A program made the position numbers and the translations under genes. From Comamonadaceae bacterium (lineage in GTDB: Bacteria; Pseudomonadota; Gammaproteobacteria; Burkholderiales; Burkholderiaceae_C), in NCBI GenBank assembly GCA_009996515.1, contig JAACZV010000025.1, positions 1-64,000 of the forward strand: DNA of 64,000 nt. Reading direction: 5' to 3'. Below the pieces are notes generated by a model that had not been told where the DNA came from, made no database searches, and saw only the letters and a program-made list of their open reading frames with translations. Below, one piece after another: positions 1-64,000 of this stretch (position 1 is its first letter; every line of letters starts with the position of its first letter).

Positions 1-1
1 C

Positions 2-124
2 GAGGCGCCCGCCGGCGAGGATGCCGAGCCGGCCGCCGCCGACGCGCCGGCCAAGAAGCGCCGCCGCCGCCGGCGCAAGCCGGGCGGCGAGGGCGCCGGC
101 ACCCCCGCGCCGGCCGCCGAGTGA
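2..124 (+). CDS. pcnB: C-terminal tail of poly(A) polymerase PcnB (partial)
   Basis: An open frame runs in from the left edge and stops with TGA at 122-124. Only about 40 residues are visible: an Ala/Pro/Glu-rich low-complexity stretch with a strongly basic patch (KKRRRRRRK). The catalytic part lies outside the window. The call rests on context: in Burkholderiales pcnB (polyadenylates RNA for decay) usually ends in such a basic tail and directly precedes folK, and here its stop overlaps the folK GTG start by 4 bp (GTGA). Another protein with a basic tail cannot be excluded from this fragment. Confidence 0.6.
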
Positions 125-597
125 GTTCGCGCGCCTACGTGGGCCTGGGCGCCAACGTGGGCGCCGATCTGTCGTCCACGCTGGCCCAGGCCACGCGTGC
201 GCTGGCCGCGCTGCCGGGCACGCGGCTGGCCGGCCTGTCCAGCGCCTGGCGCAGTGCGCCGGTGGATGCCGGCGGGCCGGACTTCCTGAATGCGGTTGCC
301 GCGCTGGACACGACGCTTCAGCCCCTGGAGCTGCTGGACGCGCTGCAGGCCATCGAGCAGGCCCATGGCCGGGAGCGCCCCTACCGCAACGCGCCGCGCA
401 CGCTGGACCTCGATCTGCTGCTGTATGACGACCTGGTGCTGGACAGCCCGCGGCTGACGCTGCCCCATCCGCGGCTGGGGCAGCGCGCCTTCGTGCTGCG
501 CCCGCTGCTGGAGATCGCGCCGGAGCTGGCGCGGCTGGCCATGGGTGATGACTGGCGCGCCCAGCGCATCGAGCGCCTCGGGCCGCTGCCGCCTTGA
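121..597 (+). CDS. folK: 2-amino-4-hydroxy-6-hydroxymethyldihydropteridine pyrophosphokinase
   Basis: FolK transfers pyrophosphate from ATP to 6-hydroxymethyl-7,8-dihydropterin, the step before dihydropteroate synthase in cytoplasmic folate synthesis. The 158-residue protein has the family length. It opens with YVGLGANVG (typical N-terminal beta strand), carries [10 protein letters not shown], and has the HPPK signature around residues 80-105 ([20 protein letters not shown]) with the two catalytic Asp residues in DLDL. The start is GTG at 121, embedded in the stop of the upstream gene, so translation is probably coupled. Its own stop overlaps the next gene's TTG start. Confidence 0.95.
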
Positions 598-1730
598 GCC
601 GGACGCCGATGACGGAGGCGCTCTTCCGGGTGCTGGCGGGGCTGCGGGCCGACCGCTTCTTCCAGGTGCTGCTGGCGGGGCTGTTCGTGCTGGGCTGGCT
701 GTCTGCGGCGCCGGTCTCGACCTATCCATCGCTGGTGGACGGATCGACGCTGGCGGCCCTCGCGGGCCTGCTGCTGCTGACCAAAGGCCTGGAGCTCAGC
801 GGCGTGCTCCACTGGCTCGGCCACCGCCTGGTGGCGGCCATGCCCAGCGAGCGGGCGGTGGCGCTCAGCCTCGTGATGGCCGCGGCCTTGCTGTCCACGG
901 TGCTGACCAACGACGTGGCGCTCTTCGTCGTGGTGCCGCTGACCTTGGGCGTGTGTCGAGTCGCGCGGCTGCCCGCCACCAAGCTCATCGTCTTCGAGGC
1001 CCTGGCGGTCAATGCCGGCTCGGCGCTCACGCCCATCGGCAACCCGCAGAACCTGTTCCTGTGGCAGCTGTCCAGGCTGTCCTTCGCCGAGTTCGTGTGG
1101 CAGCAACTGCCCCTGGTGGCCGTGCTGCTGGCCGCACTGGTCGTGCTGACCTGCGCGGCGTTCAAGGGCCGGGCCATGCATGTCTCCTCAGGCGAGGCCC
1201 TGCCGCTCGACGGCCGCCTGCTTGCGCTGTCGTTGCTGCTGTACCTGCCGTTCCTGATGGCGGCCGATCACGGCCAGGCGCCCTGGGCGGCCGTGACCTT
1301 GCTGGTCCTGTTCGCGCTGTTCCGGCCGCGCGCCGTTCTGGAGCTGGACTGGGGGCTGTTGCTGCTGTTCTCGCTGATGTTCATCGACTTGCGGCTGCTG
1401 GCCCAGTTGCCGGCGGTGAAGGCTGCCATGGCCGGGCTTGACCTGCAGCATCCCGTCCACCTCTACCTTGCCAGCATCGCCGCCAGCCAGCTCATCAGCA
1501 ACGTGCCCGCCGCCATCGCCTTGGCAGAGTACGCCGACGACTGGCGGGTGATCGCCTACGGCGTGAACGTTGGCGGCTTCGGCTTCATGATCGGCTCGCT
1601 CGCCAACCTGATCGCCCTGCGGATGTCGGGTGACCCCCGGGCCTGGCGCAGCTTCCATGCCTATGCGGTGCCGGCCCTGCTCCTGGCCACGCTGGTGGGG
1701 GCGTGGCTGCTTGGCCTGGCAGGCCCTTGA
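594..1730 (+). CDS. SLC13/ArsB-type anion (citrate-transporter-like) membrane permease
   Basis: This is a very hydrophobic 378-residue protein with about 10-12 predicted membrane helices, and it resembles the ArsB/NhaD/CitMHS ion-transporter superfamily. Visible signatures are [17 protein letters not shown] near residues 100-117 and the family-typical [14 protein letters not shown] near 140-153, which usually lies in the substrate/cation site; a second such motif, [10 protein letters not shown], is near 300. The substrate cannot be read from sequence (arsenite, citrate, sulfate or Na+ are all possible). The TTG at 594 overlaps the folK stop (TTGA); the in-frame ATG at 609 is an alternative start. 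It lies in the pcnB-folK operon, which gives no hint of substrate. Confidence 0.8.
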
Positions 1731-1741
1731 TGGCGCCAGAT

Positions 1742-1770
1742 GTGACGGGTCGATGACGGCGCCGTGACAT
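1742..1770 (+). promoter_or_regulatory. Candidate Pho box (PhoB site) before DUF47-pit
   Basis: Three 7-mers, GTGACGG (1742-1748), ATGACGG (1753-1759) and GTGACAT (1764-1770), are separated by exactly 4 bp, the 11-bp period of PhoB direct repeats. Read on the minus strand they resemble CTGTCAT/CTGTCAC half sites, so the orientation is reversed relative to the usual activator arrangement. A possible -10, TAAACT, lies at 1778-1783. Only the sequence pattern supports this. Confidence 0.45.
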
Positions 1771-1812
1771 TGGCCGGTAAACTTCGCGCCTTCAAAAAAT
1801 CCAAGGAAGGCC

Positions 1813-2460
1813 ATGTTGTTTGGCAAGCTGCTGCCCCGCGAGGGCAATTTTTTTGAGCTGTTCAACGAGCACGGCGGTTTCATCCTGGAAGGCGCGCGCG
1901 CCTTCCAGAAGATGATCGAGAACTATGCCGACCCGGCGCTTCGTCAGCAGTACGCCGACGAGGTCGACAAGGCCGAGCATGCGGCGGACCGCGTCACGGC
2001 CGAGGTGAACCGCCTGCTGCACCGCACCTTCATCACGCCCATCGACCGCGAGCAGATCCACAGCCTGATCAATGCGATGGACGACATCCTGGATCTGCTG
2101 CAGGACTCGTCCGAGACGCTGTCGCTCTATGACGTGCGCGCCGTGCCGGAGCAGGTGCTGCAACTGTGCACGCTGTCCGTGCGCTGCTGCGAGCGCGTGC
2201 AGCATGCCGTCACGCTGCTGCCCAACCTGAGCAAGCCGGCCACGACCGAGGCCGCGCTGAAGACCTGCGAAGAGATCGACCGGCTGGAGTCGGACGCCGA
2301 CCGCGTCATGCGCGCGGCCATGTCGCGGCTGTTCCGTGAGGAGGCGGACGTGCGCGAGCTCATCAAGCTCAAGGCGATCTACGAGCAGCTGGAATCCATC
2401 TCCGACCGCTGCGAGGACGTGGCCAATCTGATCGAGGGCATCGTCCTCGAGAACTCCTGA
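1813..2460 (+). CDS. DUF47 / PhoU-like Pit accessory protein
   Basis: This 215-residue, mostly helical, charged cytoplasmic protein belongs to the DUF47 family (TIGR00153), distant relatives of PhoU. Such proteins are encoded immediately before Pit-type phosphate transporters and are thought to control or assist them (the OrfA-Pit arrangement of rhizobia). Visible family features are FELFNEHGGFILEGARAF near residues 13-30, DxADRVTAEVNRLLHRTFITPIDRE around 55-80, and a C-terminal YEQLESISDRCEDVANLIEGI. A good ribosome-binding site (AAGGAAGG, 1801-1808) precedes the ATG. A candidate Pho box lies upstream and pit follows 89 bp downstream. Confidence 0.9.
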   Translation: MLFGKLLPREGNFFELFNEHGGFILEGARAFQKMIENYADPALRQQYADEVDKAEHAADRVTAEVNRLLHRTFITPIDREQIHSLINAMDDILDLLQDSSETLSLYDVRAVPEQVLQLCTLSVRCCERVQHAVTLLPNLSKPATTEAALKTCEEIDRLESDADRVMRAAMSRLFREEADVRELIKLKAIYEQLESISDRCEDVANLIEGIVLENS

Positions 2461-2477
2461 TCCGGCCATGATTCGAC

Positions 2478-2548
2478 TCCCGCACTCACTTCGTTCGTTG
2501 CCCCCCGAGGGGGCGCGTCAGCGCCTTCGGGCGGCCGGGCGGCGCTGA
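2478..2548. repeat. GC-rich palindromic intergenic repeat, copy A
   Basis: Copy A contains a GCCCCC-CGA-GGGGGC hairpin (2500-2514) preceded by an ACTCACTTCGTTCGTT arm, then a second inverted repeat TCAGCGCC (2518-2525)/GGCGCTGA (2541-2548). The left half matches a copy at 12551-12597 in the opposite orientation. The right arm ends one base before the pit start codon, so no Shine-Dalgarno sequence is visible there. Confidence 0.65.
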
Positions 2549-2549
2549 C

Positions 2550-3560
2550 ATGGCATCCGCTGAGATCGCCTTCTGGGTGGTGGCCCTGCTGGTCGTGCTG
2601 GCCCTGCTGTTCGACTTCATGAACGGTTTCCACGACGCCGCCAACTCCATCGCCACCGTCGTCTCCACCGGCGTGCTGAAACCGCAGCAGGCCGTGCTGT
2701 TTGCGGCCTTCTTCAACGTCATCGCGGTGGCCTTCTTCCAGCTCAAGGTGGCCGCCACCATCGGCAAAGGCATCGTCGAGCCGGGCATCGTGGACCACCA
2801 CGTCATCTTCGGCGCGCTGGTGGGCGCCATCGCCTGGAATGCCATCACCTGGTGGTGGGGCATCCCGTCCAGCTCATCGCATGCGCTGATCGGCGGCATC
2901 GCCGGCGCGGTGGTGGCCAAGGCCGGCACGCAGGCGCTGATCGCGGCCGGCATCTGGAAGACGGTGGCCTTCATCGTCATCTCGCCGCTGCTGGGCTATC
3001 TGCTGGGCTCGCTGATGATGGTCATCGTGTCCTGGGTCTGCCGGCACAAGTCGCCGCTGCGCATCGACCGCTGGTTCCGCCGGCTGCAACTGGTGTCGGC
3101 CGGGCTGTACAGCCTGGGCCATGGCGGCAACGACGCGCAGAAGACCATAGGCTTGATCTGGATGCTGCTGATCGCCGCCGGCATGGTCGGCGCTGGCGAC
3201 CATGCGCCGCCGAACTGGGTCATCGGCGCCTGCTACATCGCCATCGGCCTGGGCACCATGTTCGGCGGCTGGCGCATCGTGCAGACCATGGGCCAGCGCA
3301 TCACCAAGCTCAAGCCGGTGGGCGGCTTCTGCGCCGAGACCGGCGGTGCCATCACGCTGTTCGTCGCCACGGCGCTGGGCGTGCCGGTCTCCACCACGCA
3401 CACCATTACCGGCGCCATCGTCGGCGTGGGTTCGGTGCAGCGCGCCTCGGCCGTGCGCTGGGGCGTGGCCGGCAGCATCGTCTGGGCCTGGATCTTCACG
3501 ATCCCGGCCGCGGCGCTGATGGCCGGCATCTGCTACTGGATCAGCTTCGCGTTGTATTGA
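2550..3560 (+). CDS. pit: Inorganic phosphate transporter, Pit family
   Basis: Pit-type permeases import phosphate (as metal-phosphate) with protons through the inner membrane. The 336-residue protein has about 9-10 hydrophobic segments and both halves of the PHO4 internal repeat: DFMNGFHDAANSIAT near residues 20-34 and LGHGGNDAQKTIGLIW near 190-205, plus the PVSTTHTITGAIVGVG segment near 280. The length is typical of the short bacterial Pit form. It is paired with the DUF47 gene upstream. The start ATG has no obvious Shine-Dalgarno sequence because a palindromic repeat abuts it. A downstream in-frame start is unlikely because the N-terminal helix begins immediately. Confidence 0.95.
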   Translation: MASAEIAFWVVALLVVLALLFDFMNGFHDAANSIATVVSTGVLKPQQAVLFAAFFNVIAVAFFQLKVAATIGKGIVEPGIVDHHVIFGALVGAIAWNAITWWWGIPSSSSHALIGGIAGAVVAKAGTQALIAAGIWKTVAFIVISPLLGYLLGSLMMVIVSWVCRHKSPLRIDRWFRRLQLVSAGLYSLGHGGNDAQKTIGLIWMLLIAAGMVGAGDHAPPNWVIGACYIAIGLGTMFGGWRIVQTMGQRITKLKPVGGFCAETGGAITLFVATALGVPVSTTHTITGAIVGVGSVQRASAVRWGVAGSIVWAWIFTIPAAALMAGICYWISFALY

Positions 3561-3580
3561 CCCAACCCCTTGCGGCCTGA

Positions 3581-3637
3581 CGGCCGCCCCTCAAGGGGGC
3601 ACTCCCGAAGGAACGGCAAAGCCGGATCCGTGGGAGT
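3581..3637. repeat. Nested palindromes in the convergent pit/TM2 intergenic region
   Basis: Between two convergent genes (3561-3673) there is a GC hairpin with GCCCC/GGGGC arms (3586-3600), then ACTCCC (3601-3606) pairing with GGGAGT (3632-3637) around an inner CGGC-AAA-GCCG hairpin (3614-3624). It may act as a bidirectional terminator, although no T tract is present. It belongs to the same style of GC palindrome found elsewhere in the window. Confidence 0.5.
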
Positions 3638-3673
3638 CGCTGGAGGGGCCGCGGCACTGCGTGCGCGGCGAAT

Positions 3674-4102
3674 TCAGGATCCTTCGGCTTGTGATTCGAA
3701 GTAGCGCTGGGCGCTGAAGGCGATGGTCGCCATCAGCGCCGTGCCGCCCAGCAGCAGGCACAGCACGACGCCGATGATGGCCGGCCAGCCACCGGCCGAC
3801 ACCGGCTGGCCGCCGTTGAAGCGGGCGTTCCAGCGCTCGTCCGGCGTCAGGCCATAGACGATGCCGCCCAGCAGCGCGGCGACGAGGCTGAGGCCCAGCA
3901 GCGGGATCAGCACCCAGGCCAGTCGGTCGTCCTGGCCCAGCTGGTCCATCCGTTGCAGCCCGACGAGACCCAGCAGCGTCGGCAGCGGGAACAGCCAGGC
4001 CCAGCGGTCCTTCAGGCCGTGGAGATAGAAGCGGTGCAGGCCGAAGACGCCCAGCAGCAGGGCCAGCCAGGTGGCGACCGCCTTGTGCTTGACGGCGCTC
4101 AT
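3674..4102 (-). CDS. TM2-domain-type small membrane protein
   Basis: This 142-residue protein has four hydrophobic segments. The N-terminal half (KHKAVATWLALLLGVFGLHR, then FYLHG) matches the TM2 domain pattern: a short helix, an FGLHRFYLG-like turn and a second helix. The C-terminal half holds two more membrane segments near residues 60-82 and 105-130. TM2 proteins are common and of unknown function. The start ATG overlaps the stop of the upstream acetyltransferase gene by 4 bp (ATGA), so the two are probably co-translated. Confidence 0.7.
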   Translation of the reverse strand: MSAVKHKAVATWLALLLGVFGLHRFYLHGLKDRWAWLFPLPTLLGLVGLQRMDQLGQDDRLAWVLIPLLGLSLVAALLGGIVYGLTPDERWNARFNGGQPVSAGGWPAIIGVVLCLLLGGTALMATIAFSAQRYFESQAEGS

Positions 4103-4641
4103 GCGGCCGCCGCGCTGTCGCCCAGGCCCAGCGTGCGTTGCATCAGCACGACGTCCAGCCAGCGGCCGAACTTCCAGCCCGCGCTCTTGAGCAGGCCGGT
4201 GCGCTCGAAGCCCAGCGCCTGGTGCACGCCGATGGAGGCGGCGTTGTGCGCGTCGCCGATGACGGCCAGCATCTGGCGCGCACCGGCGGCCTCGCAGCGG
4301 GCGATCAGCTCGGCCAGCAGCAGCCGTCCCAGCCCCAGGCCCTGTGCCGCCGGCGCGAGGTAGATGGAGTCCTCCACGCAGAAGCGGTAGGCCAGCCGGG
4401 GGCGGAAATAGTTCGCGTAGGCATAGCCCAGTACCTGGCCGTCGCGCTCGGCGACCAGCCAGGGCAGCTGGCGGCCCAGCACCTCCTGGCGGCGGCGGCC
4501 CATCTCGGCCACGTCGGGGATCTCGGTCTCGAAAGTGCCCGTGCCATGTTCGACGGCATGGGCGTAGATGGCCTGGATCGCGCTCAGGTCGGCATCGGTG
4601 CTGGGGCGGATGAGCAAGGCGGTGGGCGAGGGCTGGGGCAT
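4099..4641 (-). CDS. GNAT family N-acetyltransferase (phosphinothricin acetyltransferase-like)
   Basis: This 180-residue enzyme probably transfers acetyl from acetyl-CoA to a small amine. It begins IRPSTDADLSAIQAIYAHAV, the typical opening of the PAT/Pat-bar GNAT subfamily. It carries the acetyl-CoA pyrophosphate loop LAPAAQGLGLGRLLLAEL near residues 95-112 and the NxxSIGVHQALGF helix near 133-145, ending with GRWLDVVLMQRTL. The real substrate (phosphinothricin, methionine sulfoximine or another amine) cannot be decided. The ATG at 4641 is the first Met giving the family N-terminus; the open frame continues upstream but only antisense to rpsP-rimM. It is co-transcribed with the TM2 gene. Confidence 0.85.
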   Translation of the reverse strand: MPQPSPTALLIRPSTDADLSAIQAIYAHAVEHGTGTFETEIPDVAEMGRRRQEVLGRQLPWLVAERDGQVLGYAYANYFRPRLAYRFCVEDSIYLAPAAQGLGLGRLLLAELIARCEAAGARQMLAVIGDAHNAASIGVHQALGFERTGLLKSAGWKFGRWLDVVLMQRTLGLGDSAAAA

Positions 4642-4648
4642 GGTTGTC

Positions 4649-4676
4649 TGGAAACGAATCCGATCGAGTTTATAAT
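4649..4676 (+). promoter_or_regulatory. Sigma-70 promoter of the rpsP operon
   Basis: A perfect TATAAT lies at 4671-4676. The -35 candidate TGGAAA at 4649-4654 with a 16-bp spacer is weak. The initiation point would be near 4683, giving a leader of about 160 nt before rpsP. AT-rich sequence here contrasts with the surrounding GC-rich DNA. Confidence 0.6.
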
Positions 4677-4730
4677 GCTGAGTTCCGGTGCCGGCCGCGG
4701 GGAGCTGCGGCGTATCTACGGTGCCTGAGA

Positions 4731-4767
4731 CGGCGGTAATGCCGGCGGGGACTCGCCGCGAATTTTT
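4731..4767 (+). promoter_or_regulatory. Attenuator-like alternative hairpins in the rpsP leader
   Basis: CGGCG (4743-4747) pairs with CGCCG (4754-4758) and is followed four bases later by TTTTT (4763-4767), a weak intrinsic-terminator shape. An upstream CGGC (4731-4734) can instead pair with GCCG (4741-4744), which overlaps the terminator's 5' arm, so the two hairpins are mutually exclusive. The arms are short (4-5 bp). The ligand or trigger, if any, is unknown. Confidence 0.35.
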
Positions 4768-4842
4768 GCTTTTCCGATCTGCTCGCCCTGAGTGTCTCCT
4801 GGTGCGGTGATCGCCCAACCCATCATCAGTTAAGGAAACATC

Positions 4843-5103
4843 ATGGTTGTGATTCGTCTGGCCCGCGGCGGCTCCAAGAAGCGCCCCTTCTACAACATCG
4901 TCGTGGCCAACAGCCGCCAGCGTCGTGATGGCCGCTTCATCGAGCGCGTGGGCTTCTACAACCCCGTCGCTTCCGGTGCCGCCGAGAAGCTGCGCGTCTC
5001 GCAAGACCGCGTGAGCTACTGGATCGGCGTCGGCGCCCAGCTGTCGCCCACCGTCGCCCGCCTGGTGGGCGAGGCCAAGACGGCCGCTGTCGCTGCCGCC
5101 TAA
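4843..5103 (+). CDS. rpsP: 30S ribosomal protein S16
   Basis: S16 is a small-subunit protein binding 16S rRNA in the 5' domain. The 86-residue product starts [20 protein letters not shown], contains [18 protein letters not shown] and ends with an Ala-rich tail, all typical. An AAGGAAA ribosome-binding sequence precedes the ATG. It is the first gene of the conserved rpsP-rimM-trmD-rplS operon, and rimM begins 6 bp after its stop. Confidence 0.98.
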
Positions 5104-5109
5104 AAGCGC

Positions 5110-5700
5110 GTGGCAGGCAACAAGCCTCAGCAAGACGGCGCCTCGGCGCCGTCTTTTGCTTCCTGGCCCGATGATCTGGTGCCGGTGGGCCGCGTCCTGG
5201 ATGCCTGGGGCATCAAGGGCGGGCTCAAGGTGCAGGCCTACTCGGCCGATGCGGACGCGCTGTTCAGCGCCAAGCGCTGGTATCTGAAGTCCACCGGCCC
5301 CAAGCCGGGCCAGCTGACGCTGGCACTGCGCTCGGTGCGCGAGCAGGGCGAGGGCATCGTCGCCATGGCCGAAGGCCTGGACGACCGCAACGCCGCCGAG
5401 GCCTTGCGCGGCCACGAGATCCTCGTCCCTCGCAGCGACTTCCCGCGCACGCCGGATGGCGAGTACTACTGGGTGGACCTCATCGGCCTGGACGTCGTCA
5501 ACCGCGAGTCCCAGCCGCTGGGCCGGGTCATCGGCCTGATCGACACCGGCCCGCATGCCGTGCTGCGCATCCTGCCGCCGGGTGTGGTCGAACCGGCCAA
5601 GCCCGACCAGGAGCGGTTGATCCCGTTCGTGGCGGCCTTCGTCGACGACGTGGACCTGCAGGCCCGGCGCATCACGGTCGACTGGGGTCTGGACTTCTGA
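5110..5700 (+). CDS. rimM: Ribosome maturation factor RimM
   Basis: RimM assists assembly of the 30S head and binds S19. The 196-residue protein has the N-terminal RimM beta barrel ([21 protein letters not shown] near residues 23-43, [16 protein letters not shown] near 97-112) and a C-terminal PRC barrel ([13 protein letters not shown]... [19 protein letters not shown]). The start is taken as GTG 5110, 6 bp after the rpsP stop. This gives an unusually long N-terminal extension of about 20 residues before the domain; no better-placed start is visible, so the extension may be real. Confidence 0.95.
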
Positions 5701-5704
5701 GGCC

Positions 5705-6457
5705 ATGCGCTTCGATGTCCTGACCCTGTTCCCGGAGCTGTTCGCGCCGCACCTGACGCATGGCGTCACGCGGCGCGCCTTCGAGAGCCGGCAGGTCGAC
5801 GTGCGGCTGTGGCCGCTGCGCGACTTCGCCGAGGACAACTACCGCCGCGTCGACGACCGCACCTATGGCGGCGGCCCCGGCATGGTCATGCTGGCCGAGC
5901 CTCTGGAGAGGGCGCTCGCGGCCGTCAAGGCGGAGCGTGGCGAGGCGGCGCCCGCCGTCATCCATTTCACGCCCACCGGGGCCCGCATCGACCAGGCGCG
6001 TGTCAACGAGCTGGCGGCAGGCCCCGGCGCCATCCTGCTGTGCGGCCGCTACGAGGGCATAGACCAGCGCGTGCTGGACCGCCATGTGACGCTGGAGCTC
6101 AGCCTGGGCGACTTCGTGCTGTCCGGCGGCGAACTGCCGGCGCTGGCGCTGCTGGATGCGGTCGCGCGCCTGCAGCACGGCGTGCTGGGCGACGCGAAGT
6201 CGCATGAGCAGGACAGCTTCTCCGACGGCTTGCTGGACTGCCCGCACTACAGCCGGCCCGAGGTCCTGCCCGACGGCCGCGAGGTGCCGGCGGTGCTGCT
6301 GTCGGGCCACCATGCCGACATCCGGCGCTGGCGCCGCGAGCAGTCGTTGGCGCTGACGGCGGCACGCCGCCCCGACCTCATCGACGCGGCGCGCGCGGCC
6401 GGCCGCCTGAGCAAGGCCGACGAGGCTTTCCTGGCCAGGTCTAGGCAAAACCCGTAA
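5705..6457 (+). CDS. trmD: tRNA (guanine-N1)-methyltransferase
   Basis: TrmD uses S-adenosylmethionine to make m1G37 in tRNAs, preventing +1 frameshifts. The 250-residue SPOUT-fold protein begins [13 protein letters not shown] and carries [16 protein letters not shown] near residues 53-68. The trefoil-knot cofactor segments are [15 protein letters not shown] (near 112-126) and [16 protein letters not shown] (near 136-151). The C-terminal [20 protein letters not shown] is standard. It sits 4 bp after rimM and precedes rplS. Confidence 0.98.
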
Positions 6458-6579
6458 TTCCGGGCTACACTTACAGGCTGTCCGATCCTCTGGCGGGTCG
6501 AGTGGACCGGGTGCTTTGCGGCACCAGGCTGCAAACCCAACCGATAAATAGCGGCTCGCCACGATCCTTAGGAGTGCAG

Positions 6580-6933
6580 ATGAACCTGATCCAAACCCTC
6601 GAGCAAGAAGAAATTGCTCGCCTGAACAAGACCATCCCGGCCTTCGCCCCCGGCGACACCGTGATCGTCAGCGTGAACGTCGTCGAAGGCAGCCGCAAGC
6701 GCGTGCAGGCCTACGAAGGCGTCGTCATCGCCAAGCGCAACCGCGGCCTGAACAGCAGCTTCATCGTCCGCAAGATCTCCAGCGGCGAAGGCGTCGAGCG
6801 TACCTTCCAGCTCTACAGCCCGCTGATCGCCGGCATCGAAGTCAAGCGCCGCGGTGATGTGCGCCGCGCCAAGCTGTACTACCTGCGCGAGCGTTCGGGC
6901 AAGTCGGCCCGCATCAAGGAAAAGCTGGCCTAA
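6580..6933 (+). CDS. rplS: 50S ribosomal protein L19
   Basis: L19 lies at the 30S-50S interface. The ATG at 6580, preceded by AGGAG at 6570-6574, gives a 117-residue protein [20 protein letters not shown]... with the family core [35 protein letters not shown] and the C-terminal [20 protein letters not shown]. An in-frame TTG/ATG further upstream would add unrelated residues and lacks a ribosome-binding site. The 122-bp trmD-rplS spacer holds no recognised element beyond a small 5-bp hairpin near 6509-6524. An intrinsic terminator follows directly. Confidence 0.98.
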
Positions 6934-6955
6934 TCAGCCGGCCCAGGCCACTCAA

Positions 6956-6992
6956 GCCGCCCGGAGCTACGCTCTCGGCGGCTTTTGTTTTT
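6956..6992 (+). terminator. Intrinsic terminator after rplS
   Basis: GCCGCC (6956-6961) pairs with GGCGGC (6977-6982) across a 15-nt loop and is followed by TTTTGTTTTT. It ends the ribosomal protein operon just before the NUDIX gene. Confidence 0.85.
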
Positions 6993-6997
6993 CTGCC

Positions 6998-7681
6998 ATG
7001 ACCCGTCCCGTCATCACCCAGCCGCAGCTCGCGCCGGTCACCGGCGTCGACACCCATCTGCCGGCCGTTCCCGCCGCCGCATTGACGGCCCAGGCCATCC
7101 GCGCGCGACTGGGCGCACTGGCGGGCTGGCGACCTGAGTTCCCGGGTGATGGCGGCCTGTTGGCCGGTCGCCAACCCGCCGGCGCCGCCGTGCTGATGCC
7201 CCTGGTGCAGCGCGACGCGGGGCTGAACCTGCTGCTGACGCGCCGCACGGACCATCTGCGCGACCATGCCGGCCAGATCAGCTTTCCCGGCGGCCGCGTC
7301 GAGCCCGAGGACGAGGGCCCGGTGGCGACCGCGCTGCGCGAGACCGAGGAGGAGATCGGCTTGTCGCGCCGCTACATCGAGGTCGTCGGTCAGTTGCCCG
7401 TCTATTCGACGGTCACCGCCTTCCAGGTCACGCCGGTGGTGGCCCTGGTCGAGCCCGGCTTCACGCTGCGGCTCGACGACTTCGAGGTCGCCGAGGCCTT
7501 CGAGGTGCCGCTGGCCTGGCTGATGGATCCGGCCCACCACCGCCACCACCGCGTCGAGTTCGCGGGGGCCGAGCGGCGCTTCCTGTCCATGCCCTGGCAG
7601 GGGGGCGGACGCGAGTACTTCATCTGGGGCGCGACGGCGGCAATGTTGCGCAACCTCTATCGTTTGCTGAGCGCCCCCTGA
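6998..7681 (+). CDS. NUDIX hydrolase, probable CoA pyrophosphatase
   Basis: This probably hydrolyses coenzyme A or acyl-CoA to 4'-phosphopantetheine and 3',5'-ADP. The 227-residue protein has the NudL/Nudt7-type block LLTRRTDHLRDHAGQISFPG just before the NUDIX box GGRVEPEDEGPVATALRETE followed by EEIGL (about residues 96-122), with the metal-binding REtEEE glutamates intact. The C-terminal part contains VPLAWLMDP and REYFIWGATAAML, both usual in the family. The ATG at 6998 lies just after the rplS terminator; further upstream the frame only shadows rplS. It lies 23 bp ahead of the next gene. Confidence 0.9.
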   Translation: MTRPVITQPQLAPVTGVDTHLPAVPAAALTAQAIRARLGALAGWRPEFPGDGGLLAGRQPAGAAVLMPLVQRDAGLNLLLTRRTDHLRDHAGQISFPGGRVEPEDEGPVATALRETEEEIGLSRRYIEVVGQLPVYSTVTAFQVTPVVALVEPGFTLRLDDFEVAEAFEVPLAWLMDPAHHRHHRVEFAGAERRFLSMPWQGGGREYFIWGATAAMLRNLYRLLSAP

Positions 7682-7704
7682 CCCGGGCACTATCATCCGC
7701 GCCC

Positions 7705-8694
7705 ATGAATTTCTTCGCGGTGCTGCTGGCCCTGTTGTGTGAGCAACTGAAGCCTTTGAGACATGGCAACCGGGTGCATCAGTCGGTCATTGCCTGGGTG
7801 CGCTGGACGGGGCGCAATTTCGATGCCGGTGACGAGCACCATGCCGTCGTCGTCTGGGCCATCACGGTCCTCGTGCCTGGCGTGGTGGTCGCGGCGCTGT
7901 TCCTGGCCCTGCGTCACTTCAGCCTGCTGCTGGCGCTGGCGCTGGACGTGTTGGTGCTGTACCTGACGCTGGGCTTCCGCCAGTTCAGCCACTACTTCAC
8001 CGACATTCGCGACGCGCTGGAGCGCGGCGACGACGCCACCGCGCGCCAGCTGCTGGCGGAGTGGCGCCACCTGGACGCCAGCGAGCTGCCGCGCACCGAG
8101 CTGATCCGCCACGTCATCGAGCATTCGCTGCTGGCCGCGCACCGCCATGTCTTCGGCGTGTTCTTCTGGTTCATCGTCTTCTCGACGCTGGGCCTGGGGC
8201 CGGCCGGCGCCGTGGTCTACCGTATGGCCGAGTTCGCCGGCCGCTACTGGGCCTTCAAGAGCCGCACGCTGGACGCGCCCACCAACACCCGGCTGCTGGC
8301 CTTGTCGCGCCAGGCCTTCACGTGGATAGACCATCTGCCGGCGCGGCTGACGGCGACGGGCTTCGCCATCGTCGGCAATTTCGAGGAGGCGGTGAACGGC
8401 TGGCGCCGCGACGCCAGCCTCTGGTTGCATCCCAACGAGGGCATCATCCTCGCGTCGGCAGCCGGCGCCGTGGGGCTGCAACTGGGCGGCGCCGCGGCCC
8501 CCGGCATCACGCCGGACCGCAGCAAGACCTTCGACGCGGGCTCGGAGCCCGACGCCACCGGCGCCGCCGGCTCGACGGCCGGTGCGCCGCCGCAGCTGGG
8601 CCATCTGCAGAGCGTCGTGGGCCTGGTCTGGCGTTCGGTGGTGCTGTGGATGCTGCTGCTGGCGCTGTTGACGCTGGCCAATCTGGTCGGCTGA
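7705..8694 (+). CDS. CobD/CbiB-like integral membrane protein
   Basis: This 329-residue membrane protein of the CobD/CbiB superfamily shows the family landmarks: an N-terminal WVRW-containing segment, a GFRQFSHYFTDIRDALERGD stretch near residues 90-115, RHVIEHSLLAAHRHVFGVFFWF near 131-152 and GPAGAVVYRMAEFAGRYW near 162-180. True CbiB makes adenosylcobinamide (amide bond to aminopropanol), but no other cobalamin genes are here. Betaproteobacteria often carry this paralogue alone, where it may resemble AmpE, so the catalytic role is uncertain. It ends at a strong bidirectional terminator shared with the convergent peptidase gene. Confidence 0.75.
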   Translation: MNFFAVLLALLCEQLKPLRHGNRVHQSVIAWVRWTGRNFDAGDEHHAVVVWAITVLVPGVVVAALFLALRHFSLLLALALDVLVLYLTLGFRQFSHYFTDIRDALERGDDATARQLLAEWRHLDASELPRTELIRHVIEHSLLAAHRHVFGVFFWFIVFSTLGLGPAGAVVYRMAEFAGRYWAFKSRTLDAPTNTRLLALSRQAFTWIDHLPARLTATGFAIVGNFEEAVNGWRRDASLWLHPNEGIILASAAGAVGLQLGGAAAPGITPDRSKTFDAGSEPDATGAAGSTAGAPPQLGHLQSVVGLVWRSVVLWMLLLALLTLANLVG

Positions 8695-8736
8695 GCGCCG
8701 GCCGGGTCGCGGGCCAGTCCGCGCCCCGAAAGACAA

Positions 8737-8768
8737 CAGGCCGGGCTCCCTCGCGGGAGCCCGGCCTG
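8737..8768. terminator. Bidirectional terminator hairpin
   Basis: A perfect 14-bp stem (8737-8750 with 8755-8768) closes a TCGC tetraloop between the convergent CobD-like and S9 peptidase genes. The flanking GAAAGACAA and GCTTTGCTTG give short A/T tails on both sides. Confidence 0.8.
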
Positions 8769-8789
8769 CTTTGCTTGCCCTGAGCGGGC

Positions 8790-10790
8790 TTACTTCAGCA
8801 CCGTCTGCTGCATGAAGAGGACGGTGGCGTAGAACTGGTAGTCCTGGTTGTCCTTCTTCTGGAAGCCATGGCCCTCGTTGTCGGCGCGCAGATACCACAC
8901 GGGCGTGCCACCCTGGCGCACCGTCGCGACGATCTGCTCGGCCTCGGTGTAGGGCACGCGCGGATCGTTCTTGCCCTGAATGACGAACAGCGGCTTCTTG
9001 ATCTTGGCCGCGTTGGTCAGCGGCGAGATCTTCTCCAGGTGGGCGCGCATGGCCGGGTCACGCTCGTCGCCATACTCCACACGGCGCAGATCGCGGCGAT
9101 AGCTCTCGGTGTTGTTCAGGAAGGTCACGAAGTGCGAGATGCCCACCACGTCGATGGAGCCGGCGATGCGGTCCGCATAGTGCGTCGACACGGCCAGCGT
9201 CATGTAGCCGCCATAGCTGCCGCCCGTGACCAGCACGCGTGAGGCATCCAGGTCGGGCTGGGCCGCGATCCAGTCCAGCAGCGCGCCGATGTCCTTGACC
9301 GAATCCTCGCGCTTGAAGCCGTTGTCCATGGCCAGGAAGCTCTTGCCGTAGCCGGTGGAGCCGCGCACATTGGGCTGGATCAGCGCCATGCCCAGCTCCT
9401 GCACGAAATAGGCGTTGCGGCCCAGGAAGCCGAACGTGGCCTGGCCCTCGGGGCCGCCGTGGATGGAGATCAGCACCGGGCGCTTGCCGCCGAACTTCTT
9501 GGGCGGCGCGGTCAGCAGGCCGGAGATGGTCGTGCCGTCGAAGCTCTTCCAGCGCACGATCTTCTGCTCGCTGAAGCCGGAGGTGTCCATGCCGGGGGCG
9601 GCGGCGGCACGAGTCCACTGCTGGACCTTGCCGTCCGCATCCAGCGAGTAGATCTGGCTGGGGCCCTGGGCGTTGCTGATCGAGAAGGCCAGCTCGCCGC
9701 GGCCGCGGTGGTAGGAGGCCGAGCCGACGTTGCCGTTGGGCAGGGCGGCCGGGGCCGGCACCTCCTTGGCCGTCGCGGCATCGAAGAAATGCAGTTCGTC
9801 GCGGCCGTCGACGTTGAACTGCGCGGCCAGCTTGCTGCCGTCCTCGGTCAGCGTGACGCCGCTGACGTCCCAGGGGATGTGGCTGCTGACGCGGTCGATG
9901 CGGCCGCTGCCCAGGTCCAGCTTCATCAGCTCGCGGAACTCGCCCGCGCGGTCGCTGGCGATCCACAGCCCTCGGCCATCGGGCGCCCAGCCGGCCGGCG
10001 AATAAGTGGCCTTGGGCTCCTGGCTGCCCACGGCCGGTGCGACCTGCTTGGCCAGGCCGCTGGCCAGGTCCAGCATCCAGATCTGCGATTCATTGGCCGA
10101 CAGATAGCGCGTCAGCGACACCAGGCGCTCGTCGGGCGAGGGCCGGCCCGCGGACCAGCCGCCGCCGTCCAGCTCGGCGAGCTTGCGGCGGCCTTCGGGC
10201 TTGGCCGGGTCCATCAGCCACAGCGTGGTCGTGATCTTGCTGCGCGTGCCGCCCTGGGCCGTGCGGTCGATGGGCACGGACGAATAGATCAGCTGGCCGC
10301 TGTTACGCAGCCAGGTGTTGATGGCGTGGCGCTCGTCGGGGCTGGTCAGCAGCACGGGCTGGGCGCCGGCGGCGTCCAGTGCCAGGCGGTAGATCTGGCC
10401 CACCTCGTTGCCGCCGCTGGCGCGCTCGAAGACGATGTACTGACCCGTGCGCGGCTCGTAGCTGGCGCGCGTGACCGGGTCGACGCCGTCGGTCAGCTGC
10501 TGGCCCTCGCTCAGCGGCGACGTCACGCGGAAGATCTGCGCCGTGTTGGCGCCGGCCTTGCGGTGGCTGACCAGCATCTCGCGCCGGGTGGGGTGCCAGT
10601 CGGCGAAGCTGTGGCCGCGGAAGTCGTTGTAGCGGCCAATGGCGTCGGCCAGGCTTTGCGGCACGGCCGGGATGCCCTGGACGAGCAGGTTGGCATTCGG
10701 CGCGACGACGGCGGTCGGCGCGGTCGGTGTGGCGCAGGCGGCCAGCAAGGCGGTGCCCAGGGCGCAGATGGAAATACGCAAAGGATTCAT
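8790..10790 (-). CDS. S9 family prolyl-oligopeptidase-like lipoprotein peptidase
   Basis: This is an exported serine peptidase of the prolyl oligopeptidase/acylaminoacyl-peptidase type. From the ATG at 10790 it has 666 residues: a lipoprotein signal peptide with lipobox LLAAC (Cys about 18), a beta-propeller domain to about residue 390 that filters substrates, then an alpha/beta-hydrolase domain. The catalytic triad is visible: Ser525 in GGSYGGY, Asp609 in KNDPRVPY and His641 in NEGHGF. GGPEGQATFGF and VRGSTGYGKSF are the usual oxyanion/substrate motifs. A start 14 codons upstream is possible but would spoil the signal peptide. Likely role: periplasmic breakdown of short peptides. Confidence 0.9.
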   Translation of the reverse strand: MNPLRISICALGTALLAACATPTAPTAVVAPNANLLVQGIPAVPQSLADAIGRYNDFRGHSFADWHPTRREMLVSHRKAGANTAQIFRVTSPLSEGQQLTDGVDPVTRASYEPRTGQYIVFERASGGNEVGQIYRLALDAAGAQPVLLTSPDERHAINTWLRNSGQLIYSSVPIDRTAQGGTRSKITTTLWLMDPAKPEGRRKLAELDGGGWSAGRPSPDERLVSLTRYLSANESQIWMLDLASGLAKQVAPAVGSQEPKATYSPAGWAPDGRGLWIASDRAGEFRELMKLDLGSGRIDRVSSHIPWDVSGVTLTEDGSKLAAQFNVDGRDELHFFDAATAKEVPAPAALPNGNVGSASYHRGRGELAFSISNAQGPSQIYSLDADGKVQQWTRAAAAPGMDTSGFSEQKIVRWKSFDGTTISGLLTAPPKKFGGKRPVLISIHGGPEGQATFGFLGRNAYFVQELGMALIQPNVRGSTGYGKSFLAMDNGFKREDSVKDIGALLDWIAAQPDLDASRVLVTGGSYGGYMTLAVSTHYADRIAGSIDVVGISHFVTFLNNTESYRRDLRRVEYGDERDPAMRAHLEKISPLTNAAKIKKPLFVIQGKNDPRVPYTEAEQIVATVRQGGTPVWYLRADNEGHGFQKKDNQDYQFYATVLFMQQTVLK

Positions 10791-10812
10791 GGAGGGGAGC
10801 CTGAAATGCAAA

Positions 10813-10833
10813 TGGGCGCTCAAAGCGCCCATT
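10813..10833 (-). terminator. Hairpin terminator after the Tim44-like gene
   Basis: ATGGGCGCT (10813-10821) and AGCGCCCAT (10825-10833) form a perfect 9-bp stem with a 3-nt loop. On the minus strand it is followed by TTTGCATTTC, so it probably ends the upstream Tim44-like transcript before the S9 peptidase gene. Confidence 0.6.
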
Positions 10834-10875
10834 CTCGATCGGGTTGGACTCGGGTCTAACCCGCTGTGACCTTGG

Positions 10876-11757
10876 TCATGCTGTCTGCTGGATGCCGGCG
10901 ATCAGCCAGCTCTCGCCGGACTTGGCCAGATGCCAGATCTCGTCGAAGTCTTCTGCGGCCTGGGCACTGGTCTCACGCACCAGACCCCAGAAGCGCACGG
11001 ACACGATCTGCTGGCCGTCCTCGGTCGCGACATCCACAACGCTGGCGTCCAGCTGCAGCACCTCGGTGCGCTGGGTCTGGCTGCCGCGATCCAGCAGCTC
11101 CTGCTGGATGCTGGCGTACATCTGCGGCGTCGTGAAGCGGCGCAGGTCGGCCTGGTCGCCGGCGTCGTTGGCGGCCTGCATGCGGATGAACACCTGCTTG
11201 GCGATCTTCTCGAAGCCGGCGCTGTCGAAGTCGGCCGGCACGGCGGCGGTCGTCGCAGCCGCGGCCGCAACGGGCGCGGCGGAGGCCGCGGGCTGCCAGG
11301 TCGGCTGTTGCGGCTGCTGCGGCCGCGCATCGAAGTTCATGCCGTTGGCGCCGGCCAGTTGCGGCGACTTCGGCGCGGCGAAGCGGCGCATCAGGAAGCG
11401 GATGGCCACGACGGCCACCAGAGCCAGCAGCACCATGGTCATGATGTTGGCCAGGCCCTCGCCGAAGCCGAAGTGGCTGGCCAGCGCGGCCAGGCCCAGG
11501 CCTGCGGCCAGGCCCGCGAGCGGGCCCATCCAGGAGCGCTTGGGCGCGGCGGCGGCGGCCGGTGCCGCCGTGGCCTGCTTACCCGGCGCGGCCTGTTGGG
11601 GCGCGGCGGGTTGCTGGGCGGGCGGCGTGTGCGGCGTCGTCTGCGTGGGCGTGCTGCGCTTCATGCCACCGCTGCCCAGGCGCTTGGCCTCGGCGTCGTG
11701 GGCGGGCAGGGCGACGGCCAGCAGGGCGGCCAGGCTCACGGCAAGAATGCGATTCAA
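10876..11757 (-). CDS. Tim44-like domain membrane protein
   Basis: From the TTG at 11757 this 293-residue protein begins with an export signal (MNRILAVSLAALLAVALPAH) ending in AEAKRLGSGGMKRS, the usual opening of betaproteobacterial Tim44-like proteins. A Pro/Gln/Ala-rich linker follows, then a glycine-rich region and a membrane helix (NIMTMVLLALVAVVAIRFLMRR), and a C-terminal Tim44/TolA-like domain (VFIRMQAANDAGDQADLRRF ... WHLAKSGESWLIAGIQQ). GGAG nine bases before the TTG favours this start over the ATG at 11805. Function in bacteria is poorly defined. Low-complexity regions make the N-terminal half variable. Confidence 0.8.
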   Translation of the reverse strand: MNRILAVSLAALLAVALPAHDAEAKRLGSGGMKRSTPTQTTPHTPPAQQPAAPQQAAPGKQATAAPAAAAAPKRSWMGPLAGLAAGLGLAALASHFGFGEGLANIMTMVLLALVAVVAIRFLMRRFAAPKSPQLAGANGMNFDARPQQPQQPTWQPAASAAPVAAAAATTAAVPADFDSAGFEKIAKQVFIRMQAANDAGDQADLRRFTTPQMYASIQQELLDRGSQTQRTEVLQLDASVVDVATEDGQQIVSVRFWGLVRETSAQAAEDFDEIWHLAKSGESWLIAGIQQTA

Positions 11758-11815
11758 GCGGGGTCTCCGGAAAAGTGAGGGAACGAGCCAGAGATGCTGG
11801 CTCACCTCAGGATTT

Positions 11816-12520
11816 TCAAGCCTCCCTGATGTCGGCGACTATGGTTTTTCCGAAGTCTGGCCGCAACAGAAAGCGAACAATGGCCGCCGCCGTGGCCTCG
11901 GCCGTCTGCAGCTGACCGCCGTCCTTCAGGCCCTGGAAGCGGGTCTGCTCGGGAAAACGTTGCGGATCGGCGCCGCGCAACTGCTGCTGCATGTCGGTGT
12001 CGATGACGCCGGGCGCCAGCGACACGACGCCCACGCCAGGCTCCTCCAGCGCCAGCGCACGGCTCAGGTGGTCCAGGCCGGCCTTGACCGCGCAGTAGGA
12101 CGCGCTGCCGGCCATCGCGCGCCGGCCCAGGCCGGAGGAGATGTTGAGGATGCGGCGCTGGGGCACGCCGGCCGTCTCGGCCAGGAAGACGCGGCTCAGC
12201 AGCGCGGGCGCCTCCAGGCCCACGCGCAGTGCCGCGGACAGTTCGCCCAGATCGGTGGCCGCCAGCGGCCCCGGCGCGCTGAGCAGCGCCGCGTTGTTGA
12301 TCAGCGTGGCGCTGTGCCAGCCGCCGTGGGAGCGCAGCCAGGCCTGCAGGCGCTGGGCGGCCGGCAGCGGGTCGGCCAGGTCCAGCGCCCATTGCTCGGC
12401 CTGCAGCGCCGGGTCGCTCCGGCGGGCGATGCCGATGACGGTGTTGCCGGGCTGCGCGAGCTGGTGGGCCAGCGCGGCGCCCAGGCCGCGGGAGCTGCCG
12501 GTGACGATGTAGAGGTGCAT
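11816..12520 (-). CDS. Short-chain dehydrogenase/reductase
   Basis: This 234-residue NAD(P)-dependent oxidoreductase has a Rossmann cofactor motif TGSSRGLG near residues 7-14, NNAA near 76-79, and the catalytic Ser...YxxxK: SSG near 125 and YCAVKAG near 139-145. The C-terminal PGVIDTDMQ is also typical. It resembles sepiapterin-reductase/benzil-reductase-like SDRs (YueD type), but the substrate is not predictable. The ATG at 12520 has AGGA immediately upstream. An upstream in-frame ATG would translate through a palindromic repeat and is rejected. Confidence 0.88.
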   Translation of the reverse strand: MHLYIVTGSSRGLGAALAHQLAQPGNTVIGIARRSDPALQAEQWALDLADPLPAAQRLQAWLRSHGGWHSATLINNAALLSAPGPLAATDLGELSAALRVGLEAPALLSRVFLAETAGVPQRRILNISSGLGRRAMAGSASYCAVKAGLDHLSRALALEEPGVGVVSLAPGVIDTDMQQQLRGADPQRFPEQTRFQGLKDGGQLQTAEATAAAIVRFLLRPDFGKTIVADIREA

Positions 12521-12550
12521 TCCTGGCGCGCTGGGCCGTTCCGAGCGCAA

Positions 12551-12597
12551 GGGCGCCCCCTCGGGGGGCAGCGGGTGAAGCGAGCGTGGGGGTTGCA
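12551..12597. repeat. GC-rich palindromic intergenic repeat, copy B
   Basis: GCCCCC (12555-12560), TCG, GGGGGC (12564-12569) is identical in its arms to copy A at 2500-2514. On the minus strand it is preceded by the related arm CACGCTCGCTTCACCCGCT. It separates the SDR gene from the pseudouridine synthase gene. Confidence 0.6.
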
Positions 12598-12600
12598 TGT

Positions 12601-13191
12601 CTAGAACTCCGGGGGACAGATGAAGTGGTGACCGGCGATGAGCAGTTCGCTGGCGTGCAGCAGCAGGCGCGGGCTGGCCGCGGCGATGCCGGGCGCGGCA
12701 TACAGCGCGTCCCCGAGGATGGCATGCCCCAGCGTGGCCATGTGCACGCGCAGCTGGTGGCTGCGGCCGGTCAGCGGCTCGAGTGCGACGCGGGTCTGCT
12801 CGCCTTCATGCGCGAGCGTGCGCCAGCGCGTCTGCGAGGGCTTGCCGCGGGCGTGGTCGACCTGCTGGCGCGGCCGGTTGGGCCAGTCCGCTGCCAGCGG
12901 CAGGTCGATGAGGCCCGAGCCTTCGAGCCGGCCGGCGACGACGGCGATGTAGGTCTTGCCGACGCGGCGCTCGGCGAAGTCGGCGCTGAGCTCGCGCTGC
13001 GCTGCGAGGCCGCGGGCGAACAGCAGCAGGCCGGAGGTGGCCTGGTCCAGGCGGTGCACGATCAGCGCATCGGGGTAGAGCGCCTGCACGCGGGCGCTGG
13101 CGCAATCGGGCTCGGTGCGGCCCGGCACGCTGAGCAGGCCCGCCGGCTTGTCGATGACGACCAGCCGGTCGTCGGCATGCAGCACCCGCAT
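12601..13191 (-). CDS. RluA-family RNA pseudouridine synthase
   Basis: This converts uridine to pseudouridine in rRNA and/or tRNA. The 196-residue single-domain protein lacks an S4 domain and has the catalytic motif HRLDQATSGLLLFA near residues 46-59 (Asp is the nucleophile). It also shows LVVIDKPAGLLSVPG at the N-terminus, GKTYIAVV near 78-85 and LTGRSHQLRVHMATLGHAIL near 144-163. The size and absence of an S4 domain resemble RluA (23S U746/tRNA U32) more than RluC/RluD. The start ATG overlaps the stop of the upstream EamA gene by one base (TGATG). Confidence 0.9.
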   Translation of the reverse strand: MRVLHADDRLVVIDKPAGLLSVPGRTEPDCASARVQALYPDALIVHRLDQATSGLLLFARGLAAQRELSADFAERRVGKTYIAVVAGRLEGSGLIDLPLAADWPNRPRQQVDHARGKPSQTRWRTLAHEGEQTRVALEPLTGRSHQLRVHMATLGHAILGDALYAAPGIAAASPRLLLHASELLIAGHHFICPPEF

Positions 13192-14093
13192 CAGCGCGAC
13201 GAGACGACGATGCCCGCGGCGATCAGCGCGAAGGCCAGGCCGTGGTACCAGGCCGGCGCCAGGCCCAGCAGCGCTGCCGAGATGACGGCGGCGAACAGCG
13301 GGGTCAGGTTGACGAAGAAGCCGGCCAGCGCCGGCCCGGCCTCGGCCACGCCCAGGCCCCAGCAGCGGTAGGCGATCAGCGACGGGCCGATGGCGACGTA
13401 GGCCAGCACCGCGACCAGCGTGGGGCTCCAGTGGATGTCCGCCGGCGCGACGAGCTGTTCCGCACCGGCCGCCAGGCCCGAGAAGACCACGCCGAACATC
13501 AGCTGGGCCATCAGCGCCTCGGCCCAGTTCCAGTCCGGCCGCTCGCCGGGGCGCAAGCCCGGCGCCGGCCGCGCCAGCATCCAGGAGTAGACGGCCCAAG
13601 TGAAGATGGCCACCAGCATCAGCAGGTCGCCGGGCACGAAATGCACGGCCAGCAGCGCCGCCGGGTCGCCGCGCGCGATGACGACCGCCACGCCGGCCAG
13701 CGACAGCGCCGCGCCGGCCAGCTGCCGCCGGCGCGGTCTGACGCCGTAGAAGACGGCGCCCACGCCCAGCATCCAGACCGGCATGCTGGCCGTGATCAGC
13801 GTGACGTTCAGCGGCGACGAGGTGTGCAGGGCCAGGTATTGCAGCGCGTTGTAGCAGCCCATGCCCAGCAGGCCCAGCCAGGCCAGGCCGCGCCAGCGCC
13901 GCAGCGCCTCGCCGGGGCTGGCCAGCAGCCGGCGTGCCAGCGGCGCCAGCAGCGCGAAGGCCAGCAGCCAGCGCAGCCCGTTCAGCGCCATGGGCGGGAT
14001 GTCGTGGCGCACCAGCCGTCCGACCACCGCATTGCCGGCCCACAGCAGCGGCGGCAGGGTCAACAGCAGAGCGAGGCGTGGGGTCAGCGTCAT
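13191..14093 (-). CDS. EamA/DMT-family exporter
   Basis: This 300-residue protein with ten predicted membrane helices is arranged as two EamA repeats. The first opens LALLLTLPPLLWAGNAVVGR and contains NGLRWLLAFALLAPL; the second begins PGDLLMLVAIFTWAVYSWML near residue 150 and includes AYRCWGLGVAEAGPALAGFF near 245-264. DMT proteins export amino acids, nucleobases or other metabolites; the substrate cannot be assigned. The ATG at 14093 fits the first helix best; an upstream ATG at 14156 is possible but adds a non-conserved leader. It is coupled to the pseudouridine synthase gene. Confidence 0.88.
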   Translation of the reverse strand: MTLTPRLALLLTLPPLLWAGNAVVGRLVRHDIPPMALNGLRWLLAFALLAPLARRLLASPGEALRRWRGLAWLGLLGMGCYNALQYLALHTSSPLNVTLITASMPVWMLGVGAVFYGVRPRRRQLAGAALSLAGVAVVIARGDPAALLAVHFVPGDLLMLVAIFTWAVYSWMLARPAPGLRPGERPDWNWAEALMAQLMFGVVFSGLAAGAEQLVAPADIHWSPTLVAVLAYVAIGPSLIAYRCWGLGVAEAGPALAGFFVNLTPLFAAVISAALLGLAPAWYHGLAFALIAAGIVVSSR

Positions 14094-14155
14094 CGGGCGG
14101 CAGCGCGCGGAGCAAAGGGCTGGCACGATAGCCGACAACTCAACAAGGAGCTGCA

Positions 14156-15142
14156 ATGAGCGACAAGGCCGTGGTGATCGAGGCCCCGGGTGGACCGGAG
14201 CAACTGAAGCTGGTGGACGTGGAGGTCGGCGCGCCCGGCCCGGGCGAGATCCGCATCCGCCATGCGGCCTGCGGGCTCAACTACATCGACGTCTACCACC
14301 GCAACGGCAGCTATCCGCTGCCGCTGCCGGCCCGGCTGGGCATGGAGGGCGCGGGCGTCGTCGAGGCGGTGGGCGAGGGCGTCACCCACCTCAAGCCCGG
14401 CGACCGCGCCGCCTATGCCAGCCAGCCGCCTGGCGCCTATGCGACCGCCCGCGTGATGCCGGCCAAGTGCGTGCTCAAGCTGCCCGATGCGATCGACTTC
14501 GAGACCGGCGCGGCCATGATGCTCAAGGGCCTGACGGTGCAGTATCTGCTGCGCAAGACCTTGCCCCAGGGTGGCCTGCAGGCGGGCGACTTCGTGCTGT
14601 TCCACGCCGCGGCCGGCGGCGTGGGTCTGATCGCCTGCCAGTGGGCGCGCGCGCTGGGCCTGCAGCTGATCGCCACGGCGGGCAGCGCCGACAAGTGCCA
14701 GCTCGCGCTGGAGCATGGCGCCACGCATGCGATCAACTACCGCAGCGAGGATTTCGCCGCCCGGGTGCGCGACATCACCGGCGGGCGTGGCGTCAAGGTG
14801 GTCTACGACTCCGTGGGCGCCGACACCTGGGAGGGCTCGCTGAACTGCCTGGCGCCCTTCGGCCTGCTGGCCAGCTTCGGCTCGGCCTCCGGCCCGGTGC
14901 CACCGTTCAGCGTGGGCACGCTGGCGGCCAAGGGTTCGGTCTATGTGACGCGGCCGACGCTCTTCACCCATATCGCGACGCAGCAGGCCACCCAGGCCAT
15001 GGGCGACGAGCTGTTCGCGATGGTGGCCAGCGGCCAGGTCAAGATCCGCATCGACCAGCGCTATGCGCTGGCCGACGTGGCCCAGGCGCATCGTGACCTG
15101 GAGGCGCGCCGGCTGCTCGGCAGCGCCGTGCTGCTGCCCTGA
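14156..15142 (+). CDS. NADPH:quinone oxidoreductase (zinc-independent MDR family)
   Basis: This 328-residue medium-chain reductase probably reduces quinones or enones with NADPH. It has an N-terminal GroES-like domain (PGPGEIRIRHAACGLNYIDV near residues 29-48, family-typical RNGSYPLPLPARLGMEGAGV) and a Rossmann domain with LFHAAAGGVGLIACQWARAL near 150-170. The Qor-type VYDSVGADTWEGSLNCLAPF is near 218-237. No structural zinc cysteines are seen. A GGAG ribosome-binding sequence precedes the ATG. It diverges from the EamA gene with only about 60 bp between starts. Confidence 0.93.
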   Translation: MSDKAVVIEAPGGPEQLKLVDVEVGAPGPGEIRIRHAACGLNYIDVYHRNGSYPLPLPARLGMEGAGVVEAVGEGVTHLKPGDRAAYASQPPGAYATARVMPAKCVLKLPDAIDFETGAAMMLKGLTVQYLLRKTLPQGGLQAGDFVLFHAAAGGVGLIACQWARALGLQLIATAGSADKCQLALEHGATHAINYRSEDFAARVRDITGGRGVKVVYDSVGADTWEGSLNCLAPFGLLASFGSASGPVPPFSVGTLAAKGSVYVTRPTLFTHIATQQATQAMGDELFAMVASGQVKIRIDQRYALADVAQAHRDLEARRLLGSAVLLP

Positions 15143-15170
15143 GAACGGGAGGGCCGGGCAGCGGCAGGGC

Positions 15171-16646
<1,476 letters not shown>

Positions 16647-16701
16647 GGGGGTGGGCAAGCGGAGCGCGATTGTCACCGGTTGTCTCGACGACCCGCGTGA
16701 A

Positions 16702-17535
16702 CTACTGCGCTTGTCCGGGGGCTGGCGGGCCCAGCGCGGCGCGGTAGGCATGCCAGCTGGCATGGCCCAGCCAGGGGCCCACGACGATCAGGCCGGCGAA
16801 GTAGGGCAGCATGGCCAGCAGGATCAGCCCCGTCACGAGCAGGGCCCAGAACAGCATGACCAGTGGCTGGGTCAGGCAGAGCTTGAGGCTGGCCAGGCCG
16901 GCCGTGACGGCGTCCGTGTCGCGATCCAGCAGCAGCGGCATCGCGATGACGCTGATCGCGAAGATCAGGCCGGCGAAGACGGCGCCGACGGCGAGATAGG
17001 CAGCGATGAAGCCCAGGTTGTCCGGGTTGAGCAGCTGGCGCAGCGAGCCGGCGAAGTCCGGCATGCCGTCGAAGCTGACGGCGAAGACGACCAGTGCCGC
17101 GCGTCCCCACAGCATCTCCAGGATGAGCAGCACGAAGCCGAAGATCGCGATCTGGCGCACATTGGCCAGCCAGGCGCCCAGCGCGTCCTCGATGCTGGGG
17201 GCCTCGCCGCGCTCCAGGCGCAGGCTGACCTGGTACAGGCCCAGGCACAGCAGCGGCCCCAGCAGCAGGAAGCCGGCACACAGCGCCAGCGTGTACAGCG
17301 GCGCATGGCGGAACACGGCCAGCACGGCCAGGCCCATCAGCGCGAAGCAGGCGCCGAAGAACAGGCCTATGCCGGGGGCGCGCCGCAGGTCGGCCCAGCC
17401 CAGCTTGAGCCAGCGCAGCGGTGCCGACCACGGCAGGCGTTGCAGCGCCGGGCCCAGCTCGACGGCGGGTTCGGGAACGTAAGGGGTGTAGTGGGGTGGA
17501 GGCGGTTCAGGTGCGTCGGACACGGCGCAGTTCAT
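16702..17535 (-). CDS. DUF2189 integral membrane protein
   Basis: This 277-residue protein has a Pro-rich cytoplasmic N-terminus and six hydrophobic segments, matching the DUF2189 family by its layout and by [20 protein letters not shown] near residues 40-60 and [13 protein letters not shown] near the C-terminus. Function is unknown. Its start lies inside the end of lspA (29-bp overlap from the ATG at 17535; a GTG at 17523 is an alternative), so it is probably the last gene of the lspA transcript. Confidence 0.8.
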
Positions 17536-17998
17536 CCAGGATCAACAGGATGGCGCCGATGGTGATCGCACTGTCTGCGACGTTGAAGGCGGGGAAATAC
17601 CAGCCGCGGGCATGGACCTGGATGAAGTCGACCACGTAGCCGTGGATGGCGCGGTCGATGACATTGCCCAGCGCGCCACCCAGGATCAGCGTCAACGCCC
17701 AGGCGAACATCTTCTGGTGGCCGTGGCGGCGCAGCATCCAGATGATGAAGCCGGCCGCGGCCAGCCCCAGGGCCAGGAAGAACCAGCGCTGCCAGCCCGA
17801 GGCGCCGTGCAGGAAGCTGAAGGCGGCGCCGTAGTTGTGGGCACGCACCAGGTTGAAGAAGCTGGTGACGGGTTGGACGTCTCCCAGCCGGAAGGCACCC
17901 ATGATGAGGATCTTGGTGAACTGGTCGGCCAGGATGATGACGGCGGCGATCAGCAGCCAGGCGGTCAGGCCCGAGGAGGAGGACGAACGAGAGGGCAT
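17507..17998 (-). CDS. lspA: Lipoprotein signal peptidase II
   Basis: LspA is the inner-membrane aspartyl protease that cleaves prolipoproteins before the lipidated cysteine. The 163-residue protein has four membrane helices. Family motifs are DQFTKILI near residues 26-33, GAAFSFL near 58-64, [15 protein letters not shown] near 112-126 and [11 protein letters not shown] near 137-147; the catalytic Asp pair sits in the last two. The ATG at 17998 is chosen because the N-terminus and first helix then have the family length. In most proteobacteria lspA directly follows ileS; here an inverted gene lies between them. Confidence 0.96.
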
Positions 17999-18111
17999 GG
18001 GTCGGGGCGCGGTGCGGGGGGGCGTCAATGTAACTTGCCGCCCGGCGCGGGCTTGTGGAGGCGCAGGAAGCGGCGTAGAAGCAAGATTCTCCCTTGCCAT
18101 TGGAGGTGGCC

Positions 18112-18618
18112 ATGCGCAAACGCATCTACTGGCTGCTGCCCGACCTGGACAGCGCGCGTCGGACCACGGACGAGTTGCTGCTCGCCCGCATCACCGAACC
18201 TCACATCCATTTCGTGGCCGCCGAGGGCGCGCCCATGGAGGGGCTGCATGCGGCCAATGTGCTGCAGACCTCGGACCTCGTCGAGGCGGCCCAGCACGGC
18301 GCGCTGATCGGCTCCGGCCTGGGCGCGGCGGGCGGCGTCGCGGCGGCCTTCGCCCTCGATCCGGCCTCGCCGGCGGCTCTGGTCATCGGCGTGGGCGCCG
18401 TGGGCGCCATGCTGGGCACCTGGTCGGCCAGCATGATAGGCAGCTCGACGCCCAGCCGACGCCTGCGGCGCTTCGAGCGGGCCCTCGCCGAGGGGCAGTA
18501 CCTGCTCATCGTCGACGTGCCCAGTGCGCGGCGCCTGGAGATCGAGCAGCTGCTGGCGCGCACCCACCCCGAGGCGCATCTCGAGGGCCGCGAGCCCAAC
18601 GTACCGGCATTTCCCTGA
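18112..18618 (+). CDS. Small glycine-zipper membrane protein (DUF1269-like)
   Basis: This 168-residue protein begins [20 protein letters not shown]. It has a helical N-terminal domain, a central glycine/alanine-rich hydrophobic block (residues about 70-112; [20 protein letters not shown] and later [20 protein letters not shown]) and an alpha/beta C-terminal region ending in [11 protein letters not shown]. It resembles DUF1269-type proteins of unknown function. A strong GGAGGTGG at 18102-18109 fixes the ATG at 18112 over an upstream TTG. It is transcribed against its neighbours and splits the ileS-lspA pair. Confidence 0.65.
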
Positions 18619-18622
18619 GCAG

Positions 18623-18649
18623 CCCGGCGCCGGCCCGCCCGGCGCCGGC
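18623..18649. terminator. Paired GC palindromes between convergent genes
   Basis: CCGGCGCCGG occurs twice (18624-18633 and 18639-18648). Each copy is self-complementary and the two can also pair with each other over a 5-nt spacer. It separates the + strand small protein gene from ileS (-). No T tract is present, so terminator function is a guess. Confidence 0.4.
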
Positions 18650-18657
18650 AGGCGGCG

Positions 18658-21480
18658 TCAGGCGATGCTGCGGGTCTCGCCGGCGCCGTACAGATTGCTG
18701 TTGCAGCGCCCGCACAGCGTCGGATGCTCGGCGATCTGCCCGACGTCGGCACGGTAATGCCAGCAGCGCTCACACTTGGCGTGGGCGCTGGGCGTGACGA
18801 CCACGCCCAGTTGCGCGGCCGACACCAGCTTGACCGCCGACGTGATGAAGACGAAACGCAGGTCCTCGCCCAGGCTGCGCAGCAAGGCCTCGTCGCGTTC
18901 GTCCACCTGCAGCGTCAGCTCGGCCTGCAGCGAGGCGCCGACGGCGCCGGTCACGCGCACGGCCTCGATGGCCTTGTTGACCTCGTCGCGGATCTCGTGG
19001 ATGCGGCCCCACTTGGCGAGCAGCTCGGTGTCGGTCTTGCCGAAGTCCCAGTAGGTCTCGACGAAGATGCTGTCGCCCTTGGCGAACAGGCTCCAGGCCT
19101 CCTCGGCCGTGAAGCTGAGGAAGGGCGCCATCCAGCGCAGCATCGCATGCGTGATCTGCCACAGCGCGGTCTGCGCCGAGCGGCGGGCCAGGCTCTTGGG
19201 CGCGGTCGTGTAGAGGCGGTCCTTCAGCACGTCCAGGTAGAAGGCGCCCAGATCCTCAGAGCAGTAGACCTGCAGCTTGGCGACGACCGGGTGGAACTCG
19301 TAGCGCTCGAAATGGGCCAGGATGTCGGCCTGCAGTTCGGCGGCACGGGCCAGCGCATAGCGGTCCACCTCCAGCAGCTGCTCCGCCGGCACGGCGTCCT
19401 TCGCGGGATCGAAGTCGCTGGTGTTGGCGAGCAGGAAGCGCAGCGTGTTGCGGATGCGGCGGTAGCTGTCGACGACGCGGGCCAGGATCTTGTCGTCGCC
19501 GGCGATGTCGCCGGAGTAGTCGGACGCCGCCACCCACAGCCGGATGATCTCGGCGCCCAGCTTCTGGCTGACCTCCTGCGGCTGGATGCCGTTGCCCAGC
19601 GACTTGCTCATCTTGCGGCCCTGGCTGTCCACGGTGAAGCCGTGGGTCAGCAGGCCGCGGTAGGGCGCGCGGCCCTGCAGCGCGCAGCTCAGCAGCAGCG
19701 AGCTGTGGAACCAGCCGCGGTGCTGGTCATGGCCTTCGAGGTAGAGATCGGCCTCGGGGCCGGTCTCATGTGCCGCGCCGGCATGGCTGCCCTTGAGCAC
19801 ATGCTGGAAGGTGGAGCCGGAGTCGAACCAGACGTCCAGGATGTCGTTGCCCTTGCTGTACTGGGCCGCCTCGTCGCCCAGCCAGTCGCGCGCGTCCAGC
19901 TGCGCCCAGGCTTCCACGCCGCCCTGCTCGACGAGCTGGGCCGCGCGCTCGATGAACTCCAGCGTGTTCGGGTGCGCCTCACCGGTGTCCTTGTGCAGGA
20001 ACACGGGCAGCGGCACGCCCCAGCTGCGCTGGCGCGAGATGCACCAGTCGGGCCGGCCGGAGATCATGTCGTGCAGGCGGGCGCGGCCGTTTTCGGGGTA
20101 GAAGCTGGTCGCCTCGATGGCGGCCAGGGCCGTCTTGCGCAGCGTGTCGGGGGCCTTGTCCGTCGTGAACAAGCCCTCGCCCTCGTCCATGCGCACGAAC
20201 CACTGGGCCGCGGCGCGGTAGATGACCGGCGACTTGTGGCGCCAGCAGTGCGGGTAGCTGTGCGTGAGCTTGGACTGGGCCATCAGGCGGCCGTTGTCCA
20301 GCAGCGTCTGCGCGATGACGGCATTGGCCTTCCAGATGTGCTGGCCGCCGAACAGCGGCAGGTCGGCGGCGTAGGTGCCGTTGCCCTGCACGGGGTTGAG
20401 GATGTCGTCGAAGGCCAGGCCGTGGGCGACGCAGCTCTGGAAGTCGTCCAGGCCGTAGGCGGGCGCGGAGTGCACGACGCCGGTGCCGTCGTCGGCGGTG
20501 GCGTAGTCGGCCAGGTACACCGGGCTCTCGCGGTCATAGCCCGGATGCACGTGGGCCAGCGGATGCTTGAACTTCAGCAGCTCGAGCTTGCGGCCCGGCA
20601 CGACGGCCACGACGCTGCCTTCCAGCTGCCAGCGCGCCAGGCATTTCTCCACCAGCGCCTCGGCGACGACGAAGTAGCCCTTGGGCGTGTCCACCAGCGC
20701 ATAGGGCAGCTCGGGGTTGAGGTTGAGCGCCTGGTTGGCGGGGATGGTCCAGGGCGTCGTCGTCCAGATGACGGTGAAGGCCTCCTTGGCCAGCGGGGCG
20801 ACGGCGAAGGCCGCGGCCAGCTTCTCGGGCTCGGCGCTCAGGAAGGCGACGTCCACGGCCGGGCTGTGCTTGTCGGCGTATTCGATCTCGAACTCGGCCA
20901 GCGACGAGCCGCAGTCGAAGCACCAATAGACCGGCTTCAGGCCGCGATAGACGAAGCCGCGCTCGAACAGGCGCTTGAGCACGCGGATCTCGCCGGCCTC
21001 GTTGACGAAGTCCATCGTCTTGTAGGGATGGTCCCATTCGCCCAGCACGCCCAGACGCTTGAAGTCGGCGCGCTGCTGGTCGATCTGCTCGGCTGCATAG
21101 GCGCGGCTCTTGGCCTGCACCTCGTCGCGCGGCAGGCCGCGGCCGAAGGTCTTCTCGATCTGGTTCTCGATGGGCAGGCCGTGGCAGTCCCAGCCGGGGA
21201 TGTAGGCTGCGTCGAAGCCCGCCAGCTGGCGCGCCTTGACGATCATGTCCTTCAGGATCTTGTTGACGGCATGGCCCATGTGGATCTGGCCGTTGGCATA
21301 GGGCGGGCCGTCATGCAGCACGAACTTCGGCGCGCCGCAGCGCGCGTCGCGCAGGCGCTTGTACAGGCCTTGCTCCTCCCAGGCCTTGACCCAGCCCGGC
21401 TCGCGCTTGGGCAGGTCGCCGCGCATGGGGAAGGGCGTGTCGGGCAGGTTGAGCGTGGAACGGTAGTCCGGGGTGGTCAT
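18658..21480 (-). CDS. ileS: Isoleucyl-tRNA synthetase
   Basis: Charges tRNA-Ile and edits misactivated valine. The 940-residue class I synthetase carries the HIGH-type signature [19 protein letters not shown] near residues 58-76. The CP1 editing domain includes [17 protein letters not shown], and KMSKS is present as [10 protein letters not shown] near residue 620. The C-terminal zinc finger [12 protein letters not shown]...[10 protein letters not shown] is complete. The ATG at 21480 gives the usual start ([20 protein letters not shown]). ribF lies 73 bp upstream on the same strand, the conserved ribF-ileS pair. Confidence 0.98.
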
Positions 21481-21553
21481 GGCATGCGGCCAGGCGGCGG
21501 GCCTGGCGATCAGAAGACGGGAGGGCGACGACGGAGAGCGGCAGGGCGCCGCT

Positions 21554-22570
21554 TCAAATTCGGTCGCGCGTGGTCTGGCGACGCTGGGCGGCGTGGGTGG
21601 CCAGGAAGGCGCGCGCTGCTTCCGTGTCGGCGCGAATGGCGGCCGTGAGCGCATCCAGCCCGTCGTACTTGGCCTCGTCGCGGAGTTTGTGCAGCAGTTC
21701 CACGCGGGCGAGTTTACCGTAGCCCCCTTCGGCCGGCAGGGGCCAGTCCAGGCAGTGAACCTCCAGCAGCATGCGGCCGGCGTCCTCGATGGTGGGCCGC
21801 TGGCCCAGGCTGGCGACGCCGGGCAGCGGCTCGGGGGCCAGGCCATGCACCTGCACGACAAAAATGCCTTGAGCCGCCGGCTTGTCGTGAGGGAAGCGCA
21901 GGTTCAGCGTGCGAAAGCCGTCGGCGGCCCGCGGCCCGCTCTCGCCCAGCTGTCGGCCCAGTTTGCGGCCATGCGTGACATGGCCCGAGATGGCATAGGG
22001 CCGGCCCAGCAGCGCGGCCGCCGCCGCCATGTCGCCGGCCGCCAGCGCCTCGCGCACGGCCGAGCTGCTGACGCGCAGGCCGTGCACCTCGTAGCTCATC
22101 ATGCGGGCGACGTCGAAGCCGCGCGCCTGGCCGGCGGCGTCCAGCGTCGCGTAGTCGCCCTGGCGCTTGGCGCCGAAGCGGAAATCGTCGCCCACCAGCA
22201 CATAGCGGGCGCCCAGGCCCTCGACGAGCACCTGGCGGATGAAGTCCTGGGCCGGCAGCGAGGCCAGCGCCTCGTCGAAGCGCAGGATGACGACCTGGTC
22301 GATGCCGCAGCGCTCCAGTTCTCCGAGCTTGTCGCGCAGCGTCGCGATGCGGGCCGGCGCCAGCTCGGGCTTGCCGGCCTTGGCGGCGAAGAAGTCACGC
22401 GGATGCGGCTCGAAGGTCAGCACGCAGGTCGGCAGGCCACGATGTCGGGCCTCGGACTGCAGCAGCGCCAGCATGGCCTGGTGGCCGCGGTGCACGCCGT
22501 CGAAATTGCCTATGGTCAGCGCGCAGGCGGACGCGATGCCGGGATGGTGGAAGCCTCTGAAAACTCGCAT
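21554..22570 (-). CDS. ribF: Bifunctional riboflavin kinase / FAD synthetase
   Basis: Makes FMN from riboflavin and then FAD. The 338-residue protein has the N-terminal nucleotidyltransferase domain ([18 protein letters not shown] near residues 17-34; [11 protein letters not shown] near 51-61; [35 protein letters not shown] near 123-138; [15 protein letters not shown]). A C-terminal flavokinase domain follows ([17 protein letters not shown]-like region, [18 protein letters not shown]). The flavokinase loop contains a short insert between GRQLGE and NLNLRFP. The ATG at 22570 gives the typical MRVFRGFH start. It heads the ileS transcript. Confidence 0.96.
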
Positions 22571-22701
22571 GGGGTGGGATTGTCGGGGCTTCACCCGTCG
22601 CGGCGGTGGCTCCCATGGCTTGTAATCCACGCGCCGCGGCCCCCGCGCCTTGGAGACTGGCCGGCCGCCGGCGGCATGGAACTCATACAGGGAGAGAACA
22701 A

Positions 22702-24288
22702 ATGATCAAGCTTCGAAGAGGCCCGGGCCGCGCATGGCCTGTCTGTCTGCTCGTGGGCGGGCTGTTGGCCGCCTGCGGCGGTGGCGGCGGCGGTTCGACG
22801 CCCTCGTCGGCCGACACAACCCCGCCGGCCGTAGCCGCGGTCAGCCCGGCGGACAAGGCCAGCGGCGTCGCGGCGAATGCGCAGGTCACGGTCACGTTCA
22901 GCGAAGCGGTGGACTGCGCCAAGGCCGGCGGCGACTCGCTGACCGTCTCCCATGCCGGCGTGGCAGTGGCCGGCGCCGTGACCTGCAATGGCAGCACGCT
23001 GAGCTTCAAGCCCACGTCCGCGTTGCCGACCAACGCGACGCTGACGGCGACGGCGAGCGGCGCGATGACCGATCTCGCCGGCAACCGCCTGGGTGCTGCC
23101 CATGCCTGGCGGTTCGATGTGAGGCCCTGGACGGTCCAGGTGGGCGCGAGTTCGCTCGAGGTCGTGTCGATCGACGCCGCGGGCAATCTCTACGCTGCAG
23201 GCAGCACCGCCGCCAGCATGGACGCCAGCTTCCCCACCGGCGGCGCGCTGCTGGCCAAGTACGACGCCCTGGGCAACCAGTTGTGGGCCCGCCAGCTCGG
23301 GTCCCGCCAGGACTCGGCGACCGCCTTGACCATCGGTGCCGATGGCAGCGTCTTCGTCGGCGGCCTGGCGGACGACGATCCTGTGCGCAATCCCGGCCTC
23401 TTCAAGTCCGTCTTCATCGCCAAATACGACGCGAGCGGGACACAGCTCTGGCTGAAGAGGTTGGGCAGCCAGACCAACGACCTGCTGCGGGCGCTCCAGG
23501 CGGATGCCGACGGCAACGTGGTCGCGGTGGGCTACACCCAGGGCGACCTGTTTTCCCGCAACGCTGGCGGCAGCAGCGACTTCTTTGTCATGAAGCTGGA
23601 TGCAGCCGGCAACCTTCGCTGGGGCCGCCAGGATGGCGGGGCTCTGGGCGACAACGCGGGCGGACTCGCCGTCTCCGCCGCTGGCGAGATCTTCGTCGCC
23701 GGGTACGCGGGCACCGCCTTGCACGGCCAGGCATCCAGCGGCGGTACGGACGCTTTCCTCATCAAGTACGCTGCCGACGGTACTCGCCAGTGGACTCGGT
23801 TCATCGGCTCGGCGGGCTCGGACTATGGGGCGACGGTGCGTCGGGACGCAGCCGGGAACCTGTACGTGCTCGGTCGGACGTCGGGCATGTTTGCGGGGCA
23901 GTCGAGCGCTGGGGGGCTCGACGCCTTCGTGGCCAAGGTCGATGCGGCCGGTGCGCTGCAGTGGGTCCGTCAACTGGGCACGTCCGGAGACGAGTACCCC
24001 ACGGCGATGACGCTCAATGGAGCGGGCGGCCTGCGGATCGCGGGCTTCACGACAGGGGCCTTCCCTGGTGCCAGCAATGCGGGTGCCCAGAATGGCTTCG
24101 TGGCCCAGCTCGATGCTGGTGGCGCGCTGCAATGGGCTCGCCAGTGGGGCGGCACCGGCAGCGAGTATGTCTACGGCATGGCCCTGGACGCGGCAGACAA
24201 CACGTTCGTGGCCTCCACGAGGAGCGCACCGGGCTCGACTGGTGAGGCCTTCCTGCTGAAGTTCGCGCCGGACGGCACGCCGCGATGA
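22702..24288 (+). CDS. Lipoprotein with Ig-like domain and seven SBBP-type beta-propeller repeats
   Basis: This 528-residue predicted outer-membrane or surface lipoprotein has a signal peptide with lipobox LLAAC followed by six glycines. A bacterial Ig-like (Big_5) domain comes next (PPAVAAVSPADKASGVAANA...VTFSEAVDC). Residues about 150-528 form seven tandem repeats of about 50 residues with the pattern DAxGNlyvaGxT...AFvaKyDaaGxlqWxRQlG, which probably close a beta-propeller (SBBP/delta-60 repeat type). Function is unknown; adhesion or substrate binding are guesses. Codon third positions look less strictly G/C than the neighbours. GGGAGAG precedes the ATG. It stands alone, divergent from ribF. 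Confidence 0.8.
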   Translation: MIKLRRGPGRAWPVCLLVGGLLAACGGGGGGSTPSSADTTPPAVAAVSPADKASGVAANAQVTVTFSEAVDCAKAGGDSLTVSHAGVAVAGAVTCNGSTLSFKPTSALPTNATLTATASGAMTDLAGNRLGAAHAWRFDVRPWTVQVGASSLEVVSIDAAGNLYAAGSTAASMDASFPTGGALLAKYDALGNQLWARQLGSRQDSATALTIGADGSVFVGGLADDDPVRNPGLFKSVFIAKYDASGTQLWLKRLGSQTNDLLRALQADADGNVVAVGYTQGDLFSRNAGGSSDFFVMKLDAAGNLRWGRQDGGALGDNAGGLAVSAAGEIFVAGYAGTALHGQASSGGTDAFLIKYAADGTRQWTRFIGSAGSDYGATVRRDAAGNLYVLGRTSGMFAGQSSAGGLDAFVAKVDAAGALQWVRQLGTSGDEYPTAMTLNGAGGLRIAGFTTGAFPGASNAGAQNGFVAQLDAGGALQWARQWGGTGSEYVYGMALDAADNTFVASTRSAPGSTGEAFLLKFAPDGTPR

Positions 24289-24316
24289 AATCCGGGCCGC
24301 CGCGTGGCGGCCCTGG

Positions 24317-25036
24317 TCAGCCGACCTCTGCCGGGCTGTCGACCCAGCGCCATTCGCCCGGCTTGAGGTCCGCCGGCATCACCAGCGCGCCGAACTGCGG
24401 CCGGTGCAGCGACTCGACCCGGTTGCCGACGGCCGCGACCATGCGCTTGACCTGGTGGTATTTGCCCTCCACCAGCGTCAGGCGCAGCAGCGTCTCGTCG
24501 ACGATCTCGGCGCCTTCGGCCTTGCTGACCTCGGGCGGGCGCTGGAACTTGCCCTCGGGCTCGCGCAGTTCCACGCCGGCCAGCAGTTGCTCCACCATCG
24601 CCGCCGTCAGCGCATGCTTGCAGCGCGCCTCATAGACCTTGGGCACATGGTGCTTGGGCGAGGTCAGCTTGTGGATCAACGCGCCGTCGTCGGTCAGCAG
24701 CAGCAGGCCCGTCGTGTCCTCGTCCAGCCGGCCTATGGGCTGCACGCCGCGCTCGCGCAGCGGCGCCGGCAGCAGGCTCATGACGCTGGGGTGGTGCTTG
24801 GGTTTCTGCGAGCACTCGTAGCCGGCCGGCTTGTTCAGCAGGATCAGCGCCTTGTCGAAGACCGGCCATTCCTGGCCGGCCACCGTGAAGCGCAGCCCCT
24901 GGGTCTCGAACTCGGCGTCCGGGTCGTCGACCACCTCGCCGTGGACCGCCACCTCACCGTTCCAGACCAGGCCGGCACACAGCCGGCGCGTACCAAAGCC
25001 CTGACTGAAGAGAATCTGGGAGAGTCGCTGTTTCAA
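24317..25036 (-). CDS. rsuA: 16S rRNA pseudouridine synthase (RsuA/RluE type)
   Basis: This 239-residue protein has an N-terminal S4 RNA-binding domain (RLSQILFSQGFGTRRLCAGL) and an RsuA-type catalytic core: LILLNKPAGYECS near residues 68-80 and GRLDEDTTGLLLLTDDG near 105-121, whose Asp is the nucleophile. EGKYHQVKRMVAAVGNRVES is near 190-209. It resembles RsuA (16S U516) most closely because of KPAGYECSQKPKHHPSV. The start is TTG at 25036, overlapping the stop of the DUF3617 gene (TTGA), so translation is coupled; no ATG fits the S4 domain. Confidence 0.88.
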   Translation of the reverse strand: MKQRLSQILFSQGFGTRRLCAGLVWNGEVAVHGEVVDDPDAEFETQGLRFTVAGQEWPVFDKALILLNKPAGYECSQKPKHHPSVMSLLPAPLRERGVQPIGRLDEDTTGLLLLTDDGALIHKLTSPKHHVPKVYEARCKHALTAAMVEQLLAGVELREPEGKFQRPPEVSKAEGAEIVDETLLRLTLVEGKYHQVKRMVAAVGNRVESLHRPQFGALVMPADLKPGEWRWVDSPAEVG

Positions 25037-25575
25037 GGCTTGGCCTGGTCTTTCATCGGCTGGATGTTGCCGCAGTCGCTGCCCAGCCAGCGGGCCTCGC
25101 CGCTGAACGCCATGGTCTCGGCCTTGCCGTTGTGCTTGCGGGTGATGCGCACCTGGTTGCTGAAACCCTCGCTGCCCTTGAGCGTGACGGTGCTGTCGCC
25201 CTCGCCGGCGGGGTCGGTGCAGACGAAGTGGGTCTTGATGACGTTGCCGCTGCGCTTGCTGTCGTGCGTGCAGTTGCCGCGCTCGCCCATGGGTGCCAGG
25301 TTGCGCTCGGCCTGTTCCTTGGTGATGCAGGCCTTGATGGTCAGCGCGCCGCCCGACAGCCCCATGCTGACGCCGTGCTGGGCCATCATGCCGTCCATCA
25401 TCTTGCGCTGCTCGGGCGACATGTTCTCCATGGCCTTCTGCGCCTGGGCCATCTGGGCCTGGCGCTCGGGGCTGAGCTGGGGCGTCTGCGTCATCTCCCA
25501 CAGGCCGGGCTTCAGGGTCTGGGCCTGGGCCAGGCCGGCCAGGCCGGCGAGCAGCAAGAGGGCAGGGGCTTTCAT
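25033..25575 (-). CDS. DUF3617 exported protein
   Basis: This 180-residue periplasmic protein has a clear signal peptide (MKAPALLLLAGLAGLAQAQ). It is followed by LKPGLWEMTQTPQLSPERQA, the hallmark opening of DUF3617, and CITKEQAERN with paired cysteines later (CTHD, FVCTDP, SDCGNIQP) that may form disulfides. The Met-rich middle (MENMSPEQRKMMDGMMAQHG) is typical of the group. Function is unknown. It is the third gene of an operon with two acyl-CoA dehydrogenases and is coupled to rsuA. Confidence 0.85.
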   Translation of the reverse strand: MKAPALLLLAGLAGLAQAQTLKPGLWEMTQTPQLSPERQAQMAQAQKAMENMSPEQRKMMDGMMAQHGVSMGLSGGALTIKACITKEQAERNLAPMGERGNCTHDSKRSGNVIKTHFVCTDPAGEGDSTVTLKGSEGFSNQVRITRKHNGKAETMAFSGEARWLGSDCGNIQPMKDQAKP

Positions 25576-25589
25576 GGGCGTCTCCAGGG

Positions 25590-26717
25590 TTAGGCGAACA
25601 CCCCCGCAGTGTCCTGCATCCGCGCGCTGACTTCACCGAGGTGATGCAAGCTGTCCCCCCATTGCATCTCCATGACGGTCAGGCGCTTGAAGTAGTGGCT
25701 GCCGGCATATTCGTCGGTGACGCCGATGCCGCCGTGCATCTGCGTGCACTGCTGGCCGACGAAGCGCATGGCTTGGCCCAGCTGCACCTTGGCCTGCGAC
25801 AGTGCGCGGCGGCGCACGGCCGGTACGTCGCCCAGCCGCAGCGTGGCGTAGTAGCTCATGGAGCGGGCCAGCTCCAGCTGCATCTTCACGTCGGCCGTGC
25901 GGTGGCGCAGGGCCTGGAAGCTGGCGATGGCGACGCCGAACTGCTTGCGCGTGTTCAGGTAGTCGACGGTCAGCGCGAGGTATTGCTCCATGACGCCCAC
26001 GGCCTCGGCGGCCTGCGCGGCGATGCCGATGTCGGCGGCCAGCTCCAGCAGCGCGAGGCCCTGGTCGGGGCCGGCGATGAGCCGGGCTGGCGTGTTGTCG
26101 AGGTGAACCTCGGCGGCGCGAGCGCCGTCATGCAGCGAGTAGGGCCGCGTGTGCACACCGGCCGCCGCGCGCTCGACGAGGTAGAGGGCAATGCCCTCCG
26201 GGGCGTCGTCGGCGCCGGCCAGGCGGGCCGGCACGATGAAGGCGTCGGCCATGTCGCCGGCCGGCACCAGGCTTTTCACCCCGGTGAGCCTGCCGTCCAC
26301 GGCGCGGGTTGCCACGCGGTTGAGGTGGTAGCGCGATCTGGCCTCCTGGTGGGCCAGCACGACCAGCGCCTCGCCGCCGGCGATGCGCGGCAGCCAGTCG
26401 GCCTGCACGTCATCGGGCGCATGGCGCAGCACGGCCGGTGCGATCAGCGCGCCCTGGGCAACGGGCTCCAGCACGAGGCCGCGCCCGAGCTCCTCCATGA
26501 CCACCATGGCCTCCACGGCACCTTGCCCCAGGCCGCCATGGGCCTCGGGCACGGCCAGCGCGGTCAGGCCCAGGCCGGCCAGCCCTTCCCAGGCGGCGCG
26601 GTCGAAGCCCCCGGCGCGCGCGATCTGCGTGCGGCGCTCGAAGCCGTAGTCCTTGTCGACGAAGCGGCGCACGGCATCGCGCAGCGCCTGCTGGTCTTCG
26701 GTGAAATCGAAATCCAT
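25590..26717 (-). CDS. Acyl-CoA dehydrogenase, small partner of a pair
   Basis: This 375-residue FAD flavoprotein oxidises an acyl-CoA to the enoyl-CoA. It starts MDFDFTEDQQALRDAVRRFV and has AVPEAHGGLGQGAVEAMVVMEELG near residues 54-77. The C-terminal domain carries YLNTRKQFGVAIASFQALRH near 255-275 and QCTQMHGGIGVTDEYAGSHYFK near 327-348. The N-terminal substrate domain is divergent. This small/large arrangement resembles the pimeloyl-CoA dehydrogenase pair (PimC/PimD), a common Burkholderiales annotation whose true substrate is unproven. It begins 14 bp after the large partner. The ATG at 26717 follows GGGAGACAG. Confidence 0.9.
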   Translation of the reverse strand: MDFDFTEDQQALRDAVRRFVDKDYGFERRTQIARAGGFDRAAWEGLAGLGLTALAVPEAHGGLGQGAVEAMVVMEELGRGLVLEPVAQGALIAPAVLRHAPDDVQADWLPRIAGGEALVVLAHQEARSRYHLNRVATRAVDGRLTGVKSLVPAGDMADAFIVPARLAGADDAPEGIALYLVERAAAGVHTRPYSLHDGARAAEVHLDNTPARLIAGPDQGLALLELAADIGIAAQAAEAVGVMEQYLALTVDYLNTRKQFGVAIASFQALRHRTADVKMQLELARSMSYYATLRLGDVPAVRRRALSQAKVQLGQAMRFVGQQCTQMHGGIGVTDEYAGSHYFKRLTVMEMQWGDSLHHLGEVSARMQDTAGVFA

Positions 26718-26731
26718 CTGCTGTCTCCCTG

Positions 26732-27931
26732 TCAGCCGAGCACGGTCTGCGCGACGATGTTGCGCTGCACTTCGTTGGAGCCGCCGTAGATCGTGGTCTT
26801 GCGGACGTTGAGGTAGTTGCCGGTCAGCGGGATCGCATGCGAGGCGCCGCCTATCCATGCGCCGCCCAGCCACTGGTCACCCTGCCAGCCGGCCTCCATG
26901 GCCTCGTGCACATGGGGCAGGGCCAGCGGGCCGCCGGCCAGCATCATCAGCTCGGTGTAGCGCTGCTGCAGCTCGCTGCCGCGTATCTTCAGGAGGCCGG
27001 CCACGTCCAGCGGCTGTTTGCCGCTGCGCTCGCCGGACAGCACGCGCAACACCATCATCTCCAGCGCCACGACGTCGACCTCGCACAGCGCGATCTGGTC
27101 GCGAAAGCGCGCGTCGTCCATCAGCCCTTCCGCCTTGGCGATGCGCTTGAGCCGCTCCAGCTCGCGCTTGGCGCGGTTCACGTCGGCGATGTTGGTGCGC
27201 TCGTGGGACAGCAGGTGCTTGGCATAGGTCCAGCCCTTGTTCTCCTCGCCGATCAGGTTCTCGGCGGGCACCTCGACGTTGTCGAACCAGACCTCGTTCA
27301 CCTCGTGCTCGCCGTCCAGCATGATGATGGGCTTGACGCTGACGCCCGGCGACTTCATGTCGATGAGCAGGAAGGAGATGCCGGTCTGCGGCTTGCCCTC
27401 GGTGGAGGTGCGTACCAGGCAGAAGATCCAGTCGCCGTACTGGCCCAGCGTGGTCCAGGTCTTCTGGCCGTTGACGATGTACTTGTCGCCGCGGCGCTCG
27501 GCGCGGCATTTCAGCGAGGCCAGGTCGGAGCCCGAGCCGGGCTCGCTATAACCCTGGCTCCACCAGACCTCGCCGCTCATGATGCCGGGCAGGAAGCGCT
27601 GCTGCTGCTCCGGCGTGCCGAAGGCCATGATGACCGGCGCCACCATCACCGGGCCGAAGGGCACGATGCGTGGCGCGCAGGCGAGGGCGCATTCCTCCTC
27701 GAACAGATGGCGCTGCACGGCATTCCAGCCCGGCCCGCCGAACTGCTTGGGCCAGGCCCAGCCATGCCAGCCCTTGGCGCCCAGGATCTTGGCCCAGCGC
27801 TGCATGTCGTCCTTGTGCAGGCGCTGCGCGTGGCGCACCTTGTGGGCGATGTCGGCCGGCAGGTTGGCACGCACCCAGTCGCGTACCTCGGCGCGGAAGG
27901 CCAGCTCCGCCGCGGTGAAGTTGAGGTCCAT
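26732..27931 (-). CDS. Acyl-CoA dehydrogenase, large partner of a pair
   Basis: This 399-residue enzyme has the full acyl-CoA dehydrogenase fold. The flavin/substrate signature is GYSEPGSGSDLASLKCRAER near residues 131-150, with YIVNGQKTWTTLGQYGDWIF just after. The C-terminal end is the family's YGGSNEVQRNIVAQTVLG. It begins MDLNFTAAELAFRAEVRDWV. Together with the downstream partner it probably forms a heteromeric acyl-CoA dehydrogenase of the PimC/PimD style for medium-chain or dicarboxylic acyl-CoAs; specificity cannot be read from sequence. It is the first gene of the operon acd-acd-DUF3617-rsuA. Confidence 0.93.
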   Translation of the reverse strand: MDLNFTAAELAFRAEVRDWVRANLPADIAHKVRHAQRLHKDDMQRWAKILGAKGWHGWAWPKQFGGPGWNAVQRHLFEEECALACAPRIVPFGPVMVAPVIMAFGTPEQQQRFLPGIMSGEVWWSQGYSEPGSGSDLASLKCRAERRGDKYIVNGQKTWTTLGQYGDWIFCLVRTSTEGKPQTGISFLLIDMKSPGVSVKPIIMLDGEHEVNEVWFDNVEVPAENLIGEENKGWTYAKHLLSHERTNIADVNRAKRELERLKRIAKAEGLMDDARFRDQIALCEVDVVALEMMVLRVLSGERSGKQPLDVAGLLKIRGSELQQRYTELMMLAGGPLALPHVHEAMEAGWQGDQWLGGAWIGGASHAIPLTGNYLNVRKTTIYGGSNEVQRNIVAQTVLG

Positions 27932-28030
27932 GTCTCGCTGTGTCGTCGTGATGGGATGCCGGGCTTTTTAGCACGGTCGTTCGCATCGGGCTGTCCGGCC
28001 AGGGACAGCCGTGCAGGCCGGACGGACAAA

Positions 28031-28057
28031 CAAAAAGGCACTCCGAGGAGTGCCTTT
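28031..28057 (-). terminator. Intrinsic terminator of the PEP-CTERM gene
   Basis: GGCACTCC/GGAGTGCC arms, extended by AAA/TTT, form a hairpin at 28034-28057. On the minus strand it is followed by TTTTTGTTTG, a good U tract. It lies 20 bp after the PEP-CTERM stop. Confidence 0.85.
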
Positions 28058-28077
28058 CGGGGGCGGGCCGATCCGGA

Positions 28078-28986
28078 TCAGGCGGCGGCCCTGGACTGGC
28101 GGCGGCGCAGGCCCGCGACCCCGATCAGCGCGACGCTGGCCAGCGCCAGCGTGGCCGGCTCGGGCACGTTGGTGGTGGTGCCGCCGCAGACGCCGTTGGC
28201 ATTGACGGTGCCGGAGCACTTGGTACCGGCCGCGGCGAACAGCTTGAAATAGTCGTCGCCGTTGTTCAGCGTGCCGCGGTTCTCCGTGCCAGCGCTTTGC
28301 GTGAAGCCGCTGTTGTAGGCCGTGATCAACCACCAGCTGGACGTCTTGCCTTCGCTGTTGACCAGGTTGTAGGGGTTGCTGGTGTCCTTGATCATGTCGC
28401 CGTAGTTGCCGACCAGCTCCCAGCCCGCCATCGTGCCGGCAGTCGTGCCGGCCAGCGTCGGGGCGCTGGTGCCGGTCCAGCGGAACACGGAGATGTCCAC
28501 CGTCACGTCGCTGGTCTTGCTGCCCTTGGCGCAGGACGCGCTGCCGATCACGGTGCCGATGACGGCGCCACCGCTGACACAGCCGTACTCGGCCGTGCCG
28601 GTGGTGGCGGTGAAGCCCAGGCCGATGCTGGTCAGCACGGTGGAGGCACTGAAGCTCAGCAGCACGCCTTCGGTGTTCTGGTTGTTATCCAGCGCGTGAT
28701 AGGGCGAGCCGTTGTCCGTGCCGGAGTACATGCCCTGGCCGTTGCCGGCCCATTGCGTCAGCGTGCCGGCGGTCCACTTGCCGGACAGTTTGCCGGAGCT
28801 CAGCGTGTTGCCGACGTAGAAGCCCGACATCTTGACGGTGTAGGGGTTCTGCGCCGTGGCGGCGCTGTCGTTGATGGTGGAGGTGGGCGTGGTGTCCAGG
28901 CTCCAGTAGGCCTGGGCGGCGCCGCTCCAGGCGAGGCCGGCGGCGAGTGCTATCAGTGCAGTCAGGCGGACGGAGCGGTCTTTCAT
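28078..28986 (-). CDS. PEP-CTERM sorting-domain exported protein
   Basis: This 302-residue secreted protein has an N-terminal signal peptide (ALIALAAGLAWSGAAQAYW) and a C-terminal PEP-CTERM tripartite tag: VPEPATLALASVALIGVAGL then RRRQSR. The tag is recognised by exosortase (XrtA). The mature part is Gly/Ser/Thr/Asn-rich with four cysteines and no recognised domain; such proteins are linked to exopolysaccharide and floc matrix. The ATG at 28986 is chosen because GAGGA lies 6 bp upstream; a second ATG two codons earlier is too close to it. It has its own sigma-54 promoter and terminator, so it is monocistronic. No exosortase gene is in the window. Confidence 0.9.
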   Translation of the reverse strand: MKDRSVRLTALIALAAGLAWSGAAQAYWSLDTTPTSTINDSAATAQNPYTVKMSGFYVGNTLSSGKLSGKWTAGTLTQWAGNGQGMYSGTDNGSPYHALDNNQNTEGVLLSFSASTVLTSIGLGFTATTGTAEYGCVSGGAVIGTVIGSASCAKGSKTSDVTVDISVFRWTGTSAPTLAGTTAGTMAGWELVGNYGDMIKDTSNPYNLVNSEGKTSSWWLITAYNSGFTQSAGTENRGTLNNGDDYFKLFAAAGTKCSGTVNANGVCGGTTTNVPEPATLALASVALIGVAGLRRRQSRAAA

Positions 28987-29033
28987 TTGCATTCCTCGGT
29001 GGTCGCCGGCCGGCGGTCGGGTTAGGACTGCCC

Positions 29034-29053
29034 TATGCAGATTCAGTGCCAGC
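29034..29053 (-). promoter_or_regulatory. Sigma-54 (RpoN) promoter of the PEP-CTERM gene
   Basis: On the minus strand TGGCAC (29046-29051) is followed after the exact sigma-54 spacing by CTGCA (29036-29040), i.e. GG-N10-GC. The start site would fall near 29025, about 40 nt before the ATG. PEP-CTERM genes are known to be controlled by the PrsK/PrsR sigma-54 system, which agrees. Confidence 0.8.
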
Positions 29054-29113
29054 CTGAAAACTTGCTTGCCATTCAAGGGCTTGCCCAAGCTTTGCTGGCG
29101 ATCTGCTAAAAAT

Positions 29114-29130
29114 TGTAAAAACAACCGACA
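29114..29130 (-). promoter_or_regulatory. Candidate upstream activator (PEP-CTERM box) site
   Basis: An AT-rich TGTAAAAACAACCGACA element (as read on the plus strand) lies about 75 bp upstream of the sigma-54 promoter, a normal distance for an enhancer-binding protein such as PrsR. Its resemblance to the box upstream of other PEP-CTERM genes is from memory and unverified. Confidence 0.4.
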
Positions 29131-29154
29131 TCCTAGGGGGGAGCTGCTGACCCC

Positions 29155-31956
29155 TCAGTTGAGGGTGGAGAGCAAGGCCCTGGCGTCGTCCGCCGCAGCG
29201 AAATTCACGGGGCTGCGCAGCGCGGCCTGCAGTTCCTCCCGCGCCTCGCTCTTGCGTCCCGCCTTGGCCAGCACCGTGGCGAGGTGATAGCGGATCTGCG
29301 GCACCTCGGGCGCGCGCAGGCGCGCCTCGCGCAGCAGCTGCAGCGCCCGGTCATGGTTGCCAGCCAGGTGGTGGGCCCAGCCTGCCGTGTCCATCAGCTT
29401 GGGGTTGCGGGTGTCGGCCTGATAGGCGCGTTCGGCCATCGCGACCGCACCCGGGTCCCGGGTCACCATCAGCAGGTTGGCGAGGTTGTTCAGCGTCTCG
29501 GCGTGGTTGGGGCGCTGCTTCAGGATGGCTTCGTACTGCACCCGGGCCGCCGCGAAGTCGCGGCTGCGCAGCCGCTGCTCGGCGACGGCGCTGCGCACGG
29601 CCAGGTCGTCGGGATGGCGCTTCAGCCAGGCTTCGCCGAGCTCGGTGGCGGCCTTGGGGCCGCTCTGGCCGCCGACCGCCTGCATCAGCCGCGTCAGGCT
29701 GGCCTGGGACGGCTCGAGATCGTGCGCCTTGCGCAGCGCATCGATGGCGGCCGCGGCCTGGCCGCGGTGCAGCGCGACCTCGGCCAGCAGGTTGTAGCCC
29801 ATGGCCGAGCGCGGTGCGGCCTGGATGACTTGTCTGGCGCGCTGCTCGGCCTTGGCGCTGTCGCCCTGAGCCAGGTCTATGCTGGACAGCATGGCCATGG
29901 CCGGCGCGAAGTCGGGGCTGCCGCTGAGGGCCTTGTCCAGGCTGTAGGCGGCGCCGCCGTAGTCCTTGATGCCCACCTGCTGGCGGGCGACCTCCAGCAG
30001 CCGGGGCGCGTCGAACGCGGCGCGGCGGGCGGCCTGGGTCAGCGTGGACTTGGCGCCGGCCGTGTCGCCGTTGGCGGCCTGGGCGCCGGCATAGGCCTGC
30101 AGGGTCTCGACGTCCTCGGGCAGCTTGGCCAGCAAGATCTTGGCGGCCTCGACGGCGCGTGCGGGCTGGCCCTTGCGCAGATGCCAGGCGACGAGGGCGA
30201 AGTTGGCCCGGGTCTCGCGCGGCGCGGAGGCTTCGGCCGCGCTTTCCAGCCATTTCAGCGCCTCGTCGTCCTTGCCCCGCAGTTCGTGCAGCAGGGCCAG
30301 CTCGAACAGCACGCTGGTGTTGCGCTCGTCGCCCTTGAGCATCTCGCGCAGGCGCTGGTTTGCGGCGTCGAAGTTGCCGGCCGCGGTGTCGATGCGCGCC
30401 AGGCCCAGGCGTGCCTCCGTCAGCTTGGGGTCCAGCTTGAGGGCTTTCTCGTAGCCGGCGCGGCCGCCCGCGGCGTCGCCGGCCTGGGTCTTGGCATAGG
30501 CCTGCACCATGAGGACGGTGGCGTTGTTCGGGTTGGCGCGGGCCAGCGTGTCGGCGGTGGCCAGCGCCTTGGGCAGCTGGCCTTCACGCAGATACACGGT
30601 GGTCAGCGCGAGGCCGGCGTAGGTCTGCCTGGGGTCGGCCTTGTAGGCCCTGGCGAGCTCGTCGGCGGCCGGCGCGAGCTTGCCGCTCTGCAGCAACGAC
30701 AGGCCCAGGGCCGTGCGGTACTCGGGGGCGTCCTTGGCCCTGAGGGCCTCCTGCATCAGCGCGACGGCGCGCGCATGCCGGCCCTGGCTCATGTGCGCGG
30801 ACGCCAGCAGCAGCAGGGCCTGGCCATCGCCGGGGCGGGCCTTCACATAAGCGTCCAGCAGCTCGACGGCGCGGCCGATGTTGGGCTCGCTCAGCGCGAT
30901 CTGGGCCAGCAGCTTGATCAGCGGGCTGCCGGGCTGCTGGCGCGAAGCCAGCTCCAGAAAGGGCTTGGCCTTCTCCAGTTCGCCCAGGCCGTAGTGGGCC
31001 AGGCCGTTGAGCATCAGCAGCTGGGTGCGGTAGCGGATGTACTCGATGGGGACGGGGTCCAGCAGGTCCGTGACCCGCTTCAGCGCCGTGCGCGACCCGG
31101 CCTTGTCGCCGGCGCGCTCGGCCAGCACGGCGCGCAGATAGGCGCCACGCGGGTCGTTGGGCTTGATGGCCTGCAGTTGGTTGACCTCGGCCAGCGCATC
31201 GGCGTCGCGGTTCAGGTCGACCAGCAGGCCGGCACGCGCCAGGTGGGACTCGGCATGCTGGGGCTGGGCCCGGATGGCGCGCTCATAACCGGCCAGTGCC
31301 TGGGCGATCTGGCCGTTGGCATGGTGGATGGAGGCCTTCTGGTAGAGCGCCTCGGCGTTGTCGGGCGCCAGCTTGAGCGCCTGGTCGGCGGCGGCATGGG
31401 CCTCGGTGAACTGGCGGTTGCGCACGCGCAGCGGCACTTCCGCGAGCCAGCCATTGGCATCGCTGGCGTTGAGGGCGCGGGCCTGGGCCACGCTGACCAG
31501 CGCGGCCTTGGTGTCGCCCATGTCCGACTGGGCCAGCGCCCGCTCCAGCAGCAGCTGCTGCTGGATGCCGGCGGGCAGCCCGGCAGGCTGCAGGCGGGGG
31601 TCTTCCAGCAACTGGCCCTGCTTGCCCTGGGCATGCAGGGCCATGGCCAGGGCGACGGCGACCTCCGCGCGGTTGACGCCCAGGCGTATGGCCTCGCCGA
31701 GCTCGAACTCGGCCGCCGCCGGCTGGCTGTTGGCCAGCAGTGCCTTGCCCAGCAGCACGTGAACGGGCAGCTGGCTCTTGTCGGCCTGCAGCGCATTCTT
31801 CAGCTGGATGATGGCGCCGGGGATGTCCTGCTTCTCGTAGCGCTGCAGCGCGTCCTCGTAGAAGCGCGCGGCCTTGGCGGCGTCCGTTGCGGCGGGGGCG
31901 CCGGCGGCCAGCAAGGCAGCCAGCAGGCCGGGAAGCAGGGCGTGGTGACGGATCAT
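29155..31956 (-). CDS. prsT: XrtA/PEP-CTERM system TPR-repeat protein PrsT
   Basis: This 933-residue exported protein has a signal peptide (LLPGLLAALLAAGAPAAT) and TPR repeats over its whole length. It opens KAARFYEDALQRYEKQDIPG then AIIQLKNALQADKSQLPVHV, the start typical of PrsT (TIGR02917), and matches that family's length. PrsT is thought to work in export or assembly of exopolysaccharide with the exosortase system. Its neighbour is a PEP-CTERM substrate gene, but the rest of the eps/xrtA locus is not here. No clear sigma-54 site was found in the short gap before its start. Confidence 0.82.
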   Translation of the reverse strand: MIRHHALLPGLLAALLAAGAPAATDAAKAARFYEDALQRYEKQDIPGAIIQLKNALQADKSQLPVHVLLGKALLANSQPAAAEFELGEAIRLGVNRAEVAVALAMALHAQGKQGQLLEDPRLQPAGLPAGIQQQLLLERALAQSDMGDTKAALVSVAQARALNASDANGWLAEVPLRVRNRQFTEAHAAADQALKLAPDNAEALYQKASIHHANGQIAQALAGYERAIRAQPQHAESHLARAGLLVDLNRDADALAEVNQLQAIKPNDPRGAYLRAVLAERAGDKAGSRTALKRVTDLLDPVPIEYIRYRTQLLMLNGLAHYGLGELEKAKPFLELASRQQPGSPLIKLLAQIALSEPNIGRAVELLDAYVKARPGDGQALLLLASAHMSQGRHARAVALMQEALRAKDAPEYRTALGLSLLQSGKLAPAADELARAYKADPRQTYAGLALTTVYLREGQLPKALATADTLARANPNNATVLMVQAYAKTQAGDAAGGRAGYEKALKLDPKLTEARLGLARIDTAAGNFDAANQRLREMLKGDERNTSVLFELALLHELRGKDDEALKWLESAAEASAPRETRANFALVAWHLRKGQPARAVEAAKILLAKLPEDVETLQAYAGAQAANGDTAGAKSTLTQAARRAAFDAPRLLEVARQQVGIKDYGGAAYSLDKALSGSPDFAPAMAMLSSIDLAQGDSAKAEQRARQVIQAAPRSAMGYNLLAEVALHRGQAAAAIDALRKAHDLEPSQASLTRLMQAVGGQSGPKAATELGEAWLKRHPDDLAVRSAVAEQRLRSRDFAAARVQYEAILKQRPNHAETLNNLANLLMVTRDPGAVAMAERAYQADTRNPKLMDTAGWAHHLAGNHDRALQLLREARLRAPEVPQIRYHLATVLAKAGRKSEAREELQAALRSPVNFAAADDARALLSTLN

Positions 31957-32014
31957 CTGAGCGGGCCGGCGAGAGTGGGCGCGCCGGATTCTTGCAGAAG
32001 CCCGTCCGGCGCGG

Positions 32015-32665
32015 TCAGTAGCGCAGCTCCAGCGTCATGAGGTCCTGCTCGCGGCGCATGCGGAAGCGGTTCAGGAAGCTGTTGCCCAGCAGCACATGGC
32101 CCATGAGGCCGGGGATGACGATGGCCTCCACGTCGCGCACCTCGATGTCGCCCAGGCGCACGCTGTCCAGCTGCAGCTGGTAGGCCGGAACGATGCCGTT
32201 GGCGGTCTGCGTGACGATGCGTTTGCCGTACAGATAGCGCAGGCCCAGCTTGTCGGCCTCGCGCTGGCTGATGGCCACGCTGGTGGCGCCGGTGTCGACG
32301 AGGAAGTTCGTGGCCTGGCCGTTGATGGTGCCCAGCGTCGTGAAATGGCCGCCGGAGCCCACGGGCAGGACGATCTGGCGCGGTTGTGTCGGGTTCTGCG
32401 TGACGACACGGCCCGGCGCGGCACCCAGCGCCAGCACCTGGCGCCGGCCGCCATACTCGACGACGGCGCGCCCCTCCTCCAGCGCCACCAGCTTGACGCC
32501 GCGCGCTGCCGCGCCCACCGCGAGGGTGTGGGGTTCGCCGTCGATGATGAGCAAGGCCGCCCGGGCGCCCAGCATGCCGTTGAGCTGAACCTGGTCCGGC
32601 GGCTGCGCCTGGGCCATGGCGAGGTTGCCCCCCAACAGCAGTAGCAGCGGCGCGAGGCGGCGCAT
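32015..32665 (-). CDS. Retropepsin-like aspartic protease, TIGR02281 type
   Basis: This 216-residue protein is exported (signal peptide MRRLAPLLLLLGGNLAMAQAQ). The N-terminal half is a beta-rich region of unknown role. From about residue 95 a clan AA aspartic protease domain begins, GHFTTLGTINGQATNFLVDT with the catalytic DTGA at about 116-119; it continues GATSVAISQREADKLGLRY and the closing GHVLLGNSFLNRFRMRREQD. A single domain implies a homodimer. Such proteins are widespread in proteobacteria without assigned substrates. It begins 2 bp after the yajQ stop, so it is in the same transcript. Confidence 0.85.
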   Translation of the reverse strand: MRRLAPLLLLLGGNLAMAQAQPPDQVQLNGMLGARAALLIIDGEPHTLAVGAAARGVKLVALEEGRAVVEYGGRRQVLALGAAPGRVVTQNPTQPRQIVLPVGSGGHFTTLGTINGQATNFLVDTGATSVAISQREADKLGLRYLYGKRIVTQTANGIVPAYQLQLDSVRLGDIEVRDVEAIVIPGLMGHVLLGNSFLNRFRMRREQDLMTLELRY

Positions 32666-32667
32666 GC

Positions 32668-33156
32668 TCAATCGCGGAAGTTGTTGTAGGTCAGCGGCGT
32701 GTCGCTGAAGCTCTTCTTCAGGTGGGCGATGGCCGCCTGCAGGTCGTCGCGGTTCTTGCCCGTCACGCGCACCGCGTCGCCCTGGATGCTGGCCTGCACC
32801 TTGAGCTTGCTGTCCTTCAGCGAGGCGACGATCTTCTTCGCGAGCGTGGCCTCGATGCCCTCCTTGATCTTGTAGACCTGGCGCACCTTGTCGCCGCCGA
32901 GCTTCTCGACCTTCTCGGCCTTGTCGAGGAAGCTGATGACGACGTCCTGCTTGGTCAGCTTGCCGTAGAGCACGGCCTCGATCTGTTCGAGCTGGAATTC
33001 GCTGTCGCCGGTGGCGTGGATTTCCTTGTCCTTGAGCTCGACCTTGGCACCCGTGCCCTTGAAGTCGAAGCGGGTGCCGATCTCCTTGATGCTGTTGTCC
33101 ACGCCGTTGCGGATCTTGACGTGGTCGGGTTCGAGAACGGTGTCGAAGCTGGGCAT
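32668..33156 (-). CDS. yajQ: YajQ family nucleotide-binding protein
   Basis: The 162-residue protein matches YajQ throughout: [52 protein letters not shown] and the C-terminal [20 protein letters not shown]. It forms two ferredoxin-like domains. YajQ binds nucleotides and RNA; a homologue in Xanthomonas is a cyclic-di-GMP receptor, which is family knowledge and not shown here. It diverges from murB with about 70 bp between starts. Confidence 0.95.
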
Positions 33157-33227
33157 ATGCGGTCCGGGGAATGTGTCTGCGAAAATTTTGCAGCTTGCGC
33201 GCCGCGCAAGCCATCCAAAAGTGTCCC

Positions 33228-34298
33228 ATGTCCGCCGCAGCCCTGACCCCCTCGAACGATGTCCCCGGTCTCCAGATCGAGACCGACGTCAACCTCAAGC
33301 CCTACAACAGCTTCGGCCTGCCGGCCGTGGCGCGCCGGCTGGTGCGCATCCGTGAGGCGGCCGACGTGCGCCGGGTCGTGGACCATCCGGAGCTGGGCCG
33401 CGCGCCCAAGTTCGTGCTGGGCGGCGGCAGCAACCTGGTGCTGACCAAGGACGTGGAGGCCGTCGTGCTGAAGGTGGAGATCCCCGGCATCCGGCTGCTG
33501 GAGGAGCGGGCCGACGCCTGGATCGTGGAGGCCGGCGCGGGCGTGGTCTGGCACGAGCTGGTCAGCTGGACGCTGGACCAGGGCTATCCGGGCCTGGAGA
33601 ACATGGCGCTGATCCCGGGCACCGTGGGCGCGGCGCCGGTGCAGAACATCGGCGCCTACGGCATCGAGGTCAAGGACAGGCTGGAGGCGGTGGAGGTCAT
33701 GGACCTGGTCACCGGCCGGCCGGCGCTGCTGCCGGCCGAGGTCTGCCGCTTCGGCTACCGCGACAGCGTCTTCAAGCAGGACGGCTTCGGCGGCCTGGCC
33801 GGCAAGAGCGTCATCACGCGGGTGCGCTTTCGGCTGCCCAGGCCCTGGCAGCCGGTGCTGGGCTATCTGGAGATCGAACGCAAGATGGCCGAGACGGGCA
33901 TCACGGCGCCGGATGCGCGCCAGATCTACGACTGGATCTGCGCCGTGCGGCGCGCCAAGCTGCCCGACCCGGCCGTCATCGGCAATGCCGGCAGCTTCTT
34001 CAAGAACCCGGTCGTCACGGCCGAGCAATGCCGCGACATCATCGGCCGCGACCCCGGCATCGTGCATTACCCCATGGCCGATGGCAGCGTGAAGCTGGCC
34101 GCCGGCTGGATGATCGACGCCTGCGGCTGGAAGGGCAAGACGGTGGGCGGGGCGGCCGTCTACGAGAAGCAGGCGTTGGTGCTGGTGAACAAGGCCGACG
34201 CGCGCGGCGCCGAGGTCGTCACGCTGGCGCGGGCCATCCAGGAGAGCGTCTACGGGCGCTTCGGCATCCGGCTGGAGCCGGAGCCGGTGCTCCTCTAG
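33228..34298 (+). CDS. murB: UDP-N-acetylenolpyruvoylglucosamine reductase
   Basis: MurB reduces UDP-GlcNAc-enolpyruvate to UDP-MurNAc with NADPH and FAD in peptidoglycan synthesis. The 356-residue protein shows [17 protein letters not shown] (FAD domain entry), [20 protein letters not shown] near residues 61-80 and the FAD-binding [20 protein letters not shown] near 122-142. The catalytic serine is in [14 protein letters not shown] near 246-259, and the C-terminal [16 protein letters not shown] holds the Glu. The ATG at 33228 is the first start that keeps the N-terminus in family range. Confidence 0.97.
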
Positions 34299-34409
34299 CG
34301 CGGCCGTCAGGCGGACCGGGCGCCGCCGCCGGCGTCATCCTCCCAATGGCGGAGGCCTTTTGCCGGCCGCCGTCCGATGATGGCTGGCATCCAGCCAGCG
34401 GAGGGCGCC

Positions 34410-35270
34410 ATGAGCACATGCACGGTCGATGAGGGCCCGCCCGCGGGCCTGCAGATGCTGGGGCGACGGTCGCTGCTGGCCTGGTTGGGCGGTCTGGCGC
34501 TGCCTGCCACGGCCCTGGAGCCGCTGCTGGCGCGCAGCGCGCCCATGGACATCGACCCGACGCCCTACCTGGTCAGCGAGAAGCTGGACGGCGTGCGGGC
34601 TCTGTGGGACGGCGAGACGCTGAGATTCCGCAGCGGCCGCCGCATCGCGGCGCCGGCCTGGTTCCTGGCGGCCCTGCCCGAGCCGGCGCTGGACGGCGAA
34701 CTGTGGATGGGACGGCGCCGTTTCGAGGCGCTGTCCGCCACGGTCCGGCGGGCCCAGCCGGTGGAGGCCGAATGGCGCCGCCTGCGCTATCACGTCTTCG
34801 AGCTGCCGGCCGGCGAGGGCCGCTTCGAGCAGCGTGCCGAGCGGTTGCGTGCGCTGGCGGGCGAGGTCGTCGTGCCCGTGGAGCATTGGCGGCTGGCCTC
34901 CAACGCCCAGCTGCAGGCGCGGCTGCGCGAGGTGGTGGCGGCGGGCGGTGAGGGCTTGATGCTGCATCGCGCCGACGCGGCGTTGGCGTCGGGCCGCAGC
35001 GATCTGCTGCTCAAGCTCAAGCCGCAGGCGGACGCGGAAGGCCTGGTCGTGGGCCATGAGCCGGGACGCGGGCAATGGGCAGGCCAGCTCGGCGCCCTCG
35101 TGGTGCAGACGCCCGAGGGCCTGCGCTTCAGGCTGGGCAGCGGCTTCAGCGCGGCGCTGCGCCGCAATCCGCCGCCCATAGGCGCAACCGTCACCTACCG
35201 CTATCGTGAGCTGACCGCCAGCGGCAAGCCGCGCTTTGCGAGCTTCGTCCGCGTGGCCGACGAGTTCTGA
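34410..35270 (+). CDS. Exported ATP-dependent DNA ligase (LigE-like)
   Basis: This 286-residue minimal ATP-dependent ligase has the nucleotidyltransferase lysine in SEKLDGVRALWDG (motif I, about residues 54-66), an RSGR motif Ia, DGELWMGR (motif III, about 96-103), GEGLMLHR (motif IV) and DLLLKLKP (motif V). A C-terminal OB-fold follows. The N-terminus carries a twin-arginine-like signal (LGRRSLLAWLGGLALPATA), as in periplasmic Lig E enzymes linked to uptake or extracellular DNA; that role is inferred. GGAGGG precedes the ATG at 34410. It ends 3 bp from the stop of a convergent SOS-controlled small ORF. Confidence 0.85.
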   Translation: MSTCTVDEGPPAGLQMLGRRSLLAWLGGLALPATALEPLLARSAPMDIDPTPYLVSEKLDGVRALWDGETLRFRSGRRIAAPAWFLAALPEPALDGELWMGRRRFEALSATVRRAQPVEAEWRRLRYHVFELPAGEGRFEQRAERLRALAGEVVVPVEHWRLASNAQLQARLREVVAAGGEGLMLHRADAALASGRSDLLLKLKPQADAEGLVVGHEPGRGQWAGQLGALVVQTPEGLRFRLGSGFSAALRRNPPPIGATVTYRYRELTASGKPRFASFVRVADEF

Positions 35271-35273
35271 GCC

Positions 35274-35354
35274 TCAGAGCCAGCGCAGGATGAGCTGCAG
35301 CCAGCGGGGCAGCGGACGGCCGGGGACGTAGTTCTGGCGGTAGTGGCTGTGCAT
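35274..35354 (-). CDS. 26-residue basic/hydrophobic peptide ORF under a LexA box
   Basis: A short ORF starts with ATG (35354) and ends TGA at 35274. It encodes a peptide with a His/Tyr/Arg/Asn-containing N-terminus and a basic amphipathic end, RPLPRWLQLILRWL. AGGAG at 35362-35366 lies 7 bp before the ATG, and a near-perfect LexA operator with an overlapping TATAAA sits directly upstream; no other gene could use that operator. The layout (SOS box, short leader, tiny hydrophobic peptide) resembles SOS-induced membrane peptides such as TisB, but there is no sequence similarity I can claim. Expression is unproven. Confidence 0.55.
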   Translation of the reverse strand: MHSHYRQNYVPGRPLPRWLQLILRWL

Positions 35355-35370
35355 GGTCGGGCTCCTGAAA

Positions 35371-35398
35371 CGAATACTGTAATTTTATACAGTATTCG
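35371..35398 (-). promoter_or_regulatory. LexA operator (SOS box) with embedded promoter
   Basis: A 28-bp palindrome has perfect 10-bp arms (CGAATACTGT and ACAGTATTCG) around an AT-rich 8-bp centre, i.e. CTGT-N8-ACAG with TA flanks, nearly the enterobacterial ideal. On the minus strand it contains TATAAA (35384-35389), a plausible -10; a -35 is weak (TGGTCA at 35406-35411). Repression by LexA would block the 26-codon ORF. Confidence 0.85.
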
Positions 35399-35424
35399 CG
35401 GAGCCTGACCAGCCCTCTGCGGGT

Positions 35425-36759
<1,335 letters not shown>

Positions 36760-37026
36760 TTAGGCGACGAGGTTCTGCCACTGGGGGTGGCGCTGGATGT
36801 AGGACTGGACGTAGCTGCAGGCCGGCTGGACCTTGAGGCGCTGGCCCTGGGCCCATTGCAGGCCGGCCTCGACGAGGCGGGCCGCCAGGCCCTGGCCGCG
36901 GTAGGCCGACGGCACCACGGTGTGCGTGAAGACGACGCGGTCGCCGCTGAGCTCGTAGTCCAGCACGCTGGTGGGCGTGGTGGGCAGCGTGAAGCGCTGC
37001 AGCTCGGGTTCGTGGCGGGGCGTCAT
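36760..37026 (-). CDS. Small GNAT-like N-acetyltransferase (YjdJ type)
   Basis: This 88-residue protein of the short Acetyltransf_CG/YjdJ group has the beta-bulge and acetyl-CoA loop VVPSAYRGQGLAARLVEAGL near residues 38-57 and the C-terminal PACSYVQSYIQRHPQWQNLV. The cysteine and following Tyr are typical of this mini-GNAT family. Substrate is unknown. Its ATG overlaps the yaeQ stop by 4 bp (ATGA). It lies 18 bp before argG. Confidence 0.85.
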   Translation of the reverse strand: MTPRHEPELQRFTLPTTPTSVLDYELSGDRVVFTHTVVPSAYRGQGLAARLVEAGLQWAQGQRLKVQPACSYVQSYIQRHPQWQNLVA

Positions 37027-37583
37027 TCGGAAGCCGCCTTCAGCGCGACGGGGTGGATCTCGACCGACGCGTTCGCGGTGGACACGTAGATGCTGCCGTC
37101 CTGGATGCTGATCTGCAGCTGCATGCTGCGCTCGGCGAGGGCGGCCAGGGCTTGGGACTGCTCGGCCGGGATCTGCCAGACGGTCAGCTTGGGCGCGCGG
37201 GTCAGCTTGCTTTCGAGGTTGCGCCACCAGACCTCCGTGCTGGACGCATAGCTGTAGACGCTGACGCGTTCGCTGCGGCCGTGGGCCTTCATCAGCCGGC
37301 GGTCGTCGGGCTGGCCCAGGTCTATCCAGTGCACGACGTCGCCGGTCAGGTCCAGCTGCCAGAGATCGGGCTCGTCCACGTCGGACAGGCCTTTGGTGAA
37401 CTCCAGCCGGCCGCGCAGGTCGTCGGGCGCCACGTTCAGCGCGTAGGCCAGCACGCGGATCATCATGCGCTCGTCGGTCTCGCTCGGATGGCGGGCGATG
37501 GTCAGGGCATGGTCGCCGTAGACATGGCGGTCCATGTCGGCGATCTGGAGCTGGGCTTTGTGGATGGTGGCTTTGAGCGCCAT
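37023..37583 (-). CDS. yaeQ: YaeQ family protein
   Basis: The 186-residue protein matches YaeQ, a PD-(D/E)XK nuclease-fold family of unknown activity. Visible family segments are MALKATIHKAQLQIADMDRH, LTIARHPSETDERMMIRVLA and LWQLDLTGDVVHWIDLGQPD, where the conserved D and following E/K-type positions of the fold lie; RLMKAHGRSERVSVYSYAS follows. It heads an operon with a mini-GNAT gene and argG and diverges from the coiled-coil gene at 37695. The 111-bp gap between them holds no clear site. Confidence 0.92.
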   Translation of the reverse strand: MALKATIHKAQLQIADMDRHVYGDHALTIARHPSETDERMMIRVLAYALNVAPDDLRGRLEFTKGLSDVDEPDLWQLDLTGDVVHWIDLGQPDDRRLMKAHGRSERVSVYSYASSTEVWWRNLESKLTRAPKLTVWQIPAEQSQALAALAERSMQLQISIQDGSIYVSTANASVEIHPVALKAASE

Positions 37584-37694
37584 GCAGCGAAGGGTGGGAT
37601 GACTGAGGGCAGCCGACGATTATCGCGGCGAAGCCTCGTGGCATCATTCCGCCTCCCGTTCCGAACCTTCGCAACCCCGTGTTGCGCTCTCGCC

Positions 37695-38360
37695 ATGAAA
37701 CGCATCCTTCTTCCGCTGACCCTGGTTCTCGCCGTCTCCGCCCAGGCGCAGATCACCAACAACCCCAAGGCCAAGGTCGACCCGAAGAACAACAAGGTCA
37801 GCAACCCGGTCGTGGAGAAGCCCAAGCCCAAGCTGATGACGCGCGACGAGCTGCGCGCCTGCATCGACCAGCAGGAGGCCAACAGCAAGGAAGCCGAGGC
37901 GATCCGGGCCGAGCAGAACGCCTACAAGGCCAATGCCGAGAAGCTCAAGGCCGAAAAGGCCACGCTGGAGGCCGGCGAGGCCGCGCTGGGCAAGCAGGTC
38001 ACCGAGGTCAAGGAAGAGCGCGATGCCATCCTGAAGGCCCATGAGACGCTGACGGCCGAGGCCCCCAAGCTCTCCAAGGAAGACCTGAAGGCCCGCAACG
38101 AGGCCTACCAGGCGCGCACCGCGGCCTTCGGCCCCAAGGTCGACGCCGTCAAGGCGGCCGACGCCGAGCAGGCCGTGAAGCGCAAGGCCTTCAGCGAGAA
38201 GGTGGACGCGCTGGAAGCCCAGTACAAGGCGCTGGAAGAGCGCACCGAGGCGCATTTCGACGCCAACGACAAGTGGTCGGCCGAGTGCAAGAACAAGGCC
38301 TACGACGAGAACGACGAGAAGGCCGTGCGCAAGGAAAAGGCCGCCGCCGCGGCCAAGTGA
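37695..38360 (+). CDS. Exported Lys/Glu/Ala-rich coiled-coil protein, unknown function
   Basis: This 221-residue protein has a signal peptide (MKRILLPLTLVLAVSAQAQ), a short basic linker (NNPKAKVDPKNNKVSNPVVE), a conserved-looking LMTRDELRACIDQQEANSKE and then a long charged helix to the end. The helix shows repeated EK/KA patterns typical of a periplasmic coiled coil. Only two cysteines are present (in RACIDQ and SAECKN), which could form a disulfide tying the ends. I do not recognise the family. It has its own terminator and is monocistronic. Confidence 0.7.
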   Translation: MKRILLPLTLVLAVSAQAQITNNPKAKVDPKNNKVSNPVVEKPKPKLMTRDELRACIDQQEANSKEAEAIRAEQNAYKANAEKLKAEKATLEAGEAALGKQVTEVKEERDAILKAHETLTAEAPKLSKEDLKARNEAYQARTAAFGPKVDAVKAADAEQAVKRKAFSEKVDALEAQYKALEERTEAHFDANDKWSAECKNKAYDENDEKAVRKEKAAAAAK

Positions 38361-38386
38361 GTCGCGCCGCGACCTGACGACCGATG

Positions 38387-38424
38387 ACGGGCCGCCTCCG
38401 ACAGGATGCGGCCCGTTTTGCTTT
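38387..38424 (+). terminator. Intrinsic terminator after the coiled-coil gene
   Basis: ACGGGCCGC (38387-38395) pairs with GCGGCCCGT (38408-38416) across a 12-nt loop. It is followed by TTTGCTTT. Confidence 0.85.
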
Positions 38425-38445
38425 GACCCTCCAGAAAGCCCCCGC

Positions 38446-40482
38446 ATGAGCAACCCGCTGCTGCAGGATTGGGCCGGCCCGCATGGCCTGCCGCCCTTTG
38501 CCGACATTGAGCCGGCGCATTTCCAGCCCGCTTTTGACGCCGCCCTGGCCGAGCACCGTGCCGAGATCGACGCGATCGCCACGCAGGCCCAGGCGCCCGG
38601 CTTCGCCAACACCATCGCCGCCTTCGACGCCAGTGGCCGCCGGCTGACGCGACTGGAGCATCTGTTCTACACGTTGGCCGCGTCGGCCACCTCGCCCGAG
38701 CTGCAGGCCGCCCAGCGCGCGCTGGCCGCGCCGCTGGCCCAGCATGGCAGCGCCGTCTACATGCACCAGGGCCTGTTCGCGCGCGTCGACGCGCTGTTCG
38801 AGCAGCGCGAGCGGCTGGGCCTGACGCCCGAGCAGCGCCGGCTGCTGGAGCGCGTGCACCTGGACTTCCTGCGCGCCGGCGCCCGCCTGGCGCCCGCGGC
38901 GCGCGAACGCTATGCCGCCGTCATGGCCCGCCTGGCCGAGCTGAACACGCGCTTCGCGCAGAACGTGCTGGCGGCCGAGAGCGGCTACCAGCTGCGCCTG
39001 ACGACCGAGGCCGAGCTGGCCGGCCTGCCCGGTTTCGTGCGCGCGGCCGCCCGCCAGGCCGCCATCGACCGCGGGCTGGACGAAGGCATCCACGTCATCA
39101 CGCTGTCGCGCTCCCTCATCCTGCCCTTCCTGTCCTTCAGCGCCCGCCGCGACCTGCGCGAGCAGGCCTGGCGGGCCTGGGTGGGCCGCGGCGACGGCGG
39201 CGACACCGACAACCGCGAGCTCTGCCGCGAGATCCTCGAGCTGCGCGCCGAGGCAGCCCGGCTGCATGGCCATGCCTGCTATGCCGACTATGCGCTGGAG
39301 GACACCATGGCGCGCAGCCAGGGTGCCGTCATGGACCTGCTGCAGCGCGTCTGGCAGCCGGCGCTGGCGGCGCAGGCGCGCGAGCGCGAGGCCGTGCTGG
39401 GGGCCATGGCCGCGGCCGGCGCCACGCACGAGCTCGAGCCCTGGGACTGGCGCTTCTACGCCGAGCAGGCCCGGCGCGCCCGCTTCGAGCTGGACGAGGC
39501 CCAGGTCAAGCCCTATTTCTCGCTGGACCGCATGGTGGCCGCGATGTTCGACTGCGCCACTCGGCTGTTCGGCCTGCGCTTCCAGGCCCGGCCCGATATC
39601 GCCGGCTACCACCCCGATGTGCGCGCCTACGAGGTCTTCGACGCCGACGGGGGCTTGCGCGGCCTGTTCCTGCAGGACAACTTCGCGCGTCCGACCAAGC
39701 GCAGCGGCGCCTGGATGAACCCGCTGCGCAACCAGAGCCGCGCGCTGGGCGCCACGCCCATCATCCTGAACAACAACAACTTCGCGCGCGGCGCGGCAGG
39801 GGAGCCGACGCTGCTCAGCTTCGACGACGTGCGCACGCTGTTCCACGAGTTCGGCCATGGCCTGCACGGCCTGCTGAGCAGCGTGGAACACGAGCGCCTG
39901 GCCGGCACCCAGGTGCTGCGCGACTTCGTCGAGCTGCCGTCGCAGCTGTACGAGCACTGGATGGCCGAGCCCCAGGTGCTGAAGAAATTCGCCCGCCACT
40001 GGCAGACCGACGAGCCGCTGCCCGACGCGCTGTTGGCCAAGCTGCAGGCCGCGCGCCAGTTCGGCCAGGGCTACGAGACGCTGCGCTACACGGCCAGCGC
40101 CATCGTCGACATGGCGGCGCATGCGCTGCCGGCGGCACCCGCCGACGTGGTCGCCTTCGAGCGCGACACGCTGGCGCAATGGGGGTTGCCGGCCGAGGTG
40201 GGCATGAACCACCGGCTGACCCATTTCCAGCACCTGTTCAGCAGCGCCGGCTACGCGGCGGGCTACTACGTCTACCTGTGGGCCGAGGTGCTGGACTGCG
40301 ACGCCTTCGACGCCTTCGTCGAGGCGGGCGACGTGTTCGACCCGGTGGTGGCGGCGCGGCTGCGCGACTGCATCCTGTCGGCCGGCAACAGCGTGGAGCC
40401 GGGCGAGGCCTTCCGGCGTTTCCGCGGCCGCGACCCGGTCGTGGAGCCCATGCTGAAGGACCGCGGCCTGCTGCCCGCCTGA
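38446..40482 (+). CDS. prlC: Oligopeptidase A, M3 family
   Basis: This 678-residue cytoplasmic zinc metallopeptidase degrades oligopeptides and cleaved signal peptides. It begins MSNPLLQDWAGPHGLPPFAD, typical of OpdA/PrlC. The zinc motif HEFGH is in LFHEFGHGLHGLLSSVEHER near residues 465-485, with the third ligand Glu in the following helix (RDFVELPSQLYEHW near 490-503). The substrate loop SAGYAAGYYVYLWAEVLDCD is near 603-625. It starts 22 bp after the upstream terminator. Confidence 0.95.
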   Translation: MSNPLLQDWAGPHGLPPFADIEPAHFQPAFDAALAEHRAEIDAIATQAQAPGFANTIAAFDASGRRLTRLEHLFYTLAASATSPELQAAQRALAAPLAQHGSAVYMHQGLFARVDALFEQRERLGLTPEQRRLLERVHLDFLRAGARLAPAARERYAAVMARLAELNTRFAQNVLAAESGYQLRLTTEAELAGLPGFVRAAARQAAIDRGLDEGIHVITLSRSLILPFLSFSARRDLREQAWRAWVGRGDGGDTDNRELCREILELRAEAARLHGHACYADYALEDTMARSQGAVMDLLQRVWQPALAAQAREREAVLGAMAAAGATHELEPWDWRFYAEQARRARFELDEAQVKPYFSLDRMVAAMFDCATRLFGLRFQARPDIAGYHPDVRAYEVFDADGGLRGLFLQDNFARPTKRSGAWMNPLRNQSRALGATPIILNNNNFARGAAGEPTLLSFDDVRTLFHEFGHGLHGLLSSVEHERLAGTQVLRDFVELPSQLYEHWMAEPQVLKKFARHWQTDEPLPDALLAKLQAARQFGQGYETLRYTASAIVDMAAHALPAAPADVVAFERDTLAQWGLPAEVGMNHRLTHFQHLFSSAGYAAGYYVYLWAEVLDCDAFDAFVEAGDVFDPVVAARLRDCILSAGNSVEPGEAFRRFRGRDPVVEPMLKDRGLLPA

Positions 40483-40848
40483 GGCATCAGGCGTCGGGCC
40501 GATGCCAGAGCCAGATCGCCACGGCGGCCATCACGGCCGGCGTGGCGAGCTTGACCGCCAGCGGCGCCGCGGAGAACGCCAGCAGCGTGGCGCTGAACGC
40601 CATCATCAGGCTGGCGGCCCACTTGGCCCGGCGCGGCACCGCGCCATGCTCGCGCCAGCGGCGTATGGCCGGGCCGTGGCGCGGGTGCTGCAGCAGCCAG
40701 GCTTCCAGCGCCGGCCAGCCCTTGCCGCCGGCCCAGGCCGCCAGCAGCAGGAAGGGCACCGTGGGCAGGCCGGGCAGCACGATGCCGATGAGCCCCAGCG
40801 CCACGCTCGCCAGCGCCAGCGCCCGCCACAGCAGGATGCGCAGCGGGC

Positions 40849-41616
<768 letters not shown>

Positions 41617-41670
41617 TTCAAGTTCTCTTTGCGGGCCGAGCGCCGGGCCGCTCCCAAGCAGGCCCGCACT

Positions 41671-41723
41671 GGCGATGCTCTCGCGGCTCGATGCCGCGAG
41701 CATCGCCGTCCCCCAGGGGGACG
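41671..41723. repeat. Palindromes in the gap before the ABC ATPase gene
   Basis: The 158-bp gap 41617-41774 contains GGCGATGCT (41671-41679)/AGCATCGCC (41699-41707) enclosing CGCGGC/GCCGCG, immediately followed by CGTCCCCC-A-GGGGGACG (41707-41723). It could be an operon-internal processing or attenuation site, or a member of the dispersed GC-palindrome family. Confidence 0.6.
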
Positions 41724-41774
41724 GACCGGACCTGCCCGCGTTCAGCGCGGCGGGGCTGGGCAAGGGGCTTCATG

Positions 41775-42890
41775 TCAGGCTCCGAGCAACTTGCCGGTGC
41801 GCTTGGCCTCGCGGCCCGAGACCTTGGCCACGCGCATGCCGGCATTGGCGAAGCGCAGGAAGTCGCGCGCGAAGAACAGGCCGTCCACCGGGCTCTTCAG
41901 CTCGGTCACCTGGGCCGTGATGGGGTCGATGACATGGGCCAGCACGTCGCCCGCGCTCACCTCCTCGCCCACCTCCTTCAGGAAGGTCAGCACGCCGGCC
42001 ACGGGCGACTTGATGGGCATGCTGCCGGCCAGCGGGCGGGCCTCGCCCACCGCGTCGGGCAGCGCGGGCTTGGTGCCGTCTATCAGGCCGCGCCAGCGCA
42101 GGAAGTCGACGATGTTTTTGGCGTCGGCCGCGGCCAGCTCATGCGTCACGTCGGTGGCGCCGCGCAGCTCGACGGTGGCCGACAGGCAGGCCTGCGGGAT
42201 GGGGAAGCGGTCGCCGAAGCGCTGCTTCCATTTCCACCAGACCTGGGAGCAGGCCTCGTCGAAGGGGCTGTCGCCCGAGTCCTGGGCCAGCAGTGTCACG
42301 CGCGAGCGCAGGAAGCGCGCCAGCGGCTCGCACTCGGGCCAGCAGGGCGTCTCGGTGTAGAGGTGCATGACGGCCTGGGCGTCGCAGTGCAGGTCCAGCA
42401 CGATGTCGGCATCGCAGGACAGGCCCAGCAGCGTGCGGCGCTGCGACTGCAGCTCGGTGTCCACCGGCGCGGCCAGCACGGCGGCCTTCAGCGCGCGGCG
42501 CAGCAGCGCCACGTTGGCCGCCGCGTCGGCGCCCAGCTGCGGCTCGACCTGGGCGGCCACGGCCTCGATCTGGTCAGGGTAATGGCGGTTGAAGTTCTCG
42601 CCCGACATCAGCTCGAAGCGGCCCAGGTGGGCGTGCAGCAGGAACTGGCTCATGCCTATGGGGTTGGCCATGGGCACCAGCACGATCTCGCCGCGGATCT
42701 GGCCGGCGGCCTCCAGCGCATCCAGCTGCAGGCGCAGGTGGTGCGCCACCAGCATGCCGGGCAGCTCGTCGCCGTGCAGCGAGGCCTGGATGTAGGCCTT
42801 GGGGGCGCCGGGCTGGCCGTAGTGCAGGGAGACCAGCTCGCGCTGCGTGCCGGGGGCGGGGGAGAGCAGGGGGTGACGGACGAGTTGCAT
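41775..42890 (-). CDS. Succinylglutamate desuccinylase / aspartoacylase-type metallohydrolase
   Basis: This 371-residue M14-like zinc hydrolase has AYIQASLHGDELPGMLVAHH near residues 33-52 (first zinc His and Glu), MANPIGMSQFLLHAHLGRFE and ENFNRHYPDQ; the third ligand is in ADIVLDLHCDAQAVMHLYTE near 158-177. A C-terminal barrel-sandwich-like domain follows (PIKSPVAGVLTFLKEVGEEV). The family deacylates N-acyl amino acids. Placement between a basic-amino-acid permease and its ATPase suggests it removes an acyl group from imported arginine/ornithine derivatives; that is inference. The ATG at 42890 is preferred to a TTG two codons earlier. Confidence 0.85.
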   Translation of the reverse strand: MQLVRHPLLSPAPGTQRELVSLHYGQPGAPKAYIQASLHGDELPGMLVAHHLRLQLDALEAAGQIRGEIVLVPMANPIGMSQFLLHAHLGRFELMSGENFNRHYPDQIEAVAAQVEPQLGADAAANVALLRRALKAAVLAAPVDTELQSQRRTLLGLSCDADIVLDLHCDAQAVMHLYTETPCWPECEPLARFLRSRVTLLAQDSGDSPFDEACSQVWWKWKQRFGDRFPIPQACLSATVELRGATDVTHELAAADAKNIVDFLRWRGLIDGTKPALPDAVGEARPLAGSMPIKSPVAGVLTFLKEVGEEVSAGDVLAHVIDPITAQVTELKSPVDGLFFARDFLRFANAGMRVAKVSGREAKRTGKLLGA

Positions 42891-42902
42891 GGTCAAAAGC
42901 GG

Positions 42903-43589
42903 CTAGCGGCTCATCATGGGCTTGAGCCAGCGCTTCTCGGCCCAGCGGAACAGGCCCACCAGGCCCAGCGTGAGCAGGAAATAGAAGACGCCGGCCGTGA
43001 TGAAGGCCTCGAAGGGGAGGTAGTACTTGGCGTTGACGGCGCGGGCCGCGCCGGTGATGTCCAGCAGCGTGACGACGCTGGCCAGCGCGGTGCCGTGCAG
43101 CATGAAGATGGCCTCGTTGCCGTAGGCCGGCAGCGCGCGGCGCAGCGCGGCCGGCAGCACGATGCGGCGCAACAGCAGCGCCCGGCCCATGCCCAGTGCC
43201 TTGGCGGCCTCGATCTCGCCGGCCGGCAGCGCGCGGATGCTGCCGGCGATGATCTCGGTCGTGTAGGCGGCCGTGTTCAGCGTGAACGTCAGCCAGGCGC
43301 AGAAGGTGGCCGACGACAGCCAGGGCCAGGCCCAGCTGTCGCGCACCGCGTCGAACTGCGCCAGGCCGTAGTAGATGAGGAACAGCTGCACCAGCATGGG
43401 CGTGCCGCGGAACACATAGGTGTAGGCCCAGACGGCGCGCGACGCGATGCCACGCGACACGGTGCGCACCAGCGCCAGCGGCAGCGCCAGCGCCAGGCCG
43501 CAGCCCAGCGACAGCACGAGCAGCTTCAGCGTCACGCCCACGCCGTCCAGGTACATGGGCAGGTTCTCGACGATGGCGTCGAAGTTCAC
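42903..43589 (-). CDS. Amino acid ABC transporter permease (HisM type)
   Basis: This 228-residue inner-membrane permease has five helices. It has the amino acid subfamily opening VENLPMYLDGVGVTLKLLVL and the EAA loop EIEAAKALGMGRALLLRRIV near residues 145-164 for contact with the ATPase. YVFRGTPMLVQLFLIYYGLA near 65-84 is the HisM/ArtM signature. The start is GTG 43589, overlapping the HisQ-type stop by 4 bp (GTGA). It forms a heterodimer with the next gene product. Confidence 0.93.
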   Translation of the reverse strand: MNFDAIVENLPMYLDGVGVTLKLLVLSLGCGLALALPLALVRTVSRGIASRAVWAYTYVFRGTPMLVQLFLIYYGLAQFDAVRDSWAWPWLSSATFCAWLTFTLNTAAYTTEIIAGSIRALPAGEIEAAKALGMGRALLLRRIVLPAALRRALPAYGNEAIFMLHGTALASVVTLLDITGAARAVNAKYYLPFEAFITAGVFYFLLTLGLVGLFRWAEKRWLKPMMSR

Positions 43590-44278
43590 AAACGCCCCTC
43601 TTTCACGCCGATGGCCAGGCGGCGCTGCGCCCAGCTGAACCCCAGCTCGGAGACGCTGGTGAACAGCAGGTAGATCAGCGCCACGGCGAGGTAGAAGCTG
43701 AAGGGCTCGCGCGTCGTGCCGGCGGCCTGCTGGCCGCGCGTCATCAGGTCGGACAGGCCGATGATGGACACGATGGCCGTGCTCTTGATCAGCACCAGCC
43801 AGTTGTTGGACAGCCCCGGCAGCGCGTGGCGCAGCATCTGCGGCAGCGTGATGCGCCACAGCACCTGGCGCGGGCTCATGCCATAGGCCAGGCCGGCCTC
43901 GCGCTGGCCCGGCGGCACGGCCAGGAAGGCGCCGCGGAAGGCCTCGGTCAGGTAGGCGCCGAAGATGAAGCCAATGGTCAGCACGCCGGCGACGAAGGGG
44001 TCGATGTCGATGTAGTCCTCATGGCCCAGCAGCGGTGCGATGGTGTTCACCGCGACCTGGCCGCCGTAGAAGATCAGCAGCATCAGCACCAGGTCGGGCA
44101 CGCCGCGGATCAGCGTCGTGTAGAGGGCGGCCGAGCCCTGCGCCAGGCGCGAGCGCGACAGCTTGGCCAGCGCGCCGGCCAGGCCCAGCAGGACGGCGAT
44201 GGCCAGCGAGGTCAGCGCCACGCCCAGCGTCAGCGCGGCGCCTTCGAGCAGGCTGGGGAGGAATCCGTGCAGCAACAT
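43586..44278 (-). CDS. Amino acid ABC transporter permease (HisQ type)
   Basis: This 230-residue permease has five helices. It shows LLEGAALTLGVALTSLAIAV, TTLIRGVPDLVLMLLIFYGG near residues 53-73 (HisQ signature) and the EAA loop QREAGLAYGMSPRQVLWRIT near 125-144. The GQQAAGTTREPFSFYLAVAL segment is typical of the arginine/histidine permeases. It pairs with the HisM-type protein encoded directly downstream. Confidence 0.93.
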   Translation of the reverse strand: MLLHGFLPSLLEGAALTLGVALTSLAIAVLLGLAGALAKLSRSRLAQGSAALYTTLIRGVPDLVLMLLIFYGGQVAVNTIAPLLGHEDYIDIDPFVAGVLTIGFIFGAYLTEAFRGAFLAVPPGQREAGLAYGMSPRQVLWRITLPQMLRHALPGLSNNWLVLIKSTAIVSIIGLSDLMTRGQQAAGTTREPFSFYLAVALIYLLFTSVSELGFSWAQRRLAIGVKEGRL

Positions 44279-44322
44279 GGCAGCTCAGCGCCCCGGTGTG
44301 GCGCCATGGGGAACGGGGCGGC

Positions 44323-45111
44323 TCACTGCTTGGTGCGCGGCGCGATGTCGTAGTCGAAGTATTTGGCGGCCAGCTTCTTGAACATGCCGTTGGCCTGCAG
44401 CGCGTCGATGGCGGCGTTGAACTTCTTGCCCAGCGTGGCCTCGTCGGCCTTCCTCATGCCGACGCCGGTGCCGACGCCGAAGATCTTGTCGTCCAGGATG
44501 GCCGGGCCGGAGAAGGCGAAGCCCTTGCCCTCGGGCTTCTTCAGGAAGCCGAAGTCGCCGGCCGGCGAGTCCATCAGCGTGGCGTCGATGCGGCCGCTCT
44601 TCAGGTCCAGGAACACCTGGTCCTGGCTGCCGTAGCGCACGATCTCGCTCTGCGTGAAGGCCTTGGCCGCGTAGGTCTCGTGCGTGGTGCCGCGCTGCAC
44701 GCCGATCTTCTTGCCCTTCAGGCCGGCGGCCGTGGGTTCCAGCTTCACGCCGGCCTTGGCGATGAGGCGGGCCGGCGTGTTGTAGTAGGGCTTGGAGAAG
44801 GCGATGACCTTCTGGCGCTCCTCGGTGATGGAGATGCTGGCGAAGATGGCGTCCACCTTGCGCGACTGCAGCGCCGGGATGAGGCCGTCGAAGTCCTGCT
44901 GCACCAGCGTGCACTGCGCCTTCATCTCCGCGCAATAGGCCTGCAGCAGCTCGATCTCGAAACCCTTGAGCTTGCCGTCCGGGCCGATCTCGGAGAACGG
45001 CGGGTAGGCGCCTTCGACGCCGATGCGGATCTTCTTCCACTCGGGGGCCTGGGCCTGGGCGAGGCCGGCCGCGGCCAGCAGGGCCAGGGCAAGCAGGGAG
45101 GATTTCTTCAT
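44323..45111 (-). CDS. Basic amino acid-binding periplasmic protein (HisJ/ArgT type)
   Basis: This 262-residue periplasmic binding protein has a signal peptide (MKKSSLLALALLAAAGLAQA). It begins KKIRIGVEGAYPPFSEIGPD, the family-3 solute-binding start, followed by LKGFEIELLQAYCAEMKAQC with a cysteine pair as in HisJ/ArgT. FDGLIPALQSRKVDAIFASI and SITEERQKVIAFSKPYY are the standard ligand-pocket segments; the C-terminal KKLAAKYFDYDIAPR is LAO-type. The ligand is probably arginine, lysine, ornithine or histidine. First gene of the transporter operon. Confidence 0.93.
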   Translation of the reverse strand: MKKSSLLALALLAAAGLAQAQAPEWKKIRIGVEGAYPPFSEIGPDGKLKGFEIELLQAYCAEMKAQCTLVQQDFDGLIPALQSRKVDAIFASISITEERQKVIAFSKPYYNTPARLIAKAGVKLEPTAAGLKGKKIGVQRGTTHETYAAKAFTQSEIVRYGSQDQVFLDLKSGRIDATLMDSPAGDFGFLKKPEGKGFAFSGPAILDDKIFGVGTGVGMRKADEATLGKKFNAAIDALQANGMFKKLAAKYFDYDIAPRTKQ

Positions 45112-45136
45112 ATCGTATCTCTCGGGTGAGACGGGT

Positions 45137-46093
45137 TCAGCGGGCGACCTGGGGCAGCCAGTCGCGCAAGGTCGCAAGCGTAGCAGCCGGGTCCTCCTCC
45201 TGAGGCACATGCCCCAGCTCAGGGAAAACCACCAACCGGCTGCCGGGGATGGCCTGCGCGAACTCGCGGCCCCAGCGCGGCGGGATCAACCTGTCCTTGC
45301 CGCCCCACAGGATCAGCGTGGGCACCCGGATCTCGGGCAGGCGCTGCACCGGGCCGGGGGCCAGCTGGTCCATGCGCCGCATCAGCGCGACGCGGTTGCC
45401 TTCGCGCAGCGCCAGCTCGTAGTAGCGGTCCACCAGCTCGGCGCTGACCTTGCGCGGGTCGCCGTAGACGTCGATGACGCTGTCCTCGATGGCGCGGCGC
45501 GGCAGCAGCCAGCGCATGGGTTCGCGCAGCACCGGGATGCGGGCGATGCGAAAGCCCAGCGGCAGCGACTCGGGCTTGAAGTCGAAGCCGGCCGCGTCCA
45601 CCAGCACCAGGCCGGCGACCAGCGGCGGGTCGGCCAGCGCCAGCTGCCAGGCGATCTCGCCGCCCAGCGAGTTGCCGGCCACGATGGCCCGGCCCACGCC
45701 CAGCCGGGACAGGAACTGGCGCACGAAGGCCACGTAGCGGGCGTCGCTGTAGTCGTTGTCCGCGTTGGGCCCGGTCAGCCCGAAGCCGGGCAGGTCCAGG
45801 CTGATGACGCGGCGCGTGGGCTTGAGCTCGGCCACCCAGCCCTCCCAGGTGTGCAGGCTGGCGCTGGTGCCGTGCAGCAGCACCAGCGGCAGCGGATCGC
45901 CGCTGGGGCCCTCGTCACGGTAGTGCACCAGCAGGCCGTCGATGTCGACGAAGTCGGACGGCGGCGGCGCCCAGCGCGGCACCAGGCTTTCCAGCGAGCG
46001 GTCCGGCGCCTTGCTGACGGCAAAGCCCAGCGCCGCCAGCATCAGCAGCATGCCCAGGGCCTTGAGCAGCAAGTCGGCGATGCGGCCGCTCAT
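45137..46093 (-). CDS. Alpha/beta hydrolase, membrane-anchored
   Basis: This 318-residue hydrolase has an N-terminal membrane anchor (LLLKALGMLLMLAALGFAV). The fold elements follow: oxyanion HGTSASLHTW near residues 73-82, nucleophile elbow GNSLGGEIAW near 140-149, acid in GGKDRLIPP near 262-270 and His in ELGHVPQEE near 292-300. It resembles C-C hydrolase or lactonase-like enzymes, but the substrate is unknown. It lies 26 bp upstream of the ABC binding-protein gene on the same strand and may share its transcript. Confidence 0.85.
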   Translation of the reverse strand: MSGRIADLLLKALGMLLMLAALGFAVSKAPDRSLESLVPRWAPPPSDFVDIDGLLVHYRDEGPSGDPLPLVLLHGTSASLHTWEGWVAELKPTRRVISLDLPGFGLTGPNADNDYSDARYVAFVRQFLSRLGVGRAIVAGNSLGGEIAWQLALADPPLVAGLVLVDAAGFDFKPESLPLGFRIARIPVLREPMRWLLPRRAIEDSVIDVYGDPRKVSAELVDRYYELALREGNRVALMRRMDQLAPGPVQRLPEIRVPTLILWGGKDRLIPPRWGREFAQAIPGSRLVVFPELGHVPQEEDPAATLATLRDWLPQVAR

Positions 46094-46130
46094 GCGGTGC
46101 CCTTCGCTCCGGGGGCGGTTCGTGCCGGCC

Positions 46131-46871
46131 TCACGCGACGGGGCTCAGGTCGGCGGCCAGCGCCTCGCGCTCGTCGAAGACGAAGCAGCCGCCGTGGTAA
46201 TGCTTGCCGCCGGTGTCCTCGAAGTACTTCAGGATGCCGCCGTCCAGCTGCCAGGCCCTCAGGCCCTGCTCCTGCAGCACCATGGCGGCCTTCTCGCAGC
46301 GTATGCCGCCGGTGCAATAGCTCACCACCGTCTTGCCGGCCAGTTCGTCGCGGTGCGCGGCCAGCGCGTCGGGGAAGTCGCTGAACTTGTGCAGCCGCCA
46401 GTCGATGGCGCCGTCGAAGGCGCCATGGTCCACCTCGAAGCCGTTGCGGGTGTCCAGCATGACCACCTCGCGGCCCTCGTCGTCGTGGCCTTGCTCCAGC
46501 CAGCGCGCCAGCGTGGCGGGCGCCAGTGCCGGCGCGCGCGGCGCCTGGTCGGGCCGGATGGCGGGGCGGTTCATGCGGATGATCTCGGCCTTGACCTTGA
46601 CCTTCAGGCGCCGGAAGGGCTGGGCCTCGCTCCAGCTTTCCTTGGGCGTCAGCGCCGCGAAACGCGGGTCGGCGCGCAGCTCGTCCACCCAGGTGTTCAC
46701 CGCCGCGGCCGGGCCGGCCAGGAAGAGGTTGATGCCCTCCTCGGCGATCAGCACCGTGCCCCGGAGGTCCAGCGCCTGCGCCCGAGCGTGCAGGCGCTCG
46801 CGCAGTGCCGCCGTGTCGTTCAGCGAGACGAAGAGATAGCAGGAGATGTTGAGGATGGCGGCGGGCTGCAT
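46131..46871 (-). CDS. trhO: tRNA uridine(34) hydroxylase, rhodanese-type (TrhO/YceA)
   Basis: TrhO makes 5-hydroxyuridine at position 34 of tRNAs using oxygen. The 246-residue protein has the N-terminal acylphosphatase-like domain (LRGTVLIAEEGINLFLAG near residues 36-53) and a rhodanese domain (VVMLDTRNGFEVDHGAFDGA). The catalytic cysteine is in VSYCTGGIRCEKAAMVL near 181-197, where both cysteines of CTGGIRC are present. GGILKYFEDTGGKHYHGGCF follows. The ATG at 46871 gives the usual length. Confidence 0.93.
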   Translation of the reverse strand: MQPAAILNISCYLFVSLNDTAALRERLHARAQALDLRGTVLIAEEGINLFLAGPAAAVNTWVDELRADPRFAALTPKESWSEAQPFRRLKVKVKAEIIRMNRPAIRPDQAPRAPALAPATLARWLEQGHDDEGREVVMLDTRNGFEVDHGAFDGAIDWRLHKFSDFPDALAAHRDELAGKTVVSYCTGGIRCEKAAMVLQEQGLRAWQLDGGILKYFEDTGGKHYHGGCFVFDEREALAADLSPVA

Positions 46872-46988
46872 GGCGGGCTGGATTATCGATGCCCGCCATG
46901 GCCGGCATGGCAACGGCCTCGGCCGGCCTGCGCACCGCCTTGGGGCGCTGGCATGCGACAGCCACGCCCGGCGTGAAGAATGCCGCCG

Positions 46989-47030
46989 CCCCCTGGGGAA
47001 AGCCCAGGGCGGGACCGCGGCCCCAGGGGG
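46989..47030. repeat. Inverted repeat between trhO and the REC-kinase gene
   Basis: CCCCCTGGGG (46989-46998) and CCCCAGGGGG (47021-47030) are exact reverse complements, with a further GCCCAGGGC palindrome between them. This lies in the 184-bp divergent gap 46872-47055. A promoter for the downstream sensory locus should be here, but no clear -35/-10 is visible. Confidence 0.55.
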
Positions 47031-47055
47031 AAGGCTGCGGTTATCCTGAGTTGCT

Positions 47056-48222
47056 ATGCCACTCATACTCGTCGTTGACGATCAGCCCAGCAACATCCAC
47101 TCGCTTTACCAGTTATTGGTGGACGAATGCGAGGTCTCCATGGCCACCAGCGGCGCCGAGGCGCTGGCCTATTGCGCCGAGCAGCTGCCCGACCTCATCC
47201 TGCTTGACGTGCTGATGCCGGAGATGAGCGGCTACGAGGTCTGCGACCGTCTGAAGGCCGACCCGCGCACGCGCGGCATCCCGGTCATCTTCGTGACCGT
47301 GCAGGGCAGCGCCGACGACGAGGCCGAAGGCTTCGCCCATGGTGCGGTGGACTACATCCCCAAGCCCTTCGTCGACGTCGTCGTGAAGGCGCGGGTGCGC
47401 ACCCAGCTGGCGCTCAAGCTCGCCTCCGAGAGCTTTGCGCGCTCGCAGATCGAGCTGTTCCAGCGCGACAAGCTGGCCTCGGTGGGGCGCACCATCGCCG
47501 ACATTGCCCAGGAGCTGAGTTCGCCGCTGGGCAATGCGCTGATCTCGGCCTGCACGCTGCAGGACGACCTGGCCCAGCTGCGCGGCCTGTCGCAGGCCGG
47601 CCATATCAAGCGCAGCGACCTCGACAAGCACCTGCGCGTCAGCGATGAGAGCGTGGGCCTGCTGCTGTCCAACCTGCAGCGCGCGCTGTCCACCGTCGAC
47701 TCCTTCCTGCAGTCCACGGCCGACAACTTCGGCGACCAGCGCCGCAGCTTCTCGCTGCTGGAGCTGATCCACGAGGTGGTCGCAGGGCTGGAGCCGGCGC
47801 TGCAGACCCACCAGGTGCGCTGCGAGCTGGACGTCGGCGACGACCTGCACCTGCTGAGCTTCCGCGGCGCGCTGGCCAAGGTGCTGATGACGCTGATCCA
47901 GAACGCCGTCAAGCATGCCTACCGCGAGGCCGGCGGCGAGGTGCACCTGCGCGTGCGTCCGCTGGGCACCGACCAGCTCGTCCTCACGGTGCAAGACCAC
48001 GGCGTGGGCATCCCGCCGGGCATGCTGGGCCGCGTCTTCGACCCCTTCTTCTCGACCCGTTTCGGCCTCAACCGCAGCGAGCCGGGGCTGTACATCGTCC
48101 GCAACCTCGTCACGTTCGCGCTGGGCGGCCAGATCCAGGTCGAGTCCACGCCCGGCCTGGGCACGACGGTGAGGCTGACGCTGCCGTTGATCTCGCCCGA
48201 GGCGCGGCGCGCGGCGGGTTAG
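47056..48222 (+). CDS. Receiver domain fused to degenerate histidine kinase
   Basis: This 388-residue cytoplasmic protein has a REC domain at residues 1-120 (acidic pair D8/D9, phospho-acceptor D51 in LILLDVLMP, VTVQ switch, KPF lysine). A coiled linker then leads to a HisKA-like segment, FQRDKLASVGRTIADIAQEL then SSPLGNAL, where the usual His of the H box is Gln152. The ATPase domain keeps the N box TLIQNAVKHAYRE and G1 DHGVGIP, but G2 is reduced (SEPGLYIV). It may act as a scaffold or as an ATP-binding output for the hybrid kinase two genes downstream. The next gene begins 4 bp after its stop. Confidence 0.88.
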   Translation: MPLILVVDDQPSNIHSLYQLLVDECEVSMATSGAEALAYCAEQLPDLILLDVLMPEMSGYEVCDRLKADPRTRGIPVIFVTVQGSADDEAEGFAHGAVDYIPKPFVDVVVKARVRTQLALKLASESFARSQIELFQRDKLASVGRTIADIAQELSSPLGNALISACTLQDDLAQLRGLSQAGHIKRSDLDKHLRVSDESVGLLLSNLQRALSTVDSFLQSTADNFGDQRRSFSLLELIHEVVAGLEPALQTHQVRCELDVGDDLHLLSFRGALAKVLMTLIQNAVKHAYREAGGEVHLRVRPLGTDQLVLTVQDHGVGIPPGMLGRVFDPFFSTRFGLNRSEPGLYIVRNLVTFALGGQIQVESTPGLGTTVRLTLPLISPEARRAAG

Positions 48223-48226
48223 GGCC

Positions 48227-49461
48227 ATGCGGGTCGCACGGGCCCGACGGGCGTGGCTGGGCGGCGGCCTGCTGCTGGCGCTGCTGCTGGCGCTGTCTCT
48301 CGCGCTGCGGCCGGCGGCCGAGGAGGAGCGCGGCCCCATCGTCATCGGGCTGCTGCATGCCCTCAGCGGCCCCATGGCCCGCAGCGAGGCGCCGCTGGTG
48401 GCTGCCGTCAAGCTGGCGGTGGAGGAGATCAACGCCGGCGGCGGCCTGCTGGGCCGGCGCGTGCTGCTGAAGGTCGAGGATTCGCGCTCCGACCCCCGCG
48501 TCGCGGCCGCCGCGGCCGAGCGCCTCATCAGCGGCGAGCAGGTGGTGGCGCTGTTCGGCTGCTGGTCGTCGACCTGCCGCCAGGCCGTCAGGCCGGTCGT
48601 CGAGGCGCACCGGCATCTGCTGTTCTATCCGGCCGCCCACGAGGGCATGGAGCAGTCGCCCCACATCATCTACACCGGCCCGACGCCCAACCAGCAGGCG
48701 CTGCCGGCGACGGACTGGGCCATGCGCGGCTTCGGGCGGCGCGTCTACCTGGTGGGCACCCACGGCATCTACCAGCGCCGGCTGGGCGTCGTGCTGCGTG
48801 ATTTCGTGCGGCTGGGCGACGGCCAGTGGCTGGGCGAGCGATTTGTGCCGCGGGGCAGCGGCGACATGGATGCCGTCGTGGACGACCTGCGCCGGCTGCG
48901 ACCCGACGTCGTGCTCAGCGTGGTCAGCGGCGACGGCAACCGAGCGCTGTTCGATGCGCTGCTGGCGGCCGGCCTGGGCGGCCAGCCGCTGCTGTCGCTG
49001 GGCGCCGCCGAGCCCGAGATGACGGCCTTCGAAGGCGGCCGGCTGAGCCGGCATTTCAGCGCCTGGAGCTATCTGCAGTCCCAGCCCGGGCCGGCCAACG
49101 AGGACTTCCTGGCCCGCTTGCGGCGCGCCCATGGCCAGGCGCTGCAGGCCAGCGACACGGCCGTGTCGGCCTATGTGGGCGTGCAGCTGTGGGCCGCGGC
49201 GGTGCGCGAGGTCGGCAGCGCGCAGACCGAGGCGGTCAACACCAATGTGCTGCATCAGTCGGTGGTCGTGCCGCAGGGGCCGGCGGCGGTGGACAGCCGC
49301 AGCCGCCACCTGTGGCGCCAGCTGCGCATCGCCCAGGTCCGGCCCGACGGCCAGCTCGCCGAGGTCTTGCTGCTGCCGCGCTACATCCGGCCCGAGCCCT
49401 GGCCGGCATTCCGCTCGGTGGAGTATTGGAGCGACCGCATGGCGGGCCTCGAGGTGAGGCC

Positions 49462-49465
<4 letters not shown>
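48227..49465 (+). CDS. Urea/amide-type periplasmic substrate-binding protein (sensor partner)
   Basis: This 412-residue Peripla_BP_5/6-type protein resembles UrtA and AmiC. A signal or anchor (LLLALLLALSLALRPAAE) is followed by IVIGLLHALSGPMARSEAPL then VAAVKLAVEEINAGGGLLGR, LFGCWSSTCRQAVRPVVE, LLFYPAAHEGMEQSPHIIYT and later NTNVLHQSVVVPQGP. UrtA-like residues around the amide pocket are retained by eye. No permease or ATPase is adjacent. Lying between two signalling genes, it more probably presents a ligand to the hybrid kinase; the ligand (urea or a short amide) is inferred from family only. Its stop overlaps the next TTG start. Confidence 0.85.
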
Positions 49466-53229
<3,764 letters not shown>

Positions 53230-53297
53230 AGCTGCGGGGCGGCCTGCGCCGGAAAAAACCATTCCCGTAGCTCCGGGAACGGCGTCCATTGAGTACA

Positions 53298-53314
53298 ATG
53301 AGAATCATTCTCAT
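53298..53314 (+). promoter_or_regulatory. Fur box upstream of feoA
   Basis: ATGAGAAT-C-ATTCTCAT is a perfect 8+1+8 palindrome matching the Fur consensus. It overlaps a -10-like TACAAT at 53294-53299, so Fe-Fur would repress feoAB. It starts 42 bp before the feoA ATG. Confidence 0.88.
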
Positions 53315-53339
53315 CAAACCGACCCATCGTCGTCCCGCC

Positions 53340-53603
53340 ATGTTCGAGCCGCTGCCCTCCAGCCTCGCCGCCGCCCCTGCCGGGCAGGCACTGACCGTCG
53401 AGCAGGTCCGTGCCCCCCAGCATTCGCCGGAATGGGCCGCCTGGCTGGCCGACCTGGGCTTCCTGCCGGGCGAGGCGGTGCGCGTGCTGCGCCGCGGTGC
53501 CCGGCGCACGGGCAACCTGGTGGTGCGCGTCGGGCAGTCGACGTTTGCGCTGCGCCACGCCGAGGCCGAATGCATCGCCGTGACGACGCGCCGCCATGGT
53601 TGA
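53340..53603 (+). CDS. feoA: Ferrous iron transport protein A
   Basis: This 87-residue SH3-like small cytoplasmic protein probably regulates FeoB. It contains WAAWLADLGFLPGEAVRVLR then RGARRTGNLVVRVGQSTFAL, the FeoA core, ending in RHAEAECIAV, where the conserved LR..A..I..V pattern is kept. The N-terminal 25 residues are longer than usual. The ATG at 53340 is used because the frame upstream runs through the Fur operator. It overlaps feoB by 8 bp. Confidence 0.92.
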   Translation: MFEPLPSSLAAAPAGQALTVEQVRAPQHSPEWAAWLADLGFLPGEAVRVLRRGARRTGNLVVRVGQSTFALRHAEAECIAVTTRRHG

Positions 53604-55482
53604 GGCGGTCGTCCATGTCCATCGCGGTGGCAAGCTGGTCGCGCTGGTCGGCAACCCGAACTGTGGCAAGACGGCCCTCTTCAACGGCCTGACCGGCAGC
53701 CACCAGAAGGTGGCCAACTACGCCGGCGTCACCGTCGAGCGCAAGGAAGGCCGGCTCGTCACGGCCGCGGGCAAGACGCTGCGCCTGCTGGACCTGCCCG
53801 GCACCTACAGCCTGCATCCGCGCTCGCCGGACGAGCGCGTCACCTGCGACGTGCTGGCCGGCCGCGCCAAGGGCGAGAAGCGGCCCGACCTGGTCGTCTG
53901 CGTGCTGGACGCGACCAATCTGCGCCGCAACCTGCGCCTGCTGCTGGCCGTGCGCCGCCTGGGGCTGCCGGTGGTCGTCGCGCTGAACATGGCCGACCTG
54001 GCGGCCCGTCGCGGCCTGAAGATCGACGCCGCCGCGCTGGGCCGGCAGCTGGGCCTGCCGGTGGTGCGCACCGTCGCCATCCACAAGCAAGGCCTGGACG
54101 AGCTGCGCGCGCTGCTGGACCGGCCCGAGGTGTGGGAGGCCGCCCCGCTGGCCGACCTGGCCGACCTGGCCGCCGAGCCGCCCACCGACGACCACGTCAC
54201 CGTCAAGGCCTGGCTGCGCGCGCTGGACCTGGACCAGGAACTGCCCGCCCTGCCCAGCGATCGCGTGGACCGCGTGCTGCTGCATCCGGTGGCCGGCTCG
54301 GTCGTGCTGGCCGTGCTGCTGTTCCTGCTGTTCCAGGCCGTGTTCTCCTGGGCCGAGCCGCCCAAGGCCTGGATAGAGGCCGGCATGGCCTGGCTGGGCC
54401 AGCAGGTGGGCCACTACCTCCCCGAGGGCTGGCTGCACAGCCTCATCGTCGACGGCGTCATCGCCGGCGCCGGCGGCGTGCTGGCCTTCCTGCCGCAGAT
54501 CCTGATCCTGTTCTTCTTCATCCTCGTGCTGGAGGAGTCGGGCTATCTGCCGCGCGCGGCGCTGCTGCTGGACCGGCTGATGGGCAGCGTGGGCCTGTCG
54601 GGGCGCAGCTTCATCCCGCTGCTGTCGAGCTTCGCCTGCGCCATCCCCGGCATCATGGCCACGCGCTCCATCGCCAACCCGCGCGACCGCCTGGTCACCA
54701 TCATGATCGCGCCGTTGATGACCTGCTCGGCGCGGCTGCCGGTGTACGCGCTGCTGATCGGCGCCTTCGTGCCGCAGCGCGAGGTGGCCGGGCTGGAGCT
54801 TCAGGGCCTGGTGCTGTTCGGCCTGTACCTGGCCGGCATCCTGGGGGCGCTGGCCGTCGCCTGGCTGCTCAAGCGCTTCACCAGCACGGGCCGCCTGGTG
54901 CGGCCGTTGATGATGGAGCTGCCCAGCTATCACTGGCCGCATCCGCGCTCCATCGCCATCGGCCTGTGGCAGCGCGCGATGATCTTCGTCAAGCGCGTGG
55001 GCGGCATCATCCTGGTGCTGACCATCGCGCTGTGGCTGCTGGCCAGCTTCCCGGCGCCGCCCGAGGGCGCGACGGGTGCGCCCATCCAGTACAGCGTGGC
55101 CGGCTGGCTGGGCGCGGGCCTGGCCAAGGTCTTCGAGCCCATAGGTTTCAACTGGCAGATCAGCCTGGCGCTGGTGCCGGGCCTGGCGGCGCGCGAGGTG
55201 GCCATCAGCGCGCTGGGCACGGTCTATGCGCTGTCGGCTACCGGCGACGACGCCGCCCAGGCGCTGGCGCCGCTGATCGCGCAGAGCTGGAGCCTGGCGA
55301 CGGCGCTGTCGCTGCTGGCCTGGTACGTGTTCGCGCCGCAATGCATCGCGACGCTGGCCGCCGTGAAGCGCGAGACCGGTGGCTACAAGCTGCCGCTCAT
55401 CATGACGGGCTATCTGTTCGGTCTGGCCTACCTGGCCTCCTTCATCACCTACCGCGTGGCGCTGCTGCTGGGCGCCGGCTAA
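53596..55482 (+). CDS. feoB: Ferrous iron transport protein B
   Basis: FeoB is an inner-membrane Fe(II) transporter with an N-terminal G domain. At 628 residues it is shorter than the E. coli form. The G domain shows G1 VGNPNCGKTALFN (about residues 18-30), G2/ switch region NYAGVTVERKEG, G3 DLPGTYSL and G4 NMAD, followed by a reduced helical GDI domain. The membrane domain has the two Gate repeats (SGRSFIPLLSSFACAIPGIM, MIAPLMTCSARLPVYALLIG) and the closing LVPGLAAREVAISALGTVYA. No feoC gene follows; a convergent cyclophilin gene begins 5 bp later. Confidence 0.96.
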   Translation: MVEAVVHVHRGGKLVALVGNPNCGKTALFNGLTGSHQKVANYAGVTVERKEGRLVTAAGKTLRLLDLPGTYSLHPRSPDERVTCDVLAGRAKGEKRPDLVVCVLDATNLRRNLRLLLAVRRLGLPVVVALNMADLAARRGLKIDAAALGRQLGLPVVRTVAIHKQGLDELRALLDRPEVWEAAPLADLADLAAEPPTDDHVTVKAWLRALDLDQELPALPSDRVDRVLLHPVAGSVVLAVLLFLLFQAVFSWAEPPKAWIEAGMAWLGQQVGHYLPEGWLHSLIVDGVIAGAGGVLAFLPQILILFFFILVLEESGYLPRAALLLDRLMGSVGLSGRSFIPLLSSFACAIPGIMATRSIANPRDRLVTIMIAPLMTCSARLPVYALLIGAFVPQREVAGLELQGLVLFGLYLAGILGALAVAWLLKRFTSTGRLVRPLMMELPSYHWPHPRSIAIGLWQRAMIFVKRVGGIILVLTIALWLLASFPAPPEGATGAPIQYSVAGWLGAGLAKVFEPIGFNWQISLALVPGLAAREVAISALGTVYALSATGDDAAQALAPLIAQSWSLATALSLLAWYVFAPQCIATLAAVKRETGGYKLPLIMTGYLFGLAYLASFITYRVALLLGAG

Positions 55483-55486
55483 AGGC

Positions 55487-56416
55487 TCAGGGCGGCGTCG
55501 GTCGCGTCGGCACGGCGGCGCTGCAGATGTCCACATGGCCCGGGCTGTGCACGAACCAGCCGCCGCGGAAGCGCCGCGCGTCCAGCAGCCGGGTCCAGGT
55601 GGCGGACTCGGTCTTCAGCACCTGCAGCGCCGGCCGCTCGGCCGCCGGCACCTCGGCCAGCAGGCGCACACGCTGGATGCCGGTGCGCTGCTCGGGCTTG
55701 TCGTAGAAGCCCATGGCCGCCGTGCCGCGGGGCAGGGCGGACAGCAGTTCCATGCCCTTGATGACGCGGCCGACGACGGTGATGTTCAGGTCCAGCCCGC
55801 GCGGCGCATGGCCGATGACGGCGTAGAGCTCGGTGCCGTTGCTGGAGTCGATCGTGTCGCTGCGGCCGGCGCCCACCATGCCGTAGCAATGGGCCAGCCA
55901 GGCCTTGCCGGTCTTGGGATCGGCGGCGACGGGGAAGCCGCCGACGAAGCCGCTGCGCGGCGCCCAGCCATCCACGTCGGGCAGGCGGGCGAAGCCGGCG
56001 GCCTTGCCGATGCGGTCCAGCGGCACCGAGAACTCGGCCGGCAGTCTGGCCGCCGCGCCGGCCGGCAGCGGCCTGGCCTTGGCGGCGTCCTCGCCGTCGG
56101 GGTCGCCCCACTGGGTGACGAAGTTGTCCTGCACGCGCAGGATGGCCAGGCCGTCCCAGTAGCCGCCGCGGGCCAGCGCGCGGATGTTGGCCGCATGAGC
56201 GGGCGCGAAGCGGGGCGCCAGTTCGATGATGACCTGGCCCGACGCGAGCTCCATCAGCAGCGTGTTGTCGGGATCCAGCGCGCGCCAGTCGGCGGCGGGC
56301 GAGGCGGCCAGGATCTCGGCGGCGGTCTTCTTCTGGGGCTGGGCCTTGGGCGGCGCGGCGACGGCAGCGGCGCACAGCAGGCCGGCCAGGGTCAGGGCGG
56401 AGGCGGCGTGTTTCAT
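55487..56416 (-). CDS. Exported cyclophilin-type peptidyl-prolyl isomerase
   Basis: This 309-residue periplasmic protein has a signal peptide ([20 protein letters not shown]) and a cyclophilin domain from about residue 50: [53 protein letters not shown] and [20 protein letters not shown] then [11 protein letters not shown]. The catalytic-site residues are only partly like PpiA (the classical FHRV is AILRV here), so activity may be weak. Insertions between the strands make it longer than PpiA, and the C-terminal 60 residues have no assignment. It is convergent with feoB. Confidence 0.82.
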
Positions 56417-56448
56417 GGGCGCGCAGCTTAACGGCTGCGGCCCGGCCG

Positions 56449-56907
<459 letters not shown>

Positions 56908-56929
56908 GGGCCGATGCTAAGGGGGATGA

Positions 56930-57112
56930 GGTGTCCACCGACGGTCCTGGGGGCCGAGATCCTGAACACCCTGGGGTATACAGGTGGGCGAGGTCAGCCG
57001 GACTTCGGGTTCATCTGACGCGAGACGATCACGCCCGTCCGGAATTTTCCAAGCCCTTGCTCATAGAGCATCGGATGAAGGAAATAAAAGCCCCGGGGAC
57101 CGCGATGGACGG
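56930..57112 (-). ncRNA. ssrS: 6S RNA
   Basis: The 221-bp gap between zapA and the EVE gene contains long-range complementarity: 56933-56947 pairs with 57097-57110 (one mismatch, one bulge), extended by GGGGC/GCCCC. This closes an RNA of about 178 nt. Read on the minus strand it has the 6S layout: closing stem, 5' bubble strand rich in A/U (CUUUUAUUUCC), distal stem with GUCAG/CUGAC and GGGCG/CGCCC, and a small hairpin in the 3' bubble strand (CCUG...CAGG). The position after zapA matches ssrS elsewhere. 6S RNA sequesters sigma-70 RNA polymerase in stationary phase. Exact ends are estimated. Confidence 0.78.
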
Positions 57113-57128
57113 ATGGGATTCTAAGGCG

Positions 57129-57452
57129 CTACAAGAGCTGACCGTCGTGTTCCAGCGCTTCATCCAGGCGCTTGACGAGGGCATCCAGCTCCGGGCTTGA
57201 CGGCAATGCCTGGGGGGCCGCTGGCTGGGGCGCCGGCTGCGCCGCCGTGCGCGGCGCCTCGGCCAGCTGGTAGGCCAGGTTGAGCGCGGCCAGCACGGCG
57301 ATGCGCTCGCGCGCCTTGATCTTGCCGGCGTCGCGGATGGCGGTCATCTCGCGGTCCACCTGGGCCACGGCGGCGCTCAGCGCGACCTCGCCGCCCTCGG
57401 GGCAGCCCAGCAGATAGCTCTGGCCCATGATGGTGACTTCCATCTGCTTCAC
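57129..57452 (-). CDS. zapA: Cell division protein ZapA
   Basis: ZapA binds and bundles FtsZ at midcell. The 107-residue protein starts MKQMEVTIMGQSYLLGCPEG, has the conserved ALSAAVAQVDREMTAIRDAG and KARERIAVLAALNLAYQLAE, then an Ala/Pro/Gln-rich linker before a final helix (ELDALVKRLDEALE). The linker makes it slightly unlike E. coli ZapA. It is coupled (ATGA overlap) to the zapB-like gene upstream and is followed by the 6S RNA gene. Confidence 0.94.
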   Translation of the reverse strand: MKQMEVTIMGQSYLLGCPEGGEVALSAAVAQVDREMTAIRDAGKIKARERIAVLAALNLAYQLAEAPRTAAQPAPQPAAPQALPSSPELDALVKRLDEALEHDGQLL

Positions 57453-57661
57453 GGCTGTTCCTCCTTGGGGGCCTCGACGGGCAGTCGCTCCAGCAGCGCG
57501 TCGACGCGGGCGCGCGCCGCGTTCAGGCGCGAGCGCAGGCTGTCGCGCTCCTGCGTGATGGCGGTCAGCTGCACCTGCAGCAGCAGGTTGGTGCGCAGGA
57601 TTTCGTCGTGGCGAAGGAGCAGTCGCTCCACGCGATCGGTCAGGTCGGTCAGGCTGGCCAT
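57449..57661 (-). CDS. ZapB-like coiled-coil division protein (TIGR02449 type)
   Basis: This 70-residue, almost fully helical protein (LTDLTDRVERLLLRHDEILR, TNLLLQVQLTAITQERDSLR, SRLNAARARVDALLERLPVE) is a coiled coil matching the short TIGR02449 family, usually encoded right before zapA and thought to act with it at the divisome. Its stop overlaps the zapA start by 4 bp. The functional link is by context. Confidence 0.85.
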   Translation of the reverse strand: MASLTDLTDRVERLLLRHDEILRTNLLLQVQLTAITQERDSLRSRLNAARARVDALLERLPVEAPKEEQP

Positions 57662-57674
57662 GGATGGGCGGGTG

Positions 57675-58319
57675 TCAGGCGGCTGCTGATTTTAGGTGGC
57701 GGCCGTGGTCGCATTCGTCCACGACGGCACAAACGTTACACAGCGGCTTGCGCGCCTGGCAGACATAGCGGCCATGAAGGATCAGCCAGTGGTGGGCATC
57801 CACCCTGTAGGCCGGCGGGATGCGCTTGAGCAGGCCCAGCTCGACGGCCAGCGGCGTCTTGCCGGGTGCCAGGCCCGTGCGGTTGCTGACGCGGAAGATG
57901 TGGGTGTCGACGGCCATGGTCGGCTCGCCGAAGGCGACGTTGAGCACCACGTTGGCCGTCTTGCGCCCGACGCCGGGCAGGGCCTCCAGCGCCTCGCGCG
58001 TGCGCGGCACCTCGCCGCCATGCCGCTCGATGAGGATCTGGCAGGTCTGCAGCAGATGCCTGGCCTTGCTGCGGTACAGGCCTATGGTCTTGATGTGGGC
58101 CTCCAGCCCCTGCTGGCCCAGCGCCAGGATCTGCGCCGGCGTGTTGGCGATGGCGAACAGGCGGCGGGTGGCCTTGTTGACGCCCACGTCGGTGGCCTGG
58201 GCGGACAGCAGCACGGCCGTCAGCAGCTCGAAGACGCTGGCGTACTCCAGCTCGGTCTGCGGCGCCGGATTGGCGCGTTGCAGCGTGGCGAAGAAGCGTT
58301 CGATCTGCGCGGCGTTCAT
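57675..58319 (-). CDS. nth: Endonuclease III
   Basis: Nth is a DNA glycosylase/AP lyase removing oxidised pyrimidines. The 214-residue protein has the helix-hairpin-helix LEALPGVGRKTANVVLNVAF near residues 110-129 with the catalytic Lys, the catalytic Asp in MAVDTHIFRVSNRTGLA near 135-151, and the [4Fe-4S] cysteines CQARKPLCNVCAVVDEC (C-x6-C-x2-C-x5-C) near 189-205. The N-terminal ELEYASVFELLTAVLLSAQA, TDVGVNKAT is standard. It lies 10 bp after the RnfB gene. Confidence 0.97.
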   Translation of the reverse strand: MNAAQIERFFATLQRANPAPQTELEYASVFELLTAVLLSAQATDVGVNKATRRLFAIANTPAQILALGQQGLEAHIKTIGLYRSKARHLLQTCQILIERHGGEVPRTREALEALPGVGRKTANVVLNVAFGEPTMAVDTHIFRVSNRTGLAPGKTPLAVELGLLKRIPPAYRVDAHHWLILHGRYVCQARKPLCNVCAVVDECDHGRHLKSAAA

Positions 58320-58329
58320 GCCGTCATTG

Positions 58330-58974
58330 TCAGCCGCGTTTGGCCCTGGCCCGCGCCAGCGCGGCCTCGATGACGGCGCGCTTGCGGTCCAGCTGGGCGG
58401 GGTCGGTGATGGCCGAGGCCCCGGGCAGGTCGGCCAGCTTGGCCTCGGCCTTGGCCATCAGCCGGGCCTCGTTCTCCTCGGCCTCGCGGTGGCGGCGGAA
58501 CTGGCGGAAGGCGTAGCGCTGGCGTGCCTCGTCGGCCTGCGGCTGGCTCCAGGCGGCCCAGCCGGTGGCCGTCGTGACCTCGGGCATGGAGATGCAGTCC
58601 ACCGGGCAGGCCGGCACGCACAGCTCGCAGCCGGTGCACTGGGCCGCGACGACCACATGCATGGCCTTCGGCGCCCCGACGATGCAGTCCGCCGGGCAGG
58701 CCTTGATGCACAGCGTGCAGCCTATGCACCAGGCCTCGTCGATGACGGCCACGCCGCGCGTGGCCTCGATGCCGTTGGCGGGGTTCAGCGGCAGGGCCGG
58801 GCGGCCGGTGAGGGCGGCCAGGCGGGCCACGCCCTCGGCGCCGCCGGGCGGGCACTGGTTGATCTCCGCCTCACCGGCGGCGACGGCGTCGGCGTAGCGG
58901 CGGCAGTCCGGGTAGCCGCAGCGGGTGCACTGGGTCTGCGGCAGCGCGGCGTCGATCAGCTCGGCGAGGTTCAC
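58330..58974 (-). CDS. rsxB: RnfB/RsxB-like ferredoxin-type electron carrier, standalone
   Basis: This 214-residue iron-sulfur protein has an N-terminal Fe-S domain with [16 protein letters not shown] (cysteines near 16, 19, 24 and a later CPPGG). Two 4Fe-4S ferredoxin motifs follow, [16 protein letters not shown] near 82-97 and [16 protein letters not shown] near 112-127, and a charged C-terminal tail. It lacks the membrane anchor of Rnf RnfB and no other rnf genes are present, as usual in Burkholderiales. Probable role: soluble low-potential electron donor, possibly to Fe-S repair enzymes; nth, an Fe-S enzyme, lies next to it. Start is GTG 58974, overlapping phaZ (GTGA). Confidence 0.85.
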
Positions 58975-60266
58975 GCTTTGCGCTGACGGGCCGGCTTGGC
59001 CGTGGCGGTCTTCTGCAGCGGGGCGGCCTCGTATTTGGCGATGAAGTCGCGCACCTCGGGGTAGACCTTCTCGCGCCAGCGGCGGCCCGAGAAGATGCCG
59101 TAGTGGCCGGCGCCGAGCGCGTCGTAATGGAACTGGTGCTGCTTGGGCACGCCCGAGCAGAGGTCGTGGGCGGCCCGGGTCTGGCCGGCGCCGGAGATGT
59201 CGTCCAGCTCGCCCTCGACGGTCAGCAGCGCGGTGGTCTTGATGTCCTGCGGGCGCACGAGCTGGCCGTCCACTTGCCAGGTGCCGTTGACCAGCGCGAA
59301 GTCCTGGAAGACGGTCTTGATGGTGTCGAGGTAGTACTCGGCCGGCATGTCCAGCACGGCGTTGTACTCGTCGTAGAAGCGGCGATGCGCCTCGGCGCCC
59401 TCGTCGTCGCCGCGCACCAGGTCCAGGAAGTAGTCGTAGTGCGAGCTCAGGTGCCGGTCCGGGTTCATCGCGACGAAGCCGGTGTGCTGCAGGAATCCCG
59501 GGTAGACCTCGCGGCCTGCGCCGGGGAAGTTGGTCGGCACGCGGTAGATGACGTTGTTCTCGAACCAGCTGAAGCTGCGGTTCATGGCCAGGTTGTTGAC
59601 GGCCGTCGGGCTCTTGCGGGCGTCGATGGGGCCGCCCATCATGGTCATGCTGCGCGGCGTGGCCTCGCCGGCAGACGCCATCAGCGAGATGGCCGCCAGC
59701 ACCGGCACGGTGGGCTGGCAGACGGAGATGACATGGCAGTCGGCGCCGCCGACATGGCGGATGAACTCCTGCACATAGCGGATGTAGTCGTCCAGGTGGA
59801 AGGGGCCCACCTCCAGCGGCACCATGCGGGCGTCGGTCCAGTCGGTGATGTAGACCTTGTGCGACTTCAGCAGCTGCTTGACGGTCTCGCGCAGCAGCGT
59901 GGCGTGGTGGCCGGACAGCGGCGCGACGACCAGCACCGTGGGCTGGTCCTTCATCTGGGCCAGCACCTTGGGGTCGTCCGTGTAGCGCTTGAAGCGCAGT
60001 AGGCGGCAGAAGGGCTTCTCCAGCGGCACCAGCTCCTGCACGGCGACGTCCACACCGTCGACCTCGACCGTGCGGATGTCGAACTCCGGCTTCTCGTAGT
60101 CCTTGGCCAGGCGGTGCGCCAGGTCCAGGCCGGCGGACAGGCGCTGCGCCATGGGCGTGTGCGCGAACGGCGACAGCGGGTGGCTGTAGAGCTTGGCCGA
60201 CGCCGCCGCGAATTCGGAGAAGGGGCTGAGCAGGGCGCGCTGGGTTTCGAAGAGCTGATACAGCAT
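58971..60266 (-). CDS. phaZ: Intracellular polyhydroxyalkanoate depolymerase
   Basis: PhaZ mobilises stored PHB granules. The 431-residue protein starts [20 protein letters not shown] and contains [20 protein letters not shown] near residues 131-150. The nucleophile motif [20 protein letters not shown] near 181-200 has the active cysteine replacing serine in the lipase-like box, as in Ralstonia PhaZa. The Asp and His are in [15 protein letters not shown] and [14 protein letters not shown]. The Lys/Ala/Arg C-terminal tail is short. The ATG at 60266 is used. A PhaR-type motif lies 62 bp upstream, and rsxB is translationally coupled downstream. Confidence 0.95.
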
Positions 60267-60327
60267 GACCGGCCTTGATCTAGGGGAAGGAATGCGCGAA
60301 TGGTGCCAGAAAACGCCTTCCCCTTTG

Positions 60328-60339
60328 TGCGGTGCAGCA
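60328..60339 (-). promoter_or_regulatory. Candidate PhaR operator upstream of phaZ
   Basis: TGCGGTGCAGCA fits the PhaR motif as I recall it, TGCRNYGCASMA, at all 12 positions. It lies 62 bp upstream of the phaZ ATG. PhaR represses PHA granule genes in Burkholderiales. The consensus is remembered, not checked. Confidence 0.5.
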
Positions 60340-60395
60340 TCCGCCGGCGCAGGATGGGCGGCCAAACCGCCAATCCTGCGCACTTGACGGCCGCG

Positions 60396-61586
60396 TCAGC
60401 CCTTCATGACGGCCGCCATTGCGGCGGCCACGACGGGCAGGTTGGCCTCGTTCAGCGCGGCCACGCAGATGCGGCCCGAGTCCACGCCGTAGACGCCGAA
60501 CTCGCTGCGCAGGCGCTGCATCTGGGCGGCGGACAGGCCGGAGTAGCTGAACATGCCCAGCTGCTCGGTGACGAAGGACAGGTCCTGGGTCACGCCCGCT
60601 GCCTTCAGCGCCGCCACCAGCGCCGAGCGCATGGCCTTGATGCGCACGCGCATGCCGGCCAGCTCTTCCTCCCACAGGCCGCGCAGCCGGTCGTCGGACA
60701 GCACCTGGGCGACGACCTGGGCGCCATGCGTGGGCGGGTTGGAATAGTTGGTGCGGATCATGATCTTCAGCTGCGACAGCACGCGGGCGGCCTCGTCGTC
60801 GCTGGTGCAGACCACGCTCAGCGCGCCGACGCGCTCGCCGTACAGCGAGAAGCTCTTGGAGAAGCTGGTGGACACGAAGAAGCCCACGCCGGCGGCCAGG
60901 AACTGACGCACCGCCTCGCCATCTTCCTTCAGGCCGAAGCCGAAGCCCTGGTAGGCCATGTCCAGGAAGGGCGTCAGGCCCTTGGCCTTGACGACGGCCA
61001 CGACCTGGGCCCACTGGGCGGCCGAGATGTCGTAGCCGGTGGGGTTGTGACAGCAGGCGTGCAGCACGACGACGGTGCCGGCCGGCGCGGCATTCAGCGC
61101 GGCCAGCATGCCGTCGAAGTTCACGCCCTTGTGGGCGGCGTCGTAGTAGGGGTAGGTCTCGACCGTGAAGCCGGCCTGCGTGAACAGCGCGCGGTGGTTC
61201 TCCCAGCTGGGGTCGGAGATCAGCACCTTGGCGCCGGGGCTGAGGTGCTTGAGGAAGTCGGCGCCGATCTTGAGTGCGCCGGTGCCGCCCAGGGCCTGCA
61301 CGGTGGCCACGTCCTTGCGCTCGGCGCCGAACACCAGCTTCTGCACGGCCTTGTCGTAGGCCGCGATGCCGTCGATGGGCAGGTAGCCGCGCGGCTTGGG
61401 CGCGGCGGCCATGGCCTTCTCGGCCTCCTGCACGCATTTCAGCAGCGGCAGCTTGCCGGCCTCGTCGTAATAGACGCCGACGCCGAGGTTGACCTTGCCC
61501 GCGCGGGTGTCGGCGTTGAACTGCTCGTTCAGGCCGAGGATGGGATCACGGGGGGCAAGGGCGACGTCGGCGAACAAAGAAGACAT
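60396..61586 (-). CDS. Aspartate/aromatic amino acid aminotransferase
   Basis: This 396-residue class I PLP aminotransferase resembles AspC/TyrB. It starts [20 protein letters not shown] and has [20 protein letters not shown] near residues 32-52, [16 protein letters not shown] near 98-113, [13 protein letters not shown] near 127-139 and CCHNPTGYD near 185-193. The PLP lysine is in [20 protein letters not shown] near 238-258, and R386-type substrate arginine is in the C-terminal segment. It interconverts aspartate or aromatic amino acids with their keto acids; which one is not decidable. It is divergent from uvrB. Confidence 0.93.
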
Positions 61587-61701
61587 GACGAGATTCCTGA
61601 AGAGGCGTTGGCAGGAGGGGAGGCTTGAAGATTCGGGGTCTGCGCTAACCTGCCCGGTTTCGCAGCGCAGCAATTTTGCCCGTGAACCCAGGGAATTCCC
61701 C

Positions 61702-63831
61702 ATGCAAGAAGCCTTGAACGCCATGTCCGTCCCCGAAAGCGACTCGGAGGAACGCAAGGGCGAATTCGTCAGCTTCGAAGGCTCGCCGTTCCAGCTGTTC
61801 CAGCCTTTCCCGCCGGCGGGGGATCAGCCCACGGCCATCGCGCAACTGGTCGAAGGCATCAACGACGGCCTGAGCTTCCAGACGCTGCTGGGCGTGACCG
61901 GCTCGGGCAAGACCTTCACGATGGCCAACGTCATCGCCCGGCTGGGGCGGCCGGCCATCATCTTTGCGCCCAACAAGACGCTGGCGGCCCAGCTCTACAG
62001 CGAGTTCCGGGACTTCTTTCCGAAGAACGCCGTCGAGTACTTCGTCAGCTACTACGACTACTACCAGCCCGAGGCCTATGTGCCGCAGCGCGACCTCTTC
62101 ATCGAGAAGGACAGCGCGATCAACGAGCACATCGAGCAACTGCGCCTATCCTGCACCAAGAGCCTGCTGGAGCGGCGCGACGTGGTCATCGTCGCCTCGG
62201 TGTCGGCCATCTACGGCATCGGCAACCCCAGCGACTACCACCAGATGGTGATGACGCTGCGCGTGGGCGACAAGCTGGGGCAGCGCGACGTCATCGCGCA
62301 CCTGATCCGCATGCAGTACACGCGCAACGAGATGGAGTTCACGCGCGGCCATTTCCGCGTGCGCGGCGACACCATCGACGTGTTCCCGGCCGAGCATTCG
62401 GAGCTGGCGCTGCGCATCGAGCTGTTCGACGACGAGATCGACGGCCTGGCGCTGTTCGACCCGCTGACGGGCCAGGTGCGGCAGAAGATCCCGCGCTTCA
62501 CGGTCTATCCCAGCAGCCACTATGTGACGCCGCGCGAGCGCGTGCTGGCCGCCGCCGAGGCGATCAAGGAGGAGCTGCGCGAGCGCGTGGGCTTCTTCGT
62601 CAAGGAGGGCAAGCTGGTTGAGGCCCAGCGCCTGGAGCAGCGCACGCGCTTCGATCTGGAGATGCTGCAGGAGGTGGGCCACTGCAAGGGCATCGAGAAC
62701 TACACCCGGCATCTCTCGGGCGCCCAGCCGGGCGACCCGCCGCCCACGCTGGTGGACTATCTGCCCCAGGACGCCGTCATGTTCCTGGACGAGAGCCATG
62801 TGCTGATCGGCCAGTTCGGCGGCATGTACAACGGCGACCGGGCGCGCAAGACGACGCTGGTGGAATACGGCTTCCGCCTGCCGTCGGCGCTAGACAACCG
62901 GCCGCTGAAGTTCGCCGAGTTCGAGCGCAAGATGCGCCAGGCCGTCTTCGTGTCGGCCACGCCGGGCCAGTACGAGCAGGACAACGCCGGTCAGGTGGTG
63001 GAGCAGGTCGTGCGGCCCACCGGCCTGGTCGACCCCATCGTCGAGGTGCGCCCCGCCACCCACCAGGTGGACGACGTGCTGCAGGAAATCCGCGGCCGGG
63101 TGGAGGCCAACGAGCGCGTGCTGATCACGACGCTGACCAAGCGCATGGCCGAGCAGCTGACCGACTACCTCAGCGACAACGGCGTCAAGGTGCGCTATCT
63201 GCACTCCGACGTGGACACCGTGGAGCGCGTGGAGATCCTGCGCGACCTGCGGCTGGGTGCCTTCGACGTGCTGGTGGGCATCAACCTGCTGCGCGAGGGG
63301 CTGGACATTCCCGAGGTGTCGCTGGTGGCCATCCTGGACGCCGACAAGGAAGGCTTCCTGCGTGCCGAGCGCAGCCTGATCCAGACCATAGGCCGGGCGG
63401 CGCGCAACCTGAACGGCAAGGCCATCCTGTACGCCGACCGCATCACCGAGTCCATGCGCCGCGCCATCGGCGAGACCGAACGCCGCCGCGCCAAGCAGAT
63501 CGCCTTCAACGAGGCCCACGGCATCACGCCGCGCAGCGTGCAGAAGCGCATCAAGGACCTCATCGACGGCGTCTACTCCGAGGAGGCCGGCCGCGACGAT
63601 GCGAAATTGCTGGCCGCGGCCCAGGTCGAGGACTTGTCGGAGAAGGATCTGGCCAAACGTATGGCCCAACTCGAGAAGCAGATGCTGGAACATGCCCGCA
63701 ACCTCGAGTTCGAGCAGGCCGCCCGGCTGCGCGACCAGCTGGCGCAGCTGCGCGAGCAGGCCTTCGGCGCGCGGGTGCACGACAACATCGTGCCGCTGGA
63801 CAGCGCCCGCAAGGCGGGCGGCCCGCGCTAA
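61702..63831 (+). CDS. uvrB: Excinuclease ABC subunit B
   Basis: UvrB verifies DNA damage and holds the complex in nucleotide excision repair. From the ATG at 61702 the 709-residue protein has Walker [10 protein letters not shown] near residues 64-72, the beta-hairpin [20 protein letters not shown] near 114-133, motif II DESHV near 364-368 and motifs [13 protein letters not shown] and [14 protein letters not shown]-terminal UVR domain follows ([20 protein letters not shown]). An in-frame start further upstream exists but runs antisense into the aminotransferase gene. The N-terminus is about 20 residues longer than E. coli. No LexA box is seen upstream. Confidence 0.97.
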
Positions 63832-64000
63832 CGCTGCTGCAGTGCAACAAAAGACCCCTGGCGGGCTGGGGCTACCCGGCGCCACCGGGGCGCCGGGCAG
63901 TAGTCGAGTAAAATCATCGGAAATGAATCGCTCGACTATTGTCTGAGTTCCTCGGGTTAACCCGGATTCGTGCGTGCCGAGCGACACCCGCCCGGACGTC
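63832..64000 (+). promoter_or_regulatory. Regulatory-looking region after uvrB (no gene)
   Basis: This edge region of 169 bp holds a PhaR-like TGCAGTGCAACA (63838-63849, 11 of 12 positions), a perfect 9-bp hairpin CCCGGCGCC/GGCGCCGGG (63875-63897) and an exact inverted repeat TAGTCGAG (63901-63908)/CTCGACTA (63931-63938) around AT-rich sequence with TAAAAT (63909-63914). A CGGGTTAACCCG palindrome follows (63953-63964). The hairpin may end uvrB and the AT-rich part may be the promoter of the next gene (often an IscR operon here), which lies outside. Confidence 0.4.

Follow-up and report, generated by a model that had tools for sequence, protein, structure and literature searches.

Which gene is served by the LexA operator that lies between argG and an ATP-dependent DNA ligase gene in the 64,000-nucleotide stretch of DNA analysed here (the window)? 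LexA cleavage after DNA damage derepresses LexA-regulated genes, and the preliminary description of the window had pointed to a 26-codon open reading frame (ORF), with no other gene placed to use the operator. This arrangement was borne out: argG (35425..36741) shares the minus strand with the ORF and ends upstream of it, and the ligase gene (34377..35270, plus strand) converges; a role of the operator for either was rejected on grounds of side or strand, and both are treated as context, outside the unit. Along the minus strand, the operator CTGTATAAAATTACAG (35377..35392) is followed by 22 nt that include the ribosome-binding site AGGAG (35362..35366), and then by the ATG, 26 codons (MHSHYRQNYVPGRPLPRWLQLILRWL; ORF 35274..35354, minus strand) and TGA at 35274.

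The CTGT-N8-ACAG operator, the TATAAA within it on the minus strand, the AGGAG 7 nt before the ATG and the ORF were all found as previously described, and the perfect palindrome around the operator was recovered (35371..35398), its arms being 11 bp about a 6-bp centre, one base pair longer than had been stated. The single sigma-70-like site between 34900 and 35900 (TGGTCA-18-TAAAAT, 35382..35411, minus strand; a consensus match only) overlaps the operator and is directed at the ORF, against a mean of 0.0 in shuffles. CTGT-N8-ACAG occurs once in the window; shuffled windows held 0.6 on average and at least one in 43 of 100 shuffles, so that a lone operator in 64 kb is not in itself significant, and palindromy is by itself no argument either, since the window contains a second perfect 11+6+11 palindrome (n=2).

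The wider genome (4.58 Mb) carries 14 CTGT-N8-ACAG sites, whereas the reversed pattern, used as a control, occurs once. Not all of the 14 precede a gene that could be named: boxes directly precede recA, a helicase-like gene and imuA (NF033429, above cut-off), and a SRAP-domain (SOS-response-associated peptidase) gene lies near one. The lexA gene (PF01726) of the same genome (G000) has two upstream boxes, CTGGATGAAAATACAG and CTGGACAAATTGCCAG, 19 bp apart, which are only near-consensus and were thus missed by the exact pattern. A box over the promoter, lexA itself and other SOS genes with the same class of box, sequence features expected of a LexA regulon, were thus found in the window's genome. 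A near-perfect box, CTGTATGTATATACAG, was also seen at G000:C1:185912-185927 upstream of a 200-aa ORF without a Pfam match, possibly another unnamed SOS gene.

Conservation of the ORF was examined in Roseateles including Pelomonas, which is the genus in all counts given here (20 genomes, the window's own among them); 18 loci came from named records, and R. saccharophilus DSM 654 (L096) carries the gene. The ORF was found in all 20 genomes, each time with exactly 26 codons from the homologous ATG, one locus having an extra in-frame ATG immediately ahead of it (L049), and the operator was kept in all 20, its end lying 20–24 bp ahead of the homologous ATG; the boxes read CTGTATAAA (19 genomes) or CTGTATACA (one), followed by N3-ACAG. 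Nucleotide identity in the genus was 79% over the ORF but only 40% across the preceding 60 bp, 31% across the following 60 bp and 30% from -150 to -90. The pN/pS ratio of the whole ORF was 0.38, falling to 0.25 for codons 5–18, as against 0.67–1.89 in the five other frames, and none of 200 column shuffles reached 0.38 or lower. The genus sequences are related, so that conservation counts are non-independent events, while the contrast between frames is unaffected by relatedness. Conservation of the reading frame in relatives had been named beforehand as the check to make, and loss of the frame beside a persisting operator as the outcome that would speak against a peptide; the frame was kept at the ratio given, and no such loss was met among the 20 genomes, all of which retain both. 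Judged by these substitution patterns, the ORF frame is under protein-level selection.

On the frame test (pN/pS against the other frames and column shuffles) a chance ORF was rejected. A leader peptide was rejected as well, since no gene follows closely on the same strand and the RNA is no more structured than expected by chance (z 0.35). Conservation of the operator and its spacing would also suit an incidental ORF at a site acting as a LexA-controlled non-coding RNA, leader peptide or decoy, but this explanation is contradicted by the pN/pS and frame tests, by a reading frame and stop codon that are the same throughout the 20 genus genomes, by a protein motif common to other genera, by the lack of a same-strand gene close downstream in the window and by the fold score; the sequence evidence speaks strongly against it and we regard it as highly improbable. 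In Rfam there was no match at cut-off, and one sub-threshold match to an animal miRNA was taken as chance. A LexA-controlled protein-coding gene at 35274–35354 is, in our assessment, very probable.

Relatives of the peptide extend beyond the genus. A first profile (A1), built from the Roseateles peptides, gave weak full-length matches in other genera, and the loci of these matches, when read, showed similar ORFs behind LexA boxes. The second profile (A2) had 15 rows, some of them chosen for their box, and family membership was judged by motif on reading each locus. The A2 search of 399 genomes of the GTDB family f1 gave matches with E ≤0.01 in 79 (6 in the genus) and none in 320. Its 83 matches comprised 6 in the genus, 64 read first, all members and drawn from 61 genomes and 29 genera, and 13 read later, which included two members by motif (G045 and G269, with 1-mismatch boxes) and 11 non-members. 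Outside the genus the family thus amounts to 66 loci, spread over 63 genomes of 30 genera, all of the same GTDB family. Five of the 11 non-members (L213, L216–L218, L222) are one conserved longer protein containing RQNYxPS, a resemblance to the N-terminal motif of the peptides that is likely coincidence.

Among the 64 non-genus loci read first, an exact CTGT-N8-ACAG stands within 260 bp upstream in 51 and within 70 bp in 47; it is absent from 13, four of which have no box even at one mismatch, and two of the 29 genera (g60, g104) show no box. Because some A2 rows had been picked by their box, the unbiased count was restricted to the 52 matches from genomes without an A2 row, of which 40 had an exact box no more than 260 bp away and 44, if one mismatch was allowed, a box within 70 bp; with 14 boxes spread over 4.58 Mb, as in the window's genome, chance would place one in a 260-bp stretch about 0.1% of the time. 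A control scan of 28 weak-match loci reached to 500 bp. Both loci with an exact box there (L064, L073) belong to the family, as does L063, whose box has one mismatch, and the remaining 25 loci (23 distinct places), not judged members, had no exact box. Two exact LexA boxes 18–19 bp apart precede the peptide in three genera (L108, L109, L161, L158, L171), and the peptide occurs in three different copies in one genome (G066: L176, L181, L189) and in two in another (G250: L154, L177).

Wider samples gave little. Eight of 399 genomes matched in the order sample, namely the window's own, one of the same family and six with partial matches outside the family, none of them convincing and none with an exact box within 500 bp; in the class sample the only match among 185 genomes was the window's own. 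Since neither sample yielded a convincing outside match, at the sensitivity used the peptides appear to be restricted to this GTDB family, in which they span at least 31 genera including Roseateles. Two look-alikes outside the family and without a LexA box, RQFYRPRSYKLPPWKKRIYRW in a 37-aa frame (L149, G532) and MRQHYTPKPAPIPRW in a 61-aa frame (L146, G518), are chance or distant relatives. The earlier proposal of an undescribed SOS-controlled small peptide is thus well supported, with frame, operator and spacing present throughout the genus and the peptide recurring in 30 further genera.

The genes around the peptide are less constant. Of the 18 named Roseateles loci, 12 have the peptide gene adjoining argG, and in the other six neither argG nor other window neighbours were found within 3 kb; five of these six have another upstream neighbour in common, by eye only a GDSL-type hydrolase. 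In other genera, 24 loci with some 1.5 kb of flank showed, among the clusters listed, no neighbour common to more than two genera, and a neighbour common to two genera in at least three genus pairs. As the neighbours change while box and peptide stay, the unit is, on gene order, the box plus the peptide, standing alone and not forming an operon. In Pelomonas aquatica (L103) argG, the peptide and murB are adjacent, and the interval from peptide to murB yielded no relative of the window's DNA ligase. A contig labelled Methylotenera (JAIPCJ010000049.1; L101) carries the Roseateles argG-peptide-ligase locus with an argG 98% identical to the window's, and its label is probably wrong. One family peptide from another genus found no match in a plasmid search and a single weak partial match in a phage search, and a scan of viral contigs with the window's DNA ligase found nothing. 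Box, coding frame, joint conservation and independence from neighbours are, at the level of sequence, demonstrated.

Alignment of 43 rows gave the consensus MxxxxRQxYRPxPxRxPxWLRRxWxWL, in which M1, R6, Y9, P11 and P16 are invariant and W18 and W25 nearly so, and the family motif may be written [YFL]RQxYxP...[LV]PxWLRRxWxW[LF]-stop. In 63 of 64 loci W stands next to last, the ends being WL, WF or WC, and lengths run from 25 to 36 residues, apart from a single peptide of 40 residues whose start is doubtful. Of 76 distinct peptides, 73 carry a net charge between +3 and +6. Over the nine C-terminal residues the hydrophobic moment averages 0.40, compared with 0.26 when shuffled (a median of 5.6% of shuffles were as high). 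In the 76 peptides the chain continues for only 9–10 residues beyond the last proline, runs without charged residues, His or Pro reach a length of 10 at most, and hydropathy over 19 residues peaks at 0.42; on these values no stretch is predicted to be able to cross a membrane, and interfacial binding by the amphipathic tail is possible. The window peptide had no Pfam, NCBIfam or PHROG match, and five other members likewise had none, save for one weak PHROG match (E 0.048).

What the peptide does may be approached through known SOS peptides. TisB and DinQ of E. coli (29 and 27 residues) are described in PMC11449926 and PMC3567139 as membrane-spanning and controlled by antisense RNA, and a toxin of their type, inserting in the inner membrane and dissipating the proton gradient on SOS induction, would agree with the size class, the LexA control, the positive charge and the amphipathic, Trp-rich tail of the family. 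The family peptides, however, have no spanning segment and are too short to cross the membrane, which argues against a pore of the TisB type; their N-terminal half is polar and conserved, and no RNA antitoxin was seen (Rfam, fold, one promoter-like site), although an sRNA of unknown type is possible. The box is also just 22 nt from the ATG, whereas the dinQ ORF is placed 139 nt from its operator in PMC3567139. For the possible membrane activity raised in the preliminary description, a TisB-like spanning peptide is unlikely on the hydropathy and residue spacing. The short linear motifs, strict at either end, together with the cationic character and the missing spanning segment, could also belong to a soluble SOS regulator, one that would bind in a groove of a protein of repair, recombination or translesion synthesis and so modulate it. 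We hold this reading to be possible: imuA and recA are in the same regulon, but no neighbour linkage was seen.

The reading that we tentatively prefer, and hold to be possible, is an SOS division-checkpoint role, for the reasons that the tail resembles the FtsZ C-terminal peptide and that no SulA was found in the genus. FtsZ of the window's genome and of six others ends in EIEIPAFLRKQAD or EIEIPAFLRRQAD (IPAFLRKQAD or IPAFLRRQAD), and codons 15–21 of the ORF (LPRWLQL; 35292..35312, minus strand), a resemblance only, have in common with it an [ILV]-P-x-aromatic-L-[RQK] core. The peptides differ in having Trp for Phe and another extension, Roseateles peptides mostly have Q where FtsZ has R, and RQxYxP is not in FtsZ. 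When a peptide-tail profile was scored against the 45 window proteins, IPAFLRK (7 columns) was equalled by only 2 of 19,303 windows and IPAFLRKQ (8 columns) by 5 of 19,258, for a resemblance noticed post hoc. When the full 12 columns of the tail were used, 224 of 19,078 windows beat FtsZ's best stretch, which is not its tail, and the resemblance vanishes, FtsZ ending too soon to fill these columns. By extrapolation, a few hundred windows of the whole proteome would do as well as the FtsZ tail, and since the search was made post hoc with the FtsZ motif already in mind, the resemblance is to be taken as a lead.

SulA (PF03846) was found in none of the 20 genus genomes, the E. coli positive control being detected, and the peptide is itself no SulA by domain, the window peptide and five other members lacking any Pfam match. 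In the wider family PF03846 matched weakly in 24 of 369 genomes, 18 above cut-off, in frames of 97 and 246–387 aa, and the peptide is present in three of these genomes as well (G056, G245, G287); all 10 of the matches that were read proved to be ImuA above the NCBIfam cut-off.

In the account that we favour, that of a stand-alone SOS gene, LexA would occupy the box, covering the gene's own -10 region, until DNA damage leads to its cleavage and, as established LexA biology would predict, to derepression of the peptide gene. A short mRNA read leftward, with a leader of perhaps 20 nt judging from the -10 position, would then yield the 26-residue cationic microprotein, which, under the division-checkpoint reading, may restrain cell division during repair. 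Its tail might do so as a competitor of the FtsZ C-terminal peptide in binding a partner such as FtsA. That such mimicry displaces FtsZ from its membrane tether in SulA-less betaproteobacteria and halts division during repair is a more doubtful proposition than the checkpoint role itself. As proposed, it would differ from both of the division inhibitors described in PMC4211646. SulA of gammaproteobacteria appears there as a larger protein that disrupts FtsZ polymerisation, and the mimicry would make a checkpoint without blocking it. SidA of Caulobacter is given as an inner-membrane protein interacting with FtsW; likened by description, it matches the family peptide in SOS induction and size (29 residues), with the division role here a proposal, but the family peptide has no spanning segment and would not act on the septal synthase complex.

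SOS regulons are usually compiled from annotated genes, and ORFs of such length are normally omitted. A 2015 study reportedly examined LexA motifs in betaproteobacteria. Text searches of an open-licence library, a scope that most subscription papers fall outside, yielded no description of this LexA-boxed peptide family. The hypothetical genes hypA and hypB are presented in PMC3323433 as predicted LexA-regulated genes of betaproteobacteria with several chromosomes, hypA being said there to have no homologues outside that group, and on this description hypA does not seem to correspond to the family peptide, although a link between them is possible.

Still unnamed and distributed over at least 31 genera, this LexA-boxed microprotein family looks like a real part of the bacterial DNA-damage response. 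In Roseateles, since no SulA was found in the genus, the peptide gene is a direct candidate for halting division after DNA damage, and mimicry of the FtsZ tail, if true, would represent an SOS checkpoint achieved by molecular mimicry.
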